A DNA stretch of 64,000 nt from assembly GCA_024707015.1 (NCBI GenBank), contig JANGFR010000003.1, forward strand, positions 62,001-126,000, given 5' to 3'. The DNA comes from Candidatus Culexarchaeum yellowstonense. GTDB taxonomy: Archaea; Thermoproteota; Methanomethylicia; Culexarchaeales; Culexarchaeaceae. Under the pieces are notes generated by a model. The model searched no databases and was not told the origin of the DNA. It saw only the letters and a program-made list of their open reading frames with translations. A program made the translations under genes and the position numbers. Shown one piece after another: positions 1 to 64,000 of the stretch (positions are counted from its first letter, which is position 1; each line of letters begins with the position of its first letter).

Positions 1-719
1 AGTGATATTGAATATTCACCCCTAACCCTCATGCAACCTAGAGCCAGCTCAGCTCCGGGAAGAACATTCCTAGCATAATTAAAGAGTTTGAGGAATTCAT
101 CAACACCAACTGGAGGGATATTTTGAAACTCAGTCCCCTTAACTGGGAGGAGGGATAGGAAGATGAGTATATATGGCTTAAAATCCTTAAGGAGCCTTAT
201 TAAATTCTCCTCCTCAGAAACTTTGCCAAAATATGAACCAACCAGAATGTGTGGTGCAATGTAGCTTGGCCCATAACTATAAACAGACTCCAAGGAACCC
301 ATTATAGCATTCCAATCAACATTTAATCCAACAACATCCCTCATGGTTTTAGGGTCGTAAAGAGTGAAATCAACAATATCGACCCCACAATCTCTAAGCA
401 TACTGGCATATGTGGAATCCATTAAACCTCCATGAACACTAACCACCAAATCGAAATCTCTCTTAATCTCACGAAGAGTGGATGTAAAGGGCTTTATTGG
501 AAGCCTACCACTACGATCAAAACCACCACTAATAAGAACACCAACAATACCATACCTACCCTTAAGAAACCTTATCAACTCATATAATTCATGTGGAGAC
601 TCAGCTTGAAGCATCTCCCCAAGAACTCTACCATCACAAAACTTACACTTCAATCCACATTTATCTCCAGTTATGGATATTGAGGGGAAGAGGGGGAGGG
701 GCTTATAACCCTTAACCAA
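1..719 (-). CDS. BioB/LipS-like radical SAM protein (3' end outside window)
   Basis: The reading frame is open from a TTG at 719 to the left window edge, giving about 239 residues. Near the N-terminus it has a radical SAM CX3CX2C cluster (CGLKCKFC), followed by ISGGFDRSG and later LLPVKGTEF, both typical of biotin-synthase-like radical SAM enzymes. It lies 12 bp downstream of lplA on the same strand. Archaea are known to make lipoate with a two-protein radical SAM synthase (LipS1/LipS2), so one of these is a reasonable inference, but the family is not proven here. A GGTG sits 8 bases before the TTG, and no ATG is available in frame. Another BioB-like enzyme is the main alternative. Confidence 0.75.
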   Translation of the reverse strand, partial: MVKGYKPLPLFPSISITGDKCGLKCKFCDGRVLGEMLQAESPHELYELIRFLKGRYGIVGVLISGGFDRSGRLPIKPFTSTLREIKRDFDLVVSVHGGLMDSTYASMLRDCGVDIVDFTLYDPKTMRDVVGLNVDWNAIMGSLESVYSYGPSYIAPHILVGSYFGKVSEEENLIRLLKDFKPYILIFLSLLPVKGTEFQNIPPVGVDEFLKLFNYARNVLPGAELALGCMRVRGEYSIS

Positions 720-731
720 ACCTAAACACCA

Positions 732-1493
732 TTAAACCATGTAATTCCAATCCTTGCTAGAATACTTTTCCCTAGCAAGTTTGGCAGCCAAATTCCATTC
801 ACCCTCAGTAAGCCCTGAAACTCTGAATTCAGCATTGAAAGCCTTCTCAAACCCCTCCATCAAAGCCTTCAAAACCTCATCTCTAGAAACACTCCTATTA
901 AGAGCCTTTGAAACAGTTATAACCCTCTCCTCAAGGGTTTGAACACCCTTATCCTTAAGCTTCTCAGGGACAACCCTAAGCGAACTAGCCATCTTAGATA
1001 TATCTGTGGAGTACATGAAGGTTCCATGTTGTAAAATAGCCTCCCTACGCCTAGTTTGAGCTGAACCGGAAATCTTCCTACCATTAACAACAACATCATT
1101 TAATGGTTTAAACTCCCCACTTAAACCGAGAATTTCAAGGGCTTTAATGAGGCCATTGCAAATATACCTGTAAGATTTAACTATGTCTCTAGGCAAATCA
1201 TCAACTCCAGCCACAACGGAATATGTTATCTCGCCATTCTCATCATGATAGACGGTTCCACCACCAGTAATACGTCTAACCACATCAATACCATTCTTGG
1301 AACAGTAATCCAAATCCACCTCCTCATATATTGATTGGAAGTATCCAATGGTTACGGCACTTGGATGAAACTGATATAAGCGAACAGTATTTGGAACCTT
1401 CCCAAGACACCTATAAGTAAGTATAGCCTCATCAATACCCATCTGTAAAGGTCCATTAACCCTAAGGAATGGGATAAGCCTCCAAACACCCAT
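732..1493 (-). CDS. lplA: Lipoate-protein ligase A, archaeal bipartite type
   Basis: This enzyme activates lipoate as lipoyl-AMP and transfers it to acyl carrier domains such as the E2 or GcvH proteins. It shows the biotin/lipoyl ligase signature RRITGGGTVYHDENGEITYS and the substrate-binding stretch NGRKISGSAQ, with Lys in the expected place. The ATG at 1493 (MGVWRLIPF) is preferred to one 17 codons upstream, because the upstream stretch is hydrophobic and unlike the family. At 253 residues it matches the large subunit of bipartite archaeal LplA, which needs a separate LplB; none is visible here. It is followed directly by a radical SAM gene, forming a likely lipoylation operon. Confidence 0.88.
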   Translation of the reverse strand: MGVWRLIPFLRVNGPLQMGIDEAILTYRCLGKVPNTVRLYQFHPSAVTIGYFQSIYEEVDLDYCSKNGIDVVRRITGGGTVYHDENGEITYSVVAGVDDLPRDIVKSYRYICNGLIKALEILGLSGEFKPLNDVVVNGRKISGSAQTRRREAILQHGTFMYSTDISKMASSLRVVPEKLKDKGVQTLEERVITVSKALNRSVSRDEVLKALMEGFEKAFNAEFRVSGLTEGEWNLAAKLAREKYSSKDWNYMV

Positions 1494-1601
1494 AACCAAA
1501 ACCACAGTAATATAGGCAACAATTGAAATAAATCTTTCCAACAAGCAAACAATGATTAGGATTATATATAGAAATGATAGAATCTAGCTTGGAGAATCCA
1601 T

Positions 1602-2915
1602 ATGAATATTAGGGAATTCATGGGGAAACTTGAAACTGAAGGGAAACTTATAAGGATAAGGAGGGAAGTTTCAGTATACCATGAAGCCGCAGAGGTAATG
1701 GCTACACTGGACGGCAAACCAATATACTTCGAAAATATAAAAGAATCAAAAATACCAGTAGCTGGAAACCTACTATCCTCAAGGCAACTTGTAGCCATGG
1801 CTTTAAACGTGGATGTAAGGGGGATATTGCATAAATTGAATTGGGCTATAAACAACTTAAAGGAGCCGCCAATCGTGGATGAGGGGGCATGCCAAGAAGT
1901 CGTCGAGGGAAATGTGGATTTAACAAAACTCCCAATACTCAAACACATGCCAGGGGATAGGGGGAGATACGTTACAAGCGCAGTATGCATATTAAGAGAT
2001 CCACAAACGGGGGTTAGAAATTCATCCTTCCACAGACTCCTACTACTAGATGAAAGGAGATTTGTGGCTAGAATAGTTGAGGGGAGGGGTACTGACACAA
2101 TACTGAAAAGGTCTGGTGGAGAAGCCGAAGTAGCCATATGCATTGGAAGCCCAATACAAGTAATGATAGCAGCAGCCACATCCCTACCACATGGGGTAGA
2201 TGAACTTGGAATGGCCAACGCACTGGAACCAACACCACTAGTGAAATGCAAGAAGATAGATTTGGAAGTCCCAGCGGAAACTGAAATAGTCTTAGAGGGG
2301 AGAATAACGAGGGAAAAAGCGCCGGAAGGGCCATTCCTAGACATAACTGAAACCTACGACATGGAAAGAGAACAACCAATAATAGAAGTAAAGTGCATAA
2401 CCCATAGGAGAAACCCAATATACCAAGCCCTAATACCCGGAAAAAGTGAGCATAAAATATTGATGGGAATGCCCATGGAACCATCAATATACAATGAAGT
2501 AAACAAAGTATGCAAATGCCTAAACGTATACATAACCCCTGGAGGAGCTTCATGGCTACATGCAATAATACAAATAAAGAAGGAAAGGGAAGATGATGCC
2601 AAGAAAGCTATAGAAGCAGCATTCAAAGCCCACAGATCCCTAAAACACTGCATAATAGTAGATGAAGACATAGACATGTATGATTTAGAAGAAGTGGAAT
2701 GGGCAATAGCGACAAGAGTACAAGCAGATGAAGACATATACATTTATAGGGGGGAGAGAGGGTCATCACTAGACCCATCAGCAAAATACATTCCAGGAGA
2801 AAAGCCCATAACTGCAAAAATGGGGATAGATGCAACAATACCATTGGGAAAGAAGGATAAACCATTCAAAAAGGAAAGATACAAACAAGTAAAAGTTGAA
2901 GAATACCTATCGTAA
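1602..2915 (+). CDS. UbiD-family decarboxylase, probably anhydromevalonate phosphate decarboxylase
   Basis: A 437-residue UbiD-family protein, which would use prenylated FMN to decarboxylate an unsaturated acid. The family core is visible: GDRGRYVTS near residue 118, RIVEGRGTD near 157 and APEGPF near 240-245, which carries the catalytic Glu. The second acidic position of the usual EGPF-x-E pattern is Asp here (EGPFLDI). In most archaea this subfamily acts in the modified mevalonate pathway, converting trans-anhydromevalonate 5-phosphate to isopentenyl phosphate. That role is inferred from the archaeal context, and an aromatic acid decarboxylase remains possible. It diverges from lplA and stands alone. 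Confidence 0.82.
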   Translation: MNIREFMGKLETEGKLIRIRREVSVYHEAAEVMATLDGKPIYFENIKESKIPVAGNLLSSRQLVAMALNVDVRGILHKLNWAINNLKEPPIVDEGACQEVVEGNVDLTKLPILKHMPGDRGRYVTSAVCILRDPQTGVRNSSFHRLLLLDERRFVARIVEGRGTDTILKRSGGEAEVAICIGSPIQVMIAAATSLPHGVDELGMANALEPTPLVKCKKIDLEVPAETEIVLEGRITREKAPEGPFLDITETYDMEREQPIIEVKCITHRRNPIYQALIPGKSEHKILMGMPMEPSIYNEVNKVCKCLNVYITPGGASWLHAIIQIKKEREDDAKKAIEAAFKAHRSLKHCIIVDEDIDMYDLEEVEWAIATRVQADEDIYIYRGERGSSLDPSAKYIPGEKPITAKMGIDATIPLGKKDKPFKKERYKQVKVEEYLS

Positions 2916-3050
2916 CAAAAAATAAGTGGAAGACTACATTAAAATTTAATTAGCCAATGAAGAATTTGCCGAGTACCAACCACATAGTGTGGGATGAAGA
3001 GAAGCTGACACCGAGGCAAAAATTAAATCCAAATAACTAGCAATCTATTA

Positions 3051-3449
3051 ATGAACATAATGAGTGCAGAAAATCACAAAGAGGAAGAGCAATCAGATAG
3101 ATATGTGGAAGCAAAAATAAAAATAGATAGGGAATTATACGAAGCACTGATAGGGATTATGAAGAGCAAATCATTAAACAAAGTAGTAAACGAAGCATTA
3201 AGGGAGTACATAGGCAGAATGGGAACACCCCAAAAGGAAGCGAAAAAGTCTGTTGGAAGCAAAATAATAATTGAATATATTAGGGAGAAATCTGAAATAG
3301 AAGGAAAGCCCATGAAAATAGAGGATATAGCTGAAGAATTAGAATCTGAATACGGAATACCAAGAATGAAAACACTAGAAATGATAGAGAAAATGCTAAA
3401 GGAAGGCCTACTATACCAACCAAAACCCGGATATATAATGCCCACATAA
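3051..3449 (+). CDS. Ribbon-helix-helix plus winged-helix candidate regulator
   Basis: A 132-residue protein not matched to a named family. Residues about 18-60 (YVEAKIKIDRELYEALI, then SLNKVVNEALREYI) look like a ribbon-helix-helix DNA-binding unit. Residues about 72-130 (IIEYIREKSEIEG, MKIEDIAEELESEYG, KMLKEGLLYQPKPGYI) look like a winged helix similar to the MCM C-terminal type. A transcriptional regulator is therefore likely. It ends 22 bp before the alkyladenine glycosylase gene, so the two are probably co-transcribed. ATG codons at 3051 and 3060 are both possible starts. Confidence 0.6.
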   Translation: MNIMSAENHKEEEQSDRYVEAKIKIDRELYEALIGIMKSKSLNKVVNEALREYIGRMGTPQKEAKKSVGSKIIIEYIREKSEIEGKPMKIEDIAEELESEYGIPRMKTLEMIEKMLKEGLLYQPKPGYIMPT

Positions 3450-3471
3450 CTCTGGAGGAGCATCCATAGAA

Positions 3472-4050
3472 ATGATACTACCAAAAGAATATTATTCAAG
3501 AGACCCTGAAGAAACTGCAATAAAACTTCTTGGAAAACTACTTGTAAGAGAATTAAATGGCAAGATAATGTCAGGATACATAGTTGAAACAGAAGCATAC
3601 CATGGAGCATGGGATCCAGCATCAAAAGCATATAAAAGCCAGAGAGGAGACTTAGCCAAAACATTGTATGGAGAAGTAGGGTTAACGCTGATATATGGGA
3701 TACATGGCAAATGGCTACTAAACATAGTGGCACATAAAGGTGATGGCGGAGCAGTACTAATAAGAGCCATAGAACCCCATGAAGGACTAGAATACATGAT
3801 GAAAAATGCTGAAACAACAAATCCATCAAAAATAACCAGTGGACCCGGAAAACTATGCAAGGCATTATCCATAGACAAAAAACTACACAAAAAACCAGTA
3901 TACACGAAGGAAAGCGGATTATGGATTGAAGAGGGGAGAAATGTTGAAGAATGGGAGATCATGAAGAGCCATAGAATAGGAGTTAAAGTAGATCTAGAAA
4001 AGCCATTAAGATTTTACGTCAAGGGGAACCCACATGTATCAAGAGGGTAA
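3472..4050 (+). CDS. DNA-3-methyladenine (alkyladenine) glycosylase, AAG/MPG family
   Basis: This base-excision-repair enzyme removes alkylated purines. The AAG fold signature is clear: LLGKLLVRELNGKIMSGYIVETEAYHG carries the catalytic Glu in ETEAY (split here only for description), followed by LIYGIHGKWLLNIV and AVLIRAIEP. Its 192 residues match the bacterial and archaeal family length. The usual AYRG/RTPRN segment is altered (AYKSQRGDLAKTLYG). A GGAGG lies 13 bases before the ATG. It is the second gene of a probable two-gene operon with the preceding regulator, which might sense alkylation stress; that link is inference. Confidence 0.88.
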   Translation: MILPKEYYSRDPEETAIKLLGKLLVRELNGKIMSGYIVETEAYHGAWDPASKAYKSQRGDLAKTLYGEVGLTLIYGIHGKWLLNIVAHKGDGGAVLIRAIEPHEGLEYMMKNAETTNPSKITSGPGKLCKALSIDKKLHKKPVYTKESGLWIEEGRNVEEWEIMKSHRIGVKVDLEKPLRFYVKGNPHVSRG

Positions 4051-4074
4051 AAGGTTGATGAAAAACAGCTAAAT

Positions 4075-5442
4075 TCAAGTTCTTGTTAACGATAGCAGTA
4101 TAGCAGCGAGTTGTATTGAAACTAGATGTCTGATGGGTATAGTGTAATAGTTTGATAAACTATTCAATTCGCTTATTCCATTCTCCAGTTTTTTAAGAGA
4201 TAATTTTTGAACTTCCTCTAAATCTTTCGATGAAACCCCCTTAGCCATCTCATACTGTATTGCTCTATATATTAGTCCATACCTGAATATGTATCCTATG
4301 TACGAGTTGAGGTAGGTGTCGAAGGCCTGTGCAACCGTTGCACTTTCACTTAATTCTGGTGTCGCTCCAATCCACTTCTCCTCAGCCTCAAACTGAGGTT
4401 TTATAGCCCTCCTAGTATATGATAGAGCCTCATAGAATGGGTTATCCACACTCATATACTTGGATATCCTATCAAGATCCTTCTCAAGATCTTCAAAGAG
4501 CATCTTATCCTTCTTATGGGATATCCTAAGGAGCTCCCTTCTAGGTACACCAAGGGGAATATCTATGCTCAACCTATAATCATATATGTATGGAACTTCA
4601 CATACAAGCTCAAAGACTTCTGGATTGACCCTCCTAGCGTAATCGTAACTACTACCGCCATGCTCAATTAAGCTTGATGGATCCCTACCAAGATACTTCT
4701 CCAACCAATCATACATCTCCCCAAGTCCAGGCATCCTGAAAACTGCATCACATATCTTCTCCATATATGGTGTTTCAGCTTCACCCATATGTATAGGCAC
4801 ATTATACCTCCTAGGAACATCCCTAAACAATTTCAAAACGTCTTCACTTAAAACTCTTGAAATGTAATAGTATGTTCCAGTGAAAAATGAGTTATGCAAA
4901 CTGTATATATGTGTAGGCCTCCATTCATCTATAATCTTCATTAAAGCCTTAGTTTCAATGACAGGCTTACCCCACTTAAAAGACTTATACTCGATTGGGA
5001 AGCTCCACTCCACCTGCATATATGCTGGAGGCCTATAATAGTTTAATGCATACTTCCAAAGACTAAAGGAACCCTTAAACCAACCCTCATTAAGTTTAGC
5101 TCCAAAGACATCTGCAACCTTAACAATGATCCACGTGGCACCTAAACTCTTAAGTAACTCCCTATCAGAAGCCAACTTCCTACTAAGAAATTCAAGAGTT
5201 AAGGAACCCACAGGCTCGTTGGGATGTGGAAAAGCAAAAGCTAAAACCCTACGATCCTCACCACCCCTAATGATCAAAGCTTCAACTGGAAACCCATTAA
5301 CCCTAGAATCACCATAATCAACAAGTTCAACAACATCCTTAAACTCGGCAGCCAAAGCACGTGAAGACCCATAAAGCTCAGAAACATTCATGAAACTATC
5401 AAAATCAGGAATTACCCTCAAAACACTGTCAATGGAAATCAT
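4075..5442 (-). CDS. M14-family zinc carboxypeptidase-like protein
   Basis: A 455-residue protein with the M14 zinc-binding HxxE pattern in FAFPHPNEPVGS near residue 72, and a later zinc-ligand His in HIYSLHNSFF near 180. A Glu-rich segment (IEHGGSSYDYARR, then ELVCEVPYIYD) could supply the catalytic Glu. It most resembles the carboxypeptidase/aminoacylase-like branch of M14; the substrate cannot be read from the sequence. The C-terminal 130 residues are helical and unlike the peptidase core. No signal peptide is seen, so it is probably cytoplasmic. It converges with the glycosylase gene, leaving 24 bp between their ends. Confidence 0.72.
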   Translation of the reverse strand: MISIDSVLRVIPDFDSFMNVSELYGSSRALAAEFKDVVELVDYGDSRVNGFPVEALIIRGGEDRRVLAFAFPHPNEPVGSLTLEFLSRKLASDRELLKSLGATWIIVKVADVFGAKLNEGWFKGSFSLWKYALNYYRPPAYMQVEWSFPIEYKSFKWGKPVIETKALMKIIDEWRPTHIYSLHNSFFTGTYYYISRVLSEDVLKLFRDVPRRYNVPIHMGEAETPYMEKICDAVFRMPGLGEMYDWLEKYLGRDPSSLIEHGGSSYDYARRVNPEVFELVCEVPYIYDYRLSIDIPLGVPRRELLRISHKKDKMLFEDLEKDLDRISKYMSVDNPFYEALSYTRRAIKPQFEAEEKWIGATPELSESATVAQAFDTYLNSYIGYIFRYGLIYRAIQYEMAKGVSSKDLEEVQKLSLKKLENGISELNSLSNYYTIPIRHLVSIQLAAILLSLTRT

Positions 5443-5639
5443 TTAAACACCAAAGTAAAACTATTATAACAAATTTTTAAATCCTTCCCTTTACATTAAA
5501 ATAATTTATTACGAAAATGGAAAGTTTAATAGAAAAACTCAACATAGCCAAATGAAAACCTCACAAATAACATGAATAGAAATACTGGAGCGGAGGAAAA
5601 AAGATAAAGTTGAAGCACAATTTATAATATTGAATAAGT

Positions 5640-6752
5640 TTGGGGAAATGCTTAATATGCAATTCTAAATCACCATTGATATCGGACAACATAGGCGTCT
5701 GTGCAAAGTGTATTATGGAGAAGCCCGATGAAGCATTAAAGATTGTTAGTAGGGTTCGTAGAGCAACCCGTGAAGTCTTCGATTTACCAGCAGAAATCCC
5801 AAGAGATCCAGATGGATTAAAATGTGGAATTTGTGGAAATGAATGTATCATTGGAATTGGGAAGAAGGGGTTTTGCGGATTAACATACAACATCGATGGA
5901 AAACTCGTACGTCTAGGTGGAAATACGGATAAGGGGGTTCTGGAATGGTACTACGACCCCCTACCAACGAATTGTGTTGCATGGTGGTTCTGCCCAGGAT
6001 GTACCGGTGCAGGATACCCTAAATATGCATATAAACCCACAGCGGAAACAGGCTACGTGAATTTGGCAGTATTTTATGGTGCATGTAGCTTAGACTGCCT
6101 ATTCTGCCAAAACTGGCATTATAGAAGCTTGTCAAAGAAGCTGAGTCCATACATGAGTAGCGAGGAACTTGCAAACAAGGTTAACAATAGAGTTTCATGT
6201 ATATGCTTCTTCGGAGGAGACCCATCACCACAAATGCCACACGCCATAAAAACCAGTGAAATAGCCATGGAAAAAGCGGAAAAGGAAGGACGCATACTGA
6301 GAATATGCTGGGAAACCAATGGGAATATGAGTAGAGGATATGCATTAAGAGCAGCTGAACTATCATTCAATACTGGTGGAGTAGTGAAATTCGATTTAAA
6401 GGCTTGGGATGAAAACCTCTATAAGGCATTATGCGGAGTATCCAATAAACCATCATTTGAAAACTTCAAAATTATAGGTGAAAAATACTTTAGGGAGAGA
6501 AGTGAAGTGCCAATTTTAACTGCAAGCACCCTCCTAATACCAGGATACATAGATGCCATTGAAGTGGAAAATATAGCGAAATTCATTGCAGAAATAGATC
6601 CAAACATACCATACACACTACTCGCATTCTACCCACAATACGTAATGGACGATCTACCAACAACAAGTAGGAAACAGGCATATGAATGCTATGAAGTTGC
6701 AAAGAAGTATTTGAAAAATGTGAGAATAGGAAACATACACCTGCTATCCTAA
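5640..6752 (+). CDS. PflA-like (AmmeMemoRadiSam-type) radical SAM protein
   Basis: A 370-residue protein with a N-terminal zinc-ribbon-like CLICN-x12-CAKC, then the segment CGICGNECIIG and KKGFCGLTYNIDGKL found in radical SAM proteins of the AmmeMemoRadiSam/PflA-activase group, then the radical SAM cluster CSLDCLFC near residue 152. FFGGDPSPQ and VKFDLKAW follow as expected for the TIM-barrel core. The reaction is unknown; glycyl-radical activation or a modification role is possible. The start is TTG at 5640, and no ATG is available in frame before the first Cys pair. Confidence 0.75.
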   Translation: MGKCLICNSKSPLISDNIGVCAKCIMEKPDEALKIVSRVRRATREVFDLPAEIPRDPDGLKCGICGNECIIGIGKKGFCGLTYNIDGKLVRLGGNTDKGVLEWYYDPLPTNCVAWWFCPGCTGAGYPKYAYKPTAETGYVNLAVFYGACSLDCLFCQNWHYRSLSKKLSPYMSSEELANKVNNRVSCICFFGGDPSPQMPHAIKTSEIAMEKAEKEGRILRICWETNGNMSRGYALRAAELSFNTGGVVKFDLKAWDENLYKALCGVSNKPSFENFKIIGEKYFRERSEVPILTASTLLIPGYIDAIEVENIAKFIAEIDPNIPYTLLAFYPQYVMDDLPTTSRKQAYECYEVAKKYLKNVRIGNIHLLS

Positions 6753-6779
6753 ATTCTGAAAATCCAGATACCATCAAAT

Positions 6780-7712
6780 TTAGAGTAGATATGGATATCT
6801 CATCAGACTATCAGCAGCTATTGTAACAACATTCTTCCCAGGACCCAACTCTTCAGCGATCTTCAAAGCTTCAAAAACAGCTGCACCAGTAGAGGGGCCG
6901 ACAAATAAACCCTCCTTCAAAGCAAGCATCTTCACCATATTAACAGCATCCCCCTCACCAACCTCAACAACCCTATCAATGTAACCCCTATACTTCAAGA
7001 ACAATTCTGGAACAACATTCTTCGCCAACCCATCAATATATTCGTTGCTCACAGGCTTCCCATGAATTATGGAAGACCCCCTCGGCACAACACCCACAAC
7101 AAGCACATCCCCACCCAACCTCTCCTTCAAATACTTACCAACACCAGTAATAGTGCCACCAGTCCCCACACCCATAACAAACGCATCAACCCTACCATTC
7201 AATTGATCAACAATCTCCCTAGCCGTAGTCTCATAATGAGCTCTAAAATTAGCTTCATTGGAAAACTGATTCATGAATAACCCATTGAGTCTGGCTTCAA
7301 GCTCCTTAGCCTTCAAAAATCTGGGATCAACATCACCAATTCCACTAGAATCAACTTCAACAACCTCAGCACCAAGAAGCTTCAAGATAGACATCTTAAC
7401 TGGAGAAATCTCCACTTCAGCTATGAAGATAGCTTTCAAACCAAGCCTAACACACATCCAAGCCAACGATAAAGCAGTATTACCACTACTAACCTCCACA
7501 ATGCAACCACCCTCCCTCAGCCTTCCACTCTCAATAGCATCTTTAAGCATGTAATAGGCAATTCTATCCTTATGACTACCACCAGGATTCATATACTCCA
7601 ACTTCAAATAAATTGAAGCAGCAGTAGATGAAGCAATTCTATTAAGCCTCAAAACAGGAGTATTGCCAATAGCCTTCCCAATCTCCTCCAACTTAGAGAA
7701 CAAATAAAACAC
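6780..7712 (-). CDS. Cysteine synthase-like PLP enzyme (CysK/CBS family)
   Basis: A 310-residue fold-type II PLP enzyme. The PLP lysine is in NPGGSHKDR near residue 48, the substrate loop is SSGNTALS, and the phosphate-binding loop is GTGGTITG. The C-terminal SxG position appears as ADSLMRYP. These features fit O-acetylserine, O-phosphoserine or cystathionine chemistry; the exact acceptor is not resolved. No sulfur-assimilation genes are beside it. Its 3' end faces the radical SAM gene, with 27 bp between them. Confidence 0.85.
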   Translation of the reverse strand: MFYLFSKLEEIGKAIGNTPVLRLNRIASSTAASIYLKLEYMNPGGSHKDRIAYYMLKDAIESGRLREGGCIVEVSSGNTALSLAWMCVRLGLKAIFIAEVEISPVKMSILKLLGAEVVEVDSSGIGDVDPRFLKAKELEARLNGLFMNQFSNEANFRAHYETTAREIVDQLNGRVDAFVMGVGTGGTITGVGKYLKERLGGDVLVVGVVPRGSSIIHGKPVSNEYIDGLAKNVVPELFLKYRGYIDRVVEVGEGDAVNMVKMLALKEGLFVGPSTGAAVFEALKIAEELGPGKNVVTIAADSLMRYPYLL

Positions 7713-7739
7713 CGTAAACTACATAATGTGAAAACATAT

Positions 7740-7865
7740 TTATAGTCGTTTTCGCTCTCCCCATCTCCTAATCTCCTTAACACCATCCCAACCATCAACC
7801 TTCCTTCTAAGGAAATCCATTAAGAAAGCAGCTCTCCTAGCCTTCTCAAAATCCCTTATAAACAT
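7740..7865 (-). CDS. Possible 41-residue basic protein
   Basis: A short frame opens at ATG 7865 and ends at TAA 7740-7742. The product is strongly basic and helical (MFIRDFEKARRAAFLMDFLR, then GVKEIRRWGERKRL). It fills the gap between two minus-strand genes, and GAGGAG lies a few bases before the ATG. In-frame sequence stays open further upstream without a standard start. It matches no family I recognise and could be chance or a gene remnant. Confidence 0.3.
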   Translation of the reverse strand: MFIRDFEKARRAAFLMDFLRRKVDGWDGVKEIRRWGERKRL

Positions 7866-7952
7866 AGCTCCTCTCCTCCGATTCCTCGCAACCGTCCTCC
7901 TAAGACATATTTAAATTAATTTATATGCTACTTATGAAATTAGGCTTCCACA

Positions 7953-9077
7953 CTAAGTTAATTCTTTAAGTCCTCTATCAAGAATCTCCTTTAAGATCTT
8001 CTCATGCGATACCATTTTCTTCTTTAATAGTCTGGGGTATTGCTTTAACTTTTCACCATAAATGTATTGTTCCGTCAGATTTGCCGTAAGTTCGTGGAGT
8101 TTCGGTGTTCTACCATGCTTTACATAATAGTTCCATGCTTCATAGAGTGTTGGTCTTAGGACATACTTTCCATTTTCCATGTAGTGCATGCCGCAACAAT
8201 TCTTGACTGTGTGATGATCGTATAGGCCCTCCTTGCATGTTGAGAACTCAATACCATACTTATCGCATAAGCGCCTGATTTCAGAGTAGACTTTAATTCT
8301 CCATTGAATGTTTGGTCTAACAACTTTTGATGGAACTTCAACTGATGGTGAATATGAAGACCATGCGTTTAAATCCTTATATATGCTTTTATCGTAAGCT
8401 AAATCTTCATAAACCTTCAAGTTTCCAACCTCATCCCTCAAAGCCTCAACGATAATTTGCTTCACACCTACCTCTTTACATTGCTCAACTATATTCTCAG
8501 CTTCATAATCAGATATTCCAGGTATTAGTGGTTGAAGTCTAACTATTACTGGAACACCTTCCTTAGAGAGCTTCTCAGCCATATCAAGCCTCTCCAATGG
8601 TGATGGAACATTGGGCTCCAATACCTTCGCAATCCCCCCATTGATCGTGGATAACGATATCTGTACTACAACTAAACCTCTATCATTAAGAGCCATTAAA
8701 ACGTTTAGGATATCTCTATCCAGTAGGAGTGTTGACTTCGTATTAATTATCAATGGCACATCATAATCCAAGCATAAACCCATTATACATCTACTAAACT
8801 TAAACTCCAACTCCAATGGTTGAAATGGGTCTATCAATGTGGATAGCCTAAATGGTATGGTCTTCAACCCCCTCCTATTCAAGAAGCTCAATATCCTCCT
8901 AAAACCCCTAACAACTTCAAAGCCGAAACTGCTTGGTGAAGATTCAACCCTATACCAACGCCCAAAACAGTAAACGCATCTATGCATACAAGTCTGGTAA
9001 GGATCAATCCTAAGTATAGAGTAACAGTATGGGCTAACATTAATACTTGGATTGATGACAAATTGATCTAAATCCAT
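7953..9077 (-). CDS. SplB-like radical SAM protein
   Basis: A radical SAM protein with the cluster CMHRCVYC near residue 30, preceded by ILRIDPYQ. The arrangement, with STLIDPFQPLE and a long C-terminal region carrying further cysteines (CDKYGIEFSTCKEG, VKNCCGMHY), resembles the spore-photoproduct-lyase-like group found in many archaea. The biological substrate is unknown. The ATG at 9077 (MDLDQFVINPS) is chosen over one 15 codons upstream, because the upstream stretch is an AT-rich hydrophobic extension over the likely promoter. Confidence 0.75.
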   Translation of the reverse strand: MDLDQFVINPSINVSPYCYSILRIDPYQTCMHRCVYCFGRWYRVESSPSSFGFEVVRGFRRILSFLNRRGLKTIPFRLSTLIDPFQPLELEFKFSRCIMGLCLDYDVPLIINTKSTLLLDRDILNVLMALNDRGLVVVQISLSTINGGIAKVLEPNVPSPLERLDMAEKLSKEGVPVIVRLQPLIPGISDYEAENIVEQCKEVGVKQIIVEALRDEVGNLKVYEDLAYDKSIYKDLNAWSSYSPSVEVPSKVVRPNIQWRIKVYSEIRRLCDKYGIEFSTCKEGLYDHHTVKNCCGMHYMENGKYVLRPTLYEAWNYYVKHGRTPKLHELTANLTEQYIYGEKLKQYPRLLKKKMVSHEKILKEILDRGLKELT

Positions 9078-9186
9078 CAACACCCAAAATAAATTAACAT
9101 AAAAATTTAAAAAGAATATCATTTAAGGTAAAGCATATTCGAAGAATTTTTAAATTTCAACTACAGAAGTGCTTGTGGTATTATGA

Positions 9187-11292
9187 ATGGAAAATATTGA
9201 AGAAAAGGAGAAATTGATTGAACAAAATTCTCAAAATAATAATGCAAAGAATATGCCTGGAATGCTTTATATCCTTGTTTCCTTTATTCCATGGATCATT
9301 TACTGGGTTTTATGTGAAATTTTAGGTGCGTTAGGCATCATTATCCCCCTAATATTTTCCATAACTCTCATACTACCTCAAATCATTAAGCGTAGCTTCA
9401 ACTTAATGGACCTTACGTCCACATTGTATTTCAGTTTTGCATTCATCTGTACATTCCTTCTCAACTCAAACGTATTTTTGGAGAAAAGTGGTTTTCTAGG
9501 ATATTTCGCTTTATTTTTAATGGCATTAATTTCCATTGCCGCAAAACAACCATACACATTACATGTTTCGAAGAAGGATTACCCGGAGGTCTACTGGAAG
9601 GATAAATCATTCCTAGCCATTAATTATGTTATAACATTGGTTTGGGTAGGCATATTTCTGTTGAATGCTATAATGTTCCTATTCCTTCAATTTCCATTAA
9701 CGGTTATTTTCTCAAACATATTGGTTGCCTTGGGTATATTATCCTCAATATTATTCCCCTTGAAGGCTCCAGCTTATTTCATCTCAAGGGAATTTAAGGA
9801 GTATGATTGGAGGGTAAAGGTTGATGTGGAAAAGCCTAAAGGGGAGGATGAGTATGACGTTATCATTGTTGGTTCTGGAATTGGAGGTTTAGTTTGTGGC
9901 TCTCTACTCTCAAAGAGGGGTTATAAGGTTTTGGTTTTGGAACAACATTATCAAGTTGGCGGCTACTGCTCCTCATTCAAGAGAAGCGGATTTGTTTTCA
10001 ATACGGGAGTTGAAGATGTGAGTGGATTATGGGAGAAGGGGCCTTTAACATATCTCCTCAAGGAACTTGGGTTTAAAAGAGAAGAATTATTCGTGAAGAA
10101 CACTTCCGAATATGTTTTCAGAGGTAAGCGTATAAAAGCTGAAAGTTTAGAAGAATTCACTAAAATCCTCTCAGAAATGTTTCCAGATGAAGAGGGGAAT
10201 ATTAGGGCTTTCTTCGATGAAGCAAAGAAAGCTTATGAAGAATGTTACATGGAAACTGAAGTCTACGGCGTACCATTACCAGCAGAATTAATAGTTAAAG
10301 TTTTCGGGGAGAGAAAGCTTTTAAACTATCCTAAAGAGCACCCTCATCTATACAAATGGATGAACAGTAATTTTAAGGAAAAACTTGACGAATACTTTGA
10401 AAACGAGGATTTAAAGGAGTTTCTATGCGCATTATTGGGGTATATTGGGACAAAGCCAGATAAAACCCCGGCTAATAGTGCACTGACAGCCTGCATTTCA
10501 TACTACATTCATGGAGGATACTTCCCAAGGGGAGGAGCTCAGAAATTTGCTGAAAGTTTAAAGAATTTCATCTTAAACCATGGAGGCAATGTTTTGGTCA
10601 ATCATAAAGTGAATAGAATATTGGTGGAAAATGGGAAAGTTGTTGGGGTAAGGGTGGGAGAAAAGGTTTTCAAAGCACCAATCGTCGTGTCAAACGCCAA
10701 TGCCAAAACCACATTTTTAGAGCTTATCGAAAAAAGCCATCTAAGGGAGGAGTTCATTGAATATATAAATGGGTTAAAGATGTCTCCCTCCTGTTTCATG
10801 GTTTTCCTAGGCGTTGATATGGACTTGTCAAAATATCCCACACTCATCAAAAACATCGATGAAGGATATGACATCGTCATCAATTCAAACGCCGATCCAA
10901 GCCTTGCACCGCAGGGGAAGTCAAGCATCACAATATTAACCCTTGCCAACTACCAAGATTTCCCAGAAAGGGGGACTGATGAATACATACGTAAGAAGCA
11001 AGAGTATTCAGAAGAACTAATTAGGAAAGCGGAAAAAGTTATACCGGATCTAAGTAAACACATAATAGTTAAGGATGCAGCTACACCTAAAACATTTGAA
11101 AGATACACATCAATGCCTCAAGGAGCCATATACTCTTTCGATCAATCCATTGGAATTAAAAGACCATACTTCAAAACACCAATAAAAGGGTTATACCTTG
11201 TAGGCGCCTCAACATTCCCAGGTGGAGGAATAGAAGCAGTAACAATATCAGGAATAATATGCGCCCACGATATATGCAACTGGAAAATTTAA
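9187..11292 (+). CDS. CrtI/retinol-saturase-type FAD oxidoreductase with N-terminal membrane domain
   Basis: A 701-residue protein in two parts. Residues 1 to about 205 contain five or six hydrophobic segments (for example LYILVSFIPWIIYWVL and FALFLMALISIA), so this part is membrane-embedded. From residue 224 it has a dinucleotide-binding motif, VIIVGSGIGGLVCGSLLS, then VLEQHYQVGGYCSSF and the C-terminal FPGGGIEAVTISG, as in phytoene desaturase, carotene isomerase and retinol 13,14-reductase relatives. It probably reduces or saturates an isoprenoid double bond at the membrane. A role in lipid or quinone side-chain saturation is inference. The membrane domain fusion is unusual for CrtI proteins. 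Confidence 0.78.
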   Translation: MENIEEKEKLIEQNSQNNNAKNMPGMLYILVSFIPWIIYWVLCEILGALGIIIPLIFSITLILPQIIKRSFNLMDLTSTLYFSFAFICTFLLNSNVFLEKSGFLGYFALFLMALISIAAKQPYTLHVSKKDYPEVYWKDKSFLAINYVITLVWVGIFLLNAIMFLFLQFPLTVIFSNILVALGILSSILFPLKAPAYFISREFKEYDWRVKVDVEKPKGEDEYDVIIVGSGIGGLVCGSLLSKRGYKVLVLEQHYQVGGYCSSFKRSGFVFNTGVEDVSGLWEKGPLTYLLKELGFKREELFVKNTSEYVFRGKRIKAESLEEFTKILSEMFPDEEGNIRAFFDEAKKAYEECYMETEVYGVPLPAELIVKVFGERKLLNYPKEHPHLYKWMNSNFKEKLDEYFENEDLKEFLCALLGYIGTKPDKTPANSALTACISYYIHGGYFPRGGAQKFAESLKNFILNHGGNVLVNHKVNRILVENGKVVGVRVGEKVFKAPIVVSNANAKTTFLELIEKSHLREEFIEYINGLKMSPSCFMVFLGVDMDLSKYPTLIKNIDEGYDIVINSNADPSLAPQGKSSITILTLANYQDFPERGTDEYIRKKQEYSEELIRKAEKVIPDLSKHIIVKDAATPKTFERYTSMPQGAIYSFDQSIGIKRPYFKTPIKGLYLVGASTFPGGGIEAVTISGIICAHDICNWKI

Positions 11293-11520
11293 CCAGCAAA
11301 TCAAGAACCACTATTACGCCATCCACCGGCACAATTGCACCCTATGTTGTTATGAGCAAATATTGAGGAGCAAATGAACAATGTTAGATCACATAAACGA
11401 ACTTTGCAAGTTTTTGTTTAAGGTAAATTATCCAATAATCGTACAAGCATCGTGACAACCAAAAAATTAATAATTTAGGTGATAACTTAAGTAAGAGAAC
11501 AGAGAAAGGAGGGGTAGCTG

Positions 11521-12543
11521 ATGATTTTTAATGTTCCAAAAGATATCCTAGAAATGATATTGTCCCTATTGCCTAAGATCATAGAAATTATTATGGTATT
11601 AGTTTTGGGTTTTATTGCTGGAAAGCTTGTGGGTAAAATGGTAACGATCATAATGGGTAAGTTTGGCGTAGATAAAGTGATTGGCAATTCAAGTTTAGGT
11701 AAGACATTAAAGGAGGCCAATTTAACTTTAAGTAGTTTAATTGGTACTTTGGCAAAGTGGGCAGTATATTTGGCTACTTTAATTGTTGTAGCAGACATTC
11801 TTCAAATAACCGCTTTAAGCAATTTACTTGTGATAATTGTTGGGTACATACCTTACTTAATTTCAGGATTTTTAATTATCGGATTTGGCTTATTATTTGC
11901 TGAATTCATATCGAAAATCATTGTGAATTCCCTAAAGGAAATTAAATTTATACATGCCGGAGTCGTAGGCTTTTTCACAAGGCTTTTCATGTATATTATC
12001 GTGATTCTAACAGCACTCTCAGTTATGAAGCTTGACATCACATTAGTTAATATTTTCGTTAGCGCCATGGCATGGGGTTTAGCTGCTGGAATGGCGCTTG
12101 CCATGGGTTTAGCTTTAGGACTTGGATTTAAAGACATGATAGCTAAGAATGCTGAAAGTTTTCTGAAATCTATTGGTTTAATGACCTCTAGATTAGATCA
12201 AGAAGTAAGGATCAAAGAACTTGAAGGTGAAATTAAAAGGTTAGAAAGTGAACTTGACGTTCTTAGACAAGAGAAGAGAAAGGAAATTGAGGAGAAAAGA
12301 GTGAGATTGGAAGCTCTTAGTAAACCAGTTGAAAATGTAGAAGATTTCTTGAATAAGGTTGTTGGTTCCACTGGTAAAATAGCAAAAGTTTATGGAGGGT
12401 ATGAAATAACAATTTCAGATCCAATCACCTTCCCATGGCGCGATGTGATTATGACCATGTATAATATGGGTTACGATGTATGGATTTCTAAAAAAGATGA
12501 CGCTTACTGTATAGTTTGCAAGTTAAAAACGGAACAATCGTAA
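11521..12543 (+). CDS. Mechanosensitive-channel-like membrane protein (conserved TM-helix family)
   Basis: A 340-residue protein with four or five membrane segments. The first (EIIMVLVLGFIAGKLVGKMV) matches the conserved TM helix that precedes MscS-like channels, and the last (AMAWGLAAGMALAMGLALG) is Ala/Gly-rich like an MscS pore helix followed by GFKDMIAKN. A coiled coil covers about 225-270, and a small alpha/beta domain ends the protein. A channel or membrane scaffold role is likely. A strong AGGAGGGG lies 8 bases before the ATG. The next gene also encodes a membrane transporter. Confidence 0.68.
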   Translation: MIFNVPKDILEMILSLLPKIIEIIMVLVLGFIAGKLVGKMVTIIMGKFGVDKVIGNSSLGKTLKEANLTLSSLIGTLAKWAVYLATLIVVADILQITALSNLLVIIVGYIPYLISGFLIIGFGLLFAEFISKIIVNSLKEIKFIHAGVVGFFTRLFMYIIVILTALSVMKLDITLVNIFVSAMAWGLAAGMALAMGLALGLGFKDMIAKNAESFLKSIGLMTSRLDQEVRIKELEGEIKRLESELDVLRQEKRKEIEEKRVRLEALSKPVENVEDFLNKVVGSTGKIAKVYGGYEITISDPITFPWRDVIMTMYNMGYDVWISKKDDAYCIVCKLKTEQS

Positions 12544-12653
12544 AAAAACATATATTATTGAACATGCACCAAACAAAAGATATATATAGTGTTTCATAAT
12601 TCAATTTCAAAGAAGTGATCATCATAGCTCATGGATGAGGGGGTGTGATTCTA

Positions 12654-14018
12654 ATGAAGGAAACCGTAAAGGCTATCGTATTTATTGCCATCACTCTGCT
12701 CACGGCTATTCTTTGCCCTACACTTGGCTTAACAGATGTCCAGACAGTAGCAACAACCCTTTTCGTAGCAAAAACTGCTGCTACCCTACTATTTTGGAAA
12801 TTTAGACTTGCAATAGGCTTCATTGCACTCGCACTTCTATTTGTCTTTGGAACACTTGACATGGAACACTTTATAGAGTTTGCTGGACTCGATGTTATAA
12901 TTTTCCTAGTTGGAATGATGACAGTTATAGGTTATCTTGAGGAGGGAGGATTTTTCGAATACATATTGGAAAAGATAATGAGAATAGGTAGAGGGAATCC
13001 TATTAGGGTTTTCTATGCACTTATGATAGCCTCCTTCCTACTAGCTGCTTTAGTCGATGAAGTAACATCAATATTATTCATTACAGCATTGGTTTTACAA
13101 TTGGCAACAATATCTAAAATTAATCCGATACCATTAATGATGGCAACAGTATTCGCTACAAATATAGGGAGTAGCGCCACAGTAGTAGGCAACCCCATAG
13201 GAGTCATGATAGCATTAAAAAGTGGATTAACATTTGTAGATTTCCTATTATGGTCTTTACCCATGGCTCTCCTCTCCCTACTAATAATAGCATTCATATG
13301 TTCAAAATACTATTCCAATTACATAAAAAACATAAAGGTGGAAGAAATCTCCAGTAATAGCGACAAATCACCAAAGAATAAAGATCACACAATTCATTGG
13401 ATAATATTCCTTGGAACATTAACTGGACTAGTCCTCCACCACCAAATTGAAGCACTTTTCGGTTTATCCGAAGGCGTCATGCTAATTGGAGTTGCCCTAA
13501 TCTCTGCAGGCATAGTCCTTCTACTGGAAAGAGCAAGAGCTAGAGAAATAATTGAAGAACGTGTAGACTGGTGGACTTTACTATTCTTCCTAGTTCTATT
13601 CGCATCTGTGGGAACGTTGAAGTACGTAGGAGTCATTGACGTAATTGCAAAAGGTTATTTGGGACTTGGACTTAAGGATTTCGAACTTTACATGTTCTTC
13701 GTATTAAGTGCTGGATTTTTGAGTTCCATGATGGATAATGTTTTAGCAGTTGCCGTATTAATACCAATCGTAAAAGAATTCCAAAACTATGGACTGAACA
13801 TTTTCCCATACTGGTGGGGGATGCTTTACGCTGGCACTTACATGGGAAATCTCACACCAATAGGAAGTACTGCCAATATCGTTGCCATAGGTATCGTTGA
13901 ACGTAGACAACATGTATCCTTTAAAGATTGGATCAAAATAGGAGTTATAGTTTCCATGCCCACTCTGATACTTGCATCTATCATAACTTATCTAAGAGCT
14001 TTATACCTAAGTATTTAA
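12654..14018 (+). CDS. ArsB/NhaD/CitM-superfamily ion transporter
   Basis: A 454-residue integral membrane protein with about 11 hydrophobic segments. Family motifs are visible: TSILFITALVLQLA, NIGSSATVVGNPIGVMIALK with the NP of helix hairpin 1, and the second-half repeat GTYMGNLTPIGSTANIVAIG. These define the ion-transporter superfamily of ArsB, NhaD and SLC13-like carriers. The ion cannot be assigned; arsenite, Na+/H+ or a carboxylate are all possible, and no arsenic genes are nearby. ATG 12654 is preferred to GTG 12645, because GGGTG then lies 8 bases upstream. Confidence 0.82.
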   Translation: MKETVKAIVFIAITLLTAILCPTLGLTDVQTVATTLFVAKTAATLLFWKFRLAIGFIALALLFVFGTLDMEHFIEFAGLDVIIFLVGMMTVIGYLEEGGFFEYILEKIMRIGRGNPIRVFYALMIASFLLAALVDEVTSILFITALVLQLATISKINPIPLMMATVFATNIGSSATVVGNPIGVMIALKSGLTFVDFLLWSLPMALLSLLIIAFICSKYYSNYIKNIKVEEISSNSDKSPKNKDHTIHWIIFLGTLTGLVLHHQIEALFGLSEGVMLIGVALISAGIVLLLERARAREIIEERVDWWTLLFFLVLFASVGTLKYVGVIDVIAKGYLGLGLKDFELYMFFVLSAGFLSSMMDNVLAVAVLIPIVKEFQNYGLNIFPYWWGMLYAGTYMGNLTPIGSTANIVAIGIVERRQHVSFKDWIKIGVIVSMPTLILASIITYLRALYLSI

Positions 14019-14042
14019 TTCAAAGATCGAATGTAAAAGCGT

Positions 14043-14828
14043 TTAATGCTCAATCAATTTCCTCATATTCTCAATACTTCCTTTAACATTGCTAATTGAT
14101 TCTATTACTAAACCCCCTCTATAATTCATCTTCTTAAGGGAATTTAAGACTTTAGCCCAATTTATACTTCCAAATCCTATTCCTAAATGTGAATCCACCT
14201 TTCCATCATTATCATGCACGTGAACGTGAATTATCCTCTCCTTAAACTTCTCCATAAACTTATCAATATACCCACCAATATTTGCATGCCCAACATCAAA
14301 TGCTATACCCAAATCCAATGCATCAACGCCTAAATCCCCATAAAGCTTCTCGAAATCTTCAACTCCCCTAACTAAAAGTGTGGATGATACTGGGAAATTC
14401 TCTATAGCTATCTTCAAATCATATTTCCTAGCTTCATGTAACAATTCACGTATAGAATTCAAGTTGAACTTCCAATCCATGTTGGGAAGCATGCTACCAA
14501 TTGGGCTTCTAACCCCTGAATGGAAAACCCAAATTGTAGGGTTCAACTTTGCTGAAAGCTTCATAGACTTTTTAAGCCTCCTCAAAGCAGTGTTCCTCAT
14601 GGTTGGAGATGTCGATGCAATATTAACATCTGCAAAGGGTGCATGAATGGATAAGCTCAACCCCCTCTCCTCAACAATCCTCCTAATCAAATTAACTCTA
14701 AAATCATTGAATTCATGAGGCCACTCATCAACAACCTCCAAATGCTCAACATCTATAGTCCGTAAACGCTCCACAACGTCAGAAAATCTCTCACCAATAC
14801 AAAACAGCGTTGAAATACCTACACGCAT
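14043..14828 (-). CDS. Sugar phosphate isomerase/epimerase-like (AP endonuclease 2 fold) TIM barrel
   Basis: A 261-residue xylose-isomerase-like TIM barrel. Metal-binding positions are visible along the strands: LSIHAPFADVN, WVFHSGV, AIENFPVS, AFDVGHANIGG, IHVHVHDNDG with HLGIGFGSINW, and GLVIES. Both endonuclease IV-like and sugar epimerase members share this pattern, so the substrate is open. The DxHxG-type HVHDNDGKVDSHLGIG ending is common in the epimerase group. It stands between the transporter and a DUF6062-like gene. Confidence 0.75.
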   Translation of the reverse strand: MRVGISTLFCIGERFSDVVERLRTIDVEHLEVVDEWPHEFNDFRVNLIRRIVEERGLSLSIHAPFADVNIASTSPTMRNTALRRLKKSMKLSAKLNPTIWVFHSGVRSPIGSMLPNMDWKFNLNSIRELLHEARKYDLKIAIENFPVSSTLLVRGVEDFEKLYGDLGVDALDLGIAFDVGHANIGGYIDKFMEKFKERIIHVHVHDNDGKVDSHLGIGFGSINWAKVLNSLKKMNYRGGLVIESISNVKGSIENMRKLIEH

Positions 14829-14862
14829 AGAACACCATCAACAAAAATAATGGCGTAGATAT

Positions 14863-15648
14863 TTATTTCTTTAGATAAACTCCTTCTGCACCAAATAAAA
14901 AGTTTAGTGCAAGAATGTTTGCATTGACTTCCTCTTCAAGATGTTCATCTCTAAACTCCCAGCTTTGTTTTCTTATAAATTCTGATAGTAGATGTTCTAT
15001 TAATTGAAGATTCTTTATTTCTGCATCGATAAGTGCTTTGACTACATGAATTGGATTTTTAAGTTTGTTAATGTGAATTATTTGCATAGCCGATGCAAAA
15101 TGTGGAAGGCAAAGTCCTTTTGATGAACTGAATTTTATCCTGAAATTCTCATCATCATCCAGCATCTGAACAAGCGTGTGCAAATATATTTGATTCATTG
15201 ACCATAAGTGTTCACATATAGGACACTGTTGCCTTCGAGCATCATAATTTATTATGTTATCTAGTGCAGTAGTATCCCTCTTCTTCCTATGAAATGGCAT
15301 TCTACTTTTTGAAGATTTAAAATTATTTGATAAGTTTTCTTGTAGATGAGAAAGTTGTTCCATAATTTTTCCAGTTATATCTTTCATGTAAAGGGCATAG
15401 CCTAAACCATCTTCAACATCACCTCCGTGGATAGCTCGATACAACATATGTGCATGACGATTACAGAAGCCTCCAGCAGCCACCACCTTCCCCCTAAAGG
15501 CAGGATCCATCACCACTTCATTTGTAAGCATATGCTTCAAATAACGCTCTTCACATTCAGTCCAAAGGTAGCATAATGGACATCCACTCGATTTTTCCAT
15601 TCCTTCAAGAATTCTTACAGTTAGAATAGTCTTCTCCGTCATCTCCAT
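14863..15648 (-). CDS. DUF6062-like protein with duplicated CPxC...CxxH sites
   Basis: A 261-residue protein of unknown function. It has two matching halves, each with a CxxC followed by CxxH: CPLC near residue 18 with CNRH near 63, then CPIC near 136 with CLPH near 176. This pattern fits a duplicated metal-binding domain seen in DUF6062-type proteins of anaerobes. A linker of about 40 polar residues joins the halves. It overlaps the upstream 77-residue gene by 10 bases, so the two are translationally coupled. Confidence 0.7.
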   Translation of the reverse strand: MEMTEKTILTVRILEGMEKSSGCPLCYLWTECEERYLKHMLTNEVVMDPAFRGKVVAAGGFCNRHAHMLYRAIHGGDVEDGLGYALYMKDITGKIMEQLSHLQENLSNNFKSSKSRMPFHRKKRDTTALDNIINYDARRQQCPICEHLWSMNQIYLHTLVQMLDDDENFRIKFSSSKGLCLPHFASAMQIIHINKLKNPIHVVKALIDAEIKNLQLIEHLLSEFIRKQSWEFRDEHLEEEVNANILALNFLFGAEGVYLKK

Positions 15649-15872
15649 TTCACCCCTTCGTTCATCAGCAATTTTCGGACACTTCTTAACAACGTATCCT
15701 CCACCACTTTTCGATCTTTACCTGAAAACTTGCAGCTTTGCCCTCTCATGAGCTCTGAAATTTCTGATTCTAGTTGATTGAAGTCTCTCCCTTTAATATA
15801 TATCAAAACACTATTTACAACCTTTATTCGAATGGAAAGATTATCGTATTTACATATACAGTTAAAAATCAA
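15639..15872 (-). CDS. Hypothetical 77-residue protein
   Basis: A small frame starting at TTG 15872 and ending inside the start of the following DUF6062-like gene. It reads as a beta-rich N-terminus (LSIRIKVVNSVLIYIKG) followed by helices (QLESEISELMRG, VVEDTLLRSVRKLL). I do not recognise a family. The 10-base overlap with its downstream neighbour supports co-translation and a shared role. Confidence 0.5.
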   Translation of the reverse strand: MIFNCICKYDNLSIRIKVVNSVLIYIKGRDFNQLESEISELMRGQSCKFSGKDRKVVEDTLLRSVRKLLMNEGVKWR

Positions 15873-16089
15873 TTCTGATCAAATAAATTTGGAAATTAAG
15901 TCATTTTAATTTTTCCGCACATTTACTGCTGTCAGTTCAACCATTAGCATTTCATTAAACTTTCGCACTCTCTAACTTGCATATTAATATGCATTAATCT
16001 CATACCCCATCTTAGGTTAAAAAAAAGGTGAATGAAGGAGTTATAATTGTGTTAAGTGGAAGATTTTAAGGGATGGCTGTACGATTGCT

Positions 16090-16602
16090 TTAGCTTATAG
16101 ACACACGTTTTATTACTGGATGTTGAAGGATTTTTTCTATTACTTCGCTTGGAATAGGTTTAGATACAACTACGTAAAGCTTGGGTTCTTCGTATATGTT
16201 TGGGTCTTCAGCAATCACTTGTAGAATATTTATATCCTTTTCTGCTAGAGCATTTGCAACCCATGCAAGTATTCCAGGTTTGTCCTCGTAAATTTCCACG
16301 ATGAGGCACCTGTAACCCATTAAACGTGACACAGAGACAAAGGAGGGGCCTGCTGGTCTAAGTTTTGAGAAAAACTCACTTAGAAATTCATCTTGATTTA
16401 TCTGCCTAAGTGTTTCAATAACAATTCTCCTGTCTACGCCTGCCTCTTCAGCAATGGAGCTGGTAGTCGCCTTTATTTTCTCTCCAATATATACGTCTTC
16501 CCCCCTAACACTAAGTCCGTATTTTAGAAGACTTTTAATAACTTGCATTCTCTTTCCAGAACCTATAACCTCATTTACCCTCGTCCAAAATGATTTATCC
16601 AT
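16090..16602 (-). CDS. HTH-ACT regulator, TrpY-like
   Basis: A 170-residue protein with a N-terminal helix-turn-helix (ATTSSIAEEAGVDRRIVIETLRQI, residues about 45-70) and a C-terminal ACT domain from about residue 90 (CLIVEIYEDKPGILAWVANAL, then INILQVIAED). ACT domains bind amino acids. TrpY of methanogens is a known repressor of trp genes and trpB2, and this gene is divergent from a trpB2 homologue. The inference is a tryptophan-responsive regulator of both genes. Its own promoter has a TATA box 27 bases before the ATG, so the mRNA is probably leaderless. Confidence 0.72.
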   Translation of the reverse strand: MDKSFWTRVNEVIGSGKRMQVIKSLLKYGLSVRGEDVYIGEKIKATTSSIAEEAGVDRRIVIETLRQINQDEFLSEFFSKLRPAGPSFVSVSRLMGYRCLIVEIYEDKPGILAWVANALAEKDINILQVIAEDPNIYEEPKLYVVVSKPIPSEVIEKILQHPVIKRVSIS

Positions 16603-16624
16603 AATTATTTATGATGAAATACTA

Positions 16625-16677
16625 CCATTTATACTCATCTTTTGTCAAAAATAGAGGAGAAAGAAACATTTATATAC
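16625..16677. promoter_or_regulatory. Back-to-back core promoters for HTH-ACT regulator and trpB2
   Basis: On the minus strand TATAAATGG lies at 16633-16625, 27 bases before the regulator ATG at 16602. On the plus strand TTTATATAC lies at 16669-16677, about 29 bases before ATG 16702, with a purine-rich BRE-like AGAAAC ahead of it. Both spacings predict leaderless mRNAs. Only about 35 bases separate the two TATA boxes, so one bound repressor could cover both. Confidence 0.65.
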
Positions 16678-16701
16678 AAGTATGATCATTTTAGTTATGC
16701 T

Positions 16702-18084
16702 ATGAACAAAAAGATGTATTTGGATGAAAGCGAAATGCCACGTGAATGGTACAATATACTTCCAGACCTACCAGAACCTTTGCCACCGCCACTCCACCCT
16801 GCTACTGGTAAGCCTGTTTCACCAAAAGATCTTGAACCGATATTTTCAAAGGAATTGATAAGGCAAGAAATGTCACAGGAAAGATTTATCCCCATACCAA
16901 ATGAAGTACTGGAAGTATACAGAATATGGAGACCAACTCCCCTTATACGTGCATATCGACTCGAAAGAGCACTAAAGACGCCAGCAAGAATATACTACAA
17001 GCATGAAGGGGTAAGCCCGCCTGGAAGCCACAAGCCCAACACAGCTGTTGCACAGGCATATTACAATTTTCGAGAAGGCGTAGAGAGATTAGTTACTGAG
17101 ACTGGTGCTGGACAATGGGGTTCCGCTCTATCCTTTGCCACAATGTTTTTCGGCTTAAAGCTCACCGTATACTTTGTTAAAGTAAGCTACATGCAGAAGC
17201 CTTACAGGGTAGCTTTAATGAGAGCTTGGGGTGCAGAAGTTGTTCCAAGCCCCAGTAATAAGACAAAGTATGGTAGAAGCATTTTGGAGAAAGACCCAAA
17301 CAACCCTGGATCCTTGGGTATAGCGATAAGTGAAGCTCTAGAAGATGCTACATCACATGAAAACACTAAGTATTGCCTTGGAAGTGTCCTAAACCACGTA
17401 TGTTTACACCAGACAATAGTGGGTCTAGAAGCTATTCGGCAACTCGAACTCTTAAATGAGTTTCCAGATGTAGTTATTGGCTGTATTGGCGGTGGAAGCA
17501 ACTATGCGGGTATATCATATCCATTCTATCACTTAGTTAAAGCAGGTAAAGCCCCCAAGAAAATAAGGTTCATCGCAGTGGAGCCCACAGCCTGCCCCTC
17601 CATGACAAAGGGTGTATACATGTATGATTACGGAGACACTGCTGGATTAACACCACTCATTAAAATGCATACCCTCGGACACAACTTTGTCCCCCCACCC
17701 ATTCACGCCGGTGGGTTAAGATACCATGGTAAAGCGCCTTCCATGTGCCTCCTAAAGAAAGCTGGAATCTATGAGAGCATTGCCTACAATCAAGTGGAAG
17801 TCTTTGAAGCAGCTAGACTGTTTGCACAGACAGAAGGGATAATTCCTGCACCTGAAACTGCTCATGCAATTAAAGCTGTGATAGATGAAGCCATAAAATG
17901 TAAACAAACAGGTGAAGAAAAAGTGATCCTATTCAATTTTAGCGGACATGGACTACTGGATTTAGCTGCATACCAAGACTTTCTAGACGGAAAACTCCAA
18001 GCCTATGAATACCCCATCGAGGAAATTCAGAAATCAATAGAGAGGATAAAAAGACTTCTATTAGAGAGAGGTATAACACCGTAA
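16702..18084 (+). CDS. trpB2: Tryptophan synthase beta chain, TrpB2 type
   Basis: A 460-residue TrpB2-family PLP enzyme, which converts indole plus serine (or O-phosphoserine) to tryptophan. The PLP lysine is in [10 protein letters not shown], followed by [10 protein letters not shown] and the phosphate loop [10 protein letters not shown]. The TrpB2-specific N-terminus with [17 protein letters not shown] is present. ATG 16702 is chosen over 16642, because the upstream 20 codons are outside the family pattern and lie over the TATA box. It diverges from an HTH-ACT regulator. No other trp genes are in the window, so it may act as an indole salvage enzyme. Confidence 0.92.
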
Positions 18085-18111
18085 AACACTAAAAATATAC
18101 TACTCTACTAA

Positions 18112-18124
18112 ATCCCTTTTTTAC
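18112..18124 (+). terminator. T-rich terminator after trpB2
   Basis: A run of T residues (CCCTTTTTTAC) lies about 30 bases after the trpB2 stop. Archaeal transcription ends at such T tracts without needing a hairpin. Confidence 0.4.
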
Positions 18125-18248
18125 TTCACGCCCCAAGAAATGATATTGTTTAAAGAATATTTCGTAGTGTAGGGAAAATGGCAATAACTATTGCTCATGG
18201 AAAGGATGAAGGATTTATACAGCTTAAACCATAGTAATTTCATCGATC

Positions 18249-18758
18249 ATGCCATTCACACCCTTCCATATAGGTCCAGGATTAGGCTTAGGTTTACCAT
18301 TAAGGAAACATATGCATGCACCAACATTCATACTGGCAAATATAATTGTTGATATTGAACCACTCATAGTTATCATCTTTAATTTGAGATATCCATTACA
18401 TGGATACCTACACACCCTCCTATCCGCCTTCATAGCTGGACTAATACTTGGCTATGCCATTTATCTACTCGAAGAACCCCTACGACCAGTATACAAGAAG
18501 CTTCTACTGGAGGGGGATGAAAATTTAAATTTGAAATCATTCATAATTGCAGGAATCTTTGGAATGGAGCTACATGTCCTCCTAGATTCACCATTATACG
18601 GGGACATAAAACCATTATACCCATTAACAATAAACCCACTCTACAATCCAAAACTAACCCCAGAAATATATGATATATGCGTCTGGATGGGAATACTTGG
18701 ATTGGCATACTACATATGGCTAATAGGCCTAGCAATATATAGGAAACTATCCTCATAA
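18249..18758 (+). CDS. Membrane protein of the YdjM/DUF457-like metal-dependent hydrolase family
   Basis: A 169-residue membrane protein with about four hydrophobic segments. Conserved His residues fall where this family keeps them: MPFTPFHIGPG at the N-terminus, HGYLHTLLSA near residue 57 and MELHVLLDSPLYG near 100. The family is annotated as membrane-bound metal-dependent hydrolase, but its reaction is unknown. A TATA-like TTTATA lies about 35 bases ahead of the ATG. The gene is isolated. Confidence 0.62.
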   Translation: MPFTPFHIGPGLGLGLPLRKHMHAPTFILANIIVDIEPLIVIIFNLRYPLHGYLHTLLSAFIAGLILGYAIYLLEEPLRPVYKKLLLEGDENLNLKSFIIAGIFGMELHVLLDSPLYGDIKPLYPLTINPLYNPKLTPEIYDICVWMGILGLAYYIWLIGLAIYRKLSS

Positions 18759-18848
18759 ACCATTATAAATAGTAGTGGAAAATCTGATAGTATAAATAAT
18801 CCTTACAAAGATTTCATATTACTGCAAATTCCCCTAAAGATAGTTGTT

Positions 18849-19025
18849 ATGGTTAAGATCTAGAGGAGAATTAAGGCTCATAAAGATGGAAAAATTATGA
18901 AGGACAAGCATTATTTGATGCTGAGTCTAGGAGAAGTTACATTAGTAAAACCTTCGCAGAGAATATACATTGAAGGTGATGAAATAAAATTCAAGCATAT
19001 ACCGTCAACATTAATGATGATTTAA
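18849..19025 (+). pseudogene. Possible remnant of a small gene, interrupted by TAG
   Basis: The region 18759-19065 has no intact gene. From ATG 18849 a frame reads MVKI, hits TAG at 18861-18863, then continues open (RRIKAHKDGKIMKDKHYLML, then GEVTLVKPSQRIYIEGDEIK) to TAA 19023. An intact version could begin at ATG 18897 (42 residues). I recognise no family, and chance cannot be excluded. Confidence 0.3.
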
Positions 19026-19065
19026 ATGGCAGGTAGTTTAGTGTACCACTAGTTTAATGTCACTG

Positions 19066-19833
19066 TTATTTTGGGACTTGTTTCCTTTTTACGTATTCTA
19101 TTAGTATAGCTTTTGACATTTTCCCATGATCATATACTGGTGATACTCCTATCTCAGAGCATAATTCGAAGCCAACCCTATTCATGCTGGCTTTTATCAA
19201 CTCGAATGGTGCCACATTCTCTTGATCTATTATGAATAGATATCCCTCTTCCCGTAATACTCGATGAAATTCTCTTGAGATCACTAACATCTGGTTTTGC
19301 GGGATTTCATGTAGAGTCCATACGCAAAATATTGCATCAAAGTATCCATCTGGAAATGGAATTGTGCCACCATCAATTGATTGGAAATATACTTTGCACT
19401 TAAGATTCTCAGCAAGTTTATTTGCAATTTGAATAGCTTCTGGGGATATGTCAACACCATAAACTTCAAATCCTCTCATTGCAAGTGAGCAGCTGAGAAG
19501 CCCTTGACCACACCCAAAATCAAGAATTCTCGAATGAGGCTTCAATAATCCAGCAACCTTCTCTACAATAATTCTATGCCCACCAAACAGGAATGACAGG
19601 GAACTCCTCAAATCATCAACGCTCAACCTACTCCTAACCAGCACTGAAAGTATATAAAACACTCCTACTGGAAGGGCATAATCCTTTAATAAAGTTAAAA
19701 TATGCTCCTCATCATACCCCTTATCCATCAAATACTGAATTTCAGCCATACATGAAGCAGCCCTCTCCACACCAAACAAATTCGCTATACGATCATAGAA
19801 ATCCAATACCATAACCATACGCCCCCACATCAC
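19066..19833 (-). CDS. Class I SAM-dependent methyltransferase
   Basis: A 255-residue methyltransferase. The SAM-binding motif I is ILDFGCGQGLLSCSLA near residue 102, with acidic motif II in VYGVDISPEA and a motif IV-like DAIFCVWTLHEI, as in the Methyltransf_11 group. A helical N-terminus of about 95 residues precedes the domain. The substrate is unknown. Several starts are possible at the N-terminus (GTG 19833, ATG 19830, ATG 19818); they change only a few residues. Confidence 0.8.
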   Translation of the reverse strand: MMWGRMVMVLDFYDRIANLFGVERAASCMAEIQYLMDKGYDEEHILTLLKDYALPVGVFYILSVLVRSRLSVDDLRSSLSFLFGGHRIIVEKVAGLLKPHSRILDFGCGQGLLSCSLAMRGFEVYGVDISPEAIQIANKLAENLKCKVYFQSIDGGTIPFPDGYFDAIFCVWTLHEIPQNQMLVISREFHRVLREEGYLFIIDQENVAPFELIKASMNRVGFELCSEIGVSPVYDHGKMSKAILIEYVKRKQVPK

Positions 19834-20003
19834 CTAAAATTAACGAGCATTAAAATCTTCCCCAAATTTAAACTCACAAGTAATATATACATTTGGATAG
19901 TTAGATTATTCTTTTGCGAGACGCCAAGGATTGTATTATTAAGTTAAGTGTAAGGATGATTTATTTTTACTAGAATATTCCTAATCATATTTTAACCTTA
20001 CAA

Positions 20004-20366
20004 TTATATTGAAGTTTTCAGCTCAGCATTTTTTAGGGCTTGTACCATTCTTTCCATTATCTCAGCTATTTTAACTAATAATTGTAGTTTGAAGAACCTG
20101 TAAAAGTTTTCAATACTCATCACAATCCCTTCATATTCTTCAGTAATTGTTTTCTCCACCTTTACATGTGGAGGATGCGATATCATTACAGTTTTAATGA
20201 AGTTGTCTATATTCTTCTCATCCCCTTCCATGAGGACTTCAACATCTCCATCAATGTTCCTAACATGAAACCCCATCAATCTATTTAATTCCGCAGATTC
20301 GAAGAGTAGGAGTTTATAATTCACATCTTGAACTTTTTGTCCCTTAATTATTAATCGCCTTTTCAT
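20004..20366 (-). CDS. Degenerate acylphosphatase-like protein
   Basis: A 120-residue protein whose first 80 residues follow the acylphosphatase fold: RLIIKGQKVQDVNYKLLL, then GFHVRNIDGDVEVLMEGDEK and FIKTVMISHPPHVKVEKT. In true acylphosphatases the loop is GRVQGVxFR with a catalytic Arg. Here that position is Lys (VQDVNYK), while the Asn of the second motif is kept (VRNIDGDV). A helical tail of about 40 residues is added. It may bind rather than hydrolyse. It lies 73 bp downstream of a HEPN gene on the same strand, so a functional pair is plausible. Confidence 0.6.
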   Translation of the reverse strand: MKRRLIIKGQKVQDVNYKLLLFESAELNRLMGFHVRNIDGDVEVLMEGDEKNIDNFIKTVMISHPPHVKVEKTITEEYEGIVMSIENFYRFFKLQLLVKIAEIMERMVQALKNAELKTSI

Positions 20367-20439
20367 AGCATCACATATCTCCTTCCTTAAATTTAAGTAA
20401 TTTGCGACCTCACATTATAAAGTTAAATTCACTTTACAC

Positions 20440-21429
20440 CTACAATGATGTAATGGATGATGATGTGTTTATCATGTCCTTCTTTAAAAATTCTAGAGTC
20501 TCTCTACACTTTTGGGATTCAATCTTTTCTTTCACAAGTTCCTTTATGCATTTCAGCATGTCCATCTCATTAATCTTTTCTATGATCATCTTGGCCCATT
20601 GTGTTAGTGTTGTGTTTTCGTTTATGTTTATTGGGTTGTGTTTCATTTTATGGTTTGGATATCTTAGTTGGGATATTTTCTTCTCGAATGGTTTATACCA
20701 TAATATTAGCATGTATAGTGTGATTGCCAATTGAAGCTTCATTATGAATCGATTCATTTGCTCCTCGTATGTTTTGCATATTTCTATGCGTTGCTCATTT
20801 GAGGTTATGTAATTCATTGCCGATGACAACATCTTTTGGAGGCTCGTTATTGTCTTTGTAATTTCGTTTGGTATGAGTTTTATGAATCTTTCCATGTTTA
20901 TCTCACACATCAATTCATTAATTCCTTTAAGGGTTTCCTCATCCAGTTTACTCAATGCTTTCTTACTGAGAACTTTAACCCTATCATGCATTTTATATAT
21001 CTCCACTCTACTCCTCGCTGGTTTGCTTAAAAGGCTTGATGCTATAGTTATTGTTTGATTTATGTTCTCCTTAAGCTCATTACAAAGTTTATCTATGGCT
21101 ATCCTATGATCATTGAAGGCATATAGTTTAACTTCATTTAAGTGTGCAAGTAGCTCGTAAGCTATGGAGTCTATGAATTCCATCGCTATTTTCAGCATTA
21201 TCGATTCAAGCGACACTCTCCTAATGGAATGCCCAATCTTTTCACCAATCCCCTCAACATCCACAAGCTTAAGTTTTAAGAGTATTGCTTTAGCAGCCTT
21301 CTCAAGGGATTGTTGAAGCATGAAGAGAGCTTGAGGATAAAACCCACCATCAAATAGAAGCTTTGAAGCACCAAAATCACTTAAAGCAACATCAATAAAC
21401 TCCACTGCAATATGAGATTCATCAATCAA
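20440..21429 (-). CDS. HEPN-domain protein with long helical C-terminus
   Basis: A 329-residue all-helical protein. Residues about 10-80 form a HEPN-like unit: ALSDFGASKLLFDGGFYPQA, then LQQSLEKAAKAILL and IGHSIRRVSLES, matching the QQAxEKALKALLL pattern and the following His. The remaining 240 residues are helical with hydrophobic stretches (LQLAITLYMLILWYKPF) and are not recognised. HEPN proteins are often RNases or partners of nucleotidyltransferase antitoxins, but the partner here is an acylphosphatase-like gene just downstream. Confidence 0.6.
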   Translation of the reverse strand: MIDESHIAVEFIDVALSDFGASKLLFDGGFYPQALFMLQQSLEKAAKAILLKLKLVDVEGIGEKIGHSIRRVSLESIMLKIAMEFIDSIAYELLAHLNEVKLYAFNDHRIAIDKLCNELKENINQTITIASSLLSKPARSRVEIYKMHDRVKVLSKKALSKLDEETLKGINELMCEINMERFIKLIPNEITKTITSLQKMLSSAMNYITSNEQRIEICKTYEEQMNRFIMKLQLAITLYMLILWYKPFEKKISQLRYPNHKMKHNPININENTTLTQWAKMIIEKINEMDMLKCIKELVKEKIESQKCRETLEFLKKDMINTSSSITSL

Positions 21430-21537
21430 CTCAATCGAACCCCATACAATTAATACACTTTAGTAATATTATACATCTATCTCATTAAATCTTCATGATT
21501 TAAAATATCCAGATGTAAAGGTCGAGGTTAGAGGTGT

Positions 21538-21552
21538 TTTTAAGTTTAAAAT
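21538..21552 (+). promoter_or_regulatory. TATA-like element for nei, predicting a leaderless start
   Basis: TTTTTAAGTTTAAAAT is centred about 25 bases before ATG 21569. It supports initiation at that ATG, which leaves Val as residue 2 of the glycosylase. Confidence 0.45.
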
Positions 21553-21568
21553 CTCTGATAATGTATTC

Positions 21569-22345
21569 ATGGTTGAGGGGCCTACAGCTAAAGCCTATGC
21601 CATCAAAATAAGTAGGGAGTTTAGTGGCGAAATTGTTAAAGACGTTGTTGTCAAAACGTTTAAGAGGATCCACATTCCATTAACTGAGCTTTTTGGTAAG
21701 AGATTTGTGAATGCAGATTCTTTAGGGAAGAATATACTCTTATTCTTTGATGGACTGGCTGTGCGTGTACATTTAATGATGTATGGAGCAATTCACATTT
21801 ACAATATTGATGAAGATTTACTTAAGCCGGAGAGACTTGTTAGACTTCTTGTGAAAGGGTGTGAAAGGAAGCTTGTAGTTTATAATGCACCAATAGTTGA
21901 GATTGATAGAGCTGAAGGACTTGTTAGTAGACTTAAAGGTGAGCTTGGACCAGACCCATTAAGTAATGATTGGGATAAGGGGAGGGCTATTGAAAACCTA
22001 TTGAAGTTTAAAGGTGAGAAGGTTGGTGTAGCATTACTTAATCAATCCATCATTGCAGGTGTGGGGAACATTTTGAGGAATGAAATACTGTTTAGAGCTG
22101 GGGTGAACCCTGAAAGGACTATTGGAAGTTTAACAATGGTAGAGATTGAGAAGATAGTGGATGTATGTGAATCGCTCAGCAAAGAGTTTCTTAAAATGAA
22201 AATTGAGGGGAAGAGGATTGGGCCGCTCCTCATGGTATACAATAAATATAATGGTAATTGCAAGATATGTGGGGGTAAAATAAAGTTCTATATGCAGAAA
22301 CCCATAAACAGGAAGACTTTCGTATGCACTAATTGTCAAAAATAG
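21569..22345 (+). CDS. Fpg/Nei-family DNA glycosylase with Val at position 2
   Basis: A 258-residue base-excision glycosylase/AP lyase. It begins MVEGPTAKAY, has the helix-two-turn-helix LLNQSIIAGVGNILRNEILF near residue 155, and ends in a zinc finger CKICG-x15-CTNC. Family members normally use Pro2 as the nucleophile (MPEG). Here residue 2 is Val, as in vertebrate NEIL3, with Glu3 retained. The start is fixed by the VEGP motif and by an upstream TATA-like element. The function is inferred to be removal of oxidised or ring-opened bases. The gene is divergent from the HEPN gene. Confidence 0.85.
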   Translation: MVEGPTAKAYAIKISREFSGEIVKDVVVKTFKRIHIPLTELFGKRFVNADSLGKNILLFFDGLAVRVHLMMYGAIHIYNIDEDLLKPERLVRLLVKGCERKLVVYNAPIVEIDRAEGLVSRLKGELGPDPLSNDWDKGRAIENLLKFKGEKVGVALLNQSIIAGVGNILRNEILFRAGVNPERTIGSLTMVEIEKIVDVCESLSKEFLKMKIEGKRIGPLLMVYNKYNGNCKICGGKIKFYMQKPINRKTFVCTNCQK

Positions 22346-22543
22346 ATGGGAAAAATCCATATATTCTCAGCCTTTTTATAATATTCTCTTCAGATTCCCA
22401 TGAAAAATTTAATATCTATATCAACGTCTTAAAGTGCTATGTCTAGTTTATTTATCATTTAATCGCTTAATAGGATTATTCTTAACTCATGGGTGGGAAG
22501 CTTTAATTACTGGGATGACATTAACGATGAATAGTTGAACATT

Positions 22544-23464
22544 ATGAGTAAGGGAGTTGTACAAGCAAGTTACATTTGGTTGAATGGAAAATTTGTCAAA
22601 TGGGAGGATGCGAGGGTTCATGTGCTAGCTCAGGGAATTCATTATGGAATTGGAGTTTTTGAAGGTATAAGAGGGTATTATGATGATGGCTATGTTAAGA
22701 TATTTAGACTTGAAGATCATATGAAAAGATTCCTAAAGTCTGCTAAGATAATCCATTTGGAAATGCCATATACCTTAGATGCATTGATCAACGCTGTTAT
22801 AGAAGTTGTTAAGGCAAACAACTTTAAAACAGACATATACATAAGGCCAGTGGCATTTAGAGGTCCTGGAAGCATTGGGGTTAGAGCTAAAAATCCAGTT
22901 GAAGTGGCAGTGATAGCTTTTGAGTTTGGTAAATACTTAAAGCCCACGGGGGTTAAGTGTAAAATTTCAAGTTGGAGGAAACCTCCAGCAGACTCCCTCC
23001 CAGTATATGCAAAGATTGCAGCCATGTACCTACTTTACCATCTAGCTGCCGTAGAGGCAAATAACTGTGGATTTGATGAAGCAATACTACTAGATGGTGA
23101 AGGCTATGTTGCTGAGGGATCAGGGGAAAACATATTCATAGTTAAAGATGGAGTGCTGATAACGCCGCCAACATATGGTGCAATATTGGAGGGGATAACT
23201 AGGGACACAATAATGAAGGTTGCCACAGAAATTCTCGGGATGAAAGTTGTTGAGAGGAGGATTAAGAGGGAGGAGCTCTACACTGCTGATGAAGCATTCT
23301 TCACAGGAACAGCTGCAGAAATAACGCCAATAGTGGAAGTAGATAATAGAATTATTGGAGATGGCCAAATAGGTAAGGTAACATCACAACTCATGGAACT
23401 CTATCAAAAGATCGTTAGAGGAAAAATAGATAAGTATGGGAGATGGATTACAGAAGTCAAGTAG
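22544..23464 (+). CDS. ilvE: Branched-chain amino acid aminotransferase (class IV)
   Basis: A 306-residue class IV PLP aminotransferase. It shows HVLAQGIHYGIGVFEGIRGY, the PLP lysine in SLPVYAKIAAMYL, EGSGENIFIV and FFTGTAAEITPI, which together match IlvE. It catalyses the last step of valine, leucine and isoleucine synthesis. ATG 22544 is preferred over TTG 22535. A second class IV aminotransferase begins at 63533, so the genome has at least two paralogues. Confidence 0.9.
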   Translation: MSKGVVQASYIWLNGKFVKWEDARVHVLAQGIHYGIGVFEGIRGYYDDGYVKIFRLEDHMKRFLKSAKIIHLEMPYTLDALINAVIEVVKANNFKTDIYIRPVAFRGPGSIGVRAKNPVEVAVIAFEFGKYLKPTGVKCKISSWRKPPADSLPVYAKIAAMYLLYHLAAVEANNCGFDEAILLDGEGYVAEGSGENIFIVKDGVLITPPTYGAILEGITRDTIMKVATEILGMKVVERRIKREELYTADEAFFTGTAAEITPIVEVDNRIIGDGQIGKVTSQLMELYQKIVRGKIDKYGRWITEVK

Positions 23465-23598
23465 GCTAAACTTACTCCTAAAACATTTATTATTTTTATC
23501 TCAGTAATCCAGGTATTCAATGAAAACTAGTCTTATAATAGTGATTTAAAAGGAAGTTTATCGGCATGAAAATGGCATTGTATTTTATGGTGAATTAA

Positions 23599-23730
23599 GT
23601 GAGTTACGAAAAATATAGGGATTGGTTTGAAAAAGCTATTGACGATTTTGAAACAGCTACCGAATTATTTAAGGTTGGTAAGTGGAGTAAAGTTTGCTTT
23701 CTTTCATATCAAGGGTGGAGGGGGCTTTAA
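23599..23730 (+). pseudogene. HEPN-domain remnant
   Basis: A GTG-initiated frame encodes the first part of a HEPN domain: YRDWFEKAIDDFETATELF, then KWSKVCFLSYQG, equal to the usual WLEKAxxDLxAA...WxxACFxSQQA pattern. It then runs out of frame and stops (WRGL, TAA 23728-23730) where an EKALKALL helix is expected. It is part of a decayed toxin-antitoxin locus. Confidence 0.55.
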
Positions 23731-23736
23731 AGTCTT

Positions 23737-23915
23737 TAATGATCAAAGAGCTCAACATATATAGACATACTAAAGGATAGATTCATGCTTAAAGCTGTTA
23801 AAGATGTTGATGTAGAAATAACTGTTATCTCTAAGATGAATTTGAAAATGCCATCAATATTGGAAGGGAATTTTATGTTGAAGCAACGAAATGGGGTATA
23901 GTGGTGTATCAATGA
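23737..23915 (+). pseudogene. MNT nucleotidyltransferase remnant
   Basis: Broken frames read SSTYIDILKDRF, like the S-D-x-D-x-L strand of MNT enzymes, then VKDVDVEITVIS. After a frameshift near 23837 the sequence continues DEFENAINIGREFYVEATKW and GIVVYQ to TGA 23913-23915, which is the usual MNT C-terminal end. With the preceding HEPN fragment it forms a decayed HEPN/MNT pair. Nothing else is seen between 23465 and 23982. Confidence 0.5.
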
Positions 23916-23982
23916 TGCCCAAATAAAGTTAAATGGAAAGCTTCTTATTTTCAACAATTGATAATAGTCATACGATGCCTCG

Positions 23983-24666
23983 ATGACTCTCATTGATGAC
24001 ATAATTTCAGATGTGTCCATAACGCTGGTGATGTTGGTATGGGTTGTCTTTGTGATCATGTATTTGGCTAAGTGGACCTATAATTATGCTGTAGCTCATG
24101 GTAGGACGCCGCATTCAGCAGCATACTTTGGACGTAAAGTCATACATTTCTTCGCAGGGGGTCTTGTAGCCATACTACTACCATACTATTTCAATGAACC
24201 AGTACTTCCACTCATAATGGCTTTAGCTTTGGCAGCATTCTGCTACATACCCCACAAGACGGGAAAACTAATGTTCTGGTTTCAAGATCCTGACAACATA
24301 TATGAAGTAGATTTTGCAATAGCTTGGGGGTTAATAATATTCATCACATGGTTTATTGACAAGACATTCTGGCTAGGCGTAATACCAGTACTATTCATGG
24401 CTTGGGGTGATGGGATAACTGGAATTGTGAGAAACCTTAGGTATGGGAGGAGGGTTAAGGGTTGGGAGGGAAGTGTAGCAATGTTAATTGTAAATACCCT
24501 AATAGGGTTGAAGTTTGGAGTTGCAGGTTTAATTGCGGCGGCAGCATCCACGATGGTGGAAAGATGGGAGGGGATGGATGATAATATAACAGTGCCAATA
24601 ATATCGCTACTAATACTCGTAATTGCAAAAACATTTGCACCAAATTTAACCATTGGCTTATGGTGA
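23983..24666 (+). CDS. Dolichol kinase/CTP-dependent lipid kinase-like membrane protein
   Basis: A 227-residue membrane protein with about six hydrophobic segments. The signature of dolichol and phytol kinases is visible: GRKVIHFFAGGLVA near the N-terminus, then WGDGITGIVRN and KGWEGSVAM, where the Asp and the KxxEGS segment bind CTP. It probably phosphorylates an isoprenoid alcohol; in archaea this could be dolichol or geranylgeraniol salvage. The exact substrate is inference. Confidence 0.68.
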   Translation: MTLIDDIISDVSITLVMLVWVVFVIMYLAKWTYNYAVAHGRTPHSAAYFGRKVIHFFAGGLVAILLPYYFNEPVLPLIMALALAAFCYIPHKTGKLMFWFQDPDNIYEVDFAIAWGLIIFITWFIDKTFWLGVIPVLFMAWGDGITGIVRNLRYGRRVKGWEGSVAMLIVNTLIGLKFGVAGLIAAAASTMVERWEGMDDNITVPIISLLILVIAKTFAPNLTIGLW

Positions 24667-24736
24667 CGGAAAACTAAAATATTAAAGACATTAGTGTAAT
24701 CTTAATCGCCGTGTAAGGCTGGATGGAGGTATAGGC

Positions 24737-25336
24737 ATGCTCAACATAGATCCATCAATTATCGTTCCTTTATCAATACAACTATTCGCTATCATGGATC
24801 CATTAACAGCCATACCCACATTACTTAGCGTAATAAGCAATGTACCAGAGGGGGAAGTAAATGAACTGATAAATAAGGCTGCTCTAGCAATATTCGTTTT
24901 AATAAATGTATTCACGATGGCTGGATGGTATATACTGTCACTTTTCGGCATAAGTATGCCAGCATTTAAAGTAGCTGCTGGAATAATTCTTATGGCCATA
25001 GCCCTAGATACGCTAATAACGGGGCATAAACCGGAGAAGCTTGATATTGGAGAATACATAATAGTGCCAATAGCAACACCACTAATAGTTGGACCTGGAA
25101 CAATGACTCTACTACTAACTTCAGCAAAAGTCTATGGAATAATAAACACTCTAATAGCATCATACATAGCCTTCATACTAACGTACATAATCATAAGGAA
25201 TGCCAGAATAGTAGTTAAATTTACAGGGGAAACATTTATCCATGGATTAGGTAGATTCATGTCAATAATAATAGCCTCCTTCGCCATTGAAATGATGGCA
25301 TCGGGAATGAATGAATATATAAATAAGCAAACATAA
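24737..25336 (+). CDS. MarC-family integral membrane protein
   Basis: A 199-residue protein with six predicted membrane helices and MarC family features: the N-terminal FAIMDPLTAIPTLLSV and the central PIATPLIVGPGTMTLLL. MarC proteins are widespread, and their transport function is not established. GGAGGTA lies 6 bases before the ATG. It follows the lipid-kinase-like gene by 70 bp on the same strand. Confidence 0.85.
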   Translation: MLNIDPSIIVPLSIQLFAIMDPLTAIPTLLSVISNVPEGEVNELINKAALAIFVLINVFTMAGWYILSLFGISMPAFKVAAGIILMAIALDTLITGHKPEKLDIGEYIIVPIATPLIVGPGTMTLLLTSAKVYGIINTLIASYIAFILTYIIIRNARIVVKFTGETFIHGLGRFMSIIIASFAIEMMASGMNEYINKQT

Positions 25337-25502
25337 TTTATGCAATCACATTCATCATCAAATGCACTTCTCAACAACCCCATCAGCAACATCAACCACA
25401 CACTTATGAAAAAATGTGGAAAATCTTTTCATAATAATAATCATATCTCAGCTTCAAAAATCTTAAATTCAATGCTTCAAATAAATCACTTCTGGTGAAG
25501 CA

Positions 25503-26372
25503 ATGCCCGAATACGATATTTTTTGGATATTTTTCTTGTATTTCTTTCTGGCAATGTTTCTTTGGCCGCAAATAAAGCAAAAAATGATTCAAAATGAAAG
25601 GCTAAAATTTATCAGAAGAATCGAGGTAGCTACAAAATCTCGGGTTATTACGATGATACATCGACAAGAACGCCTCTCTTTATTTGGCGTACCATTTTAC
25701 CGCTATATAGACATTGAAGATTCAGAGCAAGTTTTACGTGCAATAAGAATGACTCCTCCAGATATGCCCATCACATTAATTCTCCACACCCCTGGAGGCC
25801 TTGTTTTAGCAGCTTCGCAGATAGCTTTAGCTTTAAAAAGCCATCCAGCTAAGAAAACAGTTATTATCCCCCATTATGCCATGAGTGGAGGTACATTAAT
25901 CGCCTTGGCAGCCGATGAAATTCAAATGGATCCCTATGCTGTTTTAGGACCAATAGACCCACAACTTTCAGATCCACAAATGGGAACCATTCCTGCTGTT
26001 TCTATCATTAAAGCCGTAAAGCAAAAGGGGCTTGAAAAAGTGGATGATGAAACTTTAATAAAGGCGGATATGGCTGAAAAGGCAATAAAACAACTCGAAG
26101 AATTTGTAATAGAATTAGTTGAGGAAAAGCTGGGAAGGGAAAAAGCTGAAGAAATTGCTAAGACATTAGTTCAAGGCACATGGACTCACGATTACCCCCT
26201 CACACCCAAAAAACTCCAAGAACTTGGAATTCCAGTTAAAGTTGGAATCCCCATCGAAGTCTACCATCTTATGGATTTATATCCACAAGCATCACCAATT
26301 AGACCAGGAGTTGAGTTTATACCTTCACCATACTATGCACCCCAAATGCCACAAAGAAAAGCAGAAAAATAA
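25503..26372 (+). CDS. SDH-type (ClpP-fold) serine protease, membrane-anchored
   Basis: A 289-residue protein of the serine dehydrogenase proteinase family, related to SppA and ClpP. One N-terminal membrane segment (FWIFFLYFFLAMFLWP) anchors it. LILHTPGGLVLAASQIALAL forms the oxyanion region, HYAMSGGTLIALAADEI carries the presumed nucleophilic Ser, and DPYAVLGPIDPQ follows. It probably degrades membrane peptides or signal peptides. GGTGA lies 5 bases before the ATG. Confidence 0.83.
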   Translation: MPEYDIFWIFFLYFFLAMFLWPQIKQKMIQNERLKFIRRIEVATKSRVITMIHRQERLSLFGVPFYRYIDIEDSEQVLRAIRMTPPDMPITLILHTPGGLVLAASQIALALKSHPAKKTVIIPHYAMSGGTLIALAADEIQMDPYAVLGPIDPQLSDPQMGTIPAVSIIKAVKQKGLEKVDDETLIKADMAEKAIKQLEEFVIELVEEKLGREKAEEIAKTLVQGTWTHDYPLTPKKLQELGIPVKVGIPIEVYHLMDLYPQASPIRPGVEFIPSPYYAPQMPQRKAEK

Positions 26373-26436
26373 AATTAAACCCTTCCTAACTTTTTATGCA
26401 ATCTCCTTATCTATAAGTTCATAAATGATCTTGCCT

Positions 26437-28311
26437 CTAAATATTTGGGTGAATGATAAGTTCCTTTACTGATGGGAATCTATTTATGTCTGCATGTGGT
26501 ATTGGAAGGGCATTCATGAATTCATTGTTGAAGTTAGGGTCTGCCGCAAGCTCATGATAATTGATCAATTTAAGGATGCTTTCAGCTTGCATCCTTAAAT
26601 CCTTCGATAATAGAACCATTTTAGCACCTGCAATGGCAGCATTGCCCACAAACATTATCTTTTCTATGGGTACATCCGGTATTAACCCTATCATCTTTGC
26701 ATTTTCAGGATTAATATAGTTCCCAAAAGCACCTGCAATGAAAATACGATCAATATCCTTCTCAGTAACCCCTTTCTTCCCCATCAATATTGAACACCCG
26801 GAGTATATTGCCGCCTTCGCCAATTGAACCTCTCTGATGTCCTTCTGCGTTACTGTAATGTCATATCCAACACCCGTTTCTGAAGCCCAAGCTATTATAA
26901 ATTCAATTCCAGACTCCCCCCTCCTAAGTCGCTGAGCTTCGATATTTTTATTAAATCTTCCCTGACGATCAATCACCCCATGCCTAAACAATTCTGCCAC
27001 TACATCTATTATGGCTGATCCACATATCCCTCTAGGCTTAGAGCCATCCACAGTATTATATTCAACTTCAAGTCCCCGGGAAATTTTAACCCGCTCTATC
27101 GCCCCACTTACAGCTTTCATCCCATGCTTAATATGGGCACCCTCAAATGCCGGTCCAGAAGCGCATGAACAACATATCATTCCATCTCTACCGCCCAAAA
27201 CTATTTCAGTATTTGTTCCTATATCTATGAGTAATGCATTGCCATCAAACTCATGAATTCCAGTAGCCAATATATCTGCAACAGCATCGGAACCCACAAA
27301 TCCAGCTATTAATGGTAAGGTGGATACAATGCCATTTGGATTTATATTTATTGAGAGATCTTTAGCTTTAACATTTATCGGCCTCTTAATGGCTGGCGTG
27401 TAGGGTGATAGAGCCAAATACTTTGGCTGTATTCCAAGGAAAATGTGATGCATAGCAGTATTCCCAACAAATAGTAATTCGTAAATCCTACCTGAATCCA
27501 CGCCGTACTTTCCACATAAACCATTTAAAATGTTATTAATGCAATCGATGACGAGCTTTTGAAGTTCATGAAGATTCCTCGAATCGCTAGATGCATATGC
27601 TATTCTCGATATTATGTCTTCACCATGAATCACTTGAGGATTCTCCATAGACCCAACGCCGACAGTTTCACCCCTCTTCAAATCCATGAGGTGGCAGACC
27701 ACTTTGGATGTACCAATATCCACAACTAAACCGTAAACCTCATTAGCAGTGTCACCAGACTCAACACCAATAATCCTATCACCATACAATACAACAGTAA
27801 CACTCCAATTGGATTCATGTAGTATGTTTGGCAAAATCTTTAAGACATCATAATCTATTTCAACAACACCAACAGCATCTGAAAGCCTTTCAAAATCCGG
27901 TTTAACATCAGTTAAACTAGGCTTACTCAAAGCAACATATACCTTACGTACCATCGGATCTAAATTCACAATCCTTTCAAAACCAGAGGTTAAAATTTTA
28001 ATTGATTCAAGACGGCTTTCCAATGGAATCATTATCGAAACATCCTTTAAAACCCTAGTTTGACAAGCAAGCCTATACCCACATTCAACCTCAACTTTAG
28101 ATAAATGTTTCCTCTCAACGTCAGTGATATCTGAAACTGCATGCTGATCCCTCACAATAACCCTACACTTTCCACAAACCCCCCTCCCACCACATTCAGA
28201 TCTTAACCCAACACCAGTCCTCCTAGCAGCCTCCAAAATAGTCATCCCAGCACTAACAAAAACCCTCCTACCATCAGGCTCAAAAACCACAGTTAAAAGT
28301 TTACCCACCAT
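26437..28311 (-). CDS. Reductive activator of corrinoid methyltransferases (2Fe-2S + ASKHA, DUF4445)
   Basis: A 624-residue protein that would reduce inactive Co(II) corrinoid back to Co(I), using ATP. The N-terminus is a 2Fe-2S ferredoxin domain (CGGRGVCGKC near residues 40-50, last Cys in RLACQTRV near 82). A linker follows, and then an ASKHA ATPase domain with GLVVDIGTSKVVCHLMD, LLIDIGTNTEIVLG and FIAGAFGNYINPE. This is the bacterial-type RACE layout, not the 4Fe-4S RamA of methanogens. It is divergent from the corrinoid protein and MttB homologue, its likely targets. ATG 28311 is used; GTG 28314 is also in frame. Confidence 0.85.
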   Translation of the reverse strand: MVGKLLTVVFEPDGRRVFVSAGMTILEAARRTGVGLRSECGGRGVCGKCRVIVRDQHAVSDITDVERKHLSKVEVECGYRLACQTRVLKDVSIMIPLESRLESIKILTSGFERIVNLDPMVRKVYVALSKPSLTDVKPDFERLSDAVGVVEIDYDVLKILPNILHESNWSVTVVLYGDRIIGVESGDTANEVYGLVVDIGTSKVVCHLMDLKRGETVGVGSMENPQVIHGEDIISRIAYASSDSRNLHELQKLVIDCINNILNGLCGKYGVDSGRIYELLFVGNTAMHHIFLGIQPKYLALSPYTPAIKRPINVKAKDLSININPNGIVSTLPLIAGFVGSDAVADILATGIHEFDGNALLIDIGTNTEIVLGGRDGMICCSCASGPAFEGAHIKHGMKAVSGAIERVKISRGLEVEYNTVDGSKPRGICGSAIIDVVAELFRHGVIDRQGRFNKNIEAQRLRRGESGIEFIIAWASETGVGYDITVTQKDIREVQLAKAAIYSGCSILMGKKGVTEKDIDRIFIAGAFGNYINPENAKMIGLIPDVPIEKIMFVGNAAIAGAKMVLLSKDLRMQAESILKLINYHELAADPNFNNEFMNALPIPHADINRFPSVKELIIHPNI

Positions 28312-28487
28312 CACAAGCCTTCATAAAACATATAATTGCAAGATAAATAAAGGATTTTTGCAATGAACACAACATCGAATCGATATCTGAAAGAAATTAA
28401 GCAACAACACCACTACAATTACAGTGAAACTCGTATGGGAAGCAAAAGCTTAAAACAAAAAGACATCTTCATTAATTTTGAGAAGGA

Positions 28488-29141
28488 ATGTCTCTGGAAA
28501 AGGAGGAATTGTTAAAGAAGCTTAAGGAAGCCGCAATAAATGGAGAAGCCGATGAAGTCATCAAATTATCCAGGAAAGTCATTGAAGCTGGAATAAACCC
28601 ACTTGAAGCAGTTGAAAAAGCTTTAATAGCAGGAGTCATTGAACTTGGTGATAAATGGATAAATGGCGAAGCATTCATAGTGGACCTAATAGCCGCAGCT
28701 GAAGCAATGAAAGCTGGATTATCAATTTTGAAGGAAGAGATTACTAAGAGAGGGGGGAGCATCAAATATCGTGGAAGAATAGTCATTGGGACTGTTGAAG
28801 GAGATATACATGACATTGGGAAAAGCATAGTTGCATCATTGCTCGAAGCCGCCGGCTTCGAAGTAATAGACCTAGGAGTAGATGTATCCGCACAGAAATT
28901 CATAGAAGCCATAAAACAATACAACCCAGACGTGGTAGGCATGAGCGCACTAATGACCACCACCATGCTTAAACAAAGGGAGATTATAGAAGCAATCAAA
29001 CAAGCAAACCTAAGGGATAAAGTGAAGATAATAGTGGGCGGAGCCCCAACAACTGAGGAATGGGCTAAGAGTATAGGTGCAGATGGATGGGCACCAGACG
29101 CCACAAGCGCAGTGGAATTGGTAAAAAGATTGCTGAAATAA
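28488..29141 (+). CDS. Corrinoid-binding protein of a methyltransferase system (MttC/MtbC type)
   Basis: A 217-residue cobalamin-binding methyl carrier. The N-terminal helical cap is residues 1-85, with GDKWINGEAFIVDLIAAAE. The Rossmann B12 domain has the base-off His motif DIHDIGK near residue 106, then VDVSAQKFIEA, SALMTTTM and IVGGAPTTEEWAKSIGADGW. It passes methyl groups from a methylamine-type substrate to a downstream acceptor such as a thiol or tetrahydropterin. It is followed 12 bp later by the MttB homologue. A TATA-like CTTAAAAC lies about 35 bases upstream. Confidence 0.9.
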   Translation: MSLEKEELLKKLKEAAINGEADEVIKLSRKVIEAGINPLEAVEKALIAGVIELGDKWINGEAFIVDLIAAAEAMKAGLSILKEEITKRGGSIKYRGRIVIGTVEGDIHDIGKSIVASLLEAAGFEVIDLGVDVSAQKFIEAIKQYNPDVVGMSALMTTTMLKQREIIEAIKQANLRDKVKIIVGGAPTTEEWAKSIGADGWAPDATSAVELVKRLLK

Positions 29142-29153
29142 GAGGTGAGTCAA

Positions 29154-30605
29154 TTGACTAAACCTAAAATAAAAGTTTTAGACGATAATGAAATTCTGGA
29201 GATCCACTGGAGATCACTAAGCATATTGAGCAAAGTTGGTGTTAAGGTAGATCATAAGGGGGCTCTTAAATTACTGCAAAATATAGGAGCTGAAGTTGAT
29301 TTAAACAGTGGAATAGCAAAAATACCAGAATACATTGTGAGAGAAGCTTTGAAGAAGACGCCAAGCATAGTTAAATTGTATTATCGTGACGGCAAAAGAT
29401 TCATTGAACTATACGGAGACAACACATACTTCGATGTTGGCTCATCCGCATACTACTACATGGACTACAAAAACAATGAAATAAGGAGACCAACATCAAA
29501 GGATTTAGCGGAAGTAGCCAAAGTTACAGATTTCCTCCCAAACACCCACATAATGTCAACGGCACTAGTGCCTTCAGACATCCCGGAAATAATTGCTGAT
29601 AGATGGAGAATGTATGTTGTAGCGAAAAACTGCACCAAACCAATAGATACTGGAGCATTCACCATGGAAGGAGTTCCAGACGCAATTAAAATAATGGCTT
29701 CAATAATTGGCGAGGAAAATGTTAGTAGGAAGCCATTCATGATATTTGCAGCATGCCCATCACCACCACTCAAATGGAGCGAACTAACAACACAAAACCT
29801 AATGGACTGCGCCAAATATGGAATCCCAGCACACATAATACCAATGCCCCAAACAGGAGGGACATCCCCAGCAACCATCGCAGGCTCAATAGTTCAATCC
29901 AATGCAGAATTCCTAGCTGGACTCGTAATAGCACAATTCACAAAGCCAAGCACACCAATAGTCTACAGCGGCTCACCAACAGTATTCGACCAAAGATTTG
30001 CAACCTCATGCACCGGATACATAGAAGTTGGATTAATATCAGCAGCATTCTCACAACTCGCAAAATTCTACAATATCCCAAGCGCAGCATACACCATGGT
30101 AAGCGATTCAAAAACCGTTGACCCGCAATCAACCATAGAATCATCCCTAGGCGCACTAATATCAGTCCTATCAGGAATAAACATGGCAATAGGCTCCGGA
30201 ATGCTACTGGAAGAAAACTGCATAAGCCTAATAAAACTTGTTATAGATGACGATATAGCAGGCTCAACATTGAGATTTGCAAGAGGAATACATGTAGATG
30301 TGGACACATTGGCCGAGGAAGTTATAAGGGAAGCTGGACCTGGAGGATTATTCCTAAAACACAAACATACACGTGAATGGTGGAGGAAAGAACACTACAT
30401 ACCAAAACTATTCGATAAGAGGACATATGACATGTGGAAGAAGCTTGGATCAAAAGATCTAAACACAATTGCAAAGGAAAACGTTGAGAAAATCCTTAAA
30501 GAACACAGTGTGGAACCATTACCAAAAGATGTGGAGAAGATGCTCAATGAAACCATGAAAAACATAGCACAAAAGTATAGAATAGAAAAGCTACCAGAAC
30601 TATAA
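29154..30605 (+). CDS. MttB-superfamily methyltransferase without pyrrolysine
   Basis: A 483-residue member of the trimethylamine methyltransferase superfamily. It transfers a methyl group from a quaternary or tertiary amine to the corrinoid protein encoded just before it. Family features include IHWRSLSILSKVGVKVD at the N-terminus, YFDVGSSAYYYMD, MPQTGGTSPATIAGS and AGPGGLFLKHKHTREWW near the C-terminus. No in-frame amber codon occurs, so it is a non-Pyl homologue like MtgB, and its substrate may be glycine betaine or another betaine rather than trimethylamine. TTG 29154 is chosen because GAGGTGA sits 5 bases upstream; GTG 29145 lies within that motif. Confidence 0.85.
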   Translation: MTKPKIKVLDDNEILEIHWRSLSILSKVGVKVDHKGALKLLQNIGAEVDLNSGIAKIPEYIVREALKKTPSIVKLYYRDGKRFIELYGDNTYFDVGSSAYYYMDYKNNEIRRPTSKDLAEVAKVTDFLPNTHIMSTALVPSDIPEIIADRWRMYVVAKNCTKPIDTGAFTMEGVPDAIKIMASIIGEENVSRKPFMIFAACPSPPLKWSELTTQNLMDCAKYGIPAHIIPMPQTGGTSPATIAGSIVQSNAEFLAGLVIAQFTKPSTPIVYSGSPTVFDQRFATSCTGYIEVGLISAAFSQLAKFYNIPSAAYTMVSDSKTVDPQSTIESSLGALISVLSGINMAIGSGMLLEENCISLIKLVIDDDIAGSTLRFARGIHVDVDTLAEEVIREAGPGGLFLKHKHTREWWRKEHYIPKLFDKRTYDMWKKLGSKDLNTIAKENVEKILKEHSVEPLPKDVEKMLNETMKNIAQKYRIEKLPEL

Positions 30606-30696
30606 AACAAATGCTTTTATTACATTTTTAAATCATAATTATTCTAGTAGCATCTGAACCATTTTAATATGGATTACAATATTAAGTAAGACTATG

Positions 30697-32208
30697 CTAC
30701 TTCGCATATGGGGAGGTGGGAAGTGGAATAGATTTCCTCACCCTTTGGATATTGACGCTACTACACTTTCTCCGCACAATATTTATGAAAAGCTTATAGA
30801 ATGGGTAAATGAGCTTGCCACGCCATCCACTGAAATACTGCTTTGATAATTCATCAATCCAGTAAAGGTCATGCTCCAAACACTTAACAAGCAACTCAAT
30901 ATGTAATTCATTCATATCTTCAAATCTAAACCAATCTTCATCCTTCAATTTTCCAAGGGGGACGAAGAGTAATGGGACGATCAAGCTCTTAAACCATTTA
31001 AGACTTTCTACAAGCTCTATAGTCTTTATAATATCATCCTCAGTTTCTTGCGGTAATCCTGCAATTAATGTGCATGCTGGAAAAATATTGTTATCCATCA
31101 TTATTCCAGCAGCTGTTTTAACAAGTTCAGGCCACTCCTCAGGCTTGAAGGGCTTAGCTTTTGTCGGCATAGCCTTCTTTATGAGTTCAGGTGAACCGGT
31201 CTCTATACCTATCTCTACACCCAACCACTTCTGCCTTCCATCAATGAGTATTTCGGAAATATCTTCAATAAGTTTTGGCTTTGAAGCTATAGCGGCTATT
31301 GAAGCATGACTCCAGCCAATACTTGAAAAATGGCTTTTGAATAGTTTCTGTAATTTTAAAACCTTCTCCTCATCTGGTATAACACTCTTAGAACCGTATA
31401 GCAGAACGTCTTCAGCATGTATTATTGCGGATTTCAACCCAGCCTTAACATTAACCATAATCTCCCTCTCTATTTTTTCATATGGATACCAGCGTAGAGG
31501 TCTTAAAGTTACACTGCAAAATTCACATCCACGACAACATCCCCGTCCAACTTCAATTAAACCATTTATTGATGGATTTCTTATTTCTGGAATTTCATCT
31601 ATGCTTGGAACCTCATCGAATCTAACCTCATAGAATTTTGGGAGCTCGCCACCTTCAATGGCAGTCTTAAATATCTTTCCAACAACCTTCTCAGCCTCAC
31701 CATTTATAACGCAATCTATTCCATAAACATCAACAAATTCTGGTCTAAGCTTAAACTGCCATGCCCCAGGACCTCCAACTATAATCTTCAAACCACGCTT
31801 CTTAGCCCTAACAATCTCACGCTTCTCCAATAGCATCCTGAAATATTTGGCAACGTATGGTTCACCGGTCTTCAACACATTGGCGAATGTGGATGAAGCT
31901 GGACCTAAACCAAAGGGATCCATAACGTGAATCCCCAAAACCTTAGCATCATCTATAAAGCGATCCAAGTGGTCTGGATCAACTGTTAAAACATCAAACC
32001 CTTCATTCAAAAGTTGAGCTTCAATTTTCCTAAGACCATAAGGGGCTTGTAAAACCACACCATCCCTATTCTTAACTGGAGGAAAGAACAACCATCTAAA
32101 AAGCCATTCTGGAACCACATTTGGCGGTGCAGAAGCGCCAAAACCTAAGAATTCCTGGTTGTGGTGATTGCTCATGATAGTCCTATCAGCTGTCAACAGC
32201 ACCTTCAT
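30697..32208 (-). CDS. B12-binding-domain-type radical SAM protein
   Basis: A 503-residue protein. The N-terminal 190 residues resemble a cobalamin-binding Rossmann region of radical SAM enzymes (GLRKIEAQLLNEGFDVLTVD, then VGGPGAWQF). The radical SAM cluster CCRGCEFC follows GLIEVGRG near residue 225, and GIETGSPELIKKAMPTKAKP and ACTLIAGLPQETEDD complete the barrel. The reaction is unknown; archaeal homologues are often methyltransferases or ring-forming enzymes. It is convergent with the MttB gene and may be unrelated to it. Confidence 0.75.
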   Translation of the reverse strand: MKVLLTADRTIMSNHHNQEFLGFGASAPPNVVPEWLFRWLFFPPVKNRDGVVLQAPYGLRKIEAQLLNEGFDVLTVDPDHLDRFIDDAKVLGIHVMDPFGLGPASSTFANVLKTGEPYVAKYFRMLLEKREIVRAKKRGLKIIVGGPGAWQFKLRPEFVDVYGIDCVINGEAEKVVGKIFKTAIEGGELPKFYEVRFDEVPSIDEIPEIRNPSINGLIEVGRGCCRGCEFCSVTLRPLRWYPYEKIEREIMVNVKAGLKSAIIHAEDVLLYGSKSVIPDEEKVLKLQKLFKSHFSSIGWSHASIAAIASKPKLIEDISEILIDGRQKWLGVEIGIETGSPELIKKAMPTKAKPFKPEEWPELVKTAAGIMMDNNIFPACTLIAGLPQETEDDIIKTIELVESLKWFKSLIVPLLFVPLGKLKDEDWFRFEDMNELHIELLVKCLEHDLYWIDELSKQYFSGWRGKLIYPFYKLFINIVRRKCSSVNIQRVRKSIPLPTSPYAK

Positions 32209-32319
32209 TCCCTTATAATCACCATTCGAAAAACGAATATACTACCTAAAAAGTCTTTTCTACCATAAAACGGCGAGTATGGATCAATAAACATGTGAAA
32301 TGGAATTCAACTATGAGGG

Positions 32320-33549
32320 TTAACCATCAAATAAACTCTTCAAGTTCAGAATCCTTTTAACATCCCAAACCTCGAGCTTTTCAGGAGTTCTAGGAAGCAT
32401 GTCGGCATTGGGCAAGAAGAGGATTCTCCTACAATTGAATCTACTTAGCTTATCTTCGATCTTTGATAATTCAATTCCACTAATATCCCCCCACTTTACT
32501 TCAACTACAATCTTCAATTGCCTGAAATCCGTTAAAGCTATATCCACCTCAAAATCCCTCTCAACTATCTTCTCAGCCCATAAGCCAAAAATCTTCGATA
32601 ACAATTTCGATAGGAACCTTTCAACGTAATGCGGAATTTTCAATTCCAAAACCTTCCTAGCCTGTGACGGCTGAACATCCCTTTCACTAATACCATACTT
32701 TGCATCGAGATAGTAATAGTAGTCTGTTACTGGTGAAGCGTGATAGTAATAGTATTTGTTCTTACCATAAATTTTAACCTTTTCAAGTAAGCCAATGTGC
32801 TCTAGGATCTTTAGGTATGGATGAACGAAGCTTGGGCTTTCAGCTGGTATAAGCTTGAGGGAGTATAGTTGAGATGTGATTTCAGTGGATAGCATCTTGC
32901 CATCGGCAACAGCCTTCAATATAGCATCATAAACCCTAGAGTAGCTCCTCTCCTCCTCAGTGAATATCTCACCAATGAGTGAGGGGACTGTTAACCTTAT
33001 GGTGTATGGCAGAGATTCAGAGAATTCTTCAGAAGCCTCCCAGAGAGGGATAAGCCACGGCTCCCTTAGAAATATGGAATACTCTAAAAGTTTTCTGGAA
33101 TCTTTAATGTATTTTTGCATGTTTTGTAAAATATCCATTTCATCGATTATTCCCATTTTGAAATCTGAGAATAGACCAAGGAGGGGGGAGGATGCTTCAA
33201 AAATCTCCTTAGACAACCAAAGCGTCGATGTTACTGCTATAAGTTTCCCCTTAACACCCATACCATGAAGTACATCTAGAAACTCCTTTGGTAAACGTTG
33301 AAATTCATCCACCACTATTGTTTCATCATTCTCCAACCCTTTAATAAGCTCTCTCCTAAAGGCATCATAACTTATGGTTTCATCGTCAATAAATATGCTT
33401 CCACTCCTACCAATGAAATAATATTTATCCCACTTAACATTATTCCTAATGAAAAAGCTCTTACCAACCTTCCTTCTCCCATAAACCAAAACCCATCTAC
33501 CAACACTCCTCCACCGATCCAGATCACTAAATCTGATTATACTAACCAT
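32320..33549 (-). CDS. Archaeal P-loop ATPase with DUF234-like nuclease-fold C-terminus
   Basis: A 409-residue member of the archaeal ATPase group. Walker A is VYGRRKVGKSFF near residue 25 and Walker B is TIVVDEFQRLP near 80. The C-terminal part has LEKVKIYGKNKYYYYH and EKIVERDFEVDIALTDFRQL with VVEVKWGD, a restriction-endonuclease-like E-x-K pattern typical of DUF234. These proteins are common mobile or defence-associated ATPases of unknown target. ATG 33549 (MVSIIRFSDLDR) is preferred to one 16 codons upstream in an AT-rich promoter-like stretch. Confidence 0.78.
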   Translation of the reverse strand: MVSIIRFSDLDRWRSVGRWVLVYGRRKVGKSFFIRNNVKWDKYYFIGRSGSIFIDDETISYDAFRRELIKGLENDETIVVDEFQRLPKEFLDVLHGMGVKGKLIAVTSTLWLSKEIFEASSPLLGLFSDFKMGIIDEMDILQNMQKYIKDSRKLLEYSIFLREPWLIPLWEASEEFSESLPYTIRLTVPSLIGEIFTEEERSYSRVYDAILKAVADGKMLSTEITSQLYSLKLIPAESPSFVHPYLKILEHIGLLEKVKIYGKNKYYYYHASPVTDYYYYLDAKYGISERDVQPSQARKVLELKIPHYVERFLSKLLSKIFGLWAEKIVERDFEVDIALTDFRQLKIVVEVKWGDISGIELSKIEDKLSRFNCRRILFLPNADMLPRTPEKLEVWDVKRILNLKSLFDG

Positions 33550-33777
33550 AATTAGTATAATTATAATTAGCAACAAATAAATTTTCCCATGGAACATAAG
33601 TAATCTTAGAGTGATGAGGCTTAGCTAAAGAAAGAGATATACAAGATTATTGAAGGTAATAGCACTTTTAAATGCATGTATGTTAATATGCTGATGAATC
33701 CAAATTTTTAATTAAATTTAATTTAAATTAATTTTGGTTTAAAAAAGTTTAATATTTAATTTATAAACTCATAATTG

Positions 33778-35589
33778 ATGATTGAAGTAATCGTTGTAGA
33801 GGATTACTGGGAGATGAGTAGGAAGGCTGCACAAATAATTGCGAGACATGTATGGGATAACCCTGAAAGTGTAATTGGACTTGCCACTGGTAGTACACCT
33901 ATTGGAATGTATGATGAATTGATAAAGATGTTTAAACATGGATTAATAGACTTCTCCAAAACTGTAACTTTCAATTTGGATGAGTATTGGCCTATGAAGA
34001 AGAGTAGTCCATACAGCTACCACTACTATATGAGACAGTACTTCTTCAACCATGTAAACATTAAACCTGAAAATATACATATACCAGATGGCGAAGTTAA
34101 GTGGGAGGATATTGACGAACATTGCTCATGGTATGAGGATGAAATTAAGAGTCATGGCGGAATAGATGTACAAGTGCTTGGAATAGGTGGAGGATACTAT
34201 GATGATGGAAGATATATTGGCGGCCACATAGGGTTCAATGAGCCTGGATCACCATTCGATAGTAGAACGAGACTTGTAAAACTTTCAGAGCAAACCAGGA
34301 GCGATAATTCAAGATTCTTCATGAGAATAGAGGAAGTCCCATATTACGCTATAACCATGGGGATAGCAACAATAATGGAAGCAAGGGAAATAATACTCTT
34401 GGCTTCAGGGGAGCATAAAGCCAACAGCGTTAGGGAAGCAGTTGAAGGGCCATTAACAAATATGGTTCCAGCATCAATACTGCAAAAACACAGAAATGTT
34501 AAATTCATAATAGACAGAGGGGCTGCCTCAAGGCTCACTCAAACCATAATGCCATGGCTCCATGGAAATGTAGATTGGAGTTTGGAGGTTGAGAAGGCCT
34601 ATAATGGTTTTGAAAACCTCATAACTAGAGCATTAACTTTAACATCAATGAAGATGGGGAAGGAGATAATGAAGATAGATTTAAACGACCTAGCAACTTT
34701 AAAACTTGAAGAGCTAGCCAAATTTGACTTAAACGGATTGAAGAGAAGGGTCTTCGAAGATTTGAAGAGTAAAGTTATGGATTGCGATAAAACTCCAAGG
34801 GGGAGGAGGATACTAATATTCTCACCACATCCAGATGATGACGTAATATGCGTAGGGGCAACCATGAAAATATTAAATGACACTGGAAACGACGTTAGAA
34901 TTGCATACATGGTTTCAGGGAACATAGCCGTAAGGGATAACGACATAATAGAAATTGCAAATGAAATTTCCTACAACAAAGAGGATTTAATTGAAAACCT
35001 AAAGCTTGGGAGAATCCCAATAAAGACATTAATGGATTTAAAAGCCAAAGTCAGAATGATGGAAGCAATAAATGCCGCTAAAACACTAGGTATAGATGAA
35101 GGGAAAATATACTTCCTCAGACTACCATTCTACGAAACTGGCTTCATAATAAAGAATCCAATAACAGAAATGGATGTAAATGCAACAATCAAAGTTATTG
35201 AAGAAGTAAAACCGGAAATAATCATAATGCCAGGGGAAGTGGATGACCCTCATGGAACCCATGGGAAATGCATAGAAATAATAAATAAATCCCTTGAAAA
35301 ATTGAACTTGAGAAATGAAATTGATATGTGGCTGTATAAGGGTGGATGGGAAGAGTACATGATATATGAAGCCAACATAATAGTTCCATTTAATAGGGAG
35401 TTAATGAATTTGAAGATTGAAGCCATAAAGAAGCATAAATCCCAATTAACACCACTATTCCAAGGCTTAGATCCAAGACCATTCTGGAAGAGGGCTTTAG
35501 ATAGAAACAAGTTTAACGGAGATATTCTTAGGAGGATTGGATTAATAGACGCAGAATACGCAGAACTGCTCAAACGCCAAAAACTGTGA
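33778..35589 (+). CDS. Glucosamine-6-phosphate deaminase fused to LmbE/PIG-L deacetylase
   Basis: A 603-residue two-domain enzyme. Residues 1 to about 265 are NagB-like: GLATGSTPIGMYDEL, FNLDEYWP and GIGGGYYDDGRYIGGHIGFNEPG with the active-site His. Residues about 340-600 are an LmbE deacetylase, with zinc motif FSPHPDDDVICVG and later DDPHGTHGK. The fusion could convert N-acetylglucosamine 6-phosphate to fructose 6-phosphate in one polypeptide. The same fusion is known in some bacteria. A very AT-rich upstream region with TATA-like runs precedes ATG 33778. Confidence 0.85.
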   Translation: MIEVIVVEDYWEMSRKAAQIIARHVWDNPESVIGLATGSTPIGMYDELIKMFKHGLIDFSKTVTFNLDEYWPMKKSSPYSYHYYMRQYFFNHVNIKPENIHIPDGEVKWEDIDEHCSWYEDEIKSHGGIDVQVLGIGGGYYDDGRYIGGHIGFNEPGSPFDSRTRLVKLSEQTRSDNSRFFMRIEEVPYYAITMGIATIMEAREIILLASGEHKANSVREAVEGPLTNMVPASILQKHRNVKFIIDRGAASRLTQTIMPWLHGNVDWSLEVEKAYNGFENLITRALTLTSMKMGKEIMKIDLNDLATLKLEELAKFDLNGLKRRVFEDLKSKVMDCDKTPRGRRILIFSPHPDDDVICVGATMKILNDTGNDVRIAYMVSGNIAVRDNDIIEIANEISYNKEDLIENLKLGRIPIKTLMDLKAKVRMMEAINAAKTLGIDEGKIYFLRLPFYETGFIIKNPITEMDVNATIKVIEEVKPEIIIMPGEVDDPHGTHGKCIEIINKSLEKLNLRNEIDMWLYKGGWEEYMIYEANIIVPFNRELMNLKIEAIKKHKSQLTPLFQGLDPRPFWKRALDRNKFNGDILRRIGLIDAEYAELLKRQKL

Positions 35590-35674
35590 TGTGAAACATT
35601 TATTTAAAGGAGAAAACAATTAAAAGTTATGAAGCACCACTAATCAGCCCTTCAAATATGGGGGCTGATGTAAA

Positions 35675-36250
35675 GTGGTGCAATTCCAATGCACATTATG
35701 TGGTGAATGTTGCAAATGGTACTGGATTCCACTAACACATCTGGATACACTTAGACTGAAAATATATGGAAACCATAACCTAAAGAGGATTCTAGACTTA
35801 AGAAGTACAGACGATAATGATGAATTTACAGTGGAAGTAGAGGAGGGGAGATACCATCTGGTTTTAGCTAAAATTGAAGATACATGCATATTCTTAAATG
35901 ATGGCAAATGCATTGTTCACGACTATAAACCCCTTACATGCAGATTCTACCCATTCATGTACTCAGTGGGATACAATGGGAGGATAACCATAGAAGTTAA
36001 TAGCGAAGCTGTAGGAAAATGCCCAGGACTAAAAATCGACTCAAAAATAATACCAAAAGAGATTAGGGAGAATTTAAGGAAGCTTGCAAGGATAAGGTTA
36101 CTCGAGAAGCAGCTTTGGATAAATACTATCAAATCTTGGAATGAAAATGATGGTAGAAAGAGGAGCTTAAAGGAGTTAATAGAATTCATAGTTAAGAGAG
36201 CTGAAGCTGATATGAATTATCTCTCAAAATTAGGCGTCTGGGTTAAATAA
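35675..36250 (+). CDS. YkgJ-family cysteine-cluster protein
   Basis: A 191-residue protein with a N-terminal cluster FQCTLCGECCKW and later CIFLNDGKCIVHDYKPLTCR and FYPF, the pattern of the putative zinc- or iron-chelating YkgJ family. A final Cys lies in GKCPGLK. The function is unknown. The start is GTG at 35675 or 35678; the only nearby ATG leads at once to a stop. Confidence 0.78.
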   Translation: MVQFQCTLCGECCKWYWIPLTHLDTLRLKIYGNHNLKRILDLRSTDDNDEFTVEVEEGRYHLVLAKIEDTCIFLNDGKCIVHDYKPLTCRFYPFMYSVGYNGRITIEVNSEAVGKCPGLKIDSKIIPKEIRENLRKLARIRLLEKQLWINTIKSWNENDGRKRSLKELIEFIVKRAEADMNYLSKLGVWVK

Positions 36251-36264
36251 ATGTGAATTAAGAT

Positions 36265-36717
36265 TCAGGATTTACGAGTTTCCATATCAAACCTCTTAAG
36301 CTCCTCTATATTCCCCAATTCAGATGGATCTGGCTTAACTACGGAAAACCACTCATCAAGAATCTCCCTAGCAACTTCCTCCGAGAGTAATCTAGCACTC
36401 AATGCAAGCACATTTGCATCATTCCAAAGTCTAGCACCCCTAGCAGTTTTAGCATCAAAACATAAAGCTGCACGAACCCCACAAACCTTATTTGCAGCTA
36501 TACTAACCCCAGTACCAGTATAACATATGACTATACCCATATCCACTTCACCCCTAGCTACAAGTTCAGCAACTTCCAAGCCAACCTTAACCCATGAATA
36601 GGGATTACCAGTGGATAGGGAACCTATGGGGATTACCTCAACCCCCCTCCTCTTAAGCTCTTCAACAATGAATCGAGCAATACTGTAATTATCATCTGAA
36701 CCTACAGCAACCTTCAT
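36265..36717 (-). CDS. rpiB: Ribose-5-phosphate isomerase B
   Basis: A 150-residue RpiB/LacAB-family isomerase. It has MKVAVGSDDNY at the N-terminus, the catalytic Cys segment VICYTGTGVSIAANKVCG, RAALCFDAKTA and the WNDANVLALSAR segment. It interconverts ribose 5-phosphate and ribulose 5-phosphate. RpiA is the usual archaeal form, so a B-type enzyme suggests transfer or a different sugar substrate. It lies 35 bp downstream of threonine synthase on the same strand. Confidence 0.87.
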   Translation of the reverse strand: MKVAVGSDDNYSIARFIVEELKRRGVEVIPIGSLSTGNPYSWVKVGLEVAELVARGEVDMGIVICYTGTGVSIAANKVCGVRAALCFDAKTARGARLWNDANVLALSARLLSEEVAREILDEWFSVVKPDPSELGNIEELKRFDMETRKS

Positions 36718-36752
36718 ACAATAGAAAATCAGTGAAAGGGGGGATAAAAGAG

Positions 36753-37988
36753 TTACTGAAGAAACCTCTTAACCTCCTCGAGGAATTCATCTCTGGATTC
36801 AATTTTAAATGGGAATCCAACATAGGATTTTACGGCGCTTAAATCCTTCATTCCAGATCCTGTTAGAATACAGACTATGGTTTCATCTTTATCGATATCA
36901 CCATAATCCATTAGCTTCCTCAAAACAGCCACGGAAGCTGCTGAAGCAGGCTCAACAAATAGCCCCTCAGAAATAGCTAAAATCTTCTGGAAGTTGAGGA
37001 TAATGTCGTCTGAAACAGACTCAGCAATCCCCTTGAAGTTTCTAAGTATCCTCAAAACCCTATTACCACTAGCTAGGGATGGGTTGGGGTTGGAAATTGA
37101 ATGGGCAACTGTCTTCACATCCCCCCAAGGCTTCAAACCTCCTCCACTCTTAAATGCCTCCACTATCGGTGCACAACCACTACTCTGAACACAAATCATC
37201 CTTGGAAGCTTATCTATAAACCCAAGTTCATAGAATTCCATAAACCCCTTCCAAATAGCACTAAAATTCCCACCACTACTCGTCGGAACGATAACTATGT
37301 CTGGAGCCTTCCAGCCGAGTTGCTCACAAATCTCATATGCAACTGTCTTTTGACCCTCAACCCTCATGGGACTATCTGAATGAACAAGATATAAACCATA
37401 ATTCAAAGAAGCTTCAAAGGATAACTTATAAAGTTCAGGGTATGGTAGATTCAAAGAGAAAACCTTTGGATCATAGTATAATGTTTGTAGAACCTTCTCC
37501 ATGGGCGTTCCATGTGGAATTAGGATGAAGCATTTCAATCCAGCTTTAGTTGCATATGCAGAGAGCGATGAAGCCATATTCCCAGTGGAAGCACACCCAA
37601 CAGCTTTAGCTCCAATCTCCAAAGCCTTTGAAACCCCAACAGTAGACCCCCTATCCTTAAAGGAACCAGTTGGATTTCTACTCTCATCCTTAAAGAACAA
37701 GTTTCTAAATCCAAATAAACGTGAAATCCTCTCACTCCTCAATAGTGGAGTTCCACCCTCAAATAAAGTGACAATTCTATCCCCCCTCACTGGTAGAAGC
37801 TCCCTATAACGCCAAACCCCAAACACCCTAGACTTAAAAGACTCCCTATCAACAACATTCTTAAAAGATTCATAATCATAAATCACAGTTAAAGGCTCAT
37901 TACATTCAAGACATCTAAAAGCATAGCCATCCAACGGGAACTCTCTACCACAAACCTCACATTTCATGGATAAAGCATAACCCAACAT
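36753..37988 (-). CDS. thrC: Threonine synthase
   Basis: A 411-residue PLP enzyme that converts O-phosphohomoserine to threonine. A zinc ribbon opens the protein (CEVCGREF, then CLECNEP). The PLP lysine is in NPTGSFKDRGS, with CASTGNMASSLSAYA, PTSSGGNFSA and the C-terminal CILTGSGMKD. GGTGAT just upstream supports ATG 37988; ATG 37967 would also keep the zinc ribbon. No homoserine genes are adjacent. Confidence 0.9.
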   Translation of the reverse strand: MLGYALSMKCEVCGREFPLDGYAFRCLECNEPLTVIYDYESFKNVVDRESFKSRVFGVWRYRELLPVRGDRIVTLFEGGTPLLRSERISRLFGFRNLFFKDESRNPTGSFKDRGSTVGVSKALEIGAKAVGCASTGNMASSLSAYATKAGLKCFILIPHGTPMEKVLQTLYYDPKVFSLNLPYPELYKLSFEASLNYGLYLVHSDSPMRVEGQKTVAYEICEQLGWKAPDIVIVPTSSGGNFSAIWKGFMEFYELGFIDKLPRMICVQSSGCAPIVEAFKSGGGLKPWGDVKTVAHSISNPNPSLASGNRVLRILRNFKGIAESVSDDIILNFQKILAISEGLFVEPASAASVAVLRKLMDYGDIDKDETIVCILTGSGMKDLSAVKSYVGFPFKIESRDEFLEEVKRFLQ

Positions 37989-38100
37989 ACATCACCCTCA
38001 AACAGTACACATTACAAGTTTAATCAAATAACTACTATTTAAAGTGTGGTTTTGAAACTGTTAAATCCAAGTAACCTCAATAATAATTGTTGGTGATTCA

Positions 38101-39534
38101 ATGGTTGACATGATAATTAGAGGGGGACATTTATTAACTATGAAAGGTAATGGTGTTGGATACATTGAAAATGGAGCTATAGCCATAGAAGATGGAAGGA
38201 TAATTGCTGTTGGGAAGAGTGGGGATGTGGAATCAAAAGTTGGTGGAGCAGAAGATAGGATATATGCCCATGGAAAAATAGTTATGCCTGGACTAATAAA
38301 CGCCCACGTCCACACATACATGACCATAGCCAGAGGATTATGCCAAGACGTCCCAGAAATAGAATGGATGATAAAGACAGTTTCACCACTAACAAAACAC
38401 CTAACATCAGAATTAACTGTGAAATCATCTAGACTCGCAGTTCTGGAGGGGGTGAAGACTGGCACAACCCTATTCTCAGATTACGGCCCATACATGATGG
38501 AAATAAATAGTGAAGTACATTCCAAAATGGGGGTTAGAGCATTAACATGCACACCAATAAGCGAAGTTAAAAGTCTAGTTGGGCAAAGCCCATATGAACC
38601 ATACCAATTCGACTTAGAACTTGGAGAAAGGAGGATTAAGGAGGCGATGCAACTAATTGAGAAGTGGCATAATTGGGGTAATGGGAGAATAAGATGTTGC
38701 CTTGGACCCGTAGCAGCAGACATGCTAACCAAAGAAACGTTGTTAAAGGTGAAGGAGGTTGCTGAGGAATTAAATCTTCCAATACACTTCCACCTAGCTC
38801 AAGGGGGGAGGGAAGAAATACAAATAAAATTGAAATACAATACGACAACAGTCAAGTACCTTGAATCCATAGGATTCTTATCTGAGAAGGTTATGGGAGT
38901 ACACTGCCATGGAGCCAGCGATGAAGAATTAAAGATAATGGTGAGTAGGAGGGTTAAAATGGTGAGTTGCCCAACAGCCATAGCATTAATAGATGGATTG
39001 ATATCACCACTAAATCAATACATACAACTTGGTGGGATGGCATGTATAGGGAGTGATCAAGCCAATGGGAATAATAGTGTAAACATGTTCAATGAAATGA
39101 GGATGGCTGCAATACTAAATAAAGTTAAACACAAAGACCCAACAGTTCTACCAGCATGGAAAATCCTCAGATTAGCCACAATTGAGGGGGCTCAATGCAT
39201 AGGATTTGGAGATTTGGTAGGCTCATTGGAGGAGGGGAAGAGGGCTGACATAATAATATTGAATTTAAAGAAGCCAAACCTAACACCAGTAATAGATAGA
39301 CCGATAAGAAACATAACCTTCAACCTCGTGCACAGTGCCAATGGAAGTGAAGTTGAAACAGTAATAATTGATGGTAAAGTAGTCGTGGAGAATGGCGTTT
39401 ACAAGGTTATGAGTGAAGAGGGTATAATTGAAGATGCACAGAAAGCTTCAAATAAACTCATGGATATGGCAGCTGAAGACTATGTGAATTCAAACCCACT
39501 TATAATGAAGTACGCTAGGGAAAACCTCATATGA
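38101..39534 (+). CDS. Amidohydrolase, SAH/MTA deaminase or SsnA-like
   Basis: A 477-residue metal-dependent amidohydrolase. Metal ligands appear as NAHVHTYM near residue 70, HFHLAQGG near 220, GVHCHGAS near 265 and GSDQANGN near 317. The subgroup includes S-adenosylhomocysteine/5'-methylthioadenosine deaminases and SsnA. The EWMIKTVSPL stretch fits the deaminase type. GGTGATTCA directly precedes the ATG. The precise substrate is not resolved. Confidence 0.8.
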   Translation: MVDMIIRGGHLLTMKGNGVGYIENGAIAIEDGRIIAVGKSGDVESKVGGAEDRIYAHGKIVMPGLINAHVHTYMTIARGLCQDVPEIEWMIKTVSPLTKHLTSELTVKSSRLAVLEGVKTGTTLFSDYGPYMMEINSEVHSKMGVRALTCTPISEVKSLVGQSPYEPYQFDLELGERRIKEAMQLIEKWHNWGNGRIRCCLGPVAADMLTKETLLKVKEVAEELNLPIHFHLAQGGREEIQIKLKYNTTTVKYLESIGFLSEKVMGVHCHGASDEELKIMVSRRVKMVSCPTAIALIDGLISPLNQYIQLGGMACIGSDQANGNNSVNMFNEMRMAAILNKVKHKDPTVLPAWKILRLATIEGAQCIGFGDLVGSLEEGKRADIIILNLKKPNLTPVIDRPIRNITFNLVHSANGSEVETVIIDGKVVVENGVYKVMSEEGIIEDAQKASNKLMDMAAEDYVNSNPLIMKYARENLI

Positions 39535-39536
39535 AA

Positions 39537-41312
39537 TCATCGACTAAAAATACGTCTAAAACGCCACGTGTATGGTAAAGCCTCCCGCAACCCCTCAATA
39601 ACATTAAACATGCTCTCAACATAAGATTTGAAAGCTGAAATGAAACTTTGGAAATCCAATTTACCCTCAAACCCCTTAACGTGAAACCATGATGGAGAAT
39701 AATCTTTAGGCAAGTATCGTATCCAACGCTTCAACCATTCATCTATGAAGTTAAGGTCGAAGAACATTAGATGTGGGATGTAAGATTCAAATAATTGTGG
39801 TGTGGCAGTCTTCTCCAGAATTCTTCCAGACTCATCACCCTTAATTAGAGCCATGTAATTCAAATGATTCCTCCAAAAATCACAAGCCTCAAAACCCTCA
39901 GCAGTATATGGCACATACATGAAGAAGGAAATTAAACCCATCGATAAGAAGCCTACACCGAACCCAGCAACTATAACGTAGAGAGCTTTAAAGAGGCTAA
40001 ATAATTGTGGATTTAGAGGTGGGGAAGAAAACATCAAAATGCTGGCAATTATAAGGGCTATGGAAAGCCCTACAGGTATTGATAGTAGAAGTATCCTCTT
40101 AACCTTAAACCTACTCTTAAGGTACCCCCTCTCAACAAGCCTAGATTCAACTTTAAACTCCACATCCCTCTGAATATCATCAAAGAAGGAGAGGAAGGAT
40201 TTTGCATTCTTATAAGACAAAGCTAAACGTAGAATATCCCCATCAAAAACGTTTAAATCATACCTCCTCAGATTCCTCAAAGCATCCTCCGTTGATGAAG
40301 TGGAAGAGAAAAATGCATTCCTCTTCACCTCATCATACTCTATATTCAAAACACCCTTCCTAGCCAATTCAAGAATCTCACTTAAAGCAGCCTCATAATC
40401 CAACTCCCTATTCAACAAATATGAAACCTCAATTGGAGACAAATTTGAGGGTTGAACGACCATTGATGGTAAAGCATACTCTTCAAAATGCGCCATAAAC
40501 CTCCTCCTCTTAAAATACCAAAACATAAAAGTTCCAAAGGTTGAGAATAGTATCACGATTAACGTTATTTCCAGCGGATAATCCTTAATTATACGGAAAC
40601 TGTCTGGTTTAGGCTCATACATCTTTGGGAAAGCCACGGAAATTCTACAACCAGTATAGGCTGGAACATTGCTATAATTAAAAAGTATAGTGGTGTAGTT
40701 GTCTGAGTAGAATATGTTTTGAGGGGTTGGATCCACCTTAAATAGAGTGCTACTGGATATGTTCCCAGGAATTTTAAGTATGATGCTCACTGAATTTATT
40801 GCAACCTCGAAGTCCCTACCCACAGGATCCCAGTTAATTGAATTCTGCAATGAATCAATGAGCTTCAATCCACCATAAACCCTATAATTAAACATAAAAG
40901 TAACTTCTCGAGGTGGATTAACCACACTATGATAGACAACTGTAACATCACGATGATAAATCGTTAGAATAACTCGTTGCAAATTATAAAATGCCCTAAC
41001 ACCAGTCAAATTTACACCATAAGCCTTAGCGGATAGAAAATCAACATAATCCACATCACTAAGTGGAATCAACCTACCAAAAGAGGAAAATGTGCCATGA
41101 ACATATCTCACAGTAATATTCTCGTAAACCATGAATGTACCATCAGGATAAACCTCAACAACAATGGACATTGAGGGAATCTCATAAATCTTAGATGGAA
41201 TTTGAGATGGGAATATTTGAGGATGCGTAAAGACAATTTCGGGAGCTAAGGAGAAGATTATTAGTAGAAGTGAAAACGAAAACCAAAATAGTTTACTGTA
41301 AAATGTAGGCAT
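39537..41312 (-). CDS. DUF2207-family membrane protein (copy without Gly-rich tail)
   Basis: A 591-residue exported membrane protein. A signal-like segment opens it, and the extracellular DUF2207 domain follows (SIVVEVYPDGTFMVYENITV, GRLIPLSDVDYVD). There is a TM near 255, then LSPIEVSYLLNRELDYEAAL of the cytoplasmic segment, and two more TMs near 410-470. The function is unknown. It is a tandem paralogue of the next upstream gene, with near-identical order of motifs, but it ends in RRIFSR instead of a glycine-rich tail. Confidence 0.8.
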   Translation of the reverse strand: MPTFYSKLFWFSFSLLLIIFSLAPEIVFTHPQIFPSQIPSKIYEIPSMSIVVEVYPDGTFMVYENITVRYVHGTFSSFGRLIPLSDVDYVDFLSAKAYGVNLTGVRAFYNLQRVILTIYHRDVTVVYHSVVNPPREVTFMFNYRVYGGLKLIDSLQNSINWDPVGRDFEVAINSVSIILKIPGNISSSTLFKVDPTPQNIFYSDNYTTILFNYSNVPAYTGCRISVAFPKMYEPKPDSFRIIKDYPLEITLIVILFSTFGTFMFWYFKRRRFMAHFEEYALPSMVVQPSNLSPIEVSYLLNRELDYEAALSEILELARKGVLNIEYDEVKRNAFFSSTSSTEDALRNLRRYDLNVFDGDILRLALSYKNAKSFLSFFDDIQRDVEFKVESRLVERGYLKSRFKVKRILLLSIPVGLSIALIIASILMFSSPPLNPQLFSLFKALYVIVAGFGVGFLSMGLISFFMYVPYTAEGFEACDFWRNHLNYMALIKGDESGRILEKTATPQLFESYIPHLMFFDLNFIDEWLKRWIRYLPKDYSPSWFHVKGFEGKLDFQSFISAFKSYVESMFNVIEGLREALPYTWRFRRIFSR

Positions 41313-41372
41313 ATCAAATTAAACTGTGAAGTGGAATGTTAAAAAAGTTTGTTGAAATTGAATTTATGTAGG

Positions 41373-43145
41373 CTACCCAACCCTACCTCCCCCACCGCCA
41401 AGCCCCCCTCTACCGCCAAACCCACCTCCAATGAATGGTCCACCACCAGTGGCCGTCGATACTCTACTCTGAATGACGCCAAGCATACTTTCAATAGATG
41501 AATTTAAAGCTGAAACAAATGATGGGAAATCCAGTTGAATACTCTCATATCCTTTAACATGGAGCCATGATGGAGAATACCGATAAAACCTCGTAACAGG
41601 TATTGACCAACGATTCAGCCATGTAGTTACGTAGAATGGGTTGTATAGGAGTACATATGGAAGATAGGATTCAACTAATTTGGGTTCACCGGCCTCCTTA
41701 ACAATCTTCTCAATCTCATTCTCCTTAACATTTACTACGCTATTCAAATACTCCTTCCAATACCTATATGCTTTAGCACCATCAACCGTGTATGGTGTAA
41801 ATTGTGAGTATATTATGCCCACTGGTGTGAAACTTAATCCAAAACCAATAGTTAATGGGTATAGGGCCTTATATAAGCTGAACAGCCATGGATTTGGAGG
41901 TGGAGAATTGAAGACATGGAAGCCAATAATGAGTGTTGCAATAAAAGCTGCACCACAAATGTATATCGTTAACATCCTCTTACGCTTAAAGCCACTCTTA
42001 AAGTAGCCCATACGTGTAAGTTCAGCTTCAACCTTACTCTCAATATCCCTCCTAACATCATCAAATAGGGCGATAAACTTCTTCACATCCCCAGAAGAGA
42101 CAGCTAAACGTAGAATCTCAACTTCAAAGTGTTTCAAACCATACCTCTCAAAGTTCCCCAATACATCATCAGTTCTACTGGAAGGTTTGAAGTATGTATT
42201 CTTCTTCTCCCCATCATATTCTATGTCAATGAACCCTCTCCTAGCCAATTCAAGAATCTCACTTAAAGCAGCTTCATAGCTTAATCCCCTATTCAGTAGG
42301 TATGAAACTTCCATGGGGGAGAGGTTTAATGGCTGAGCCAATAGAGATGTTGAACCGACTTCAAAATCGGTTTTAGGCATCCTGCCCCTAAAGAACCAAA
42401 ATACAAGCATAACCAATGTGGAAAGCATTACAATGGTTAAAGCTGACTCTGCAGGATAATTCTTTAATATACTTAGACTATCCGCTTTAGGCTCATAGAT
42501 CTTTGGGAATAACACCACAACCCTATAACCAGTACTTGCTGGGAGATTCCGATACGTGAACAATACACTCGTATATCCATTGGAGTAAGAAACTTCCACA
42601 GGATTTGGGCTAACACTAAACAAGTTGCTACCCACAACGTTACCTGGAATCCTTACCACAACATTTACCAAACCTATTGGAACCTCCCAATCACTACCAA
42701 CAGCATTCCAATCCACAGAATTCTGCAAAGAATTTGGGGAAATCAATCCACCATAAACCCTATACCTCAACATGAAGGTAGCTTCACGGGGGCCTAAAAC
42801 ATCACGATAATAGATTGTCAAAGTCATTCTACTAAGGGTATAAGACGTTCTAACACTGGTTACATCAACACCGTTAGCATCAACAGACAACAATTCAATG
42901 TAATCTAATCCCCCAAGCGGAATCCACCTCTCAAAGAAAGTGAATGATCCATAAACATACCTTATAGTAATATTCTCAGAAACCAATAAAGTGCCATCAC
43001 CACAAACCTCAATATCCACAGATATCGATGGAACCTCATAAACCTTCGATTGAAGTTGCGATGAAACTGGCTGGAAAAGCAAAGCCACATAGACAAATAA
43101 TATAAAGGGTATTAGAAATCTGATTTTAACTGAAATCGAATTCAT
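41373..43145 (-). CDS. DUF2207-family membrane protein with Gly-rich C-terminus
   Basis: A 590-residue paralogue of the downstream gene, with the same layout: signal segment, DUF2207 domain (SVDIEVCGDGTLLVSENITI, ERWIPLGGLDYIE), TM near 250, LSPMEVSYLLNRGLSYEAAL, and two TMs near 400-450. It ends with a glycine-rich tail (GGGPFIGGGFGGRGG), which is common in DUF2207 proteins. The two genes are 60 bp apart and probably arose by local duplication. The function is unknown. Confidence 0.82.
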   Translation of the reverse strand: MNSISVKIRFLIPFILFVYVALLFQPVSSQLQSKVYEVPSISVDIEVCGDGTLLVSENITIRYVYGSFTFFERWIPLGGLDYIELLSVDANGVDVTSVRTSYTLSRMTLTIYYRDVLGPREATFMLRYRVYGGLISPNSLQNSVDWNAVGSDWEVPIGLVNVVVRIPGNVVGSNLFSVSPNPVEVSYSNGYTSVLFTYRNLPASTGYRVVVLFPKIYEPKADSLSILKNYPAESALTIVMLSTLVMLVFWFFRGRMPKTDFEVGSTSLLAQPLNLSPMEVSYLLNRGLSYEAALSEILELARRGFIDIEYDGEKKNTYFKPSSRTDDVLGNFERYGLKHFEVEILRLAVSSGDVKKFIALFDDVRRDIESKVEAELTRMGYFKSGFKRKRMLTIYICGAAFIATLIIGFHVFNSPPPNPWLFSLYKALYPLTIGFGLSFTPVGIIYSQFTPYTVDGAKAYRYWKEYLNSVVNVKENEIEKIVKEAGEPKLVESYLPYVLLYNPFYVTTWLNRWSIPVTRFYRYSPSWLHVKGYESIQLDFPSFVSALNSSIESMLGVIQSRVSTATGGGPFIGGGFGGRGGLGGGGGRVG

Positions 43146-43321
43146 TTCAAAATAAAATCCAAATTCGAGGATTTAAACATTTCGTATGTGGTTTATTTCG
43201 AATTATCCAAATCTTTAACCAAAACCAACGATAATAAACATCAAATTCACACTTTCATTAAGCATTTATTGAAAGCCTTAGAAGACACATAAAAAAGGGG
43301 AGATTAAGGATTAAGTTTAGC

Positions 43322-44494
43322 TTATTTTGCCGTCCAAACTATTTTACCATCTATAATTACCATTTCAACTTTACTCTTAATATCCAAGGGGTCTCCATTG
43401 AGTATTCTTAGATCTGCATCCTTCCCCTTCTCAATACTTCCAACCCTATTTGCTACTCCAAGGATTTCAGCTGGATTTATCGTTATGGCTTTCAATGCCT
43501 CATCATAGGGTAATCCGTGCTTTGCAGCCATCATGGCACATATTGGTAGGAAGGATACCGATTGCCCTAAAGCATCTGTTTGAATTGCAAATTTAACTCC
43601 AGCCTCATATAGTATTCTCGGAGTGTTGAAGTTTAATTCCCTCATCTCCCACTTCCCCCTAGCCAGTAGGCTTGGACCCCAAACTGCAGGAACCCCCTTC
43701 TTCGCAATCCAACCGGCTATCCTATGGCCTTCAGTGGCATGCTCCCAAGACAATTTAGCTCCAAATTCCTCAGCAATCCTTATGGCTGTAGCTATATCGT
43801 CAGCTCTATGGGCATGAGCTCTAAATGGTATTTCACCCCTCAAAACCCTCTCCAAAGCTTCAAGCTTCAAATCCACTTCAGGCATCTTTGTGGGGTCATC
43901 CTTTGCAAGCTCCTTCTTCCTCATATAATTCTTCGTCCTCTGAAGCCACTCCCTAAGAAGCCCTGCAACACCCATACGTGTAGCTGGAGTCCTCTTAAGC
44001 TCTACACCATAAACCCTCCTGGGGTTCTCACCGAAGGCAATCTTCATCCCAGAAGGCTCCTTCAAAACCATCTCGTCAACAACGGGTTTGGGAGCAGTCT
44101 TCAAAGCCACACCCATACCTCCAATCACATTAGCGCTTCCGGGGAGAATTTGAACTGTGGTTATCCCAGTTTCAAGGGCTGCTTGCAACCCCTTCTCATC
44201 AGCATTAGCTTTAATGGCATCTATAGCTCTCAAATGAGGTGTAACTGGATCTGTCATCTCATTGGTATCATCACCAAACCAACCAACAGTCTCCTCAGCA
44301 ATCCCAATGTGACAGTGAGCTTCCACAAGCCCAGGCATAACGACCTTATCCCTAGCATCAATAACCTCTGCACGTTCAGGTATCTTCAAATCCACGCCAA
44401 CATCAACTATCTTCCCATCATCAATGAGTATAGTCCCCCTCTTAAGGACGCCCTTAGTTATTGTCAATATCGTTGCATCCTTAATAGCCAACAT
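43322..44494 (-). CDS. Amidohydrolase, imidazolonepropionase-like
   Basis: A 390-residue amidohydrolase. It has VMPGLVEAHCHIGIAEE near residue 60, PFRAHAHRADD near 225, LSWEHATEGH near 250 and FAIQTDALGQS near 315, which supply the metal ligands. It belongs to the imidazolonepropionase/prolidase-like group. No histidine degradation genes are present. The start codon faces the disrupted methyltransferase fragment about 100 bp away. Confidence 0.8.
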   Translation of the reverse strand: MLAIKDATILTITKGVLKRGTILIDDGKIVDVGVDLKIPERAEVIDARDKVVMPGLVEAHCHIGIAEETVGWFGDDTNEMTDPVTPHLRAIDAIKANADEKGLQAALETGITTVQILPGSANVIGGMGVALKTAPKPVVDEMVLKEPSGMKIAFGENPRRVYGVELKRTPATRMGVAGLLREWLQRTKNYMRKKELAKDDPTKMPEVDLKLEALERVLRGEIPFRAHAHRADDIATAIRIAEEFGAKLSWEHATEGHRIAGWIAKKGVPAVWGPSLLARGKWEMRELNFNTPRILYEAGVKFAIQTDALGQSVSFLPICAMMAAKHGLPYDEALKAITINPAEILGVANRVGSIEKGKDADLRILNGDPLDIKSKVEMVIIDGKIVWTAK

Positions 44495-44594
44495 GAAATG
44501 TCACCATAGATATTATATCCAAAATGGATTTAAGCATTACAATTGAGCAAAATTTAAGTTATAGATTCAATAGAAGAGGGGTTTATGTGGAAAT

Positions 44595-44705
44595 ATGGGT
44601 GCGTGGATTGAAGAGATGTATAGACTGTATCCATGGCCTGAAGACCCTTCAAGGGATGAAGGTAAGAGGAGGTATTATGAAGCATTAAATAAGTCTAAGA
44701 TATAG
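44595..44705 (+). pseudogene. 5' fragment of a methyltransferase gene split by integration
   Basis: ATG 44595 opens a 36-codon frame (GAWIEEMYRLYPWPEDPSRD, then KRRYYEALNKSKI) ending at TAG 44703-44705. YPWPEDPSRD and RRYYEAL are typical of the N-terminus of a SAM methyltransferase. The missing part, including the SAM motif, is found 9.2 kb away at 53.88 kb. The two join naturally at LNKSKI/LDKFKV. The integrated element begins within this segment. Confidence 0.7.
44685..44701 (+). repeat. Left junction repeat (attL candidate)
   Basis: TTAAATAAGTCTAAGAT here matches TTAGATAAGTTTAAGGT at 53881-53897 in 14 of 17 positions, in the same orientation. Both lie at the break point of the split methyltransferase gene and encode equivalent residues (LNKSKI and LDKFKV). 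Confidence 0.6.
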
Positions 44706-44725
44706 TTAACTTTTTATTTAACCAC

Positions 44726-44756
44726 TTCCCATTTTTATTTGTTCACCTATAGGGAG
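44726..44756. promoter_or_regulatory. CCCAT/CCTATAGGGAG motif ahead of the integrase
   Basis: TTCCCAT at 44726 and CCTATAGGGAG at 44746-44756 lie directly before the integrase GTG. Similar pairs occur at 53797-53820 (TTCCCAT, CCTATATGGGAG) and, in weaker form, at 47491-47511. In the excised circle the 53.8-kb copy would fall about 130 bp upstream of the integrase. An element-specific operator is possible. Confidence 0.35.
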
Positions 44757-44757
44757 T

Positions 44758-45918
44758 GTGAAGTTAAAGGTGGGGTGCCTCCAATATTTAAGTCAATTTG
44801 AAAGCAAGAATACCATCTACACGTATATGGCGGCAATAAGGAAGTTCCTTGAAACAGTATATGGTGTGAAGGTTAAAAGGCGTGAAGAGCTTGAATTGCA
44901 TGCTACACGATACCTGCAGGAGAGGGCTGGGAATCTTCAGAAAATTATGGAGGATGTTCAAGGCTTCACTGCAGCCATAAAGGATATGCCTCCAAAAACC
45001 CGTAAAACCTACCTGGCAGCCATAAAAACCTTCCTATTGGAGAATAATGTTGAGTTACCTCAGCTCTTCTGGAGGAGGCTGCGTGGAAGGGTGAAGGGAA
45101 GCCACCCTGTAAGCGAGGAAGCCGTTCCAAGCAAAACTGTCCTGCGCAGTGTAATGATGCATCTCCCCACAGTGGGCAAAGCATTATTCCTAACCCTACT
45201 CTCCAGTGGAATGAGGATTGGCGAAGCCCTCCAAATCAAGATCGCTGATTTAGAATTGGAGCATGATCCACCCATGATTCACATACGTGCGGAATATACG
45301 AAGACGGGTGAAAAACGAATATGCTTCATAACCCCTGAAGCCGCTGAAGCCATACGTGAATGGCTAAAGATCCATGACCAATGGATAAAGGCGGCAGCAA
45401 GGAAAAGCCACCTATACAGGAAGAATATTGATGACCAAAGGCTTTTCCCAATGCGCGGAGCCAACGCCCGCGTAATATGGAGGAGGGCGCTCCATAAGAC
45501 TGGGAATGGGAAGGTGGATCCGCGGACCAGGCGCCTACTCATACATCCACACGTACTAAGAAAATACTTCCGAAGCATAGTGGGAAGCATTGCAAGCGTG
45601 GATGTGGCTGAAGCACTAATGGGCCACCACAGCTACCTAACCGAAGTCTACAGGAAATATCCGGACCCAGAACGCTACCTAGGCGAAGCCTACAAAAAGG
45701 CAATACCTGAACTCCAAATCTTCACACAGCCACATCCAAGCGAGGAAAAAATCAAGCAGGTTGAGGAGAGAAACCGCCTCCTAGAAAACCTAAACATGCA
45801 ACTTCAAGCTCGAGTCATTCAACTGGAGAATGAGTATAGAGACTTCAAGCAGCAGACTTTAAGGGAGATTGAGGAGCTTAAGAAACTGGTCCAGCAGCTA
45901 ATGCAACCACAACATTAA
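44758..45918 (+). CDS. Tyrosine recombinase (integrase)
   Basis: A 386-residue site-specific recombinase. The N-terminal SAM-like core-binding domain includes YLSQFESKNTIYTYMAAIRK. The catalytic domain shows the first Arg in LLSSGMRIGEALQI near residue 160, HPHVLRKYFRS with the H-x-x-R pair, and MGHHSYLTEVYRKYP with the second His and the nucleophilic Tyr. A C-terminal coiled coil follows (IKQVEERNRLLENLNMQLQA). It sits at the left end of the element and should catalyse integration and excision. The GTG start is 1 base after GGGAG, which is tight. Confidence 0.9.
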   Translation: MKLKVGCLQYLSQFESKNTIYTYMAAIRKFLETVYGVKVKRREELELHATRYLQERAGNLQKIMEDVQGFTAAIKDMPPKTRKTYLAAIKTFLLENNVELPQLFWRRLRGRVKGSHPVSEEAVPSKTVLRSVMMHLPTVGKALFLTLLSSGMRIGEALQIKIADLELEHDPPMIHIRAEYTKTGEKRICFITPEAAEAIREWLKIHDQWIKAAARKSHLYRKNIDDQRLFPMRGANARVIWRRALHKTGNGKVDPRTRRLLIHPHVLRKYFRSIVGSIASVDVAEALMGHHSYLTEVYRKYPDPERYLGEAYKKAIPELQIFTQPHPSEEKIKQVEERNRLLENLNMQLQARVIQLENEYRDFKQQTLREIEELKKLVQQLMQPQH

Positions 45919-46058
45919 CACTCCTTTTTTCACTCACCATCAAGTGATGATGAACCTCACACACCCCTCTATCCCCCTAGAGTGGGGACAACGGGGGCAT
46001 CGGGGACAACCATGAGAAAACATGCTCCCAGAAAAAGACCAGCAACTGCTAGACAATT

Positions 46059-47414
46059 TCAGAGAGTAGAGTATGGTTGACGATCCTTTATGGCTTCAAG
46101 TATTTCCTCGTAGAAGGCTGGATCCCTCCCCCTGGGATGGTACTCGTAGAGGTCGCGGAGAGTCCAAGGCTCAGCATAATCTATCTTTACATTTAAAGGC
46201 GCCTTCCCCTTCGAAACATATTCACATGCCTTCAGAAGTCTCTGCTCAACCTCACTTGAGAAGAGATAGGTGCGGTGATCTAGGAACCCATTCTTCAAAG
46301 CATTAAACCATCTTTCAAATATTGGAAGAAAACTCTTTTTCCCAAGAAATTCAACTTCCGAGAAACCCCACATGTAGACTATCATAATTTTACTGCTTTC
46401 AGGAAGTTTAAGTAGAATGTTTAAGCCATCCTTGAAGGCTGAAAGCATTTTCAAAGCATTTTCCAAATTGCCTTTTACAGTCAAAACCCATTCGGGTTTT
46501 TCCTTCAAGATAAACCTGAAGAAGGCATTCCACACCTCCCCATAGTTTTCGAAAAAGATAGTTTCGTTTTCTTTAAGCAATTCAGCCCTCTTAAGCCCTT
46601 GCAGAATCATGCCGTGGAAGTTGAGGAAACTGTTGAAGAGTGTTGCACAGCTCCCAAGACTTCCCTCCATCAATTCCTCAAACTCCATGCCGAGCCTCCT
46701 CACCTCATCCTCCTTCTCCCCGAGAAATTCAAGGAGCTCCTTTAAACTTGCCTTCAGGGAAAGCTCTCTTACAATGCCAATTATTTTTAAAGCATTTTCT
46801 TCAGCCTGCAAGCGTTTGAGAAACTCTTCATTCCCAGTTTCCTCATATAGCTTCGAATATTTCTCCCTATTCTTCTTGTTCAACTCCTCATTAGAAATGA
46901 GTGCCTCATTTAAGAGGGGGGATGAAAATTCTGCTTGCACCCCCGCCCAATAAGCCCATAATAATAGTTTCTCAACTTTCTCCTGTTTCTTAGGGGGATA
47001 TTTCTTTAATTCCCTCCACATTCTATAAGCAATCATTTCGCTGGGGTCATCGAAAACATCAATTTCAGCAGATCCAAAAACGAGGAATGGAGCTGAATCC
47101 TCATATAGCCCCGCGAATATTGGTTGCCCCATCATTTGATCGGAGCATTTTTTAATGGTTTCCACAGCTTGTTTATTGAAGAATTGCTGGGTCAATCGAT
47201 ACTTAATTTTTCCATTTTCAATTATCTTTTCAATTGTGCCTTGCAAAATCAAATTTTTTAAGTTTGAATCTATAACGAAATTCCCAACTTCACGATTTAA
47301 AATTTTACTTAGATTTAATTTAATTTCGGAGAAAGTCAAAGGCAGTTGTGCTTCCTTTAAAACTTGAATTATATACTTATCCATCACGCGTTTTTTAGGC
47401 AAATCCATCCCCAA
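46059..47414 (-). CDS. Element-encoded protein with N-terminal winged helix
   Basis: A 451-residue protein of unknown family, the only leftward gene of the element. Residues about 12-75 look like a winged helix (YIIQVLKEAQLPLTFSEIKL, then SNLKNLILQGTIEKI with a wing ending YRLTQQF). The rest is helical, with a long coiled-coil-like part near 165-250 (NEELNKKNREKYSKLYEETG, ELLEFLGEKEDEVRRLGMEF). A transcriptional or maintenance regulator is possible. It is divergent from the operon that starts at 47516. Confidence 0.55.
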   Translation of the reverse strand: MGMDLPKKRVMDKYIIQVLKEAQLPLTFSEIKLNLSKILNREVGNFVIDSNLKNLILQGTIEKIIENGKIKYRLTQQFFNKQAVETIKKCSDQMMGQPIFAGLYEDSAPFLVFGSAEIDVFDDPSEMIAYRMWRELKKYPPKKQEKVEKLLLWAYWAGVQAEFSSPLLNEALISNEELNKKNREKYSKLYEETGNEEFLKRLQAEENALKIIGIVRELSLKASLKELLEFLGEKEDEVRRLGMEFEELMEGSLGSCATLFNSFLNFHGMILQGLKRAELLKENETIFFENYGEVWNAFFRFILKEKPEWVLTVKGNLENALKMLSAFKDGLNILLKLPESSKIMIVYMWGFSEVEFLGKKSFLPIFERWFNALKNGFLDHRTYLFSSEVEQRLLKACEYVSKGKAPLNVKIDYAEPWTLRDLYEYHPRGRDPAFYEEILEAIKDRQPYSTL

Positions 47415-47490
47415 AATAAGGGATTAAATTCAATTATTTAAATCTATCTATAAAATAACTAAGTTATAGGAAGAAATAAATATTATTACA

Positions 47491-47511
47491 ATCCCCTCCC
47501 TCTAATGGGGA
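47491..47511. promoter_or_regulatory. CCCC...GGGG inverted motif before the element operon
   Basis: TCCCC at 47492-47496 and TGGGGA at 47506-47511 form an inverted repeat just before the first small gene of the rightward operon. It resembles the motifs at 44726-44756 and 53797-53820 and overlaps the ribosome-binding region. Confidence 0.3.
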
Positions 47512-47515
47512 AGCT

Positions 47516-47662
47516 ATGAGCAAGCAACAAACAACAAAAAAAGAATTGATCGTGATGGAAAAAGAAGAGTTTGAAGCATTCTTCGAATTAGTTCAGGCAG
47601 CAGTGAAACTCCTTAGGAGATATGATGAGCTTAATCGCGAATTAAAAGCTTCTTTGAGGTGA
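47516..47662 (+). CDS. 48-residue helical protein of the element
   Basis: A short frame from ATG 47516 with GGGGAAG 5 bases upstream. The product is helical and charged (MEKEEFEAFFELVQAAVKLL, then RRYDELNRELKASLR). It ends in the GAGGTGA that serves as the ribosome-binding site of the next gene, which supports translation of both. The family is not recognised. Confidence 0.5.
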   Translation: MSKQQTTKKELIVMEKEEFEAFFELVQAAVKLLRRYDELNRELKASLR

Positions 47663-47667
47663 AATTT

Positions 47668-47964
47668 ATGGTTAAACTCGACTTTATGCGAATAAAAGTT
47701 ATAAAAGAGAAATATGTTAAAGTCGACATCAATCTATGGCTAAATAATTATAATCTCACGGGAGAACAGCAAGAAGCAATAGAGCAATTAATTGTTGATT
47801 ATATTGCTAGCAACTTGGCATATCCCCATATATATCGACAAACTTTTATTCTTAGCCCCGATTACATAAGCTTTCTTTGCTTGAAAAAAGATTTACCGCA
47901 ACTTTTGGAGAAATTGCAAAACATTCTTCCCTCCGAGGTGGCAACCTGTGAAGCCAGAGTATAA
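47668..47964 (+). CDS. 98-residue hypothetical protein of the element
   Basis: A small alpha/beta protein starting at ATG 47668, 5 bases after GAGGTGA. It reads VKLDFMRIKVIKEKYVKVD, NYNLTGEQQEAIEQLIVDYI and FLCLKKDLPQLLEKLQNILP. The family is not recognised. The next gene starts inside its 3' end. Confidence 0.5.
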   Translation: MVKLDFMRIKVIKEKYVKVDINLWLNNYNLTGEQQEAIEQLIVDYIASNLAYPHIYRQTFILSPDYISFLCLKKDLPQLLEKLQNILPSEVATCEARV

Positions 47965-48121
47965 TACATTGCCAGGCTGCTTTGCATTGTTTCCAAGGGC
48001 CATGCCGCCGAACAAGTGTGAAACCTGCCCATACATTGAACACTGCAGGAAATGCCTCAGGAAAGAGGCCCTAAAAACAATCCTAATAAAAATCGAGGAA
48101 ATCGAGCGGAAGCTGAGGTGA
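47948..48121 (+). CDS. 57-residue Cys-rich protein of the element
   Basis: A GTG-initiated frame with GAGGTG 7 bases upstream that overlaps the previous gene by 17 bases. Cysteines cluster as CETCPYIEHCRKC, suggesting a small zinc-binding unit, followed by a charged helix (LIKIEEIERKLR). Its 3' end contains GAGGTGA used by the PrimPol gene, so it is well placed in the operon. It could be a replication accessory protein. Confidence 0.5.
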   Translation: MKPEYNTLPGCFALFPRAMPPNKCETCPYIEHCRKCLRKEALKTILIKIEEIERKLR

Positions 48122-48124
48122 AAA

Positions 48125-49777
48125 ATGATGAGCCTCAGAGACATTGAATTTTTTGGATTGAGATTGTATAACGCTGGGTTCAACGTCATCCCAGTGAGTG
48201 AAGAGAAGAGGCCATTCACATCTTGGAATAGTGAGAAGAGGATGGAAGAAGAGGAGTTTAAAAAGCTATTGAGTAAAGCTACGGGAATAGGTATAGCTGC
48301 AGGTCCTATACATCCATTTGGAGATAAATACGATCTATTGATCGTGGATATTGATAAGCCCAGCATTCTGAGGAGAACCCCATATTTTGAGCATAAGCTG
48401 AGCCAAACAGTCCTATGGATGACCGGTCCACGCTGCCCAAAATGTGAAGCAAAAAAGATTGATAAAGAAATCGAGGTCCTGGAACTTGGGAAGAGGTTTC
48501 TATGTAAGAAATGCAGCTTGGAGTTCATATTGGATGATGCTAAGAGGGGGTTGGCAGCATTATTCATAATCGATAAAGACTCCTTAAAAGAGGGGATGAG
48601 TAGAGGGGGAGTAGAGGTAAAGAGGCGGAACTATCAGCTAATCCCCCCAAGCATTCACCCAAGTGGAGTATACTACAGTTGGATTAACCCAATAGATTTC
48701 ACAAAGAAAAACTTTGGAGTAGCATACTTGGATCCCCAAGATCTAAGGGTAATATTAAGTGAATGCATGGAAGCTGAGCTAAACCCAGAGGTTGAAGTTA
48801 AGGAGGACCTGGAGCTGAAAGTGAAGGCTGAAGAGAAGCCTAAAACCCCAGCAGCTGCTGGTATTGAGGAAAAAAGGGTTCAAGTCCCCCAAACTGCGAA
48901 TGCATTTCCAAAGAAATGCCCATACTGCCTAAAATACCATTCGATAAAATGTCCTGCTGAAAATGAGGAAAGTATAAGGACGGGGGTTTTCTTTCAGGGT
49001 GAGGATTCGGAGCCCGTGAGGGAAGATTGTTTTGAGCCTGATTTGGGGAGGATGAGGCCATTCCCTACTTCTCCTGCAACGGATATAAATGAAACCTTTA
49101 GTTACATGGGTGATAGGCCGTTTAAGGGGCGTGTGCAGGTTGGCGCTTTAACCACCCCCTCAAGCCGTTTCACCACGATTGTCTTTCAATGTAGGGTGGA
49201 AGACTGCAGGATTGGGGATTGCCCCCTAGCTGGAGGTTTAACTTTAAGTGTTAATGGGGAGGGTGGATTTGATCCCTCAGCCTTCGCCACATACTTCGAC
49301 ACAAACAACCCCATGGATGCATTATACGTTTACGCGGAGAAGTACAGTTTCAATAGGTGCTCCGAGTGGAGGAGGAAGATTGCATATACTGGGAGCGATG
49401 AGAGGGCGGTTACAGGCGCCATAATTTATGATTTAACGGGGAGGGAGGGGAGGGCTTGGTTCATACATGGGGAAAAATGCGATCTGCGGCGGGCGCCCAA
49501 CTGGATTATTGCTGAGGGATGGCTTTGCAGAGGCTATAAAGGCCGCATAGGCGTACTAATTCAAGCATTTAAGGGGGAATCTGAAGTTATTGCCCCTCCA
49601 CCTGAGGAGGTTGAGAAGGCTAGGGCTATCCTTAAAAAACTTGTAGTTGATGGGGGGTTGGAGGGATCCGCCGTATGGAGGTTGGCTGAGCTTTTAAGGA
49701 GAAAGGTTAATGCCAAGGGAGGTGAGGAAGGGGTTTGCAGCCGACCTACTATTAGTCGCCGGCCCAGTATGGGTTAA
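48125..49777 (+). CDS. PrimPol (AEP primase-polymerase) with zinc insertion and OB-like MCM N-terminal region
   Basis: A 550-residue replication protein. Residues 10-200 are an AEP prim-pol domain: NAGFNVIPVSEEKRPFTSW, the metal-binding LLIVDIDKPS (Asp75, Asp77) and IPPSIHPSGVYYSW with the nucleotide-binding His178. A zinc ribbon with Cys104, 107, 127 and 130 is inserted inside this domain. After a polar linker, residues about 330-500 look like the OB/zinc region of MCM proteins (RVQVGALTTPSSRF, FQCRVEDCRIGDCP, WIIAEGWLCRGYKGRIGVLI). The frame ends in the overlap with the next gene, which supplies the MCM-like AAA+ part. GAGGTGA precedes the start; ATG 48128 gives better spacing. Confidence 0.8.
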   Translation: MMSLRDIEFFGLRLYNAGFNVIPVSEEKRPFTSWNSEKRMEEEEFKKLLSKATGIGIAAGPIHPFGDKYDLLIVDIDKPSILRRTPYFEHKLSQTVLWMTGPRCPKCEAKKIDKEIEVLELGKRFLCKKCSLEFILDDAKRGLAALFIIDKDSLKEGMSRGGVEVKRRNYQLIPPSIHPSGVYYSWINPIDFTKKNFGVAYLDPQDLRVILSECMEAELNPEVEVKEDLELKVKAEEKPKTPAAAGIEEKRVQVPQTANAFPKKCPYCLKYHSIKCPAENEESIRTGVFFQGEDSEPVREDCFEPDLGRMRPFPTSPATDINETFSYMGDRPFKGRVQVGALTTPSSRFTTIVFQCRVEDCRIGDCPLAGGLTLSVNGEGGFDPSAFATYFDTNNPMDALYVYAEKYSFNRCSEWRRKIAYTGSDERAVTGAIIYDLTGREGRAWFIHGEKCDLRRAPNWIIAEGWLCRGYKGRIGVLIQAFKGESEVIAPPPEEVEKARAILKKLVVDGGLEGSAVWRLAELLRRKVNAKGGEEGVCSRPTISRRPSMG

Positions 49778-51062
49778 AACCCCAGAGAATGCTGATAGGG
49801 AGCTTGGGCCAACAATTTGTGAGCTTGGTCCAAGCACAAACTATAAGTCTCAGAGGGGGAGGTTCCTGGTGGAGTGGATTGGAGCTGGGAAGTATCTGCG
49901 AGGAAGAAAAACGGAGGCGGGGTTAACTGCGGGATTGGAGAAGATTGAGGGGTTAGGCTGGGTGGCGAAGAAGGGTGCCCTACCATCAGCGGACCTATGC
50001 TTCATAGTCGTGGATAACGCTCCTCCCCACGCATTGGATGAGCAAATTGAGTCGAGGAGGGATGGCATTGTAAGTGTGGCTGGAATTAAGAGCATGGAGC
50101 TATGGGCTAGGACACGCCTCAAGCTTCTTAACAATCCTCTCCAGCCACTTGAGGAACTCGTCTACAAATGCGTCGCATTGAAAATGTTTGACAGCAAACT
50201 AATCGCCCGCATGACATTCGCCATATACACCTATGGAATTAGCGTTGATGAACGCTACGATCCCACAATATCCTCCTTAACTGCAGAGGAGGAAGCAATA
50301 CTTGAAGCTGCGAGGACGATCATACGGTGGAATCTCAGTCAAGAGGTAACCTACACAGTTCCACTCAGCCTATGGCCAAAAATAATGGAGTATAGTAAGC
50401 AGCTTGAACTGAAATATGGATGTGAAGACATACCCCTACTTTTACGCAACATCCCATATAAGCTTGCAGTATTAGCCTACAGCTTCGCAATCCTCGAAGG
50501 GGAAACAGAGCCCTCTGAGAGACATTATAGGCTTGCATATGAGTGGCTTGACTACTGTGCAAAAGACATAGAGCTGGACAAGTATGCAGAGGTCCAGAGG
50601 ACGCTGCGAAACCTCAGCGACGAGGAATATGAAAAAATCCGCAAGGCAATAGAGGAGGAGATTGAGAGAGACATCAATGCATATGGTGGAGAACGTGAAG
50701 ACAGCCACATATACAGGTTCCTCGAATACCTCGTGAAACATGGAACAACACGCTGCGATGAATTGGCAGCATACCTAGAAGTTGATGAGAAGACAGTTAA
50801 ACGGAAAGCACAACTCCTCAAAGGGCTTGGATTACTGCGCAGTGGAAAAGATGGATATACCTATACACCGAAGGGAGTGAGATTCATTAAGAGATGGATA
50901 ACCCCTGTCCCCGATGTCCCCGATGCCACCACTTTTAAGGGGCAGAGGCAACCTGGAGAAGATCTGAAAATATATCTCACCCAAAAAAGTGGGGACAATG
51001 AGGACATAGAGGACAAAGAGAAAAACAACAATAACCCCAAACAGGAAGAGGTGAACAAATAA
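49710..51062 (+). CDS. Divergent MCM-like AAA+ helicase with C-terminal winged helix
   Basis: A 450-residue protein aligned by eye to the MCM AAA+ module. EVRKGFAADLLLVAGP matches the MCM GHEEVKKALLLQLFGG segment. Walker A is GPSTNYKSQ (Lys-Ser kept). AEAGLTA-like EAGLTAGLEKIEGLGW and KKGALPSAD match the MCM hairpin. Walker B is CFIVVDNAP, with Asp kept but Glu replaced by Asn. Sensor 1 is LLNNP, and the finger region is FDSKLIARMTF. A C-terminal winged helix (RFLEYLVKHGTTRCDELAAY, DEKTVKRKAQLL) ends the domain. It overlaps the PrimPol frame by 68 bases; AAGGAG lies 11 bases before ATG 49710. Confidence 0.72.
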   Translation: MPREVRKGFAADLLLVAGPVWVKTPENADRELGPTICELGPSTNYKSQRGRFLVEWIGAGKYLRGRKTEAGLTAGLEKIEGLGWVAKKGALPSADLCFIVVDNAPPHALDEQIESRRDGIVSVAGIKSMELWARTRLKLLNNPLQPLEELVYKCVALKMFDSKLIARMTFAIYTYGISVDERYDPTISSLTAEEEAILEAARTIIRWNLSQEVTYTVPLSLWPKIMEYSKQLELKYGCEDIPLLLRNIPYKLAVLAYSFAILEGETEPSERHYRLAYEWLDYCAKDIELDKYAEVQRTLRNLSDEEYEKIRKAIEEEIERDINAYGGEREDSHIYRFLEYLVKHGTTRCDELAAYLEVDEKTVKRKAQLLKGLGLLRSGKDGYTYTPKGVRFIKRWITPVPDVPDATTFKGQRQPGEDLKIYLTQKSGDNEDIEDKEKNNNNPKQEEVNK

Positions 51063-51283
51063 TGGGCCTCTTGAAATGGCTCCTGGAGAAAATAGTGGTT
51101 TACGGCATGGTTATAACATTCTTCTACTTTATCGGTGAAGGGTTGGGGATTGTGCCGAAGCCTTTAAAGGACCTGGCCACCTGGGTTCAAACAAACTTCC
51201 CCTATATCGTTTTCCTGATTTGCGTGATCGTGGTCTGCTACACGATCATCAGGATTTCAAATAATAGAGTGAAGGGAGAGTAA
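51062..51283 (+). CDS. 73-residue two-TM protein of the element
   Basis: Starts at ATG 51062 on the last base of the previous stop, with GAGGTGA 7 bases upstream. It has two hydrophobic segments (ENIVVYGMVITFFYFIG-like region near 10-30, and YIVFLICVIVVCYTIIRI near 48-66) and a short charged tail. It may be a virion membrane or partition protein. No family is recognised. Confidence 0.55.
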   Translation: MGLLKWLLEKIVVYGMVITFFYFIGEGLGIVPKPLKDLATWVQTNFPYIVFLICVIVVCYTIIRISNNRVKGE

Positions 51284-51286
51284 ATT

Positions 51287-51409
51287 ATGGATTTGGATAC
51301 GATCATTGGATTGTTGATCGTGATAGCCATAATATTGGTTATTGCGATCTCATTAACGAGACATGGGGAAGAAGAATATCCGAAGGGGAGGAGATGGGAA
51401 TATGGGTGA
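51287..51409 (+). CDS. 40-residue single-TM protein of the element
   Basis: ATG 51287 follows GGGAGAG by about 6 bases. The product is one membrane helix (TIIGLLIVIAIILVIAISL) with a charged tail (RHGEEEYPKGRRWEYG). Its stop overlaps the start of the next gene (ATGGGTGA), the usual layout of this operon. Confidence 0.5.
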   Translation: MDLDTIIGLLIVIAIILVIAISLTRHGEEEYPKGRRWEYG

Positions 51410-51599
51410 CCATGAAATATTCTATATTCTCTCAGCATTGCTGGGGCAGTTGACTGGCTACGCATTATTCCATTTGAGGAGTTATTGGTTTGCATTTACG
51501 ATCTTCCTATTCTGGCTTTTACTCATTTATCTTGAGCTTGAGGATGAGAAGGAAGGGGTGAAGATTGAGGATGAAGCTTCTTTTTCCCGTGTGTTTTGA
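51402..51599 (+). CDS. 65-residue two-TM protein of the element
   Basis: ATG 51402 is chosen because GGAGGAG lies about 10 bases upstream and the start overlaps the previous stop. It has two hydrophobic stretches (FYILSALLGQLTGYALFHL, WFAFTIFLFWLLLIYLEL) and an acidic tail. This is the third small membrane protein in a row. Its function is unknown. Confidence 0.5.
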   Translation: MGDHEIFYILSALLGQLTGYALFHLRSYWFAFTIFLFWLLLIYLELEDEKEGVKIEDEASFSRVF

Positions 51600-51616
51600 T
51601 GGGGGGTGAAATGGTT

Positions 51617-52309
51617 ATGGATGGGGAAGATGTGAAGGATGAGGAGGGGATGGATGCTGAGGGGGTGGAGGATGAAGAGTTAAAGGAAACTATTCTTGCA
51701 GCTTTACGTGCTCCGCGCCGCGGCGACTTGGAGGAAATTTTGGCTTCCAATTTGGCTGCCGCCGTATTCGCCCAGCCACTGGAGAAGATTCGCATGATAT
51801 TTGAAGCCTTCCTTCTATTGCCTGAGGAGGAGCAGATCTTGATCGTTGATGATGAGGGGGAGATTGAGAGGATTAGGCAGCTCTATGAGGTTGCCATCTC
51901 CCTCAGCAATACAATAGTGGAGGGGCATACTGGGACAGTTCCATGGAGCTTCAGCATTTCCTCAGCCGATAGATACCTATGCCACTTCATAAACCGCATA
52001 TGGCAGTTTTGGAACACTGAGGAGTGGCACCTCTTCTTCGATGAGGTGAGGAAAGCGGACCTGAATAGTGAGGAGGGGAGGAGGATTTGGAATGCATATT
52101 TAAGGGAGCTGGCTCGATTCCTATGCAGCGGCTTCGCCCCCCTCAGCCTAATAAATCAAGTTCAAAGCGAATATATCGTGAAGGTTATGCCCTATGCAAG
52201 CCATATTCTCCGCGAAATATTCAAACGCTACATAACCAAGGAGACTTGGGAAACCATGCTTTCCATTGTTGGTGGGAGGGGGAGGGTTAAGGCTGGTGGG
52301 CAGCCTTGA
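51617..52309 (+). CDS. Hypothetical acidic protein of the element
   Basis: About 230 residues. ATG 51617 is favoured because GGGTGA lies 7 bases upstream; ATG 51611, ATG 51599 and TTG 51596 are alternatives. The N-terminus is strongly acidic (DGEDVKDEEGMDAEGVEDEE), then helical (EEILASNLAAAVFAQPLEKI, RLYEVAISLSNTIVEG-like region). No family is recognised. Its TGA overlaps the start of the ATPase gene. Confidence 0.55.
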   Translation: MDGEDVKDEEGMDAEGVEDEELKETILAALRAPRRGDLEEILASNLAAAVFAQPLEKIRMIFEAFLLLPEEEQILIVDDEGEIERIRQLYEVAISLSNTIVEGHTGTVPWSFSISSADRYLCHFINRIWQFWNTEEWHLFFDEVRKADLNSEEGRRIWNAYLRELARFLCSGFAPLSLINQVQSEYIVKVMPYASHILREIFKRYITKETWETMLSIVGGRGRVKAGGQP

Positions 52310-53418
52310 AGATTGCCTGGCTCATAGGCAGTGAAGCAATAAAGTGGAATAGGCCACTTGTATGGCTTACCTTGGGGGTGCGTGGAGCAGGGAAAAGCAG
52401 CTTCCTAGAATACCTTGCCGAGCAGCATTTGGAGCATGGAAACTGCGTACTAGATCTATTTGCCTGCAGGGCAGGAGAAAATCTGGCTTGGCTGAGGAGT
52501 AAATGGGTGAAGGAGAAAAATATTCTGCTACTAACAGATGAAAACGCCATTGTAGAGGTCCCCAACGGCATTACAGTTAAACCTTACAGTAAACTCTCAC
52601 TTTCAGACTTCAATGAGTACGATATAATCATAAACAGCAGCCCCCTCTACAGGAATCTCGACGCAGAGTATGAGGCCTGCAACCACATAATCGATATGCT
52701 TTGGCATAGGCTGCATTGGACTCGCATAATATTCACAATTTGCCGTGAAGCCTCAAGCCTAATATATAGCAGGCTGAAGGTGGTGGAGAGTCAGCAGGCT
52801 GCGAAAGCCTTCCTCATATATTGGCTGCGGGAGTCGCGTCACGTGGGATGCAGCCTAGGCCTCGACAGCGTACGACTCACCAGCCTAGACATAGATGTAC
52901 GCAGCCTCGCAGACTTCATAGTATTCAAAGCCCAGGGAGCTGGAGGGTTGCCCCGTGAATTATGGTATATCTATCGCTACCTGCAGCCAAGCTTCATTCA
53001 AAACATGAAGCCAAACGAATTTGTCATCCTCTCAAGAAAAGGACATTTAGGCTTAGGCGTATTCCCATATCCCACCTGGCATAAGGAGGAGGGGGAAGAC
53101 ATACTTTCAAAACTAAACATAAAAGTCACTTTCGAAGAGAAACCTGAGGAGGGAGTTTATAGGGGGAAATATAAGACGATTGGGGATGCTGAACATGCGG
53201 AAATAATTGAAATGTACGTTGAGCAGGGATATAGCATGGCTGAAATTGCGGAGAAGATAGGCCGCAGCACCCAAACAATATTCAGCCACATAAACAGGCA
53301 TACACGTGACGTGCAGCGACTTGGCTACTGCCCCCGATGTAGACGTGCAGGATCGAAGCTTCAATCCACACCAGCCAAACCCACAGTTCAAGCAGCCGAA
53401 AACTATGAGGAACTATGA
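52306..53418 (+). CDS. P-loop ATPase with C-terminal HTH, packaging or partition candidate
   Basis: A 370-residue protein starting at TTG 52306, overlapping the previous stop. Walker A is VWLTLGVRGAGKSSFLEYLA near residue 25. The following strands (YDIIINSSP, IIFTICREASS) and AQGAGGLPRELWYIYRYL fit the FtsK/HerA-like or Zot-like ATPases that package DNA in archaeal viruses. A Hin-type HTH follows near residue 300 (MYVEQGYSMAEIAEKIGRST), and then CPRCRRAG. ATPase plus DNA-binding HTH suits DNA translocation or partition; the choice between them is inference. Confidence 0.6.
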   Translation: MKIAWLIGSEAIKWNRPLVWLTLGVRGAGKSSFLEYLAEQHLEHGNCVLDLFACRAGENLAWLRSKWVKEKNILLLTDENAIVEVPNGITVKPYSKLSLSDFNEYDIIINSSPLYRNLDAEYEACNHIIDMLWHRLHWTRIIFTICREASSLIYSRLKVVESQQAAKAFLIYWLRESRHVGCSLGLDSVRLTSLDIDVRSLADFIVFKAQGAGGLPRELWYIYRYLQPSFIQNMKPNEFVILSRKGHLGLGVFPYPTWHKEEGEDILSKLNIKVTFEEKPEEGVYRGKYKTIGDAEHAEIIEMYVEQGYSMAEIAEKIGRSTQTIFSHINRHTRDVQRLGYCPRCRRAGSKLQSTPAKPTVQAAENYEEL

Positions 53419-53477
53419 GATCATCACCTCCAAGCATTTTTAACATTTAAAACCTAGATCTACAAATCAAAAACAAA

Positions 53478-53720
53478 TTGGCTAGTGGACCTAGCCCCCA
53501 GGAATTGCCTCCTGAAAATGTCCAGCAGTTGCTAGACGTTTTCAAGTCATCAAGTTCAAGTTATCAAGCTTATCAAGTTTATCAAGGTGAAAGTAAGAAG
53601 GGGCATGAAAAATTCAATGTAGCAATGGCTCTAAAAAAGTGGAGCAGAGGCTCAAGTAAAAATGTAGGGGGGATTGATTATCTAATCAATTATAATCAAT
53701 TGATTACAGTTGATTTGTAA
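53478..53720 (+). CDS. Uncertain 80-residue frame at the right end of the element
   Basis: A TTG-initiated frame of low complexity (QELPPENVQQLLDVFKSSSS, then SYQAYQVYQG). Its 3' end lies over a cluster of palindromes. The segment LPPENVQQLLDVF is near-identical to LPEKDQQLLDNF encoded at 46025-46066, with mostly synonymous codon changes, which hints that part of it is or was coding. It may be a remnant. Confidence 0.3.
   Translation: MASGPSPQELPPENVQQLLDVFKSSSSSYQAYQVYQGESKKGHEKFNVAMALKKWSRGSSKNVGGIDYLINYNQLITVDL
53561..53587 (+). repeat. Three tandem 9-bp repeats
   Basis: TTATCAAGC, TTATCAAGT and TTATCAAGG follow each other at 53561, 53570 and 53579. A further ATCAAG lies at 53549. They may be iteron-like or simply encode the YQ repeats of an uncertain frame. 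Confidence 0.5.
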
Positions 53721-53728
53721 ATCAACTG
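53673..53728. repeat. Cluster of three palindromes at the element's right end
   Basis: Three inverted repeats lie side by side and share the core TTGATT/AATCAA. The first is ATTGATTA at 53673 with TAATCAAT at 53683. The second is the perfect palindrome TAATCAATTGATTA at 53693-53706. The third has arms CAGTTGATTT and AAATCAACTG at 53707-53728. With the 9-bp repeats just upstream this is the most structured non-coding sequence in the window. An origin, an operator or a recombination site would fit. Confidence 0.7.
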
Positions 53729-53796
53729 AATGGAGATGAAACTGTGAAAGCGGCTAGCTCCACTCTACGCAACATTTGTTTGTTTGATTTCTACGT

Positions 53797-53820
53797 TTCC
53801 CATCTCCCCCTATATGGGAG
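53797..53820. promoter_or_regulatory. CCCAT...ATGGG motif at the element's right end
   Basis: TTCCCAT at 53797-53803 and CCTATATGGGAG at 53809-53820 repeat the motif ahead of the integrase. No element gene follows it here, but in the excised circle it would lie in the integrase promoter region. Confidence 0.35.
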
Positions 53821-53853
53821 TATTGGTTTTGGTGGATGGATTTTTAACCAATT

Positions 53854-54624
53854 TTGGTTTTTGGAAAAGTTGACTGTTTCTTAGATAAGTTTAAGGTTGC
53901 TGTGAAGCATGAATGGATGAACAAATTGATCAACTCAAAAAAGCATTTAAAGATCATAGAGTTATGTAGCGGCACAGGTATTGGTGGAATAGCATTATCA
54001 AAAATTTTAATTGAAAACGGTAAGAGTGTGGAATTAAAGATGCTGGATGCACGTAGAGAAGCTTTAGAGAAGGCTTTAGATTTCAGCTTAAAGGAGCTTG
54101 GATTCAAAGCTCAAATTCAAGTGGCAGACATATTAAAACCAGACTACTTAGAGGGGAAGTATGATATTGCATTAATGTATGGATTCTCATCATCCCATTT
54201 CAATCCATGGGAAATGATAAAAATACTTTCATCAATCCAAGAAATAATAGTTGAAGATGGAATACTATTAATGGAAGAAAGGGATAGAATTCAAGGGGTA
54301 TTCCTAAGAGGATATCAACAGATCCTACCAGAATACTCTGAAAACAAAACCGTCTTAACAATCCACAAAGATTACAATGCATTGAAGGGGGAATTCTATA
54401 GAATAATATTTGATCTGAAGAGCGGTGAGAGAAGTGAAATGAAAGTTTACTTTTGGGGCTTAGCTGAACTAATGAGCATGGTGTGGATCTTCTTCAAAGA
54501 CGTTGACTTCATACCATATCAATATGGAAATTATAGGGGGATAATAATAGCATACAAACCAAGAGGGAAACTTACACACCTCGACTTCTCAGAAACGCCA
54601 AAGTTCTATGTAAAAAGAGCATAA
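53854..54624 (+). pseudogene. 3' part of the split methyltransferase gene
   Basis: A frame of 256 residues from TTG 53854. The first ten codons come from the element; the host-derived part begins near LDKFKVAVKHEWMNKL. The SAM motif I is IIELCSGTGIGGIALS near residue 34, and motif IV-like DIALMYGFSSSHF follows. The normal N-terminus (YPWPEDPSRD) is left behind at 44.6 kb. The SAM-binding core is intact, so a shortened enzyme could still be made from the element-provided TTG. Whether it is active is unknown. Confidence 0.68.
53881..53897 (+). repeat. Right junction repeat (attR candidate)
   Basis: TTAGATAAGTTTAAGGT is the partner of the left junction repeat at 44685-44701, in the same orientation. 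It lies inside the right-hand part of the split methyltransferase gene. Confidence 0.6.
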
Positions 54625-54687
54625 ATAATTAAAGAAGCTATTCCAAAATATAACATGAATAATGCAAGAAATTGTTTAGGTGTTTAA

Positions 54688-55041
54688 ATGTCTAGAATCA
54701 CTTTAACAGATTTGGAAATTGAATATTCTAAGATTAGGAGACAATACTTGGAGAATGCAATGAAGTACCTGAGGAGGATAAAGGATGTTTGCAAAACATT
54801 CGATCCGAAATGCAGAGTAATAGTTTTCGGAAGCTATGTACGTGGTGACATGAAGCCGGATAGCGACGTAGACGTACTAGTAATCACAGATAATGCAAAA
54901 GATGCTCAATATAGGGGGAAGCTGTACGTGGCAATAGCTAGAGATATAGGTTTAATAACACCCTTCGAAATACACATCATAACCAGCAAAGAATACGAGG
55001 ATTGGTATAGGAAGTTTATAGACGTTCAGCAAGAAATATAG
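54688..55041 (+). CDS. MNT-type nucleotidyltransferase (antitoxin family)
   Basis: A 117-residue minimal nucleotidyltransferase. The active-site motif is VIVFGSYVRGDMKPDSDVDVLV near residues 45-65 (shown here only as the GSx10DxD type), followed by PFEIHIITSKEYEDW. Such proteins usually pair with a HEPN toxin and block it by AMPylation, but no HEPN gene is adjacent. The nearest HEPN genes are far away at 20.4 kb and a decayed copy at 23.6 kb. It lies just outside the element's right junction. Confidence 0.82.
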   Translation: MSRITLTDLEIEYSKIRRQYLENAMKYLRRIKDVCKTFDPKCRVIVFGSYVRGDMKPDSDVDVLVITDNAKDAQYRGKLYVAIARDIGLITPFEIHIITSKEYEDWYRKFIDVQQEI

Positions 55042-55209
55042 GATAGTATAACGCTTAGCTAAACAATTCGATCACAACTTTAATTAGTTTAAATTATGGA
55101 ATATTGAAGACAAATCGAGCAAATTTGGAATCCTTGAAATAAAGGTTTCACGGTAGGGAGGGTGACTGTAATGAAGTTTAATGTCCATGGGAAAAATTTC
55201 TAAGTAGAA

Positions 55210-56022
55210 GTGGACAATAAATTTAGTGTGTTTAGGAGTTTAGAGTGGAGGACAAATAGCATTAAAGTTGAGGATGCTGAAGAGGGTAGAGTATTGATTA
55301 AAGAGTTTGATGTCGTAAAGCCAACCTTGATATTCACATTATACAATATTGCATGCTTCGTGGATAATCTATTAAATCTGTCGATAGTTAAAACAGAGGA
55401 TTACTATTTCCCATCATTAAGGGAGAGAGTGGAAAATGAAGTTAAAGCTAGGGAGATATTATCTGGATTGGGAGTTAAGTGTCCGAAGATACGTTGGCGT
55501 AAGGAGAACGTTATCTGCATGGAGTATATAGATGGAAAAACCGTACTAGAATTATATAGGAATGGGACTTTGGAGGAGATTTATGATGTTTCCAAGAGAA
55601 TTGGATTTGAAGTTAAGAGGGTGCATGAAGCAGGATATGCCTTTGTGGATTGCAGAGCTGAAAACTACATCATGAAAGATAATGGAGAGATTTATAGGTT
55701 GGATTTGGAATTCTTCACAAAGAAGACTAGGTTTAGGAGTTTATGCGACATCGTAACTTATGATGTTAGCATACTCGGATTAAGTGAAGATAAATGCATG
55801 ACTGCAATAAGGGGGTTTCATGATGGTTATGGAAGGAAGCTCTCGAAAACCGAGTTAGCATACATATCACTATTCTCGTCGATATATCCATTATCGCTTA
55901 AAGAGGGGGTTGATGAAATTGCCAATAGAGCATCCAACGCCATCACATTATTAAAGGAAAGCATAAAAGACTTAAACTTACTCAAATTACTCAAATCATT
56001 AACCTTAAAAATGGAGGAATGA
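55210..56022 (+). CDS. Bud32/Kdo-kinase-like protein kinase homologue
   Basis: A 270-residue kinase-fold protein. VLIKEFDVVK could hold the ATP lysine, NEVKAREILSGLGVKCPKI the helix-C Glu, and ICMEYIDGKTV the hinge. The catalytic loop is HEAGYAFVDCRAENYIM, with Asp and Asn kept, and the metal-binding motif is RLDLEFF in place of DFG. It is related to Bud32 and lipopolysaccharide-kinase-like families. The start is GTG 55210. It overlaps no gene but ends 4 bases before the HIT gene, so the two form an operon. The substrate is unknown. Confidence 0.65.
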   Translation: MDNKFSVFRSLEWRTNSIKVEDAEEGRVLIKEFDVVKPTLIFTLYNIACFVDNLLNLSIVKTEDYYFPSLRERVENEVKAREILSGLGVKCPKIRWRKENVICMEYIDGKTVLELYRNGTLEEIYDVSKRIGFEVKRVHEAGYAFVDCRAENYIMKDNGEIYRLDLEFFTKKTRFRSLCDIVTYDVSILGLSEDKCMTAIRGFHDGYGRKLSKTELAYISLFSSIYPLSLKEGVDEIANRASNAITLLKESIKDLNLLKLLKSLTLKMEE

Positions 56023-56026
56023 TTGT

Positions 56027-56467
56027 TTGATTACATGCCCATTCTGCAAACGAGATTTCAGCAGAGAATTAATTTATGAGGGGAATTGTTGGAGAGTTAC
56101 ATTAAATGAAAATCAATACTATCTGGGTAGATGCATGATAATATTGAAGAGGCATCTTGAAGACCCCATACAACTATCAAAGATGGAAATAGAAGAACTA
56201 ATAGACTTAACGGTTAAATGCGTTAAAGTTTTGAGGGAAATGTTCAACCCAAACCTATTCAATTACGCTATGCTTGGAAACATAGTTAGACATGTACATT
56301 TACACGTAATACCAAGATACAGTTCTGAGAGAACATATGATGGATTAAAGTTTATTGATGGGAATTGGGGTGGACACTACTACCCATACCCAGAATTTAA
56401 AATGCCAGAAGATTCGTTTAGGAAGTTGAGGGATGAAGTAAAGATTTATTGGAGCAAGGTGAAATAG
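56027..56467 (+). CDS. HIT-family nucleotide hydrolase/transferase
   Basis: A 146-residue histidine-triad protein. It opens with CPFC, and its active site is RHVHLHVIPRY near residue 98, with the expected His-x-His-x-His spacing. Such proteins hydrolyse or transfer nucleoside monophosphates. The start is TTG 56027, with GGAGG about 11 bases upstream inside the kinase gene's end. Co-transcription with the kinase and the DUF2905 gene is likely. Confidence 0.78.
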   Translation: MITCPFCKRDFSRELIYEGNCWRVTLNENQYYLGRCMIILKRHLEDPIQLSKMEIEELIDLTVKCVKVLREMFNPNLFNYAMLGNIVRHVHLHVIPRYSSERTYDGLKFIDGNWGGHYYPYPEFKMPEDSFRKLRDEVKIYWSKVK

Positions 56468-56471
56468 GTTT

Positions 56472-56720
56472 ATGGTGGGAGTCTTGGAAATCTGGGAGAA
56501 AATGCTGACTAGTATAGGGATAGCATTCATAATAATAGGGGTGGCACTAATAATGATACCATTAATCGTTAAGATAATCCCATCAATATCCATTGAAAGG
56601 ATACCATGGATAATACTATGGGTTTATAGGAATGATGGCTTTACATTTGCCACCTCACCCATACTCATAATAATTGGACTAATATACCTGATATGGATAA
56701 AACTGAAATGGATACGTTGA
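56472..56720 (+). CDS. DUF2905-like two-TM protein
   Basis: An 82-residue membrane protein with two hydrophobic helices (TSIGIAFIIIGVALIMIPLI and PILIIIGLIYLIWIKLKW) flanking RNDGFTFATSP. The FTF-x-sP segment before helix 2 is the DUF2905 signature. It starts 5 bases after the HIT gene. The function is unknown. Confidence 0.68.
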   Translation: MVGVLEIWEKMLTSIGIAFIIIGVALIMIPLIVKIIPSISIERIPWIILWVYRNDGFTFATSPILIIIGLIYLIWIKLKWIR

Positions 56721-56780
56721 AAATCATGATGAGTTTACATTTAAATAATTGAGTTCAGCCAATAATTAGATTGACGAAGA

Positions 56781-57851
56781 TTGAAGGGGAATTTGAAGAC
56801 AATAGTATTCAAGGTGGATCCCGAGAACCCAGAGGAAGAGAAGATAAGTGTGGCAGCGGAAGCTATAAGGAGGGGTGGAATAGTAGCATTCCCCACAGAA
56901 ACAGTCTATGGACTTGGAGTAGACGCATTAAATCAGGAAGCAGTTAAAAGGATGTATGAAGTTAAGGGTAGACCTCCAGACAATCCAACAATAGTGCACA
57001 TAGCAGAATTCAACGACATATACAAGTTGGCTGTGAATGTACCTGAAGTAGCTGAGGAACTTATGAGGAGATTCTGGCCTGGACCACTAACAATAGTATT
57101 AAAAGCTTCAAAGATAGTTCCAAGAGTCACAACAGGGGGGCTTGAAACTGTTGGTATTAGAATGCCAAAACATAAAGTGGCTTTAGCACTAATAAGAGCA
57201 TCAAAAACACCCATAGCAGCTCCAAGTGCAAACATTGCTGGAAAACCAAGTCCAACCACAGCCCAACATGTGATACAAGACTTCTATGGATCAATAGATG
57301 TAATACTAGATGCAGGTCCAACTAAAATTGGAGTGGAATCCACAGTCCTAGACTTAACAACAAAACCCCCACAAATACTTAGACCTGGAGGGGTAACATA
57401 TGAGGAGTTAAAGGAGGTTTTGGGGGAGGTAATCGTACATGAAGCGGCAAAAGCCAAGGAAAGTGTACAATTGATTGAAGCAAGATCCCCTGGAATGAAG
57501 TATAGGCATTATGCACCAAAAGCCGAGTTAATAGTTGTGGAGGGGGAGACTAACAGAATTGTTGAAGAGATCAAGAAGTTAATTGAAGAATACTCTAAAA
57601 TGGGGAAGAAGGTTGGGGTAATGGCTACAGATGAAACCATCGAGAATTATAGGGCTGGAATCGTTAAGAGTGTTGGAAGCCGATCAAACTTATCCACAAT
57701 AGCCAGAAACCTATTCAGAATACTGAGGGAATTCGATGATGAGGGGGTTGAGGTAATCCTCGCCGAAGGAGTTCCAGAAGAGGGGATTGGATTAGCAATA
57801 ATGAATAGACTTAGAAAAGCATCAGGCTACAAAATAATACATGCCAATTAA
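56781..57851 (+). CDS. sua5: Threonylcarbamoyl-AMP synthase (Sua5)
   Basis: A 356-residue two-domain Sua5. The YrdC domain has GGIVAFPTETVYGLGVDALN near residue 33, then KGRPPDNPTIVHI and the SAPSANIAGKPSPT-like APSANIAGKPSPT segment. The SPGMKYRHYAPKAEL linker leads to the Sua5 C-terminal domain, which ends in EGIGLAIMNRLRKAS. It makes threonylcarbamoyl-AMP for tRNA t6A37. The TTG at 56781 is the best start; TTG 56793 is possible. Confidence 0.92.
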   Translation: MKGNLKTIVFKVDPENPEEEKISVAAEAIRRGGIVAFPTETVYGLGVDALNQEAVKRMYEVKGRPPDNPTIVHIAEFNDIYKLAVNVPEVAEELMRRFWPGPLTIVLKASKIVPRVTTGGLETVGIRMPKHKVALALIRASKTPIAAPSANIAGKPSPTTAQHVIQDFYGSIDVILDAGPTKIGVESTVLDLTTKPPQILRPGGVTYEELKEVLGEVIVHEAAKAKESVQLIEARSPGMKYRHYAPKAELIVVEGETNRIVEEIKKLIEEYSKMGKKVGVMATDETIENYRAGIVKSVGSRSNLSTIARNLFRILREFDDEGVEVILAEGVPEEGIGLAIMNRLRKASGYKIIHAN

Positions 57852-57910
57852 ACCCATCAATCAATATCCTTTATAAGGGTAAATAGATAAAAGACTATTC
57901 AGTGGGTTAT

Positions 57911-59167
57911 ATGCCACATCCAAGTAAGGAGATAATTGGATCATGGGGGAATGAACTTGAAGGTAGAAAAATCGCGCTATGCATTTGTGGAAGCGTTGCC
58001 GCCATTAGATGTCCAGATATAGCTAGAGGATTAATGAGGCATGGAGCTGAAGTATACACGGTGATGAGCAAAGCAGCCACCGAACTCATACACCCAAATA
58101 TAATGGAGTGGGCTACTGGAAACCCCGTTATCACAACCCTAACTGGCAAGATCGAACATGTGGAGCTATGTGGAAAGACTGCAACTAAAGCTGACTTGGT
58201 TTTGATTGCTCCAGCCACAGCCAACACAATAAGCAAAATAGCTTGCGGAATAGATGACACGCCAGTAACAACATTTGCATCCACAGCCCTAGGAACAGGG
58301 ATACCAATAATGATAGTTCCAGCAATGCATGAAACCATGTACACAAACCCATTCGTAGCTGAAAACATAAGGAAGCTGAAGGAGAAGGGGGTTATATTCA
58401 TTGGACCAAGAATTGAAGAGGGGAAAGCAAAGATAGCCTCCACAGAAGAAGTCATAAATGCCGTTATAAGATTCTTCACGCCAAAAACGATGGCTGGGAA
58501 GAATGTCCTCATAACAGCTGGACCAACAAGGGAATACCTAGATGACGTAAAATACTTAACAACACCAAGCAGTGGGAAGATGGGTTTAGCATTAGCTGAG
58601 GAATGCATAGCTTCAGGAGCCAATGTAACAATAATCCTAGGACCCACAAGCATCGAACCACCCACAGACGCAAAAGTCGTACGTGTAACCACGTGTGAAG
58701 AAATGCTAAACGCCACAATAGAGGAATTGAGGGGGAGGGAGTACCAATACATATTCCTATCAGCAGCACCATTAGACTACAAATTCGCCGAAAAGTTTAG
58801 TGGGAAGATTCCAAGCGAAAGGGGTGAATTGAACGTGAAGCTTGTAGCAACACCAAAAATATCAAGTCAAGTTAGAAGATACGCTGAGGATAGCGTGATA
58901 GTAGGATTCAAAGCGGAATATGGAGTATCATTAGAAGAGATGGTTGAAAGAGCATATAAGAGGTTGCTGGAGAACAACCTAGATCTAATAGTGGCCAATG
59001 ACGTTTCAAGAAGGGATATAGGCTTCGAATCAGAATACAACGAAGTATACATCATAGATGCAAAGAAAAACGTAACACACGTACCAAAAATGAGGAAGAG
59101 GATGATTGCAAGGGAAATAATTAAAAGAGCATTGGAAATCGAGAAATACAAGAACATCAAAAAATAA
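57911..59167 (+). CDS. coaBC: Phosphopantothenoylcysteine decarboxylase/synthetase CoaBC
   Basis: A 418-residue bifunctional enzyme of coenzyme A synthesis. The flavoprotein CoaC part has ICGSVAAIRCPDIARGLMRH and VLIAPATANTISKIACGIDD, with IMIVPAMHETMYTNP. The CoaB part starts near residue 195 with VLITAGPTREYLDDVKYLT, then SSGKMGLALAEE and the DLIVANDVSR segment. The flavin active-site His falls in VELCGKTATKA-adjacent sequence. ATG 57911 is used; GTG 57902 adds three residues. Confidence 0.9.
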   Translation: MPHPSKEIIGSWGNELEGRKIALCICGSVAAIRCPDIARGLMRHGAEVYTVMSKAATELIHPNIMEWATGNPVITTLTGKIEHVELCGKTATKADLVLIAPATANTISKIACGIDDTPVTTFASTALGTGIPIMIVPAMHETMYTNPFVAENIRKLKEKGVIFIGPRIEEGKAKIASTEEVINAVIRFFTPKTMAGKNVLITAGPTREYLDDVKYLTTPSSGKMGLALAEECIASGANVTIILGPTSIEPPTDAKVVRVTTCEEMLNATIEELRGREYQYIFLSAAPLDYKFAEKFSGKIPSERGELNVKLVATPKISSQVRRYAEDSVIVGFKAEYGVSLEEMVERAYKRLLENNLDLIVANDVSRRDIGFESEYNEVYIIDAKKNVTHVPKMRKRMIAREIIKRALEIEKYKNIKK

Positions 59168-59210
59168 GGGGGATGGAAAGACATCCTCTCAATATGATTC
59201 AACATTAAAT

Positions 59211-60752
59211 TCAATGCTTAGATCTAGTTGCAACTTTAACTGCAATAATTACGAATATTAACCCAATTATAGCGAAGTTTGGTAAGAAGAAGTTTTTCAA
59301 GTTGAAGATCATTAGAGGGCTAAGCATGTACTCAACATCATCAGGCCATAAATCTCCATCAGTATCACCACTAAAAGGGTTACTCTTCAAAACCATAACC
59401 TCAAGATAATCATCAAGACCATCACCATCACTATCCGGGTTAAGTGGATTCGTCTTAGAAATTTTGACTTCAAAACCATCACTTAAACCATCACCATCAG
59501 AATCAACTAAAAGTGGATCCGTTTTAAATGTGAATATTTCTTCACTATCCATAAGCCCATCACCATCAGTATCCGCCTTGAGTGGATTGGTATGATAAAC
59601 CTTTAATTCACTATAATCACTTAAACCATCAGCATCCGTATCCACACTGAAGGCATTAGTCCCAAACTTATACTCCTCCAAATTCGTTAAACCATCACCA
59701 TCCGAGTCGAGAGGAGTAACTAAAATGTACAGCTCTTCACTTACCTGTGGCTTAGAGCCATAATAGTAATAATAACAACGACCACTACCCAATAATGAGC
59801 TTTCAACCCCCCTCCTAAATGCCACGTGGAATAAATCGCTCTCTGCAAATAAACCCCACGTTGGGTCAGCGAAAATCCAACCATAATTGGGGAGTAGTAT
59901 TTCAACCCATGCATGGCCTTCCTTCTTCGGCGTAAAAGATCCAGTTAAAGCTTCATCTAAATAGAAACCGTAACCGCTAACGTATCTTGCCGGTATCCCA
60001 ACAGCTCTACATAATGCTGTTAAAAGATATGCATGCTCATCACATGCTCCACTACCCCTAAATAATGTTGTTAAAGCCCCTCTAACTTCACTTTCATATT
60101 CATACTTAATGTTCTTGTAAACCCACGTAAACAGTTTATAAGCCGCATAATAAGCATTAGACTCTGAACCAACTATCTCCCTAGCCTTCTCAATTATGTT
60201 TAGATCATTGCATTCAATGTATTGTTCAGGCTTAGTGTATAGGGAGTACTCCCTTGAAGAAGTATCATAAACTCCAATTCCACTCGGATCTATACTACAA
60301 TTAACTTGGAATAGAGTTGCCCTGTAGATCATAGATACACGAATATTTTGAGATGTATATGATTGAGGCAATTGAATCACTGCAACCCTATTACCATACT
60401 CATCAATCAAAACATTTGATATTGCATAGGAAGAGCTAACTAAACTCACAATCTGATATGGAGACATGGATTGAAGCATAGCTACCCTAAGTTCAACTCT
60501 AGAACCTGCTGGAATGAATAAATTAATAGTATATGTGATTGTGTAATTGGCGTAATTCAAAACCTTAAATGCGGAATCCGAAATGTTAGAAGGCTTTAAT
60601 AAACCTTTAAAGGATGATGCGTAGGTAGAGGCTGAACTTAAGGTTAAGAATATTATTAGTAGAATGCTGAATGTGAATATAAGGTGGTGCCGTTTAATCT
60701 TATTTTCAAATCTAAATGTATTACCCACGAATCCCAAATCCAATAAACACAT
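59211..60752 (-). CDS. Secreted transglutaminase-like protein with calcium-binding repeats
   Basis: A surface protein of about 513 residues. A hydrophobic N-terminal segment (IFTFSILLIIFLTLSSA) exports it. A transglutaminase-like domain has its Cys in GSGACDEHAYLL, His in EGHAWVEILLP and Asp in WIFADPTWG. Five repeats of the D-x-D-x-D-G-L type (DSDGDGLTNLEEYKFGTN, DTDADGLSDYSEL, DTDGDGLMDSEEI, DSDGDGLSDGFEV, DSDGDGLDDYLEV) follow, and a C-terminal TM (PNFAIIGLIFVIIAVKV) anchors it. ATG 60752 is chosen because a TATA box lies 25 bases upstream; ATG 60773 lies on that box. Confidence 0.82.
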   Translation of the reverse strand: MCLLDLGFVGNTFRFENKIKRHHLIFTFSILLIIFLTLSSASTYASSFKGLLKPSNISDSAFKVLNYANYTITYTINLFIPAGSRVELRVAMLQSMSPYQIVSLVSSSYAISNVLIDEYGNRVAVIQLPQSYTSQNIRVSMIYRATLFQVNCSIDPSGIGVYDTSSREYSLYTKPEQYIECNDLNIIEKAREIVGSESNAYYAAYKLFTWVYKNIKYEYESEVRGALTTLFRGSGACDEHAYLLTALCRAVGIPARYVSGYGFYLDEALTGSFTPKKEGHAWVEILLPNYGWIFADPTWGLFAESDLFHVAFRRGVESSLLGSGRCYYYYYGSKPQVSEELYILVTPLDSDGDGLTNLEEYKFGTNAFSVDTDADGLSDYSELKVYHTNPLKADTDGDGLMDSEEIFTFKTDPLLVDSDGDGLSDGFEVKISKTNPLNPDSDGDGLDDYLEVMVLKSNPFSGDTDGDLWPDDVEYMLSPLMIFNLKNFFLPNFAIIGLIFVIIAVKVATRSKH

Positions 60753-60772
60753 AGTAAGAGGAGGATTTAGCA

Positions 60773-60782
60773 TTTAAATATT
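60773..60782 (-). promoter_or_regulatory. TATA box of the transglutaminase-like gene
   Basis: AATATTTAAA on the minus strand is centred 25 bases before ATG 60752. This predicts a leaderless mRNA and rules against the ATG at 60773, which overlaps the box. Confidence 0.55.
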
Positions 60783-60916
60783 GTGTCAGATACCCCTGGG
60801 ATTCCTCATAAATCAGTGGACATAACTCTCATCATCCAAAAAGGCTATATTGTAAACTAAGAGAAAAAGTTTACGTAAACAACGTCATCAAATTTAATTG
60901 TAACTGGGGGTAAGGC

Positions 60917-61639
60917 TTGTTTTCAAAGTATGCAGCTTTAGTTAAGAATCTACGTGGAGTGGTGCTACTAGATCCAGAGGAAGAAGGTGCGTTAGAATCA
61001 GTTAAATGGCTTTCAAAGAGGTTTAAGTATAGGAATCTTGGGTTAACGCCATCAATATATGAGAAGTATAACGATAAACTAAGAGAGTTTATGGGTAAAC
61101 CATTCAGGGAGCTCACATATCCAATTGAGGCTATAAAAATCTTGGTGGAAAGGCTTGTAATAAAGGGTTTATGCAGGGAGATTGCTGAGCTGCTGACATT
61201 TTCATCCACATACATATCCCCAGCAATAATAATCGGTGAAAAGTATAGGTCTGAAGTGGAAAGTAGTGCTGTGGAAACCGTTAAGATATCAAGAGAGCTA
61301 AGCTTAGCAGAATGGAAGCTACACTTGAGGATAGCAGACTACTCCGTACTAGACTTCCATGAGAAATGCATTGAAGAAGCATTACAAGCCATTGAAAAAC
61401 CACATACCACTGAAACCATCCTCAACGGTAGGAGGGGGAGAATCCTAAGGGATAAGAAGAGGTTTTGGAGAATTTCATCAGATCAAGGTAAACCATTAAT
61501 ATACTACATAGATAACCTAGCAATAGCGCATAATCTCAAAATAACTTGGGAAGGAAACCCCGATTGGGCAGCAGCCCTAAGCATAATAGTGGCTATAAGC
61601 ATACCAGCGAAATTGGATACTCCATTTAGTGACTATTAA
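60917..61639 (+). CDS. Hypothetical 240-residue protein
   Basis: A mixed alpha/beta protein starting at TTG 60917 with GGGGGTAAG a few bases upstream. It begins YAALVKNLRGVVLLDPEEEG and contains AEWKLHLRIADYSVLDFHEK, GRRGRILRDKKRFWRI and ISIPAKLDTPFSDY. I recognise no family. The C-terminal GNPDWAAALSIIVAIS looks like a buried helix rather than a membrane anchor. It is convergent with the broken amidase gene, leaving one base between them. Confidence 0.6.
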   Translation: MFSKYAALVKNLRGVVLLDPEEEGALESVKWLSKRFKYRNLGLTPSIYEKYNDKLREFMGKPFRELTYPIEAIKILVERLVIKGLCREIAELLTFSSTYISPAIIIGEKYRSEVESSAVETVKISRELSLAEWKLHLRIADYSVLDFHEKCIEEALQAIEKPHTTETILNGRRGRILRDKKRFWRISSDQGKPLIYYIDNLAIAHNLKITWEGNPDWAAALSIIVAISIPAKLDTPFSDY

Positions 61640-61640
61640 T

Positions 61641-62264
61641 TTAACCACCCACACTCATTTGAGAATAGAATTTCTTAACTAGATTTATGAAGTAATCCCA
61701 ATTCCAGAATTTTCCAGGATCGCTGTGATGATTTATTCCACCTCCAAGTTTTGGATTCTTAGGGTCTGGGACTTGATTATGCCCAATTATCCCACCACCA
61801 TTGGTGGGATCTTCAGGTGCAATTCCCTCCCAATGTATTATTGGGATATTATACTTTCTGCATAGGTATGCAACTAGCTTTGCAGATGCAATGTACTCTT
61901 CATCTGTAAACATGTTTTTATCCGCAAATCCAGCATGTTCAATGCCTATAGAATACACATTATACTTCCAGTTTCCAGCATGCCAAGCAACATCCTTCTC
62001 CCTAACCATTTGATATACCTTCCCATTATAATCGATTACTTAATGTGCACTCACCTTAGCCTTCTCATTCTGAAACCAATTTAAAGCGTCATCAGCAGAC
62101 CCCTCAATGCTATGGATCACAATCCACCTCACATCACGAGCACCATCACCCTGAGAGAAATTATTCTTGTTTGCAGGAATCCATATTGCATCACCATAAT
62201 CTGTAAGGACTTCACCTATCCTACGATATGGAAAGTTTAGAGTTGAAATCATAAATGCCACCAC
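61641..62264 (-). pseudogene. Peptidoglycan amidase (Amidase_2/PGRP-like) broken by one in-frame TAA
   Basis: Two pieces lie in the same frame: 62264-62040 and, after TAA 62042-62040, continuing to TAG/stop at 61641. Read through, it is an N-acetylmuramoyl-L-alanine amidase of about 207 residues: WIVIHSIEGSADDALNWFQN, KVSAH[stop]VIDYNGKVYQMV, REKDVAWHAGNWKYNVYSIG and GHNQVPDP with HHSDPG. Family members have SAHYVV here, so the stop replaces a Tyr codon (TAT/TAC to TAA). All zinc ligands (His in VIHS, His in HHSDP and others) remain. Archaea lack murein, so an antibacterial role for the ancestor is possible. Confidence 0.75.
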
Positions 62265-62433
62265 AATACAAATTAATATGCCGAAAACACTTTAAACATT
62301 CACCTCATATGGATATCAATAAACAATAAGTTTCTGTGGAAAGTTAAAATTTTAGGAAATCAATTGATAGGAAGTTGATCGTCTGGGAAACATTAAATAA
62401 ATTATTCGTCAATATTTGTTTGGAAGATGATCT

Positions 62434-63429
62434 ATGATTTTAAAGATTCATTATTGGATGATAATATCACTTACAATAATGATATTGTGCTCCACACAGA
62501 ATGTTTATGCTGATAGAGGGATAATACCAGTTAAACCTCATATACCAATCTATGAGCCTGGTCAGAAAGCTATCATAGCTTGGAATGGAGTTGAGGAGAT
62601 AATGATTTTATCCACAGATATCACAGCCACTGAGGATACCATGATCCTAGAGATACTTCCACTACCATCAAAACCTAAAGTTGAAGCTGCAAGTTTCGAA
62701 TCATTTAAGGTTTTGGAGAAACTTGTTTCCGATAAGTTTGTGATTAAAGCTAGAAGTTATGGTGGGGGTTTGGAGTTTAAGGGTTTAGAAATCATTTTCC
62801 ATGAGAAGATTGGATTCCACGATATAACAGTGATTAAAGCATTCAACGCCGATGAACTGGTGTACTGGATTGAGCAATTCGCATTGAAAAATGGTATCAC
62901 ATTTGAAATAAAGCTATCAAAATTAATGGATGTGGTTAGGGGGTATATTGATGGAGGCTTCCAATACTATGTTGTGGATCTGATAAGTTTGAAGGCTGGT
63001 GAGAGGAGCATTGAACCAATAATGTATAGGTTTAATTCAAGCTTCATATACTATCCACTGAAGATATCAAGCATAATTTCAGGGGAAACCAAGATCACAC
63101 TATTCATAATAACCATGGATGGAGTTAGGAGGAATCACCCAAACCTCAAAGAATTACAATACAAACTTTTCGGAAATGCATACCCAGTTGAAGTTGAAAT
63201 AACCATGGAAGAATTGCGTAAAGTGGATCCGAGGATAGCTGAATTATTCAAATCCAACACTCTACTAACAATCTTAACATATGAGGGAAGCATGAGCACA
63301 CTGAAATGGGATTTGATGACAACCATAGAGCCAAGGGTAAATGTAAATTCACTGATGATGACATTCCTAGCAACAACCATAATGGCATTGGCACTCACAG
63401 TGGCCACGATAAAAATGAAAAAGCTTTAA
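62434..63429 (+). CDS. DUF2330-like exported protein
   Basis: A 331-residue protein with a signal peptide (MIISLTIMILCSTQNVYA) and a C-terminal TM (TFLATTIMALALTVATI). The mature part begins DRGIIPVKPHIPIYEPGQKA and continues IIAWNGVEEIMILSTDI, which matches the DUF2330 start (ADGGMIPP...EPGQKAIIxWN). The function is unknown; it is probably displayed on the cell surface. It diverges from the broken amidase gene. Confidence 0.72.
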   Translation: MILKIHYWMIISLTIMILCSTQNVYADRGIIPVKPHIPIYEPGQKAIIAWNGVEEIMILSTDITATEDTMILEILPLPSKPKVEAASFESFKVLEKLVSDKFVIKARSYGGGLEFKGLEIIFHEKIGFHDITVIKAFNADELVYWIEQFALKNGITFEIKLSKLMDVVRGYIDGGFQYYVVDLISLKAGERSIEPIMYRFNSSFIYYPLKISSIISGETKITLFIITMDGVRRNHPNLKELQYKLFGNAYPVEVEITMEELRKVDPRIAELFKSNTLLTILTYEGSMSTLKWDLMTTIEPRVNVNSLMMTFLATTIMALALTVATIKMKKL

Positions 63430-63532
63430 ACATATTCATCGATGAATGGGAATCTCATGTTCAATGCACCCTTCGATAGAAGCGATTTTAAACAAGCAAG
63501 TAATATGTAATTTTGAAATAATGGGGATTTGT

Positions 63533-64000
63533 ATGAATGATAAAATGGAACTCCTCATATATATTAATGGTGAACTCTACCCCGAAAGTGAAGCGAAAAT
63601 ATCTGTTTTCGATCATGGGCTTCTATATGGCGATGGAGTTTTTGAAGGTATAAGAGCATATAATGGGAGAATATTCAAACTCGACGAACATATCAATAGG
63701 CTCTATGAATCAGCTAAAACTGTAGGTATTGAAATCCCATTATCAAAGGAGGAATTTAAGAAAGCCATAATTGAAGTTTTGAAGAGGAACAATTTGAGGA
63801 ATGCTTACATAAGACCTATAGTCACACGTGGAGTTGGACGTTTAGGCTTGGATCCAAGACACTGCCAAAAACCCACAATAATAATTATCCCACAAAAATT
63901 GGAGGAATACCCACTAACAAAAGCCACTGGAAAAGCTATTAGGGCAATAGTTTCATCCATAAGGAGGACACCGCCATTCTGCCTCCCACCAATGGTTAAA
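63533..64000 (+). CDS. Class IV aminotransferase (IlvE/Dat-like), cut by window end
   Basis: The frame is open from ATG 63533 to the window edge (156 codons). It shows [40 protein letters not shown] and [18 protein letters not shown], typical of branched-chain or D-amino-acid aminotransferases. The PLP lysine is not yet reached. It is a second paralogue besides the gene at 22544, and its [10 protein letters not shown] variant suggests a different substrate range. Confidence 0.85.

Follow-up and report, generated by a model that had tools for sequence, protein, structure and literature searches.

The N-terminal proline is treated as the mechanistic signature of the Fpg/Nei DNA glycosylases, and NEIL3, which has valine at residue 2, is the accepted exception to this rule (PMC11323726). 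The use of Val2 by vertebrate NEIL3, stated in a first-pass annotation of the locus described here, is confirmed by that report and by PMC5727206, in which NEIL3 is described as essentially monofunctional: with Val2 it cleaves AP sites very weakly, and the V2P exchange restores coupled cleavage. NEIL3 also carries additional C-terminal zinc-finger domains (PMC6523847) and, according to the titles of PDB entries 7z5a and 8b9n, has been captured in covalent linkage to AP DNA. In Nei2 of Mycobacterium smegmatis, a Pro2 enzyme, P2A and P2C are reported to lose lyase activity, and P2A keeps 5-hydroxyuracil glycosylase activity, so that the glycosylase tolerates P2A but not E3A (PMC11323726). The same report describes an in vivo action of mycobacterial Nei2 on psoralen crosslinks for which the lyase is neither required nor enough on its own (PMC11323726).

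The window analyzed here is a stretch of 64,000 nucleotides from Candidatus Culexarchaeum yellowstonense. Its ORF at 21569-22345 (plus strand) encodes a 258-residue product, MVEGPTAKAY...NCQK, and the proposed replacement of Pro2 by Val2 is real, in a full-length Fpg/Nei glycosylase beginning MVEGP. The features of the gene and of its divergent neighbor are as follows.

20440-21429, minus strand: divergent neighbor of nei with an N-terminal HEPN domain (Pfam)
21539..21550, plus strand: TTTAAGTTTAAA, at -30 to -19, possible promoter element of TATA type (the window and L002-L006 have TTTAA at -30/-31)
21569..22345, plus strand: Nei-type DNA glycosylase ORF, 258 aa, Val2/Thr2 clade (translation, Pfam, alignment, AlphaFold2 model)
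21569..21574, plus strand: start codon and Val2 codon, ATG GTT (sequence and comparison of relatives)
21575..21577, plus strand: Glu3, catalytic position (Glu in 19/19 Val2 and 15/15 Thr2 rows)
21728..21730, plus strand: Lys54, catalytic lysine, Lys51 of Nei2 by family alignment (Lys in 34/34)
21776..21784, plus strand: Met70-Met71-Tyr72, where E. coli Nei has Gln-Leu-Tyr (alignment)
21944..22201, plus strand: H2TH domain, residues 126-211 (Pfam)
22259..22336, plus strand: C-terminal four-cysteine zinc finger C231-C234...C253-C256 with Arg248 (alignment)

Upstream of the ATG, 34 codons of the reading frame are free of stops, yet none of them is ATG, GTG, or TTG. In seven relatives (L002-L006, L010, and L012), an in-frame stop and one sense codon immediately precede the ATG of MVEGP, so that the same start is forced in them, and an MVEGP-type N terminus recurs across independent genomes. 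Translation from another start, which would have removed Val2, is ruled out by the absent upstream start codons and these close stops. The element at -30 to -19 is consistent with a leaderless or near-leaderless start, as the first-pass annotation had assumed, but does not prove it: in 9/16 clade loci examined, including that of the window, a TTTAA occurs between -30 and -32, and scanning for Shine-Dalgarno-like motifs found one nearer than -18 in 0/16 of these loci.

The protein matches Pfam H2TH (7.8e-17) and Fapy_DNA_glyco (2.7e-6) above cut-off in hmmscan and has the architecture of the Fpg/Nei superfamily, namely, the Fapy domain, the H2TH domain, a four-cysteine zinc finger, and the predicted fold. 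The catalytic Glu and Lys of the superfamily are present, and Val2 stands in place of the proline nucleophile. Glu3, Lys54, and Asn167 are kept in all 34 Val2/Thr2 rows and Arg248 in 33, the sole exception (L036) having an aberrant C terminus. In a profile built from 23 relatives (A1), E3, G4, K54, H68, M70, and N167, among others, are invariant, and residue 2 is Val or Thr. Residues 70-72 are M-M-Y/F or close variants across the clade, at the place of the E. coli Nei Gln-Leu-Tyr, which has a void-filling role. Family-level models place the protein below every cut-off: 83.9 of 400 bits for NCBIfam Nei2 (NF040775, a full-length match), 84.4 of 252 bits for E. coli-type Nei (NF007763), and 92.2 of 203.3 bits for Fpg/MutM (TIGR00577). 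The segment between residue 205 and the first zinc cysteine has 24-26 residues in the clade (26 in the window protein) and 24 in NEIL3, compared with 27-40 in 52 Pro2 rows. The long form of this segment is the 8-oxoG capping loop of Fpg (MutM). Segment length fails to separate Fpg from Nei, because archaeal Nei-type rows have 40 residues and some Fpg-like rows 27, and it was dropped as a substrate marker.

The AlphaFold2 model of the window protein (pLDDT 95.3, pTM 0.91) aligns structurally with NEIL3 at the top Z score (8b9n, Z 29.4, rmsd 2.4, 235 residues; 3w0f, Z 29.4, rmsd 3.0, 249 residues), followed by E. coli Nei (2opf, Z 28.1, rmsd 2.9, 252 residues), Nei2 (8tjg, Z 27.9, rmsd 2.3, 242 residues), Fpg (1r2y, Z 27.7, rmsd 2.2, 251 residues), NEIL2 (8th9, Z 24.9, rmsd 2.8, 235 residues), and Mimivirus Nei2 (4mb7, Z 24.8, rmsd 3.0, 245 residues). 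NEIL3 is also the best match in a PDB profile search (8.2e-32, over residues 44-257, with the N terminus outside the match), ahead of E. coli Nei (2.3e-26). These two results uphold the suggested resemblance to NEIL3, although in the Foldseek ranking alone Fpg structures come first and mouse NEIL3 is 15th. With the single sequence, bacterial Fpg 6tc6 was the best PDB match (2.3e-16) and NEIL3 the next (5e-14); a PDB search with the N-terminal 36 residues gave no useful match.

The protein shares features with each of the closest described systems. With NEIL3 it has in common Val2 and the E-G-P start; in contrast, it ends at the Nei zinc finger, its clade is archaeal and has M-M-Y/F where NEIL3 has G-M-K, and the two are separate in the tree. 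E. coli endonuclease VIII (Nei) resembles it in length, E-G-P start, zinc finger, and the Tyr that ends the 70-72 loop but differs in its proline nucleophile and Q-L-Y loop and is about 22 percent identical. Mycobacterial Nei2 is of similar length (252 versus 258 residues) but has Pro2, and the Nei2 gene of the actinobacterial loci L121 and L122 adjoins a helicase gene, whereas no helicase gene lies beside the window gene. Mimivirus Nei2, which reportedly has Val2, shares the fold but is viral, and it scores 67.1 bits with the clade profile versus 116.6 with the profile of an archaeal class described below.

Aligning archaeal Nei proteins at residue 2, as had been proposed, gave Val in 19, Thr in 15, and Pro in none of the 34 distinct full-length clade members read. 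Since all have Val or Thr, Val2 is a trait of the clade, and chance or a single-genome oddity is ruled out. The Val members belong to Thermoproteota, and the Thr members mainly to Asgard archaea and Thermoplasmatota. Among 98 archaeal and bacterial Fpg/Nei rows, residue 2 is Pro in 52, Val in 19, Thr in 15, Ser in 2, and Ala in 1, and in the other 9 Glu directly follows the initiator; bacteria were sampled via plasmid records only (seven sequences, all Pro2). Identical rows and the fragments L031, L060, L061, L095, and L096 were removed from this set; of the dropped fragments, L031 shows Val2 and L096 Thr2. The same-genus genome G002 and Ca. Culexarchaeum nevadense GBS-70-058 encode an identical protein (L004 = L016). 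Starts were picked by rule (a start codon near the expected place with Glu two residues on), which favors the family pattern, except in 10 rows set by hand: eight discussed below, L050, and L070, which has an ATT start.

In a survey with the A1 profile, clade-level matches (over 330 bits) were found in 17/398 genomes of the window's phylum (16 Val and 1 Thr), in 5/227 genomes of the phylum of the Asgard record L025 (all Thr), and in 9/389 genomes of the phylum of the Thermoplasmata record L028 (all Thr), with N termini read for those matches taken as loci, that is, among the matches listed. Two further genomes of the last phylum have broken or split genes (G793, with Thr readable, and G843). 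Two pattern-based scans of viral contigs confirmed no viral relatives, and plasmid and phage collections gave distant homologs only (less than 30 percent identity among the matches listed for P0001). Some bacterial Fpg/Nei subgroups are reported in NCBI CDD to have an N-terminal Val or Ile. Other residues occur outside the clade: two Thermoproteota genomes of 3.0-3.4 Mb (L039 and L041; G325 and G353) encode a protein beginning MSEGPE (Ser2), and L097 encodes an Fpg/Nei protein beginning MAEGPT (Ala2). The Fpg-like L050 begins MEFPEL, with the initiator at the place of Pro2, and its zinc finger has Thr for Arg, as in the related rows L040, L042-L045, and L047-L049.

A second, smaller group of archaeal sequences has the initiator codon directly before EGP. 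These eight genes (the MEGP class) are the following.

L038:1492-2214, minus strand: MEGP-class gene
L065:1489-2223, minus strand: MEGP-class gene
L066:1495-2223, minus strand: MEGP-class gene
L067:1489-2223, minus strand: MEGP-class gene
L068:1489-2223, minus strand: MEGP-class gene
L115:1453-2220, minus strand: MEGP-class gene
L103:1402-2115, plus strand: MEGP-class gene
L105:1399-2115, plus strand: MEGP-class gene

Five of the eight (L038, L066, L068, L105, and L115) have no in-frame ATG, GTG, or TTG upstream; L065 and L067 have such codons, and L103 has none and would need CTG as its initiator. Against the PDB, the MEGP profile scores 201.6 bits with NEIL3, 142.6 with NEIL2, and 116.6 with Mimivirus Nei2, the next match reaching 88.3. 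In structural alignment, residue 1 of an MEGP model aligns from residue 2 of the NEIL3 and NEIL2 chains (7z5a, Z 30.9, rmsd 1.9, 243 residues). Judged by profile and model, the class is a set of archaeal NEIL2/NEIL3-like glycosylases with the initiator Met at the place of Pro2 or Val2. Met-Glu is not known to be a substrate of methionine aminopeptidase (MetAP), so Met1 would provide their N-terminal amine. The class is rare, with 4/227 and 1/398 genomes above 330 bits with the MEGP profile; its three Thermoplasmatota members come from the A1 survey rather than from this search. In a limited literature collection, we found no related paper on NEIL3 and Asgard archaea, none linking NEIL3, N-terminal valine, and archaea, and none joining endonuclease VIII, archaea, valine, and Schiff base.

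Phylogenetic trees, midpoint-rooted only and with several long or compositionally odd rows, place the Val2/Thr2 clade (98/99) and a NEIL3-MEGP clade (100/99) together against the Pro2, Ser2, and Ala2 rows (95/92) in an analysis of 57 rows. When NEIL2 was added (58 rows), the union with NEIL2/NEIL3 was supported at 97/93 and the Val2/Thr2 clade at 92/98. The Val2/Thr2 proteins do not nest with NEIL3 but form a separate clade beside NEIL2, NEIL3, and MEGP. The AU test rejects Val2 and NEIL3 as an exclusive clade (p 0.001) and also Val2, Thr2, and NEIL3 without MEGP (p 0.006), and thus, in this sample, no exclusive common branch accounts for the Val2 of both NEIL3 and this clade. The shared Val is therefore no signal of direct orthology to NEIL3, which is ruled out as its explanation. 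Grouping of Val2/Thr2 with E. coli-type Nei (p 0.167, or 0.166 with NEIL2 included), which the best tree separates, and with Nei2 (p 0.115) is not rejected. A position beside NEIL2/NEIL3 is thus favored by these trees but not secured, and Val or Thr at residue 2 marks a genuine branch of enzymes that may lie close to animal NEIL3.

The source genome (1.71 Mb in 42 contigs, rated 99 percent complete) shows one such Fpg/Nei gene. The absence of paralogs rests on protein and profile searches, because a PF01149 search of the genome missed the nei gene that hmmscan finds above cut-off. Searches of the same genome gave no match to Xth, an Nfo-like match below cut-off (24.7 of 129.65 bits), and two HhH-GPD proteins, which could serve as a lyase source. 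Type II MetAP is found above cut-off at two places. The nei gene is flanked by the HEPN-domain gene on one side and, on the other, by a gene for a class IV aminotransferase (plus strand). Comparison of the window with 17 further loci (Pfam on 29 neighbor proteins) revealed no gene arrangement common to the clade. Single neighborhoods include a gene for a nuclease with ERCC4 and helix-hairpin-helix domains immediately downstream of the Val2 nei of a Thermoprotei MAG (L024:1366-2019), genes for UvdE (UV endonuclease) and DNA photolyase at distances of two and three genes from the Val2 nei of Ca. Geocrenenecus dongiae (L022:2540-4769), and TtuA-like genes as divergent neighbors of nei in L027 and L029.

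The likeliest reading of these sequences is an active enzyme with a primary-amine nucleophile, because Glu3 and Lys54 are kept in 34/34 members and the zinc-finger Arg in 33/34. Specifically, we propose, with a probability of roughly 0.48, that the product is a working Fpg/Nei-superfamily base excision glycosylase for oxidized bases, with the primary amine of Val2 in proline's place and a weak lyase. Small second residues, Val and Thr among them, permit removal of Met1 by MetAP. Met1 would be taken off by the encoded type II enzyme, exposing the alpha-amine of Val2 where proline usually stands and allowing a putative Schiff base through Val2. Glu3 and Lys54 would work as in other members, and the H2TH domain and Arg248 would hold the DNA. 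By similarity, substrates are probably oxidized pyrimidines and hydantoin-type purines, as for Nei and NEIL3. Base excision would be stronger than AP-lyase cleavage: a weak lyase is expected from the weak beta-elimination by NEIL3, whose nucleophile is a primary amine, and the analogy with NEIL3-V2P makes it plausible. However, exchange of Pro2 for Ala or Cys abolished the lyase of Nei2, so there is no guarantee that a primary amine functions in this site.

Alternatively, Val/Thr may be a near-neutral exchange in an ordinary bifunctional Nei, with glycosylase and beta-lyase of normal strength on duplex DNA. The remaining catalytic residues are all kept, Met-Met-Tyr/Phe occupies the place of Nei's Gln-Leu-Tyr, Val and Thr alternate over the clade, the AU test leaves the grouping with E. 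coli-type Nei standing, and the genome has no clear AP endonuclease, which a glycosylase-only enzyme would need. However, Val2 NEIL3 is reported as a weak lyase (PMC5727206) and Nei2 P2A and P2C as lacking lyase (PMC11323726), and we consider normal lyase strength unlikely.

It is quite unlikely that the protein is a NEIL3-like enzyme specialized for single-stranded DNA or interstrand crosslinks, despite the profile match, the top Z score, the tree union with NEIL2/NEIL3, and the ERCC4-domain nuclease gene adjoining nei in L024. At 258 residues it lacks the accessory domains of NEIL3, its loop differs, the single sequence matched bacterial Fpg above NEIL3, and no neighborhood shared among relatives points to crosslink repair. 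The suggestion that Val2 by itself may signal such specificity is not borne out by a clade-wide Val/Thr residue, missing NEIL3 extra domains, and an M-M-Y/F loop; nor is crosslink specificity implied by Val2, because a Pro2 enzyme, mycobacterial Nei2, repairs crosslinks too.

Less likely still is a purely hydrolytic glycosylase, in which Glu3 assists attack by water and residue 2 forms no Schiff base. The survival of Nei2 glycosylase in P2A but not E3A (PMC11323726) and the essentially monofunctional NEIL3 (PMC5727206) agree with such a mechanism, but the covalent trapping of NEIL3 does not, and in 89/98 rows residue 2 is small (Pro, Val, Thr, Ser, or Ala) and compatible with Met1 removal, suggesting that a free N terminus matters. 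Finally, a wrongly placed start or an assembly error, to which the open frame 5' of the ATG would lend itself, is already refuted on sequence grounds by the absent upstream start codon, the stops in relatives, and the N terminus repeated in independent genomes, and its probability is negligible.

Preferring the primary-amine glycosylase, we conclude that the window protein is a real, consistent variant of a known enzyme family and that the wider lead is the archaeal NEIL2/3-like MEGP class. For Culexarchaeia MAGs, the predicted optima exceed 80 C (PMC9723716), and the Val/Thr clade would offer compact, probably heat-stable enzymes for testing the role of the nucleophile. This clade spans several archaeal phyla, and MEGP adds Met at the same place. 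We tentatively suggest, as a doubtful but possible interpretation, that the whole branch to which NEIL3 belongs shares an ancient archaeal loss of the proline, with Val, Thr, or, in the MEGP class as the nearest to NEIL2/NEIL3, unprocessed Met providing the catalytic amine. If true, archaeal primary-amine glycosylases would be the ancestors or the sister group of the animal Val2 enzyme, which would then be no vertebrate oddity, and the origin of NEIL2/NEIL3 would be brought within reach.

Follow-up and report, generated by a model that had tools for sequence, protein, structure and literature searches.

A half-site and direct-repeat array at the right end of a small archaeal PrimPol integrative element: a candidate cis-acting site

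What is the function of a dense cluster of direct repeats and palindromes that lies behind the last gene of a small mobile element? The window, i.e., the whole 64-kb stretch of DNA analyzed here, carries an element of ~9 kb that belongs to an uncharacterized family of small integrative PrimPol elements in archaea, probably Thermoproteota. An earlier note placed a cluster of three 9-bp repeats and three palindromes built on TTGATT/AATCAA, one with 10-bp arms, at the right end of this element, and proposed that it is a replication origin or a partition site. All of these repeats and palindromes are present in the sequence. Here, we delimit the element, describe the cluster and its conservation, and weigh its possible functions.

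Ends, targets, and gene content of the element

The bounds of the element (~44695-53885) were set by comparison with a second copy, found on the 9311-bp contig C57 of a genome of the same genus (G001). Homology to this contig starts at 44695 and stops at 53885, which bears out the earlier placement of the cluster at the right end. The two ends carry inverted arms, CTAAGATATAGTTAACTTTT and AAAAGTTGACTGTTTCTTAG, and the 6-bp overlap differs by copy, being ATAAGT in the window and AATGGA in G001. The joined ends of the circular form would read GTTTCTTAG-N6-CTAAGATATAG; this junction was not found in the assemblies, from which only the attR of G001 was recovered.

The two copies occupy different targets. 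In G001, the insertion point is the 3' end of a 281-codon gene, which by eye we take to be an archaeal D-aminoacyl-tRNA deacylase. The empty site is intact on contig C6 of the same genome and is also found in G000 and G002; the coexistence of an occupied (C57) and an empty (C6) site in G001 suggests a mixed population. The corresponding site is empty in the case of the window copy, which sits in another gene: a methyltransferase-like gene (44590-44700 and 53886-54624) appears split by the element, and the frame preceding attL (...YYEALNK) and the frame following attR (FKVAVKHEWMNKL...) read as one protein. A tRNA gene was considered as the integration site and rejected, as none lies within the 64-kb window.

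The features of the element are collected in Table 1. The best PDB matches of the MCM-like protein, to MCM6, are weak (E 0.045) and cover residues 13-143; its GLTAG.../...ARTRLKLLNNP motifs are, on our reading by eye, presumably those of an MCM. The 451-aa protein has no Pfam match, and two small probable membrane protein genes lie between the MCM-like and 237-aa genes. The ATPase has a classical P-loop (GVRGAGKSS) rather than a deviant Walker A motif, and its single-sequence structure model reached a pLDDT of 38, too low to be of use. The two element copies are mosaic, with 64-78% identity in parts of the 451-aa gene and the start of PrimPol (47100-48850) and mostly 92-99% elsewhere, and the G001 copy lacks ~350 bp (51045-51396), including one of the small membrane protein genes.

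Table 1. Coordinates of features of the element in the window.
Feature	Position	Strand	Basis or remark
attL: element arm CTAAGATATAGTTAACTTTT, preceded by the 6-bp overlap ATAAGT (44689-44694)	44695..44714	none	Homology start; inverted relative to 53865-53885
Tyrosine integrase, 386 aa	44758..45918	+	PF00589, E 1.1e-14; phrog_1 integrase
9-bp repeat array, GGGGACANN x3, between the integrase and the convergent 451-aa gene	45984..46010	+	TRF; extra copies in G001
451-aa protein	46059..47414	-	Homologue in G029 element (27% identity); wHTH-like N-terminus by eye
PrimPol	48125..49777	+	PF09250, E 1.1e-9
MCM-like protein, C-terminal winged helix; inverted 9-bp arrays in gene	49710..51062	+	Weak MCM6 PDB matches; weak wHTH matches
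Inverted 9-bp arrays: TGTCCCCGA (50906-50925) and GGGGACA-type (50993-51020)	50906..51020	none	Same layout, other sequences, in G067 and G270
237-aa protein, paired with the ATPase in relatives	51596..52309	+	Homologues in G029, G067, G296, and L108
P-loop ATPase, C-terminal HTH; last gene before the right end	52306..53418	+	PF13936, E 4.3e-7; seven-member alignment, conserved GKS and HTH
Left flanking half-site TACAAATCAAA	53461..53471 (half-site at 53465)	none	Inverted relative to 53783-53793
Imperfect hairpin, 15-bp arms, TGAAAATGTCCAGCA/TGCTAGACGTTTTCA	53513..53544	none	Diverged copy at 46031-46062
9-bp direct repeats, three exact TTATCAAGN (53561-53587) and degenerate units upstream	53538..53587	+	~6 units, 53538-53586, by TRF
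52-bp AT-rich palindrome, six TTGATT/AATCAA half-sites, spacing 10, 10, 6, 10, 10	53674..53725	none	Arms kept in G001
Palindrome P3, CAGTTGATTT-GT-AAATCAACTG, perfect 10-bp arms	53707..53728	none	Read from the sequence
Right flanking half-site TTTGATTTCTA	53783..53793 (half-site at 53784)	none	Inverted relative to 53461-53471
attR: element arm AAAAGTTGACTGTTTCTTAGA, overlap ATAAGT (53886-53891), host DNA beyond	53865..53891	none	Homology end and inverted arm

Relatives of the ATPase were found in G029 (62%), G067, G296, G270, and G300, as well as in one IMG/VR contig, L108. None was found in phages, and none in viral contigs with a narrow alignment; L108 was recovered only with the seven-member ATPase alignment. 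The pair formed by the 237-aa protein and the ATPase is encoded at 7354-9011 of L108 (IMGVR_UViG_3300028581_000007). As this contig is classed among the viruses, the family itself may be viral or may have a module in common with viruses. Two Paenibacillus matches are limited to the HTH part of the ATPase and are not relatives of the element.

Architecture and conservation of the right-end cluster

The 467-468 bp that follow the ATPase gene appear to be the largest non-coding stretch of the element (468 bp) and join the integrase leader in the circle. That no confident gene explains the repeats, as first proposed, holds: two indels, one of 1 bp in a run of C (53495) and one of 2 bp (53637/53638), shift the open reading frame at 53478 in G001. 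This frame has no family match and no homologue among 40 genomes of the class except G001, in which the alternative is a 54-aa frame without homologues. A collagen-like YQG protein repeat was also rejected for the TTATCAAG array, the frame being broken between the window and G001; the IMG/VR copies of the array are GYQ repeats in long open frames, tail-fiber-like by eye and unrelated.

The 9-bp direct repeat TTATCAAGN occurs three times in succession (53561-53569, 53570-53578, and 53579-53587). As an exact 8-of-9 triple, it is the sole case in the 64-kb window, and none of 100 whole-window shuffles has one. About 90 bp away, palindromes P1 (TTGATTA-TC-TAATCAA, 53674-53689), P2 (TAATCAA/TTGATTA, 53693-53706), and P3 are best viewed as a single array of half-sites, located at 53674(+), 53684(-), 53694(-), 53700(+), 53710(+), and 53720(-). 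The resulting 52-bp palindrome is centered on 53699/53700, with 21 of 26 pairs matched (81% symmetric), and has ten G+C among its 52 bases (19% GC). It is the strongest of its length in the 64 kb, the runner-up having 18 pairs, and 21 paired positions were reached in none of 2000 region shuffles and none of 100 window shuffles. The core ATCAA is common to the TTATCAAGN iterons and the palindromic half-sites. Twelve ATCAA/TTGAT cores fall in 53419-53886 (within ~320 bp), versus a mean of 2.3 and a maximum of nine in 2000 shuffles, making this the densest such stretch of the window. The flanking half-sites (53465 and 53784), the hairpin at 53513-53544, and the attachment site had all been missed by the earlier note. 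Exact matches to the half-site pattern were found in 20 stretches of IMG/VR, many chance matches being expected for 18 fixed bases. The hairpin at 53513-53544 and the segment 46031-46062 are diverged copies of one 32-bp hairpin-like block, one on each side of the element, and both can be read as (M)PPE..QQLLDVF (G001).

The cluster is well kept in the second copy. Between the window and G001, the 467 bp of 53419-53885 differ by six substitutions and two indels. The TTATCAAGN repeats are identical, and every half-site arm of the palindromes is retained, with three changes in total: two of them turn the P1 spacer from TC to GA, its reverse complement, i.e., the change that a hairpin strand switch would give, and the third (G to A at 53672) lengthens a palindrome arm. 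The divergence of the right end (6/466) is lower than that of third positions in the ATPase gene (24/371; p = 1e-4) or the integrase gene (29/387), which suggests constraint on the region. Set against the final 570 bp of the neighboring ATPase gene (6/190), the difference is not significant (p = 0.12), so recent exchange could also explain the low divergence.

Beyond G001, conservation fades. Of 398 phylum genomes searched for the iteron pattern with at most two mismatches, two have it, G000 and G001, and the other 396 lack it; no relative diverged by more than a few percent carries the array. The palindromes, whose absence from close relatives was to count against a function, are retained in the close copy, whereas no strong palindrome lies downstream of the ATPase stop in G029, G296, G270, and G300. 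The cluster is common only to the element and one very close relative, and it is unlikely to be the main origin of the element. Taken together, it is very probably a real cis-acting array bound by protein; the binding itself, the identity of the protein, and any role in replication are inferred.

Candidate functions of the cluster

The reading of the cluster as a replication-origin-type site is favored by its non-random array, the position of the iterons beside a 19%-GC palindrome, and the three regular 9-bp direct repeats. Iteron origins of the SaPI, SCCmec, or plasmid type are characterized by at least three regularly spaced direct repeats and an adjacent AT-rich region, both present here, and by adjacency to the initiator gene, instead of which the cluster is flanked by the ATPase gene and attR. 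An initiator would bind both the iterons and the palindromic half-sites, which are spaced by one turn of the helix; the AT-rich palindrome would open or be extruded so that the helicase and PrimPol could load. On the other hand, the rep gene is 2.4 kb off (the MCM-like gene ends at 51062), with four genes between, and TTATCAAGN differs in sequence from the arrays in the MCM-like gene. The suggestion of an origin stays plausible on account of the three direct repeats, the inverted repeats, and the AT-rich block, which match the putative SCCmec origin (see below). Against it, the region does not adjoin the rep gene, and the MCM-like gene holds a better candidate. The proposed GC-skew check is mildly against an origin at the cluster: the cumulative skew is lowest at ~47.4-47.7 kb and highest at the right end, the reverse of the pattern expected, in a signal confounded by gene direction.

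The main origin appears better placed at the inverted 9-bp arrays within the MCM-like gene (50906-51020). Similar arrangements recur in the rep genes of two relatives, loci L071 (G067) and L073 (G270). In G067, inverted AATTACTCA arrays lie inside the PrimPol-helicase gene and match as reverse complements at 38 of 40 bases, yet encode different peptides, ITQITQITQIT and LSNLSNLSNLSN, which argues for a function at the DNA level; a weaker inverted pair (22/36) is found in the 908-aa rep gene of G270. These arrays resemble the cluster in their 9-bp period, their ~2-4 copies, and their element-specific sequence, but they form inverted pairs within the gene, whereas in the window the array of the cluster occurs once and lies beyond the rep gene. 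G001 has another TTATCAAG array, in inverted orientation, flanked by two GGGGACA arrays between the integrase and 451-aa genes, and GGGGACA arrays are also found at the end of the MCM-like gene; the two array types thus keep company. Because of this inverted copy, the 9-bp period, and the triple copies, the TTATCAAG array is probably of the same class as the rep-gene arrays, with another specificity. With the main origin better placed in the MCM-like gene, we tentatively propose, as the likeliest reading, that the cluster is an accessory origin-type site, or one inherited from another replicon, at somewhat less than an even chance.

A different function is suggested by the attachment site. The cluster lies 158 bp inside attR and, in the circular form, ~220 bp upstream of the integrase start. 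It could control integration, excision, or expression of the integrase, with a regulator or the integrase binding the ATCAA array, and the TTATAA within the array could be a promoter whose transcripts cross attP in the excised form alone. Palindromic half-sites in helical phase are typical of operators, and in G067 the ATPase gene is directly followed by a perfect palindrome (17-bp arms, 6-bp spacer; L071 1764-1803), and then by the integrase gene. However, a TATA-like sequence of the integrase gene itself can be seen by eye within attL (44705-44720), the integrase has no match to an arm-binding domain, no excisionase-like gene was recognized, and the 300 bp between the repeats and the core are a long distance for arm sites. 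Of the repeats that arm-type sites would call for on both sides of the core, the left end has none, but G001 has a second array 1.4 kb inside. We regard this control function as rather unlikely. The palindrome itself is not supported as the crossover, which the two copies, at different sites, map to 53886-53891. The likeness to the attP of tyrosine integrases is that the inverted arms adjoin the integrase in the circle; the difference is that the crossover falls beyond the palindromes.

The element could also have two origin-type systems that differ in their 9-bp iteron sequences. One would be the inverted pair within the MCM-like gene; the other, the ATCAA system next to attP, adjoins the integrase only after excision and would tie replication, or expression of the integrase, to the circular state. 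This reading has a slim chance of being correct. An array that turned out to be active in the circular form alone would exemplify control coupled to excision in archaea.

The adjoining gene raises another candidate, the C-terminal HTH of the ATPase, for which the cluster would be a binding site that tethers or loads the ATPase for packaging, transfer, or segregation. The ATPase with its HTH adjoins the region in all members checked, and site and HTH both diverge among members. The best palindrome of the whole locus falls within 300 bp of the ATPase stop in the window (+280), G067 (+154), and L108 (+153); the position recurs, the sequence differs, and the jobs may differ. In G067, the palindrome may be the attP of that element (its genome gave no convincing attB, only a 17-bp match with E 1.25), and in L108 an 11-bp-arm palindrome spans the TATA-like sequence of the next gene. 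Moreover, four of the seven elements lack such a palindrome, and the ATPase is not of the ParA type, leaving this assignment unlikely. As for the partition site proposed earlier, the HTH is real, but a ParABS-type site is unsupported: there is no deviant Walker A motif, and no ParA or ParB match among the element proteins scanned.

The cluster might instead be a functionless relic: what is left, after decay, of the 3' end of a replication gene since lost, with in-frame 9-bp repeats (YQAYQVYQ) that used to be iterons. An open frame in G001 encodes ...VFKSSSSSYQAYQVYQGESKKGHEKFYVAMALKKSGAEAQVKM and ends just before the palindromes, the window copy being frameshifted; a diverged copy of the start of this frame lies at 46031-46062, and 9-bp arrays do sit in rep-gene coding sequence in G067 and G270. 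Against decay, all palindrome arms are kept, with changes confined to a spacer and an arm extension, which is unexpected for a relic, and the 52-bp palindrome is outside the frame in G001. We consider a relic improbable. A structured RNA or a terminator behind the ATPase operon is very improbable indeed: although 53470-53830 folds better than shuffles, it does so on both strands (z -2.8 and -2.9), which is what palindromic DNA gives, and has no Rfam match. The only other copy is near-identical.

For now, the cluster can be regarded as regulatory DNA of a plausible but ordinary kind. The defined ends, target, and candidate cis-acting sites make replication and integration of the element testable, with 50906-51020 and 53538-53728 as two short competing origin candidates.

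Comparison with known origins

Two characterized systems offer the closest parallels. In SCCmec, the Cch2 helicase binds three direct repeats beside inverted repeats, which are themselves dispensable, in a region between the helicase and recombinase genes (PMC7581432). Like the element described here, SCCmec combines a primase-polymerase (CCPol), a separate replicative helicase with a C-terminal DNA-binding domain, and a recombinase, and its putative origin is intergenic and lies toward the recombinase, with three short direct repeats as well as inverted repeats. The SCCmec site, however, is immediately downstream of the helicase gene, and its binding was demonstrated, whereas the candidate site described here follows the ATPase gene, 2.4 kb from the helicase-like gene. 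The second parallel, Sulfolobus pRN1, is an archaeal PrimPol element with palindromic non-coding DNA downstream of the operon, and requires a stem-loop downstream of its PrimPol gene. This structure of ~100 nt is located 54 bp past the rep gene and has a 21-nt stem with a 58-nt loop at 75 C (PMC4234260). No pRN-type ~100-nt stem-loop was found at the cluster, where the DNA folds into short, separate hairpins (-12.3 kcal/mol over 81 nt). The pRN1 site has a long loop and no iterons, while the cluster has short adjoining palindromes and follows a gene other than rep. At best, the cluster may work like the SCCmec Cch2 site, and it is a proven member of neither type.
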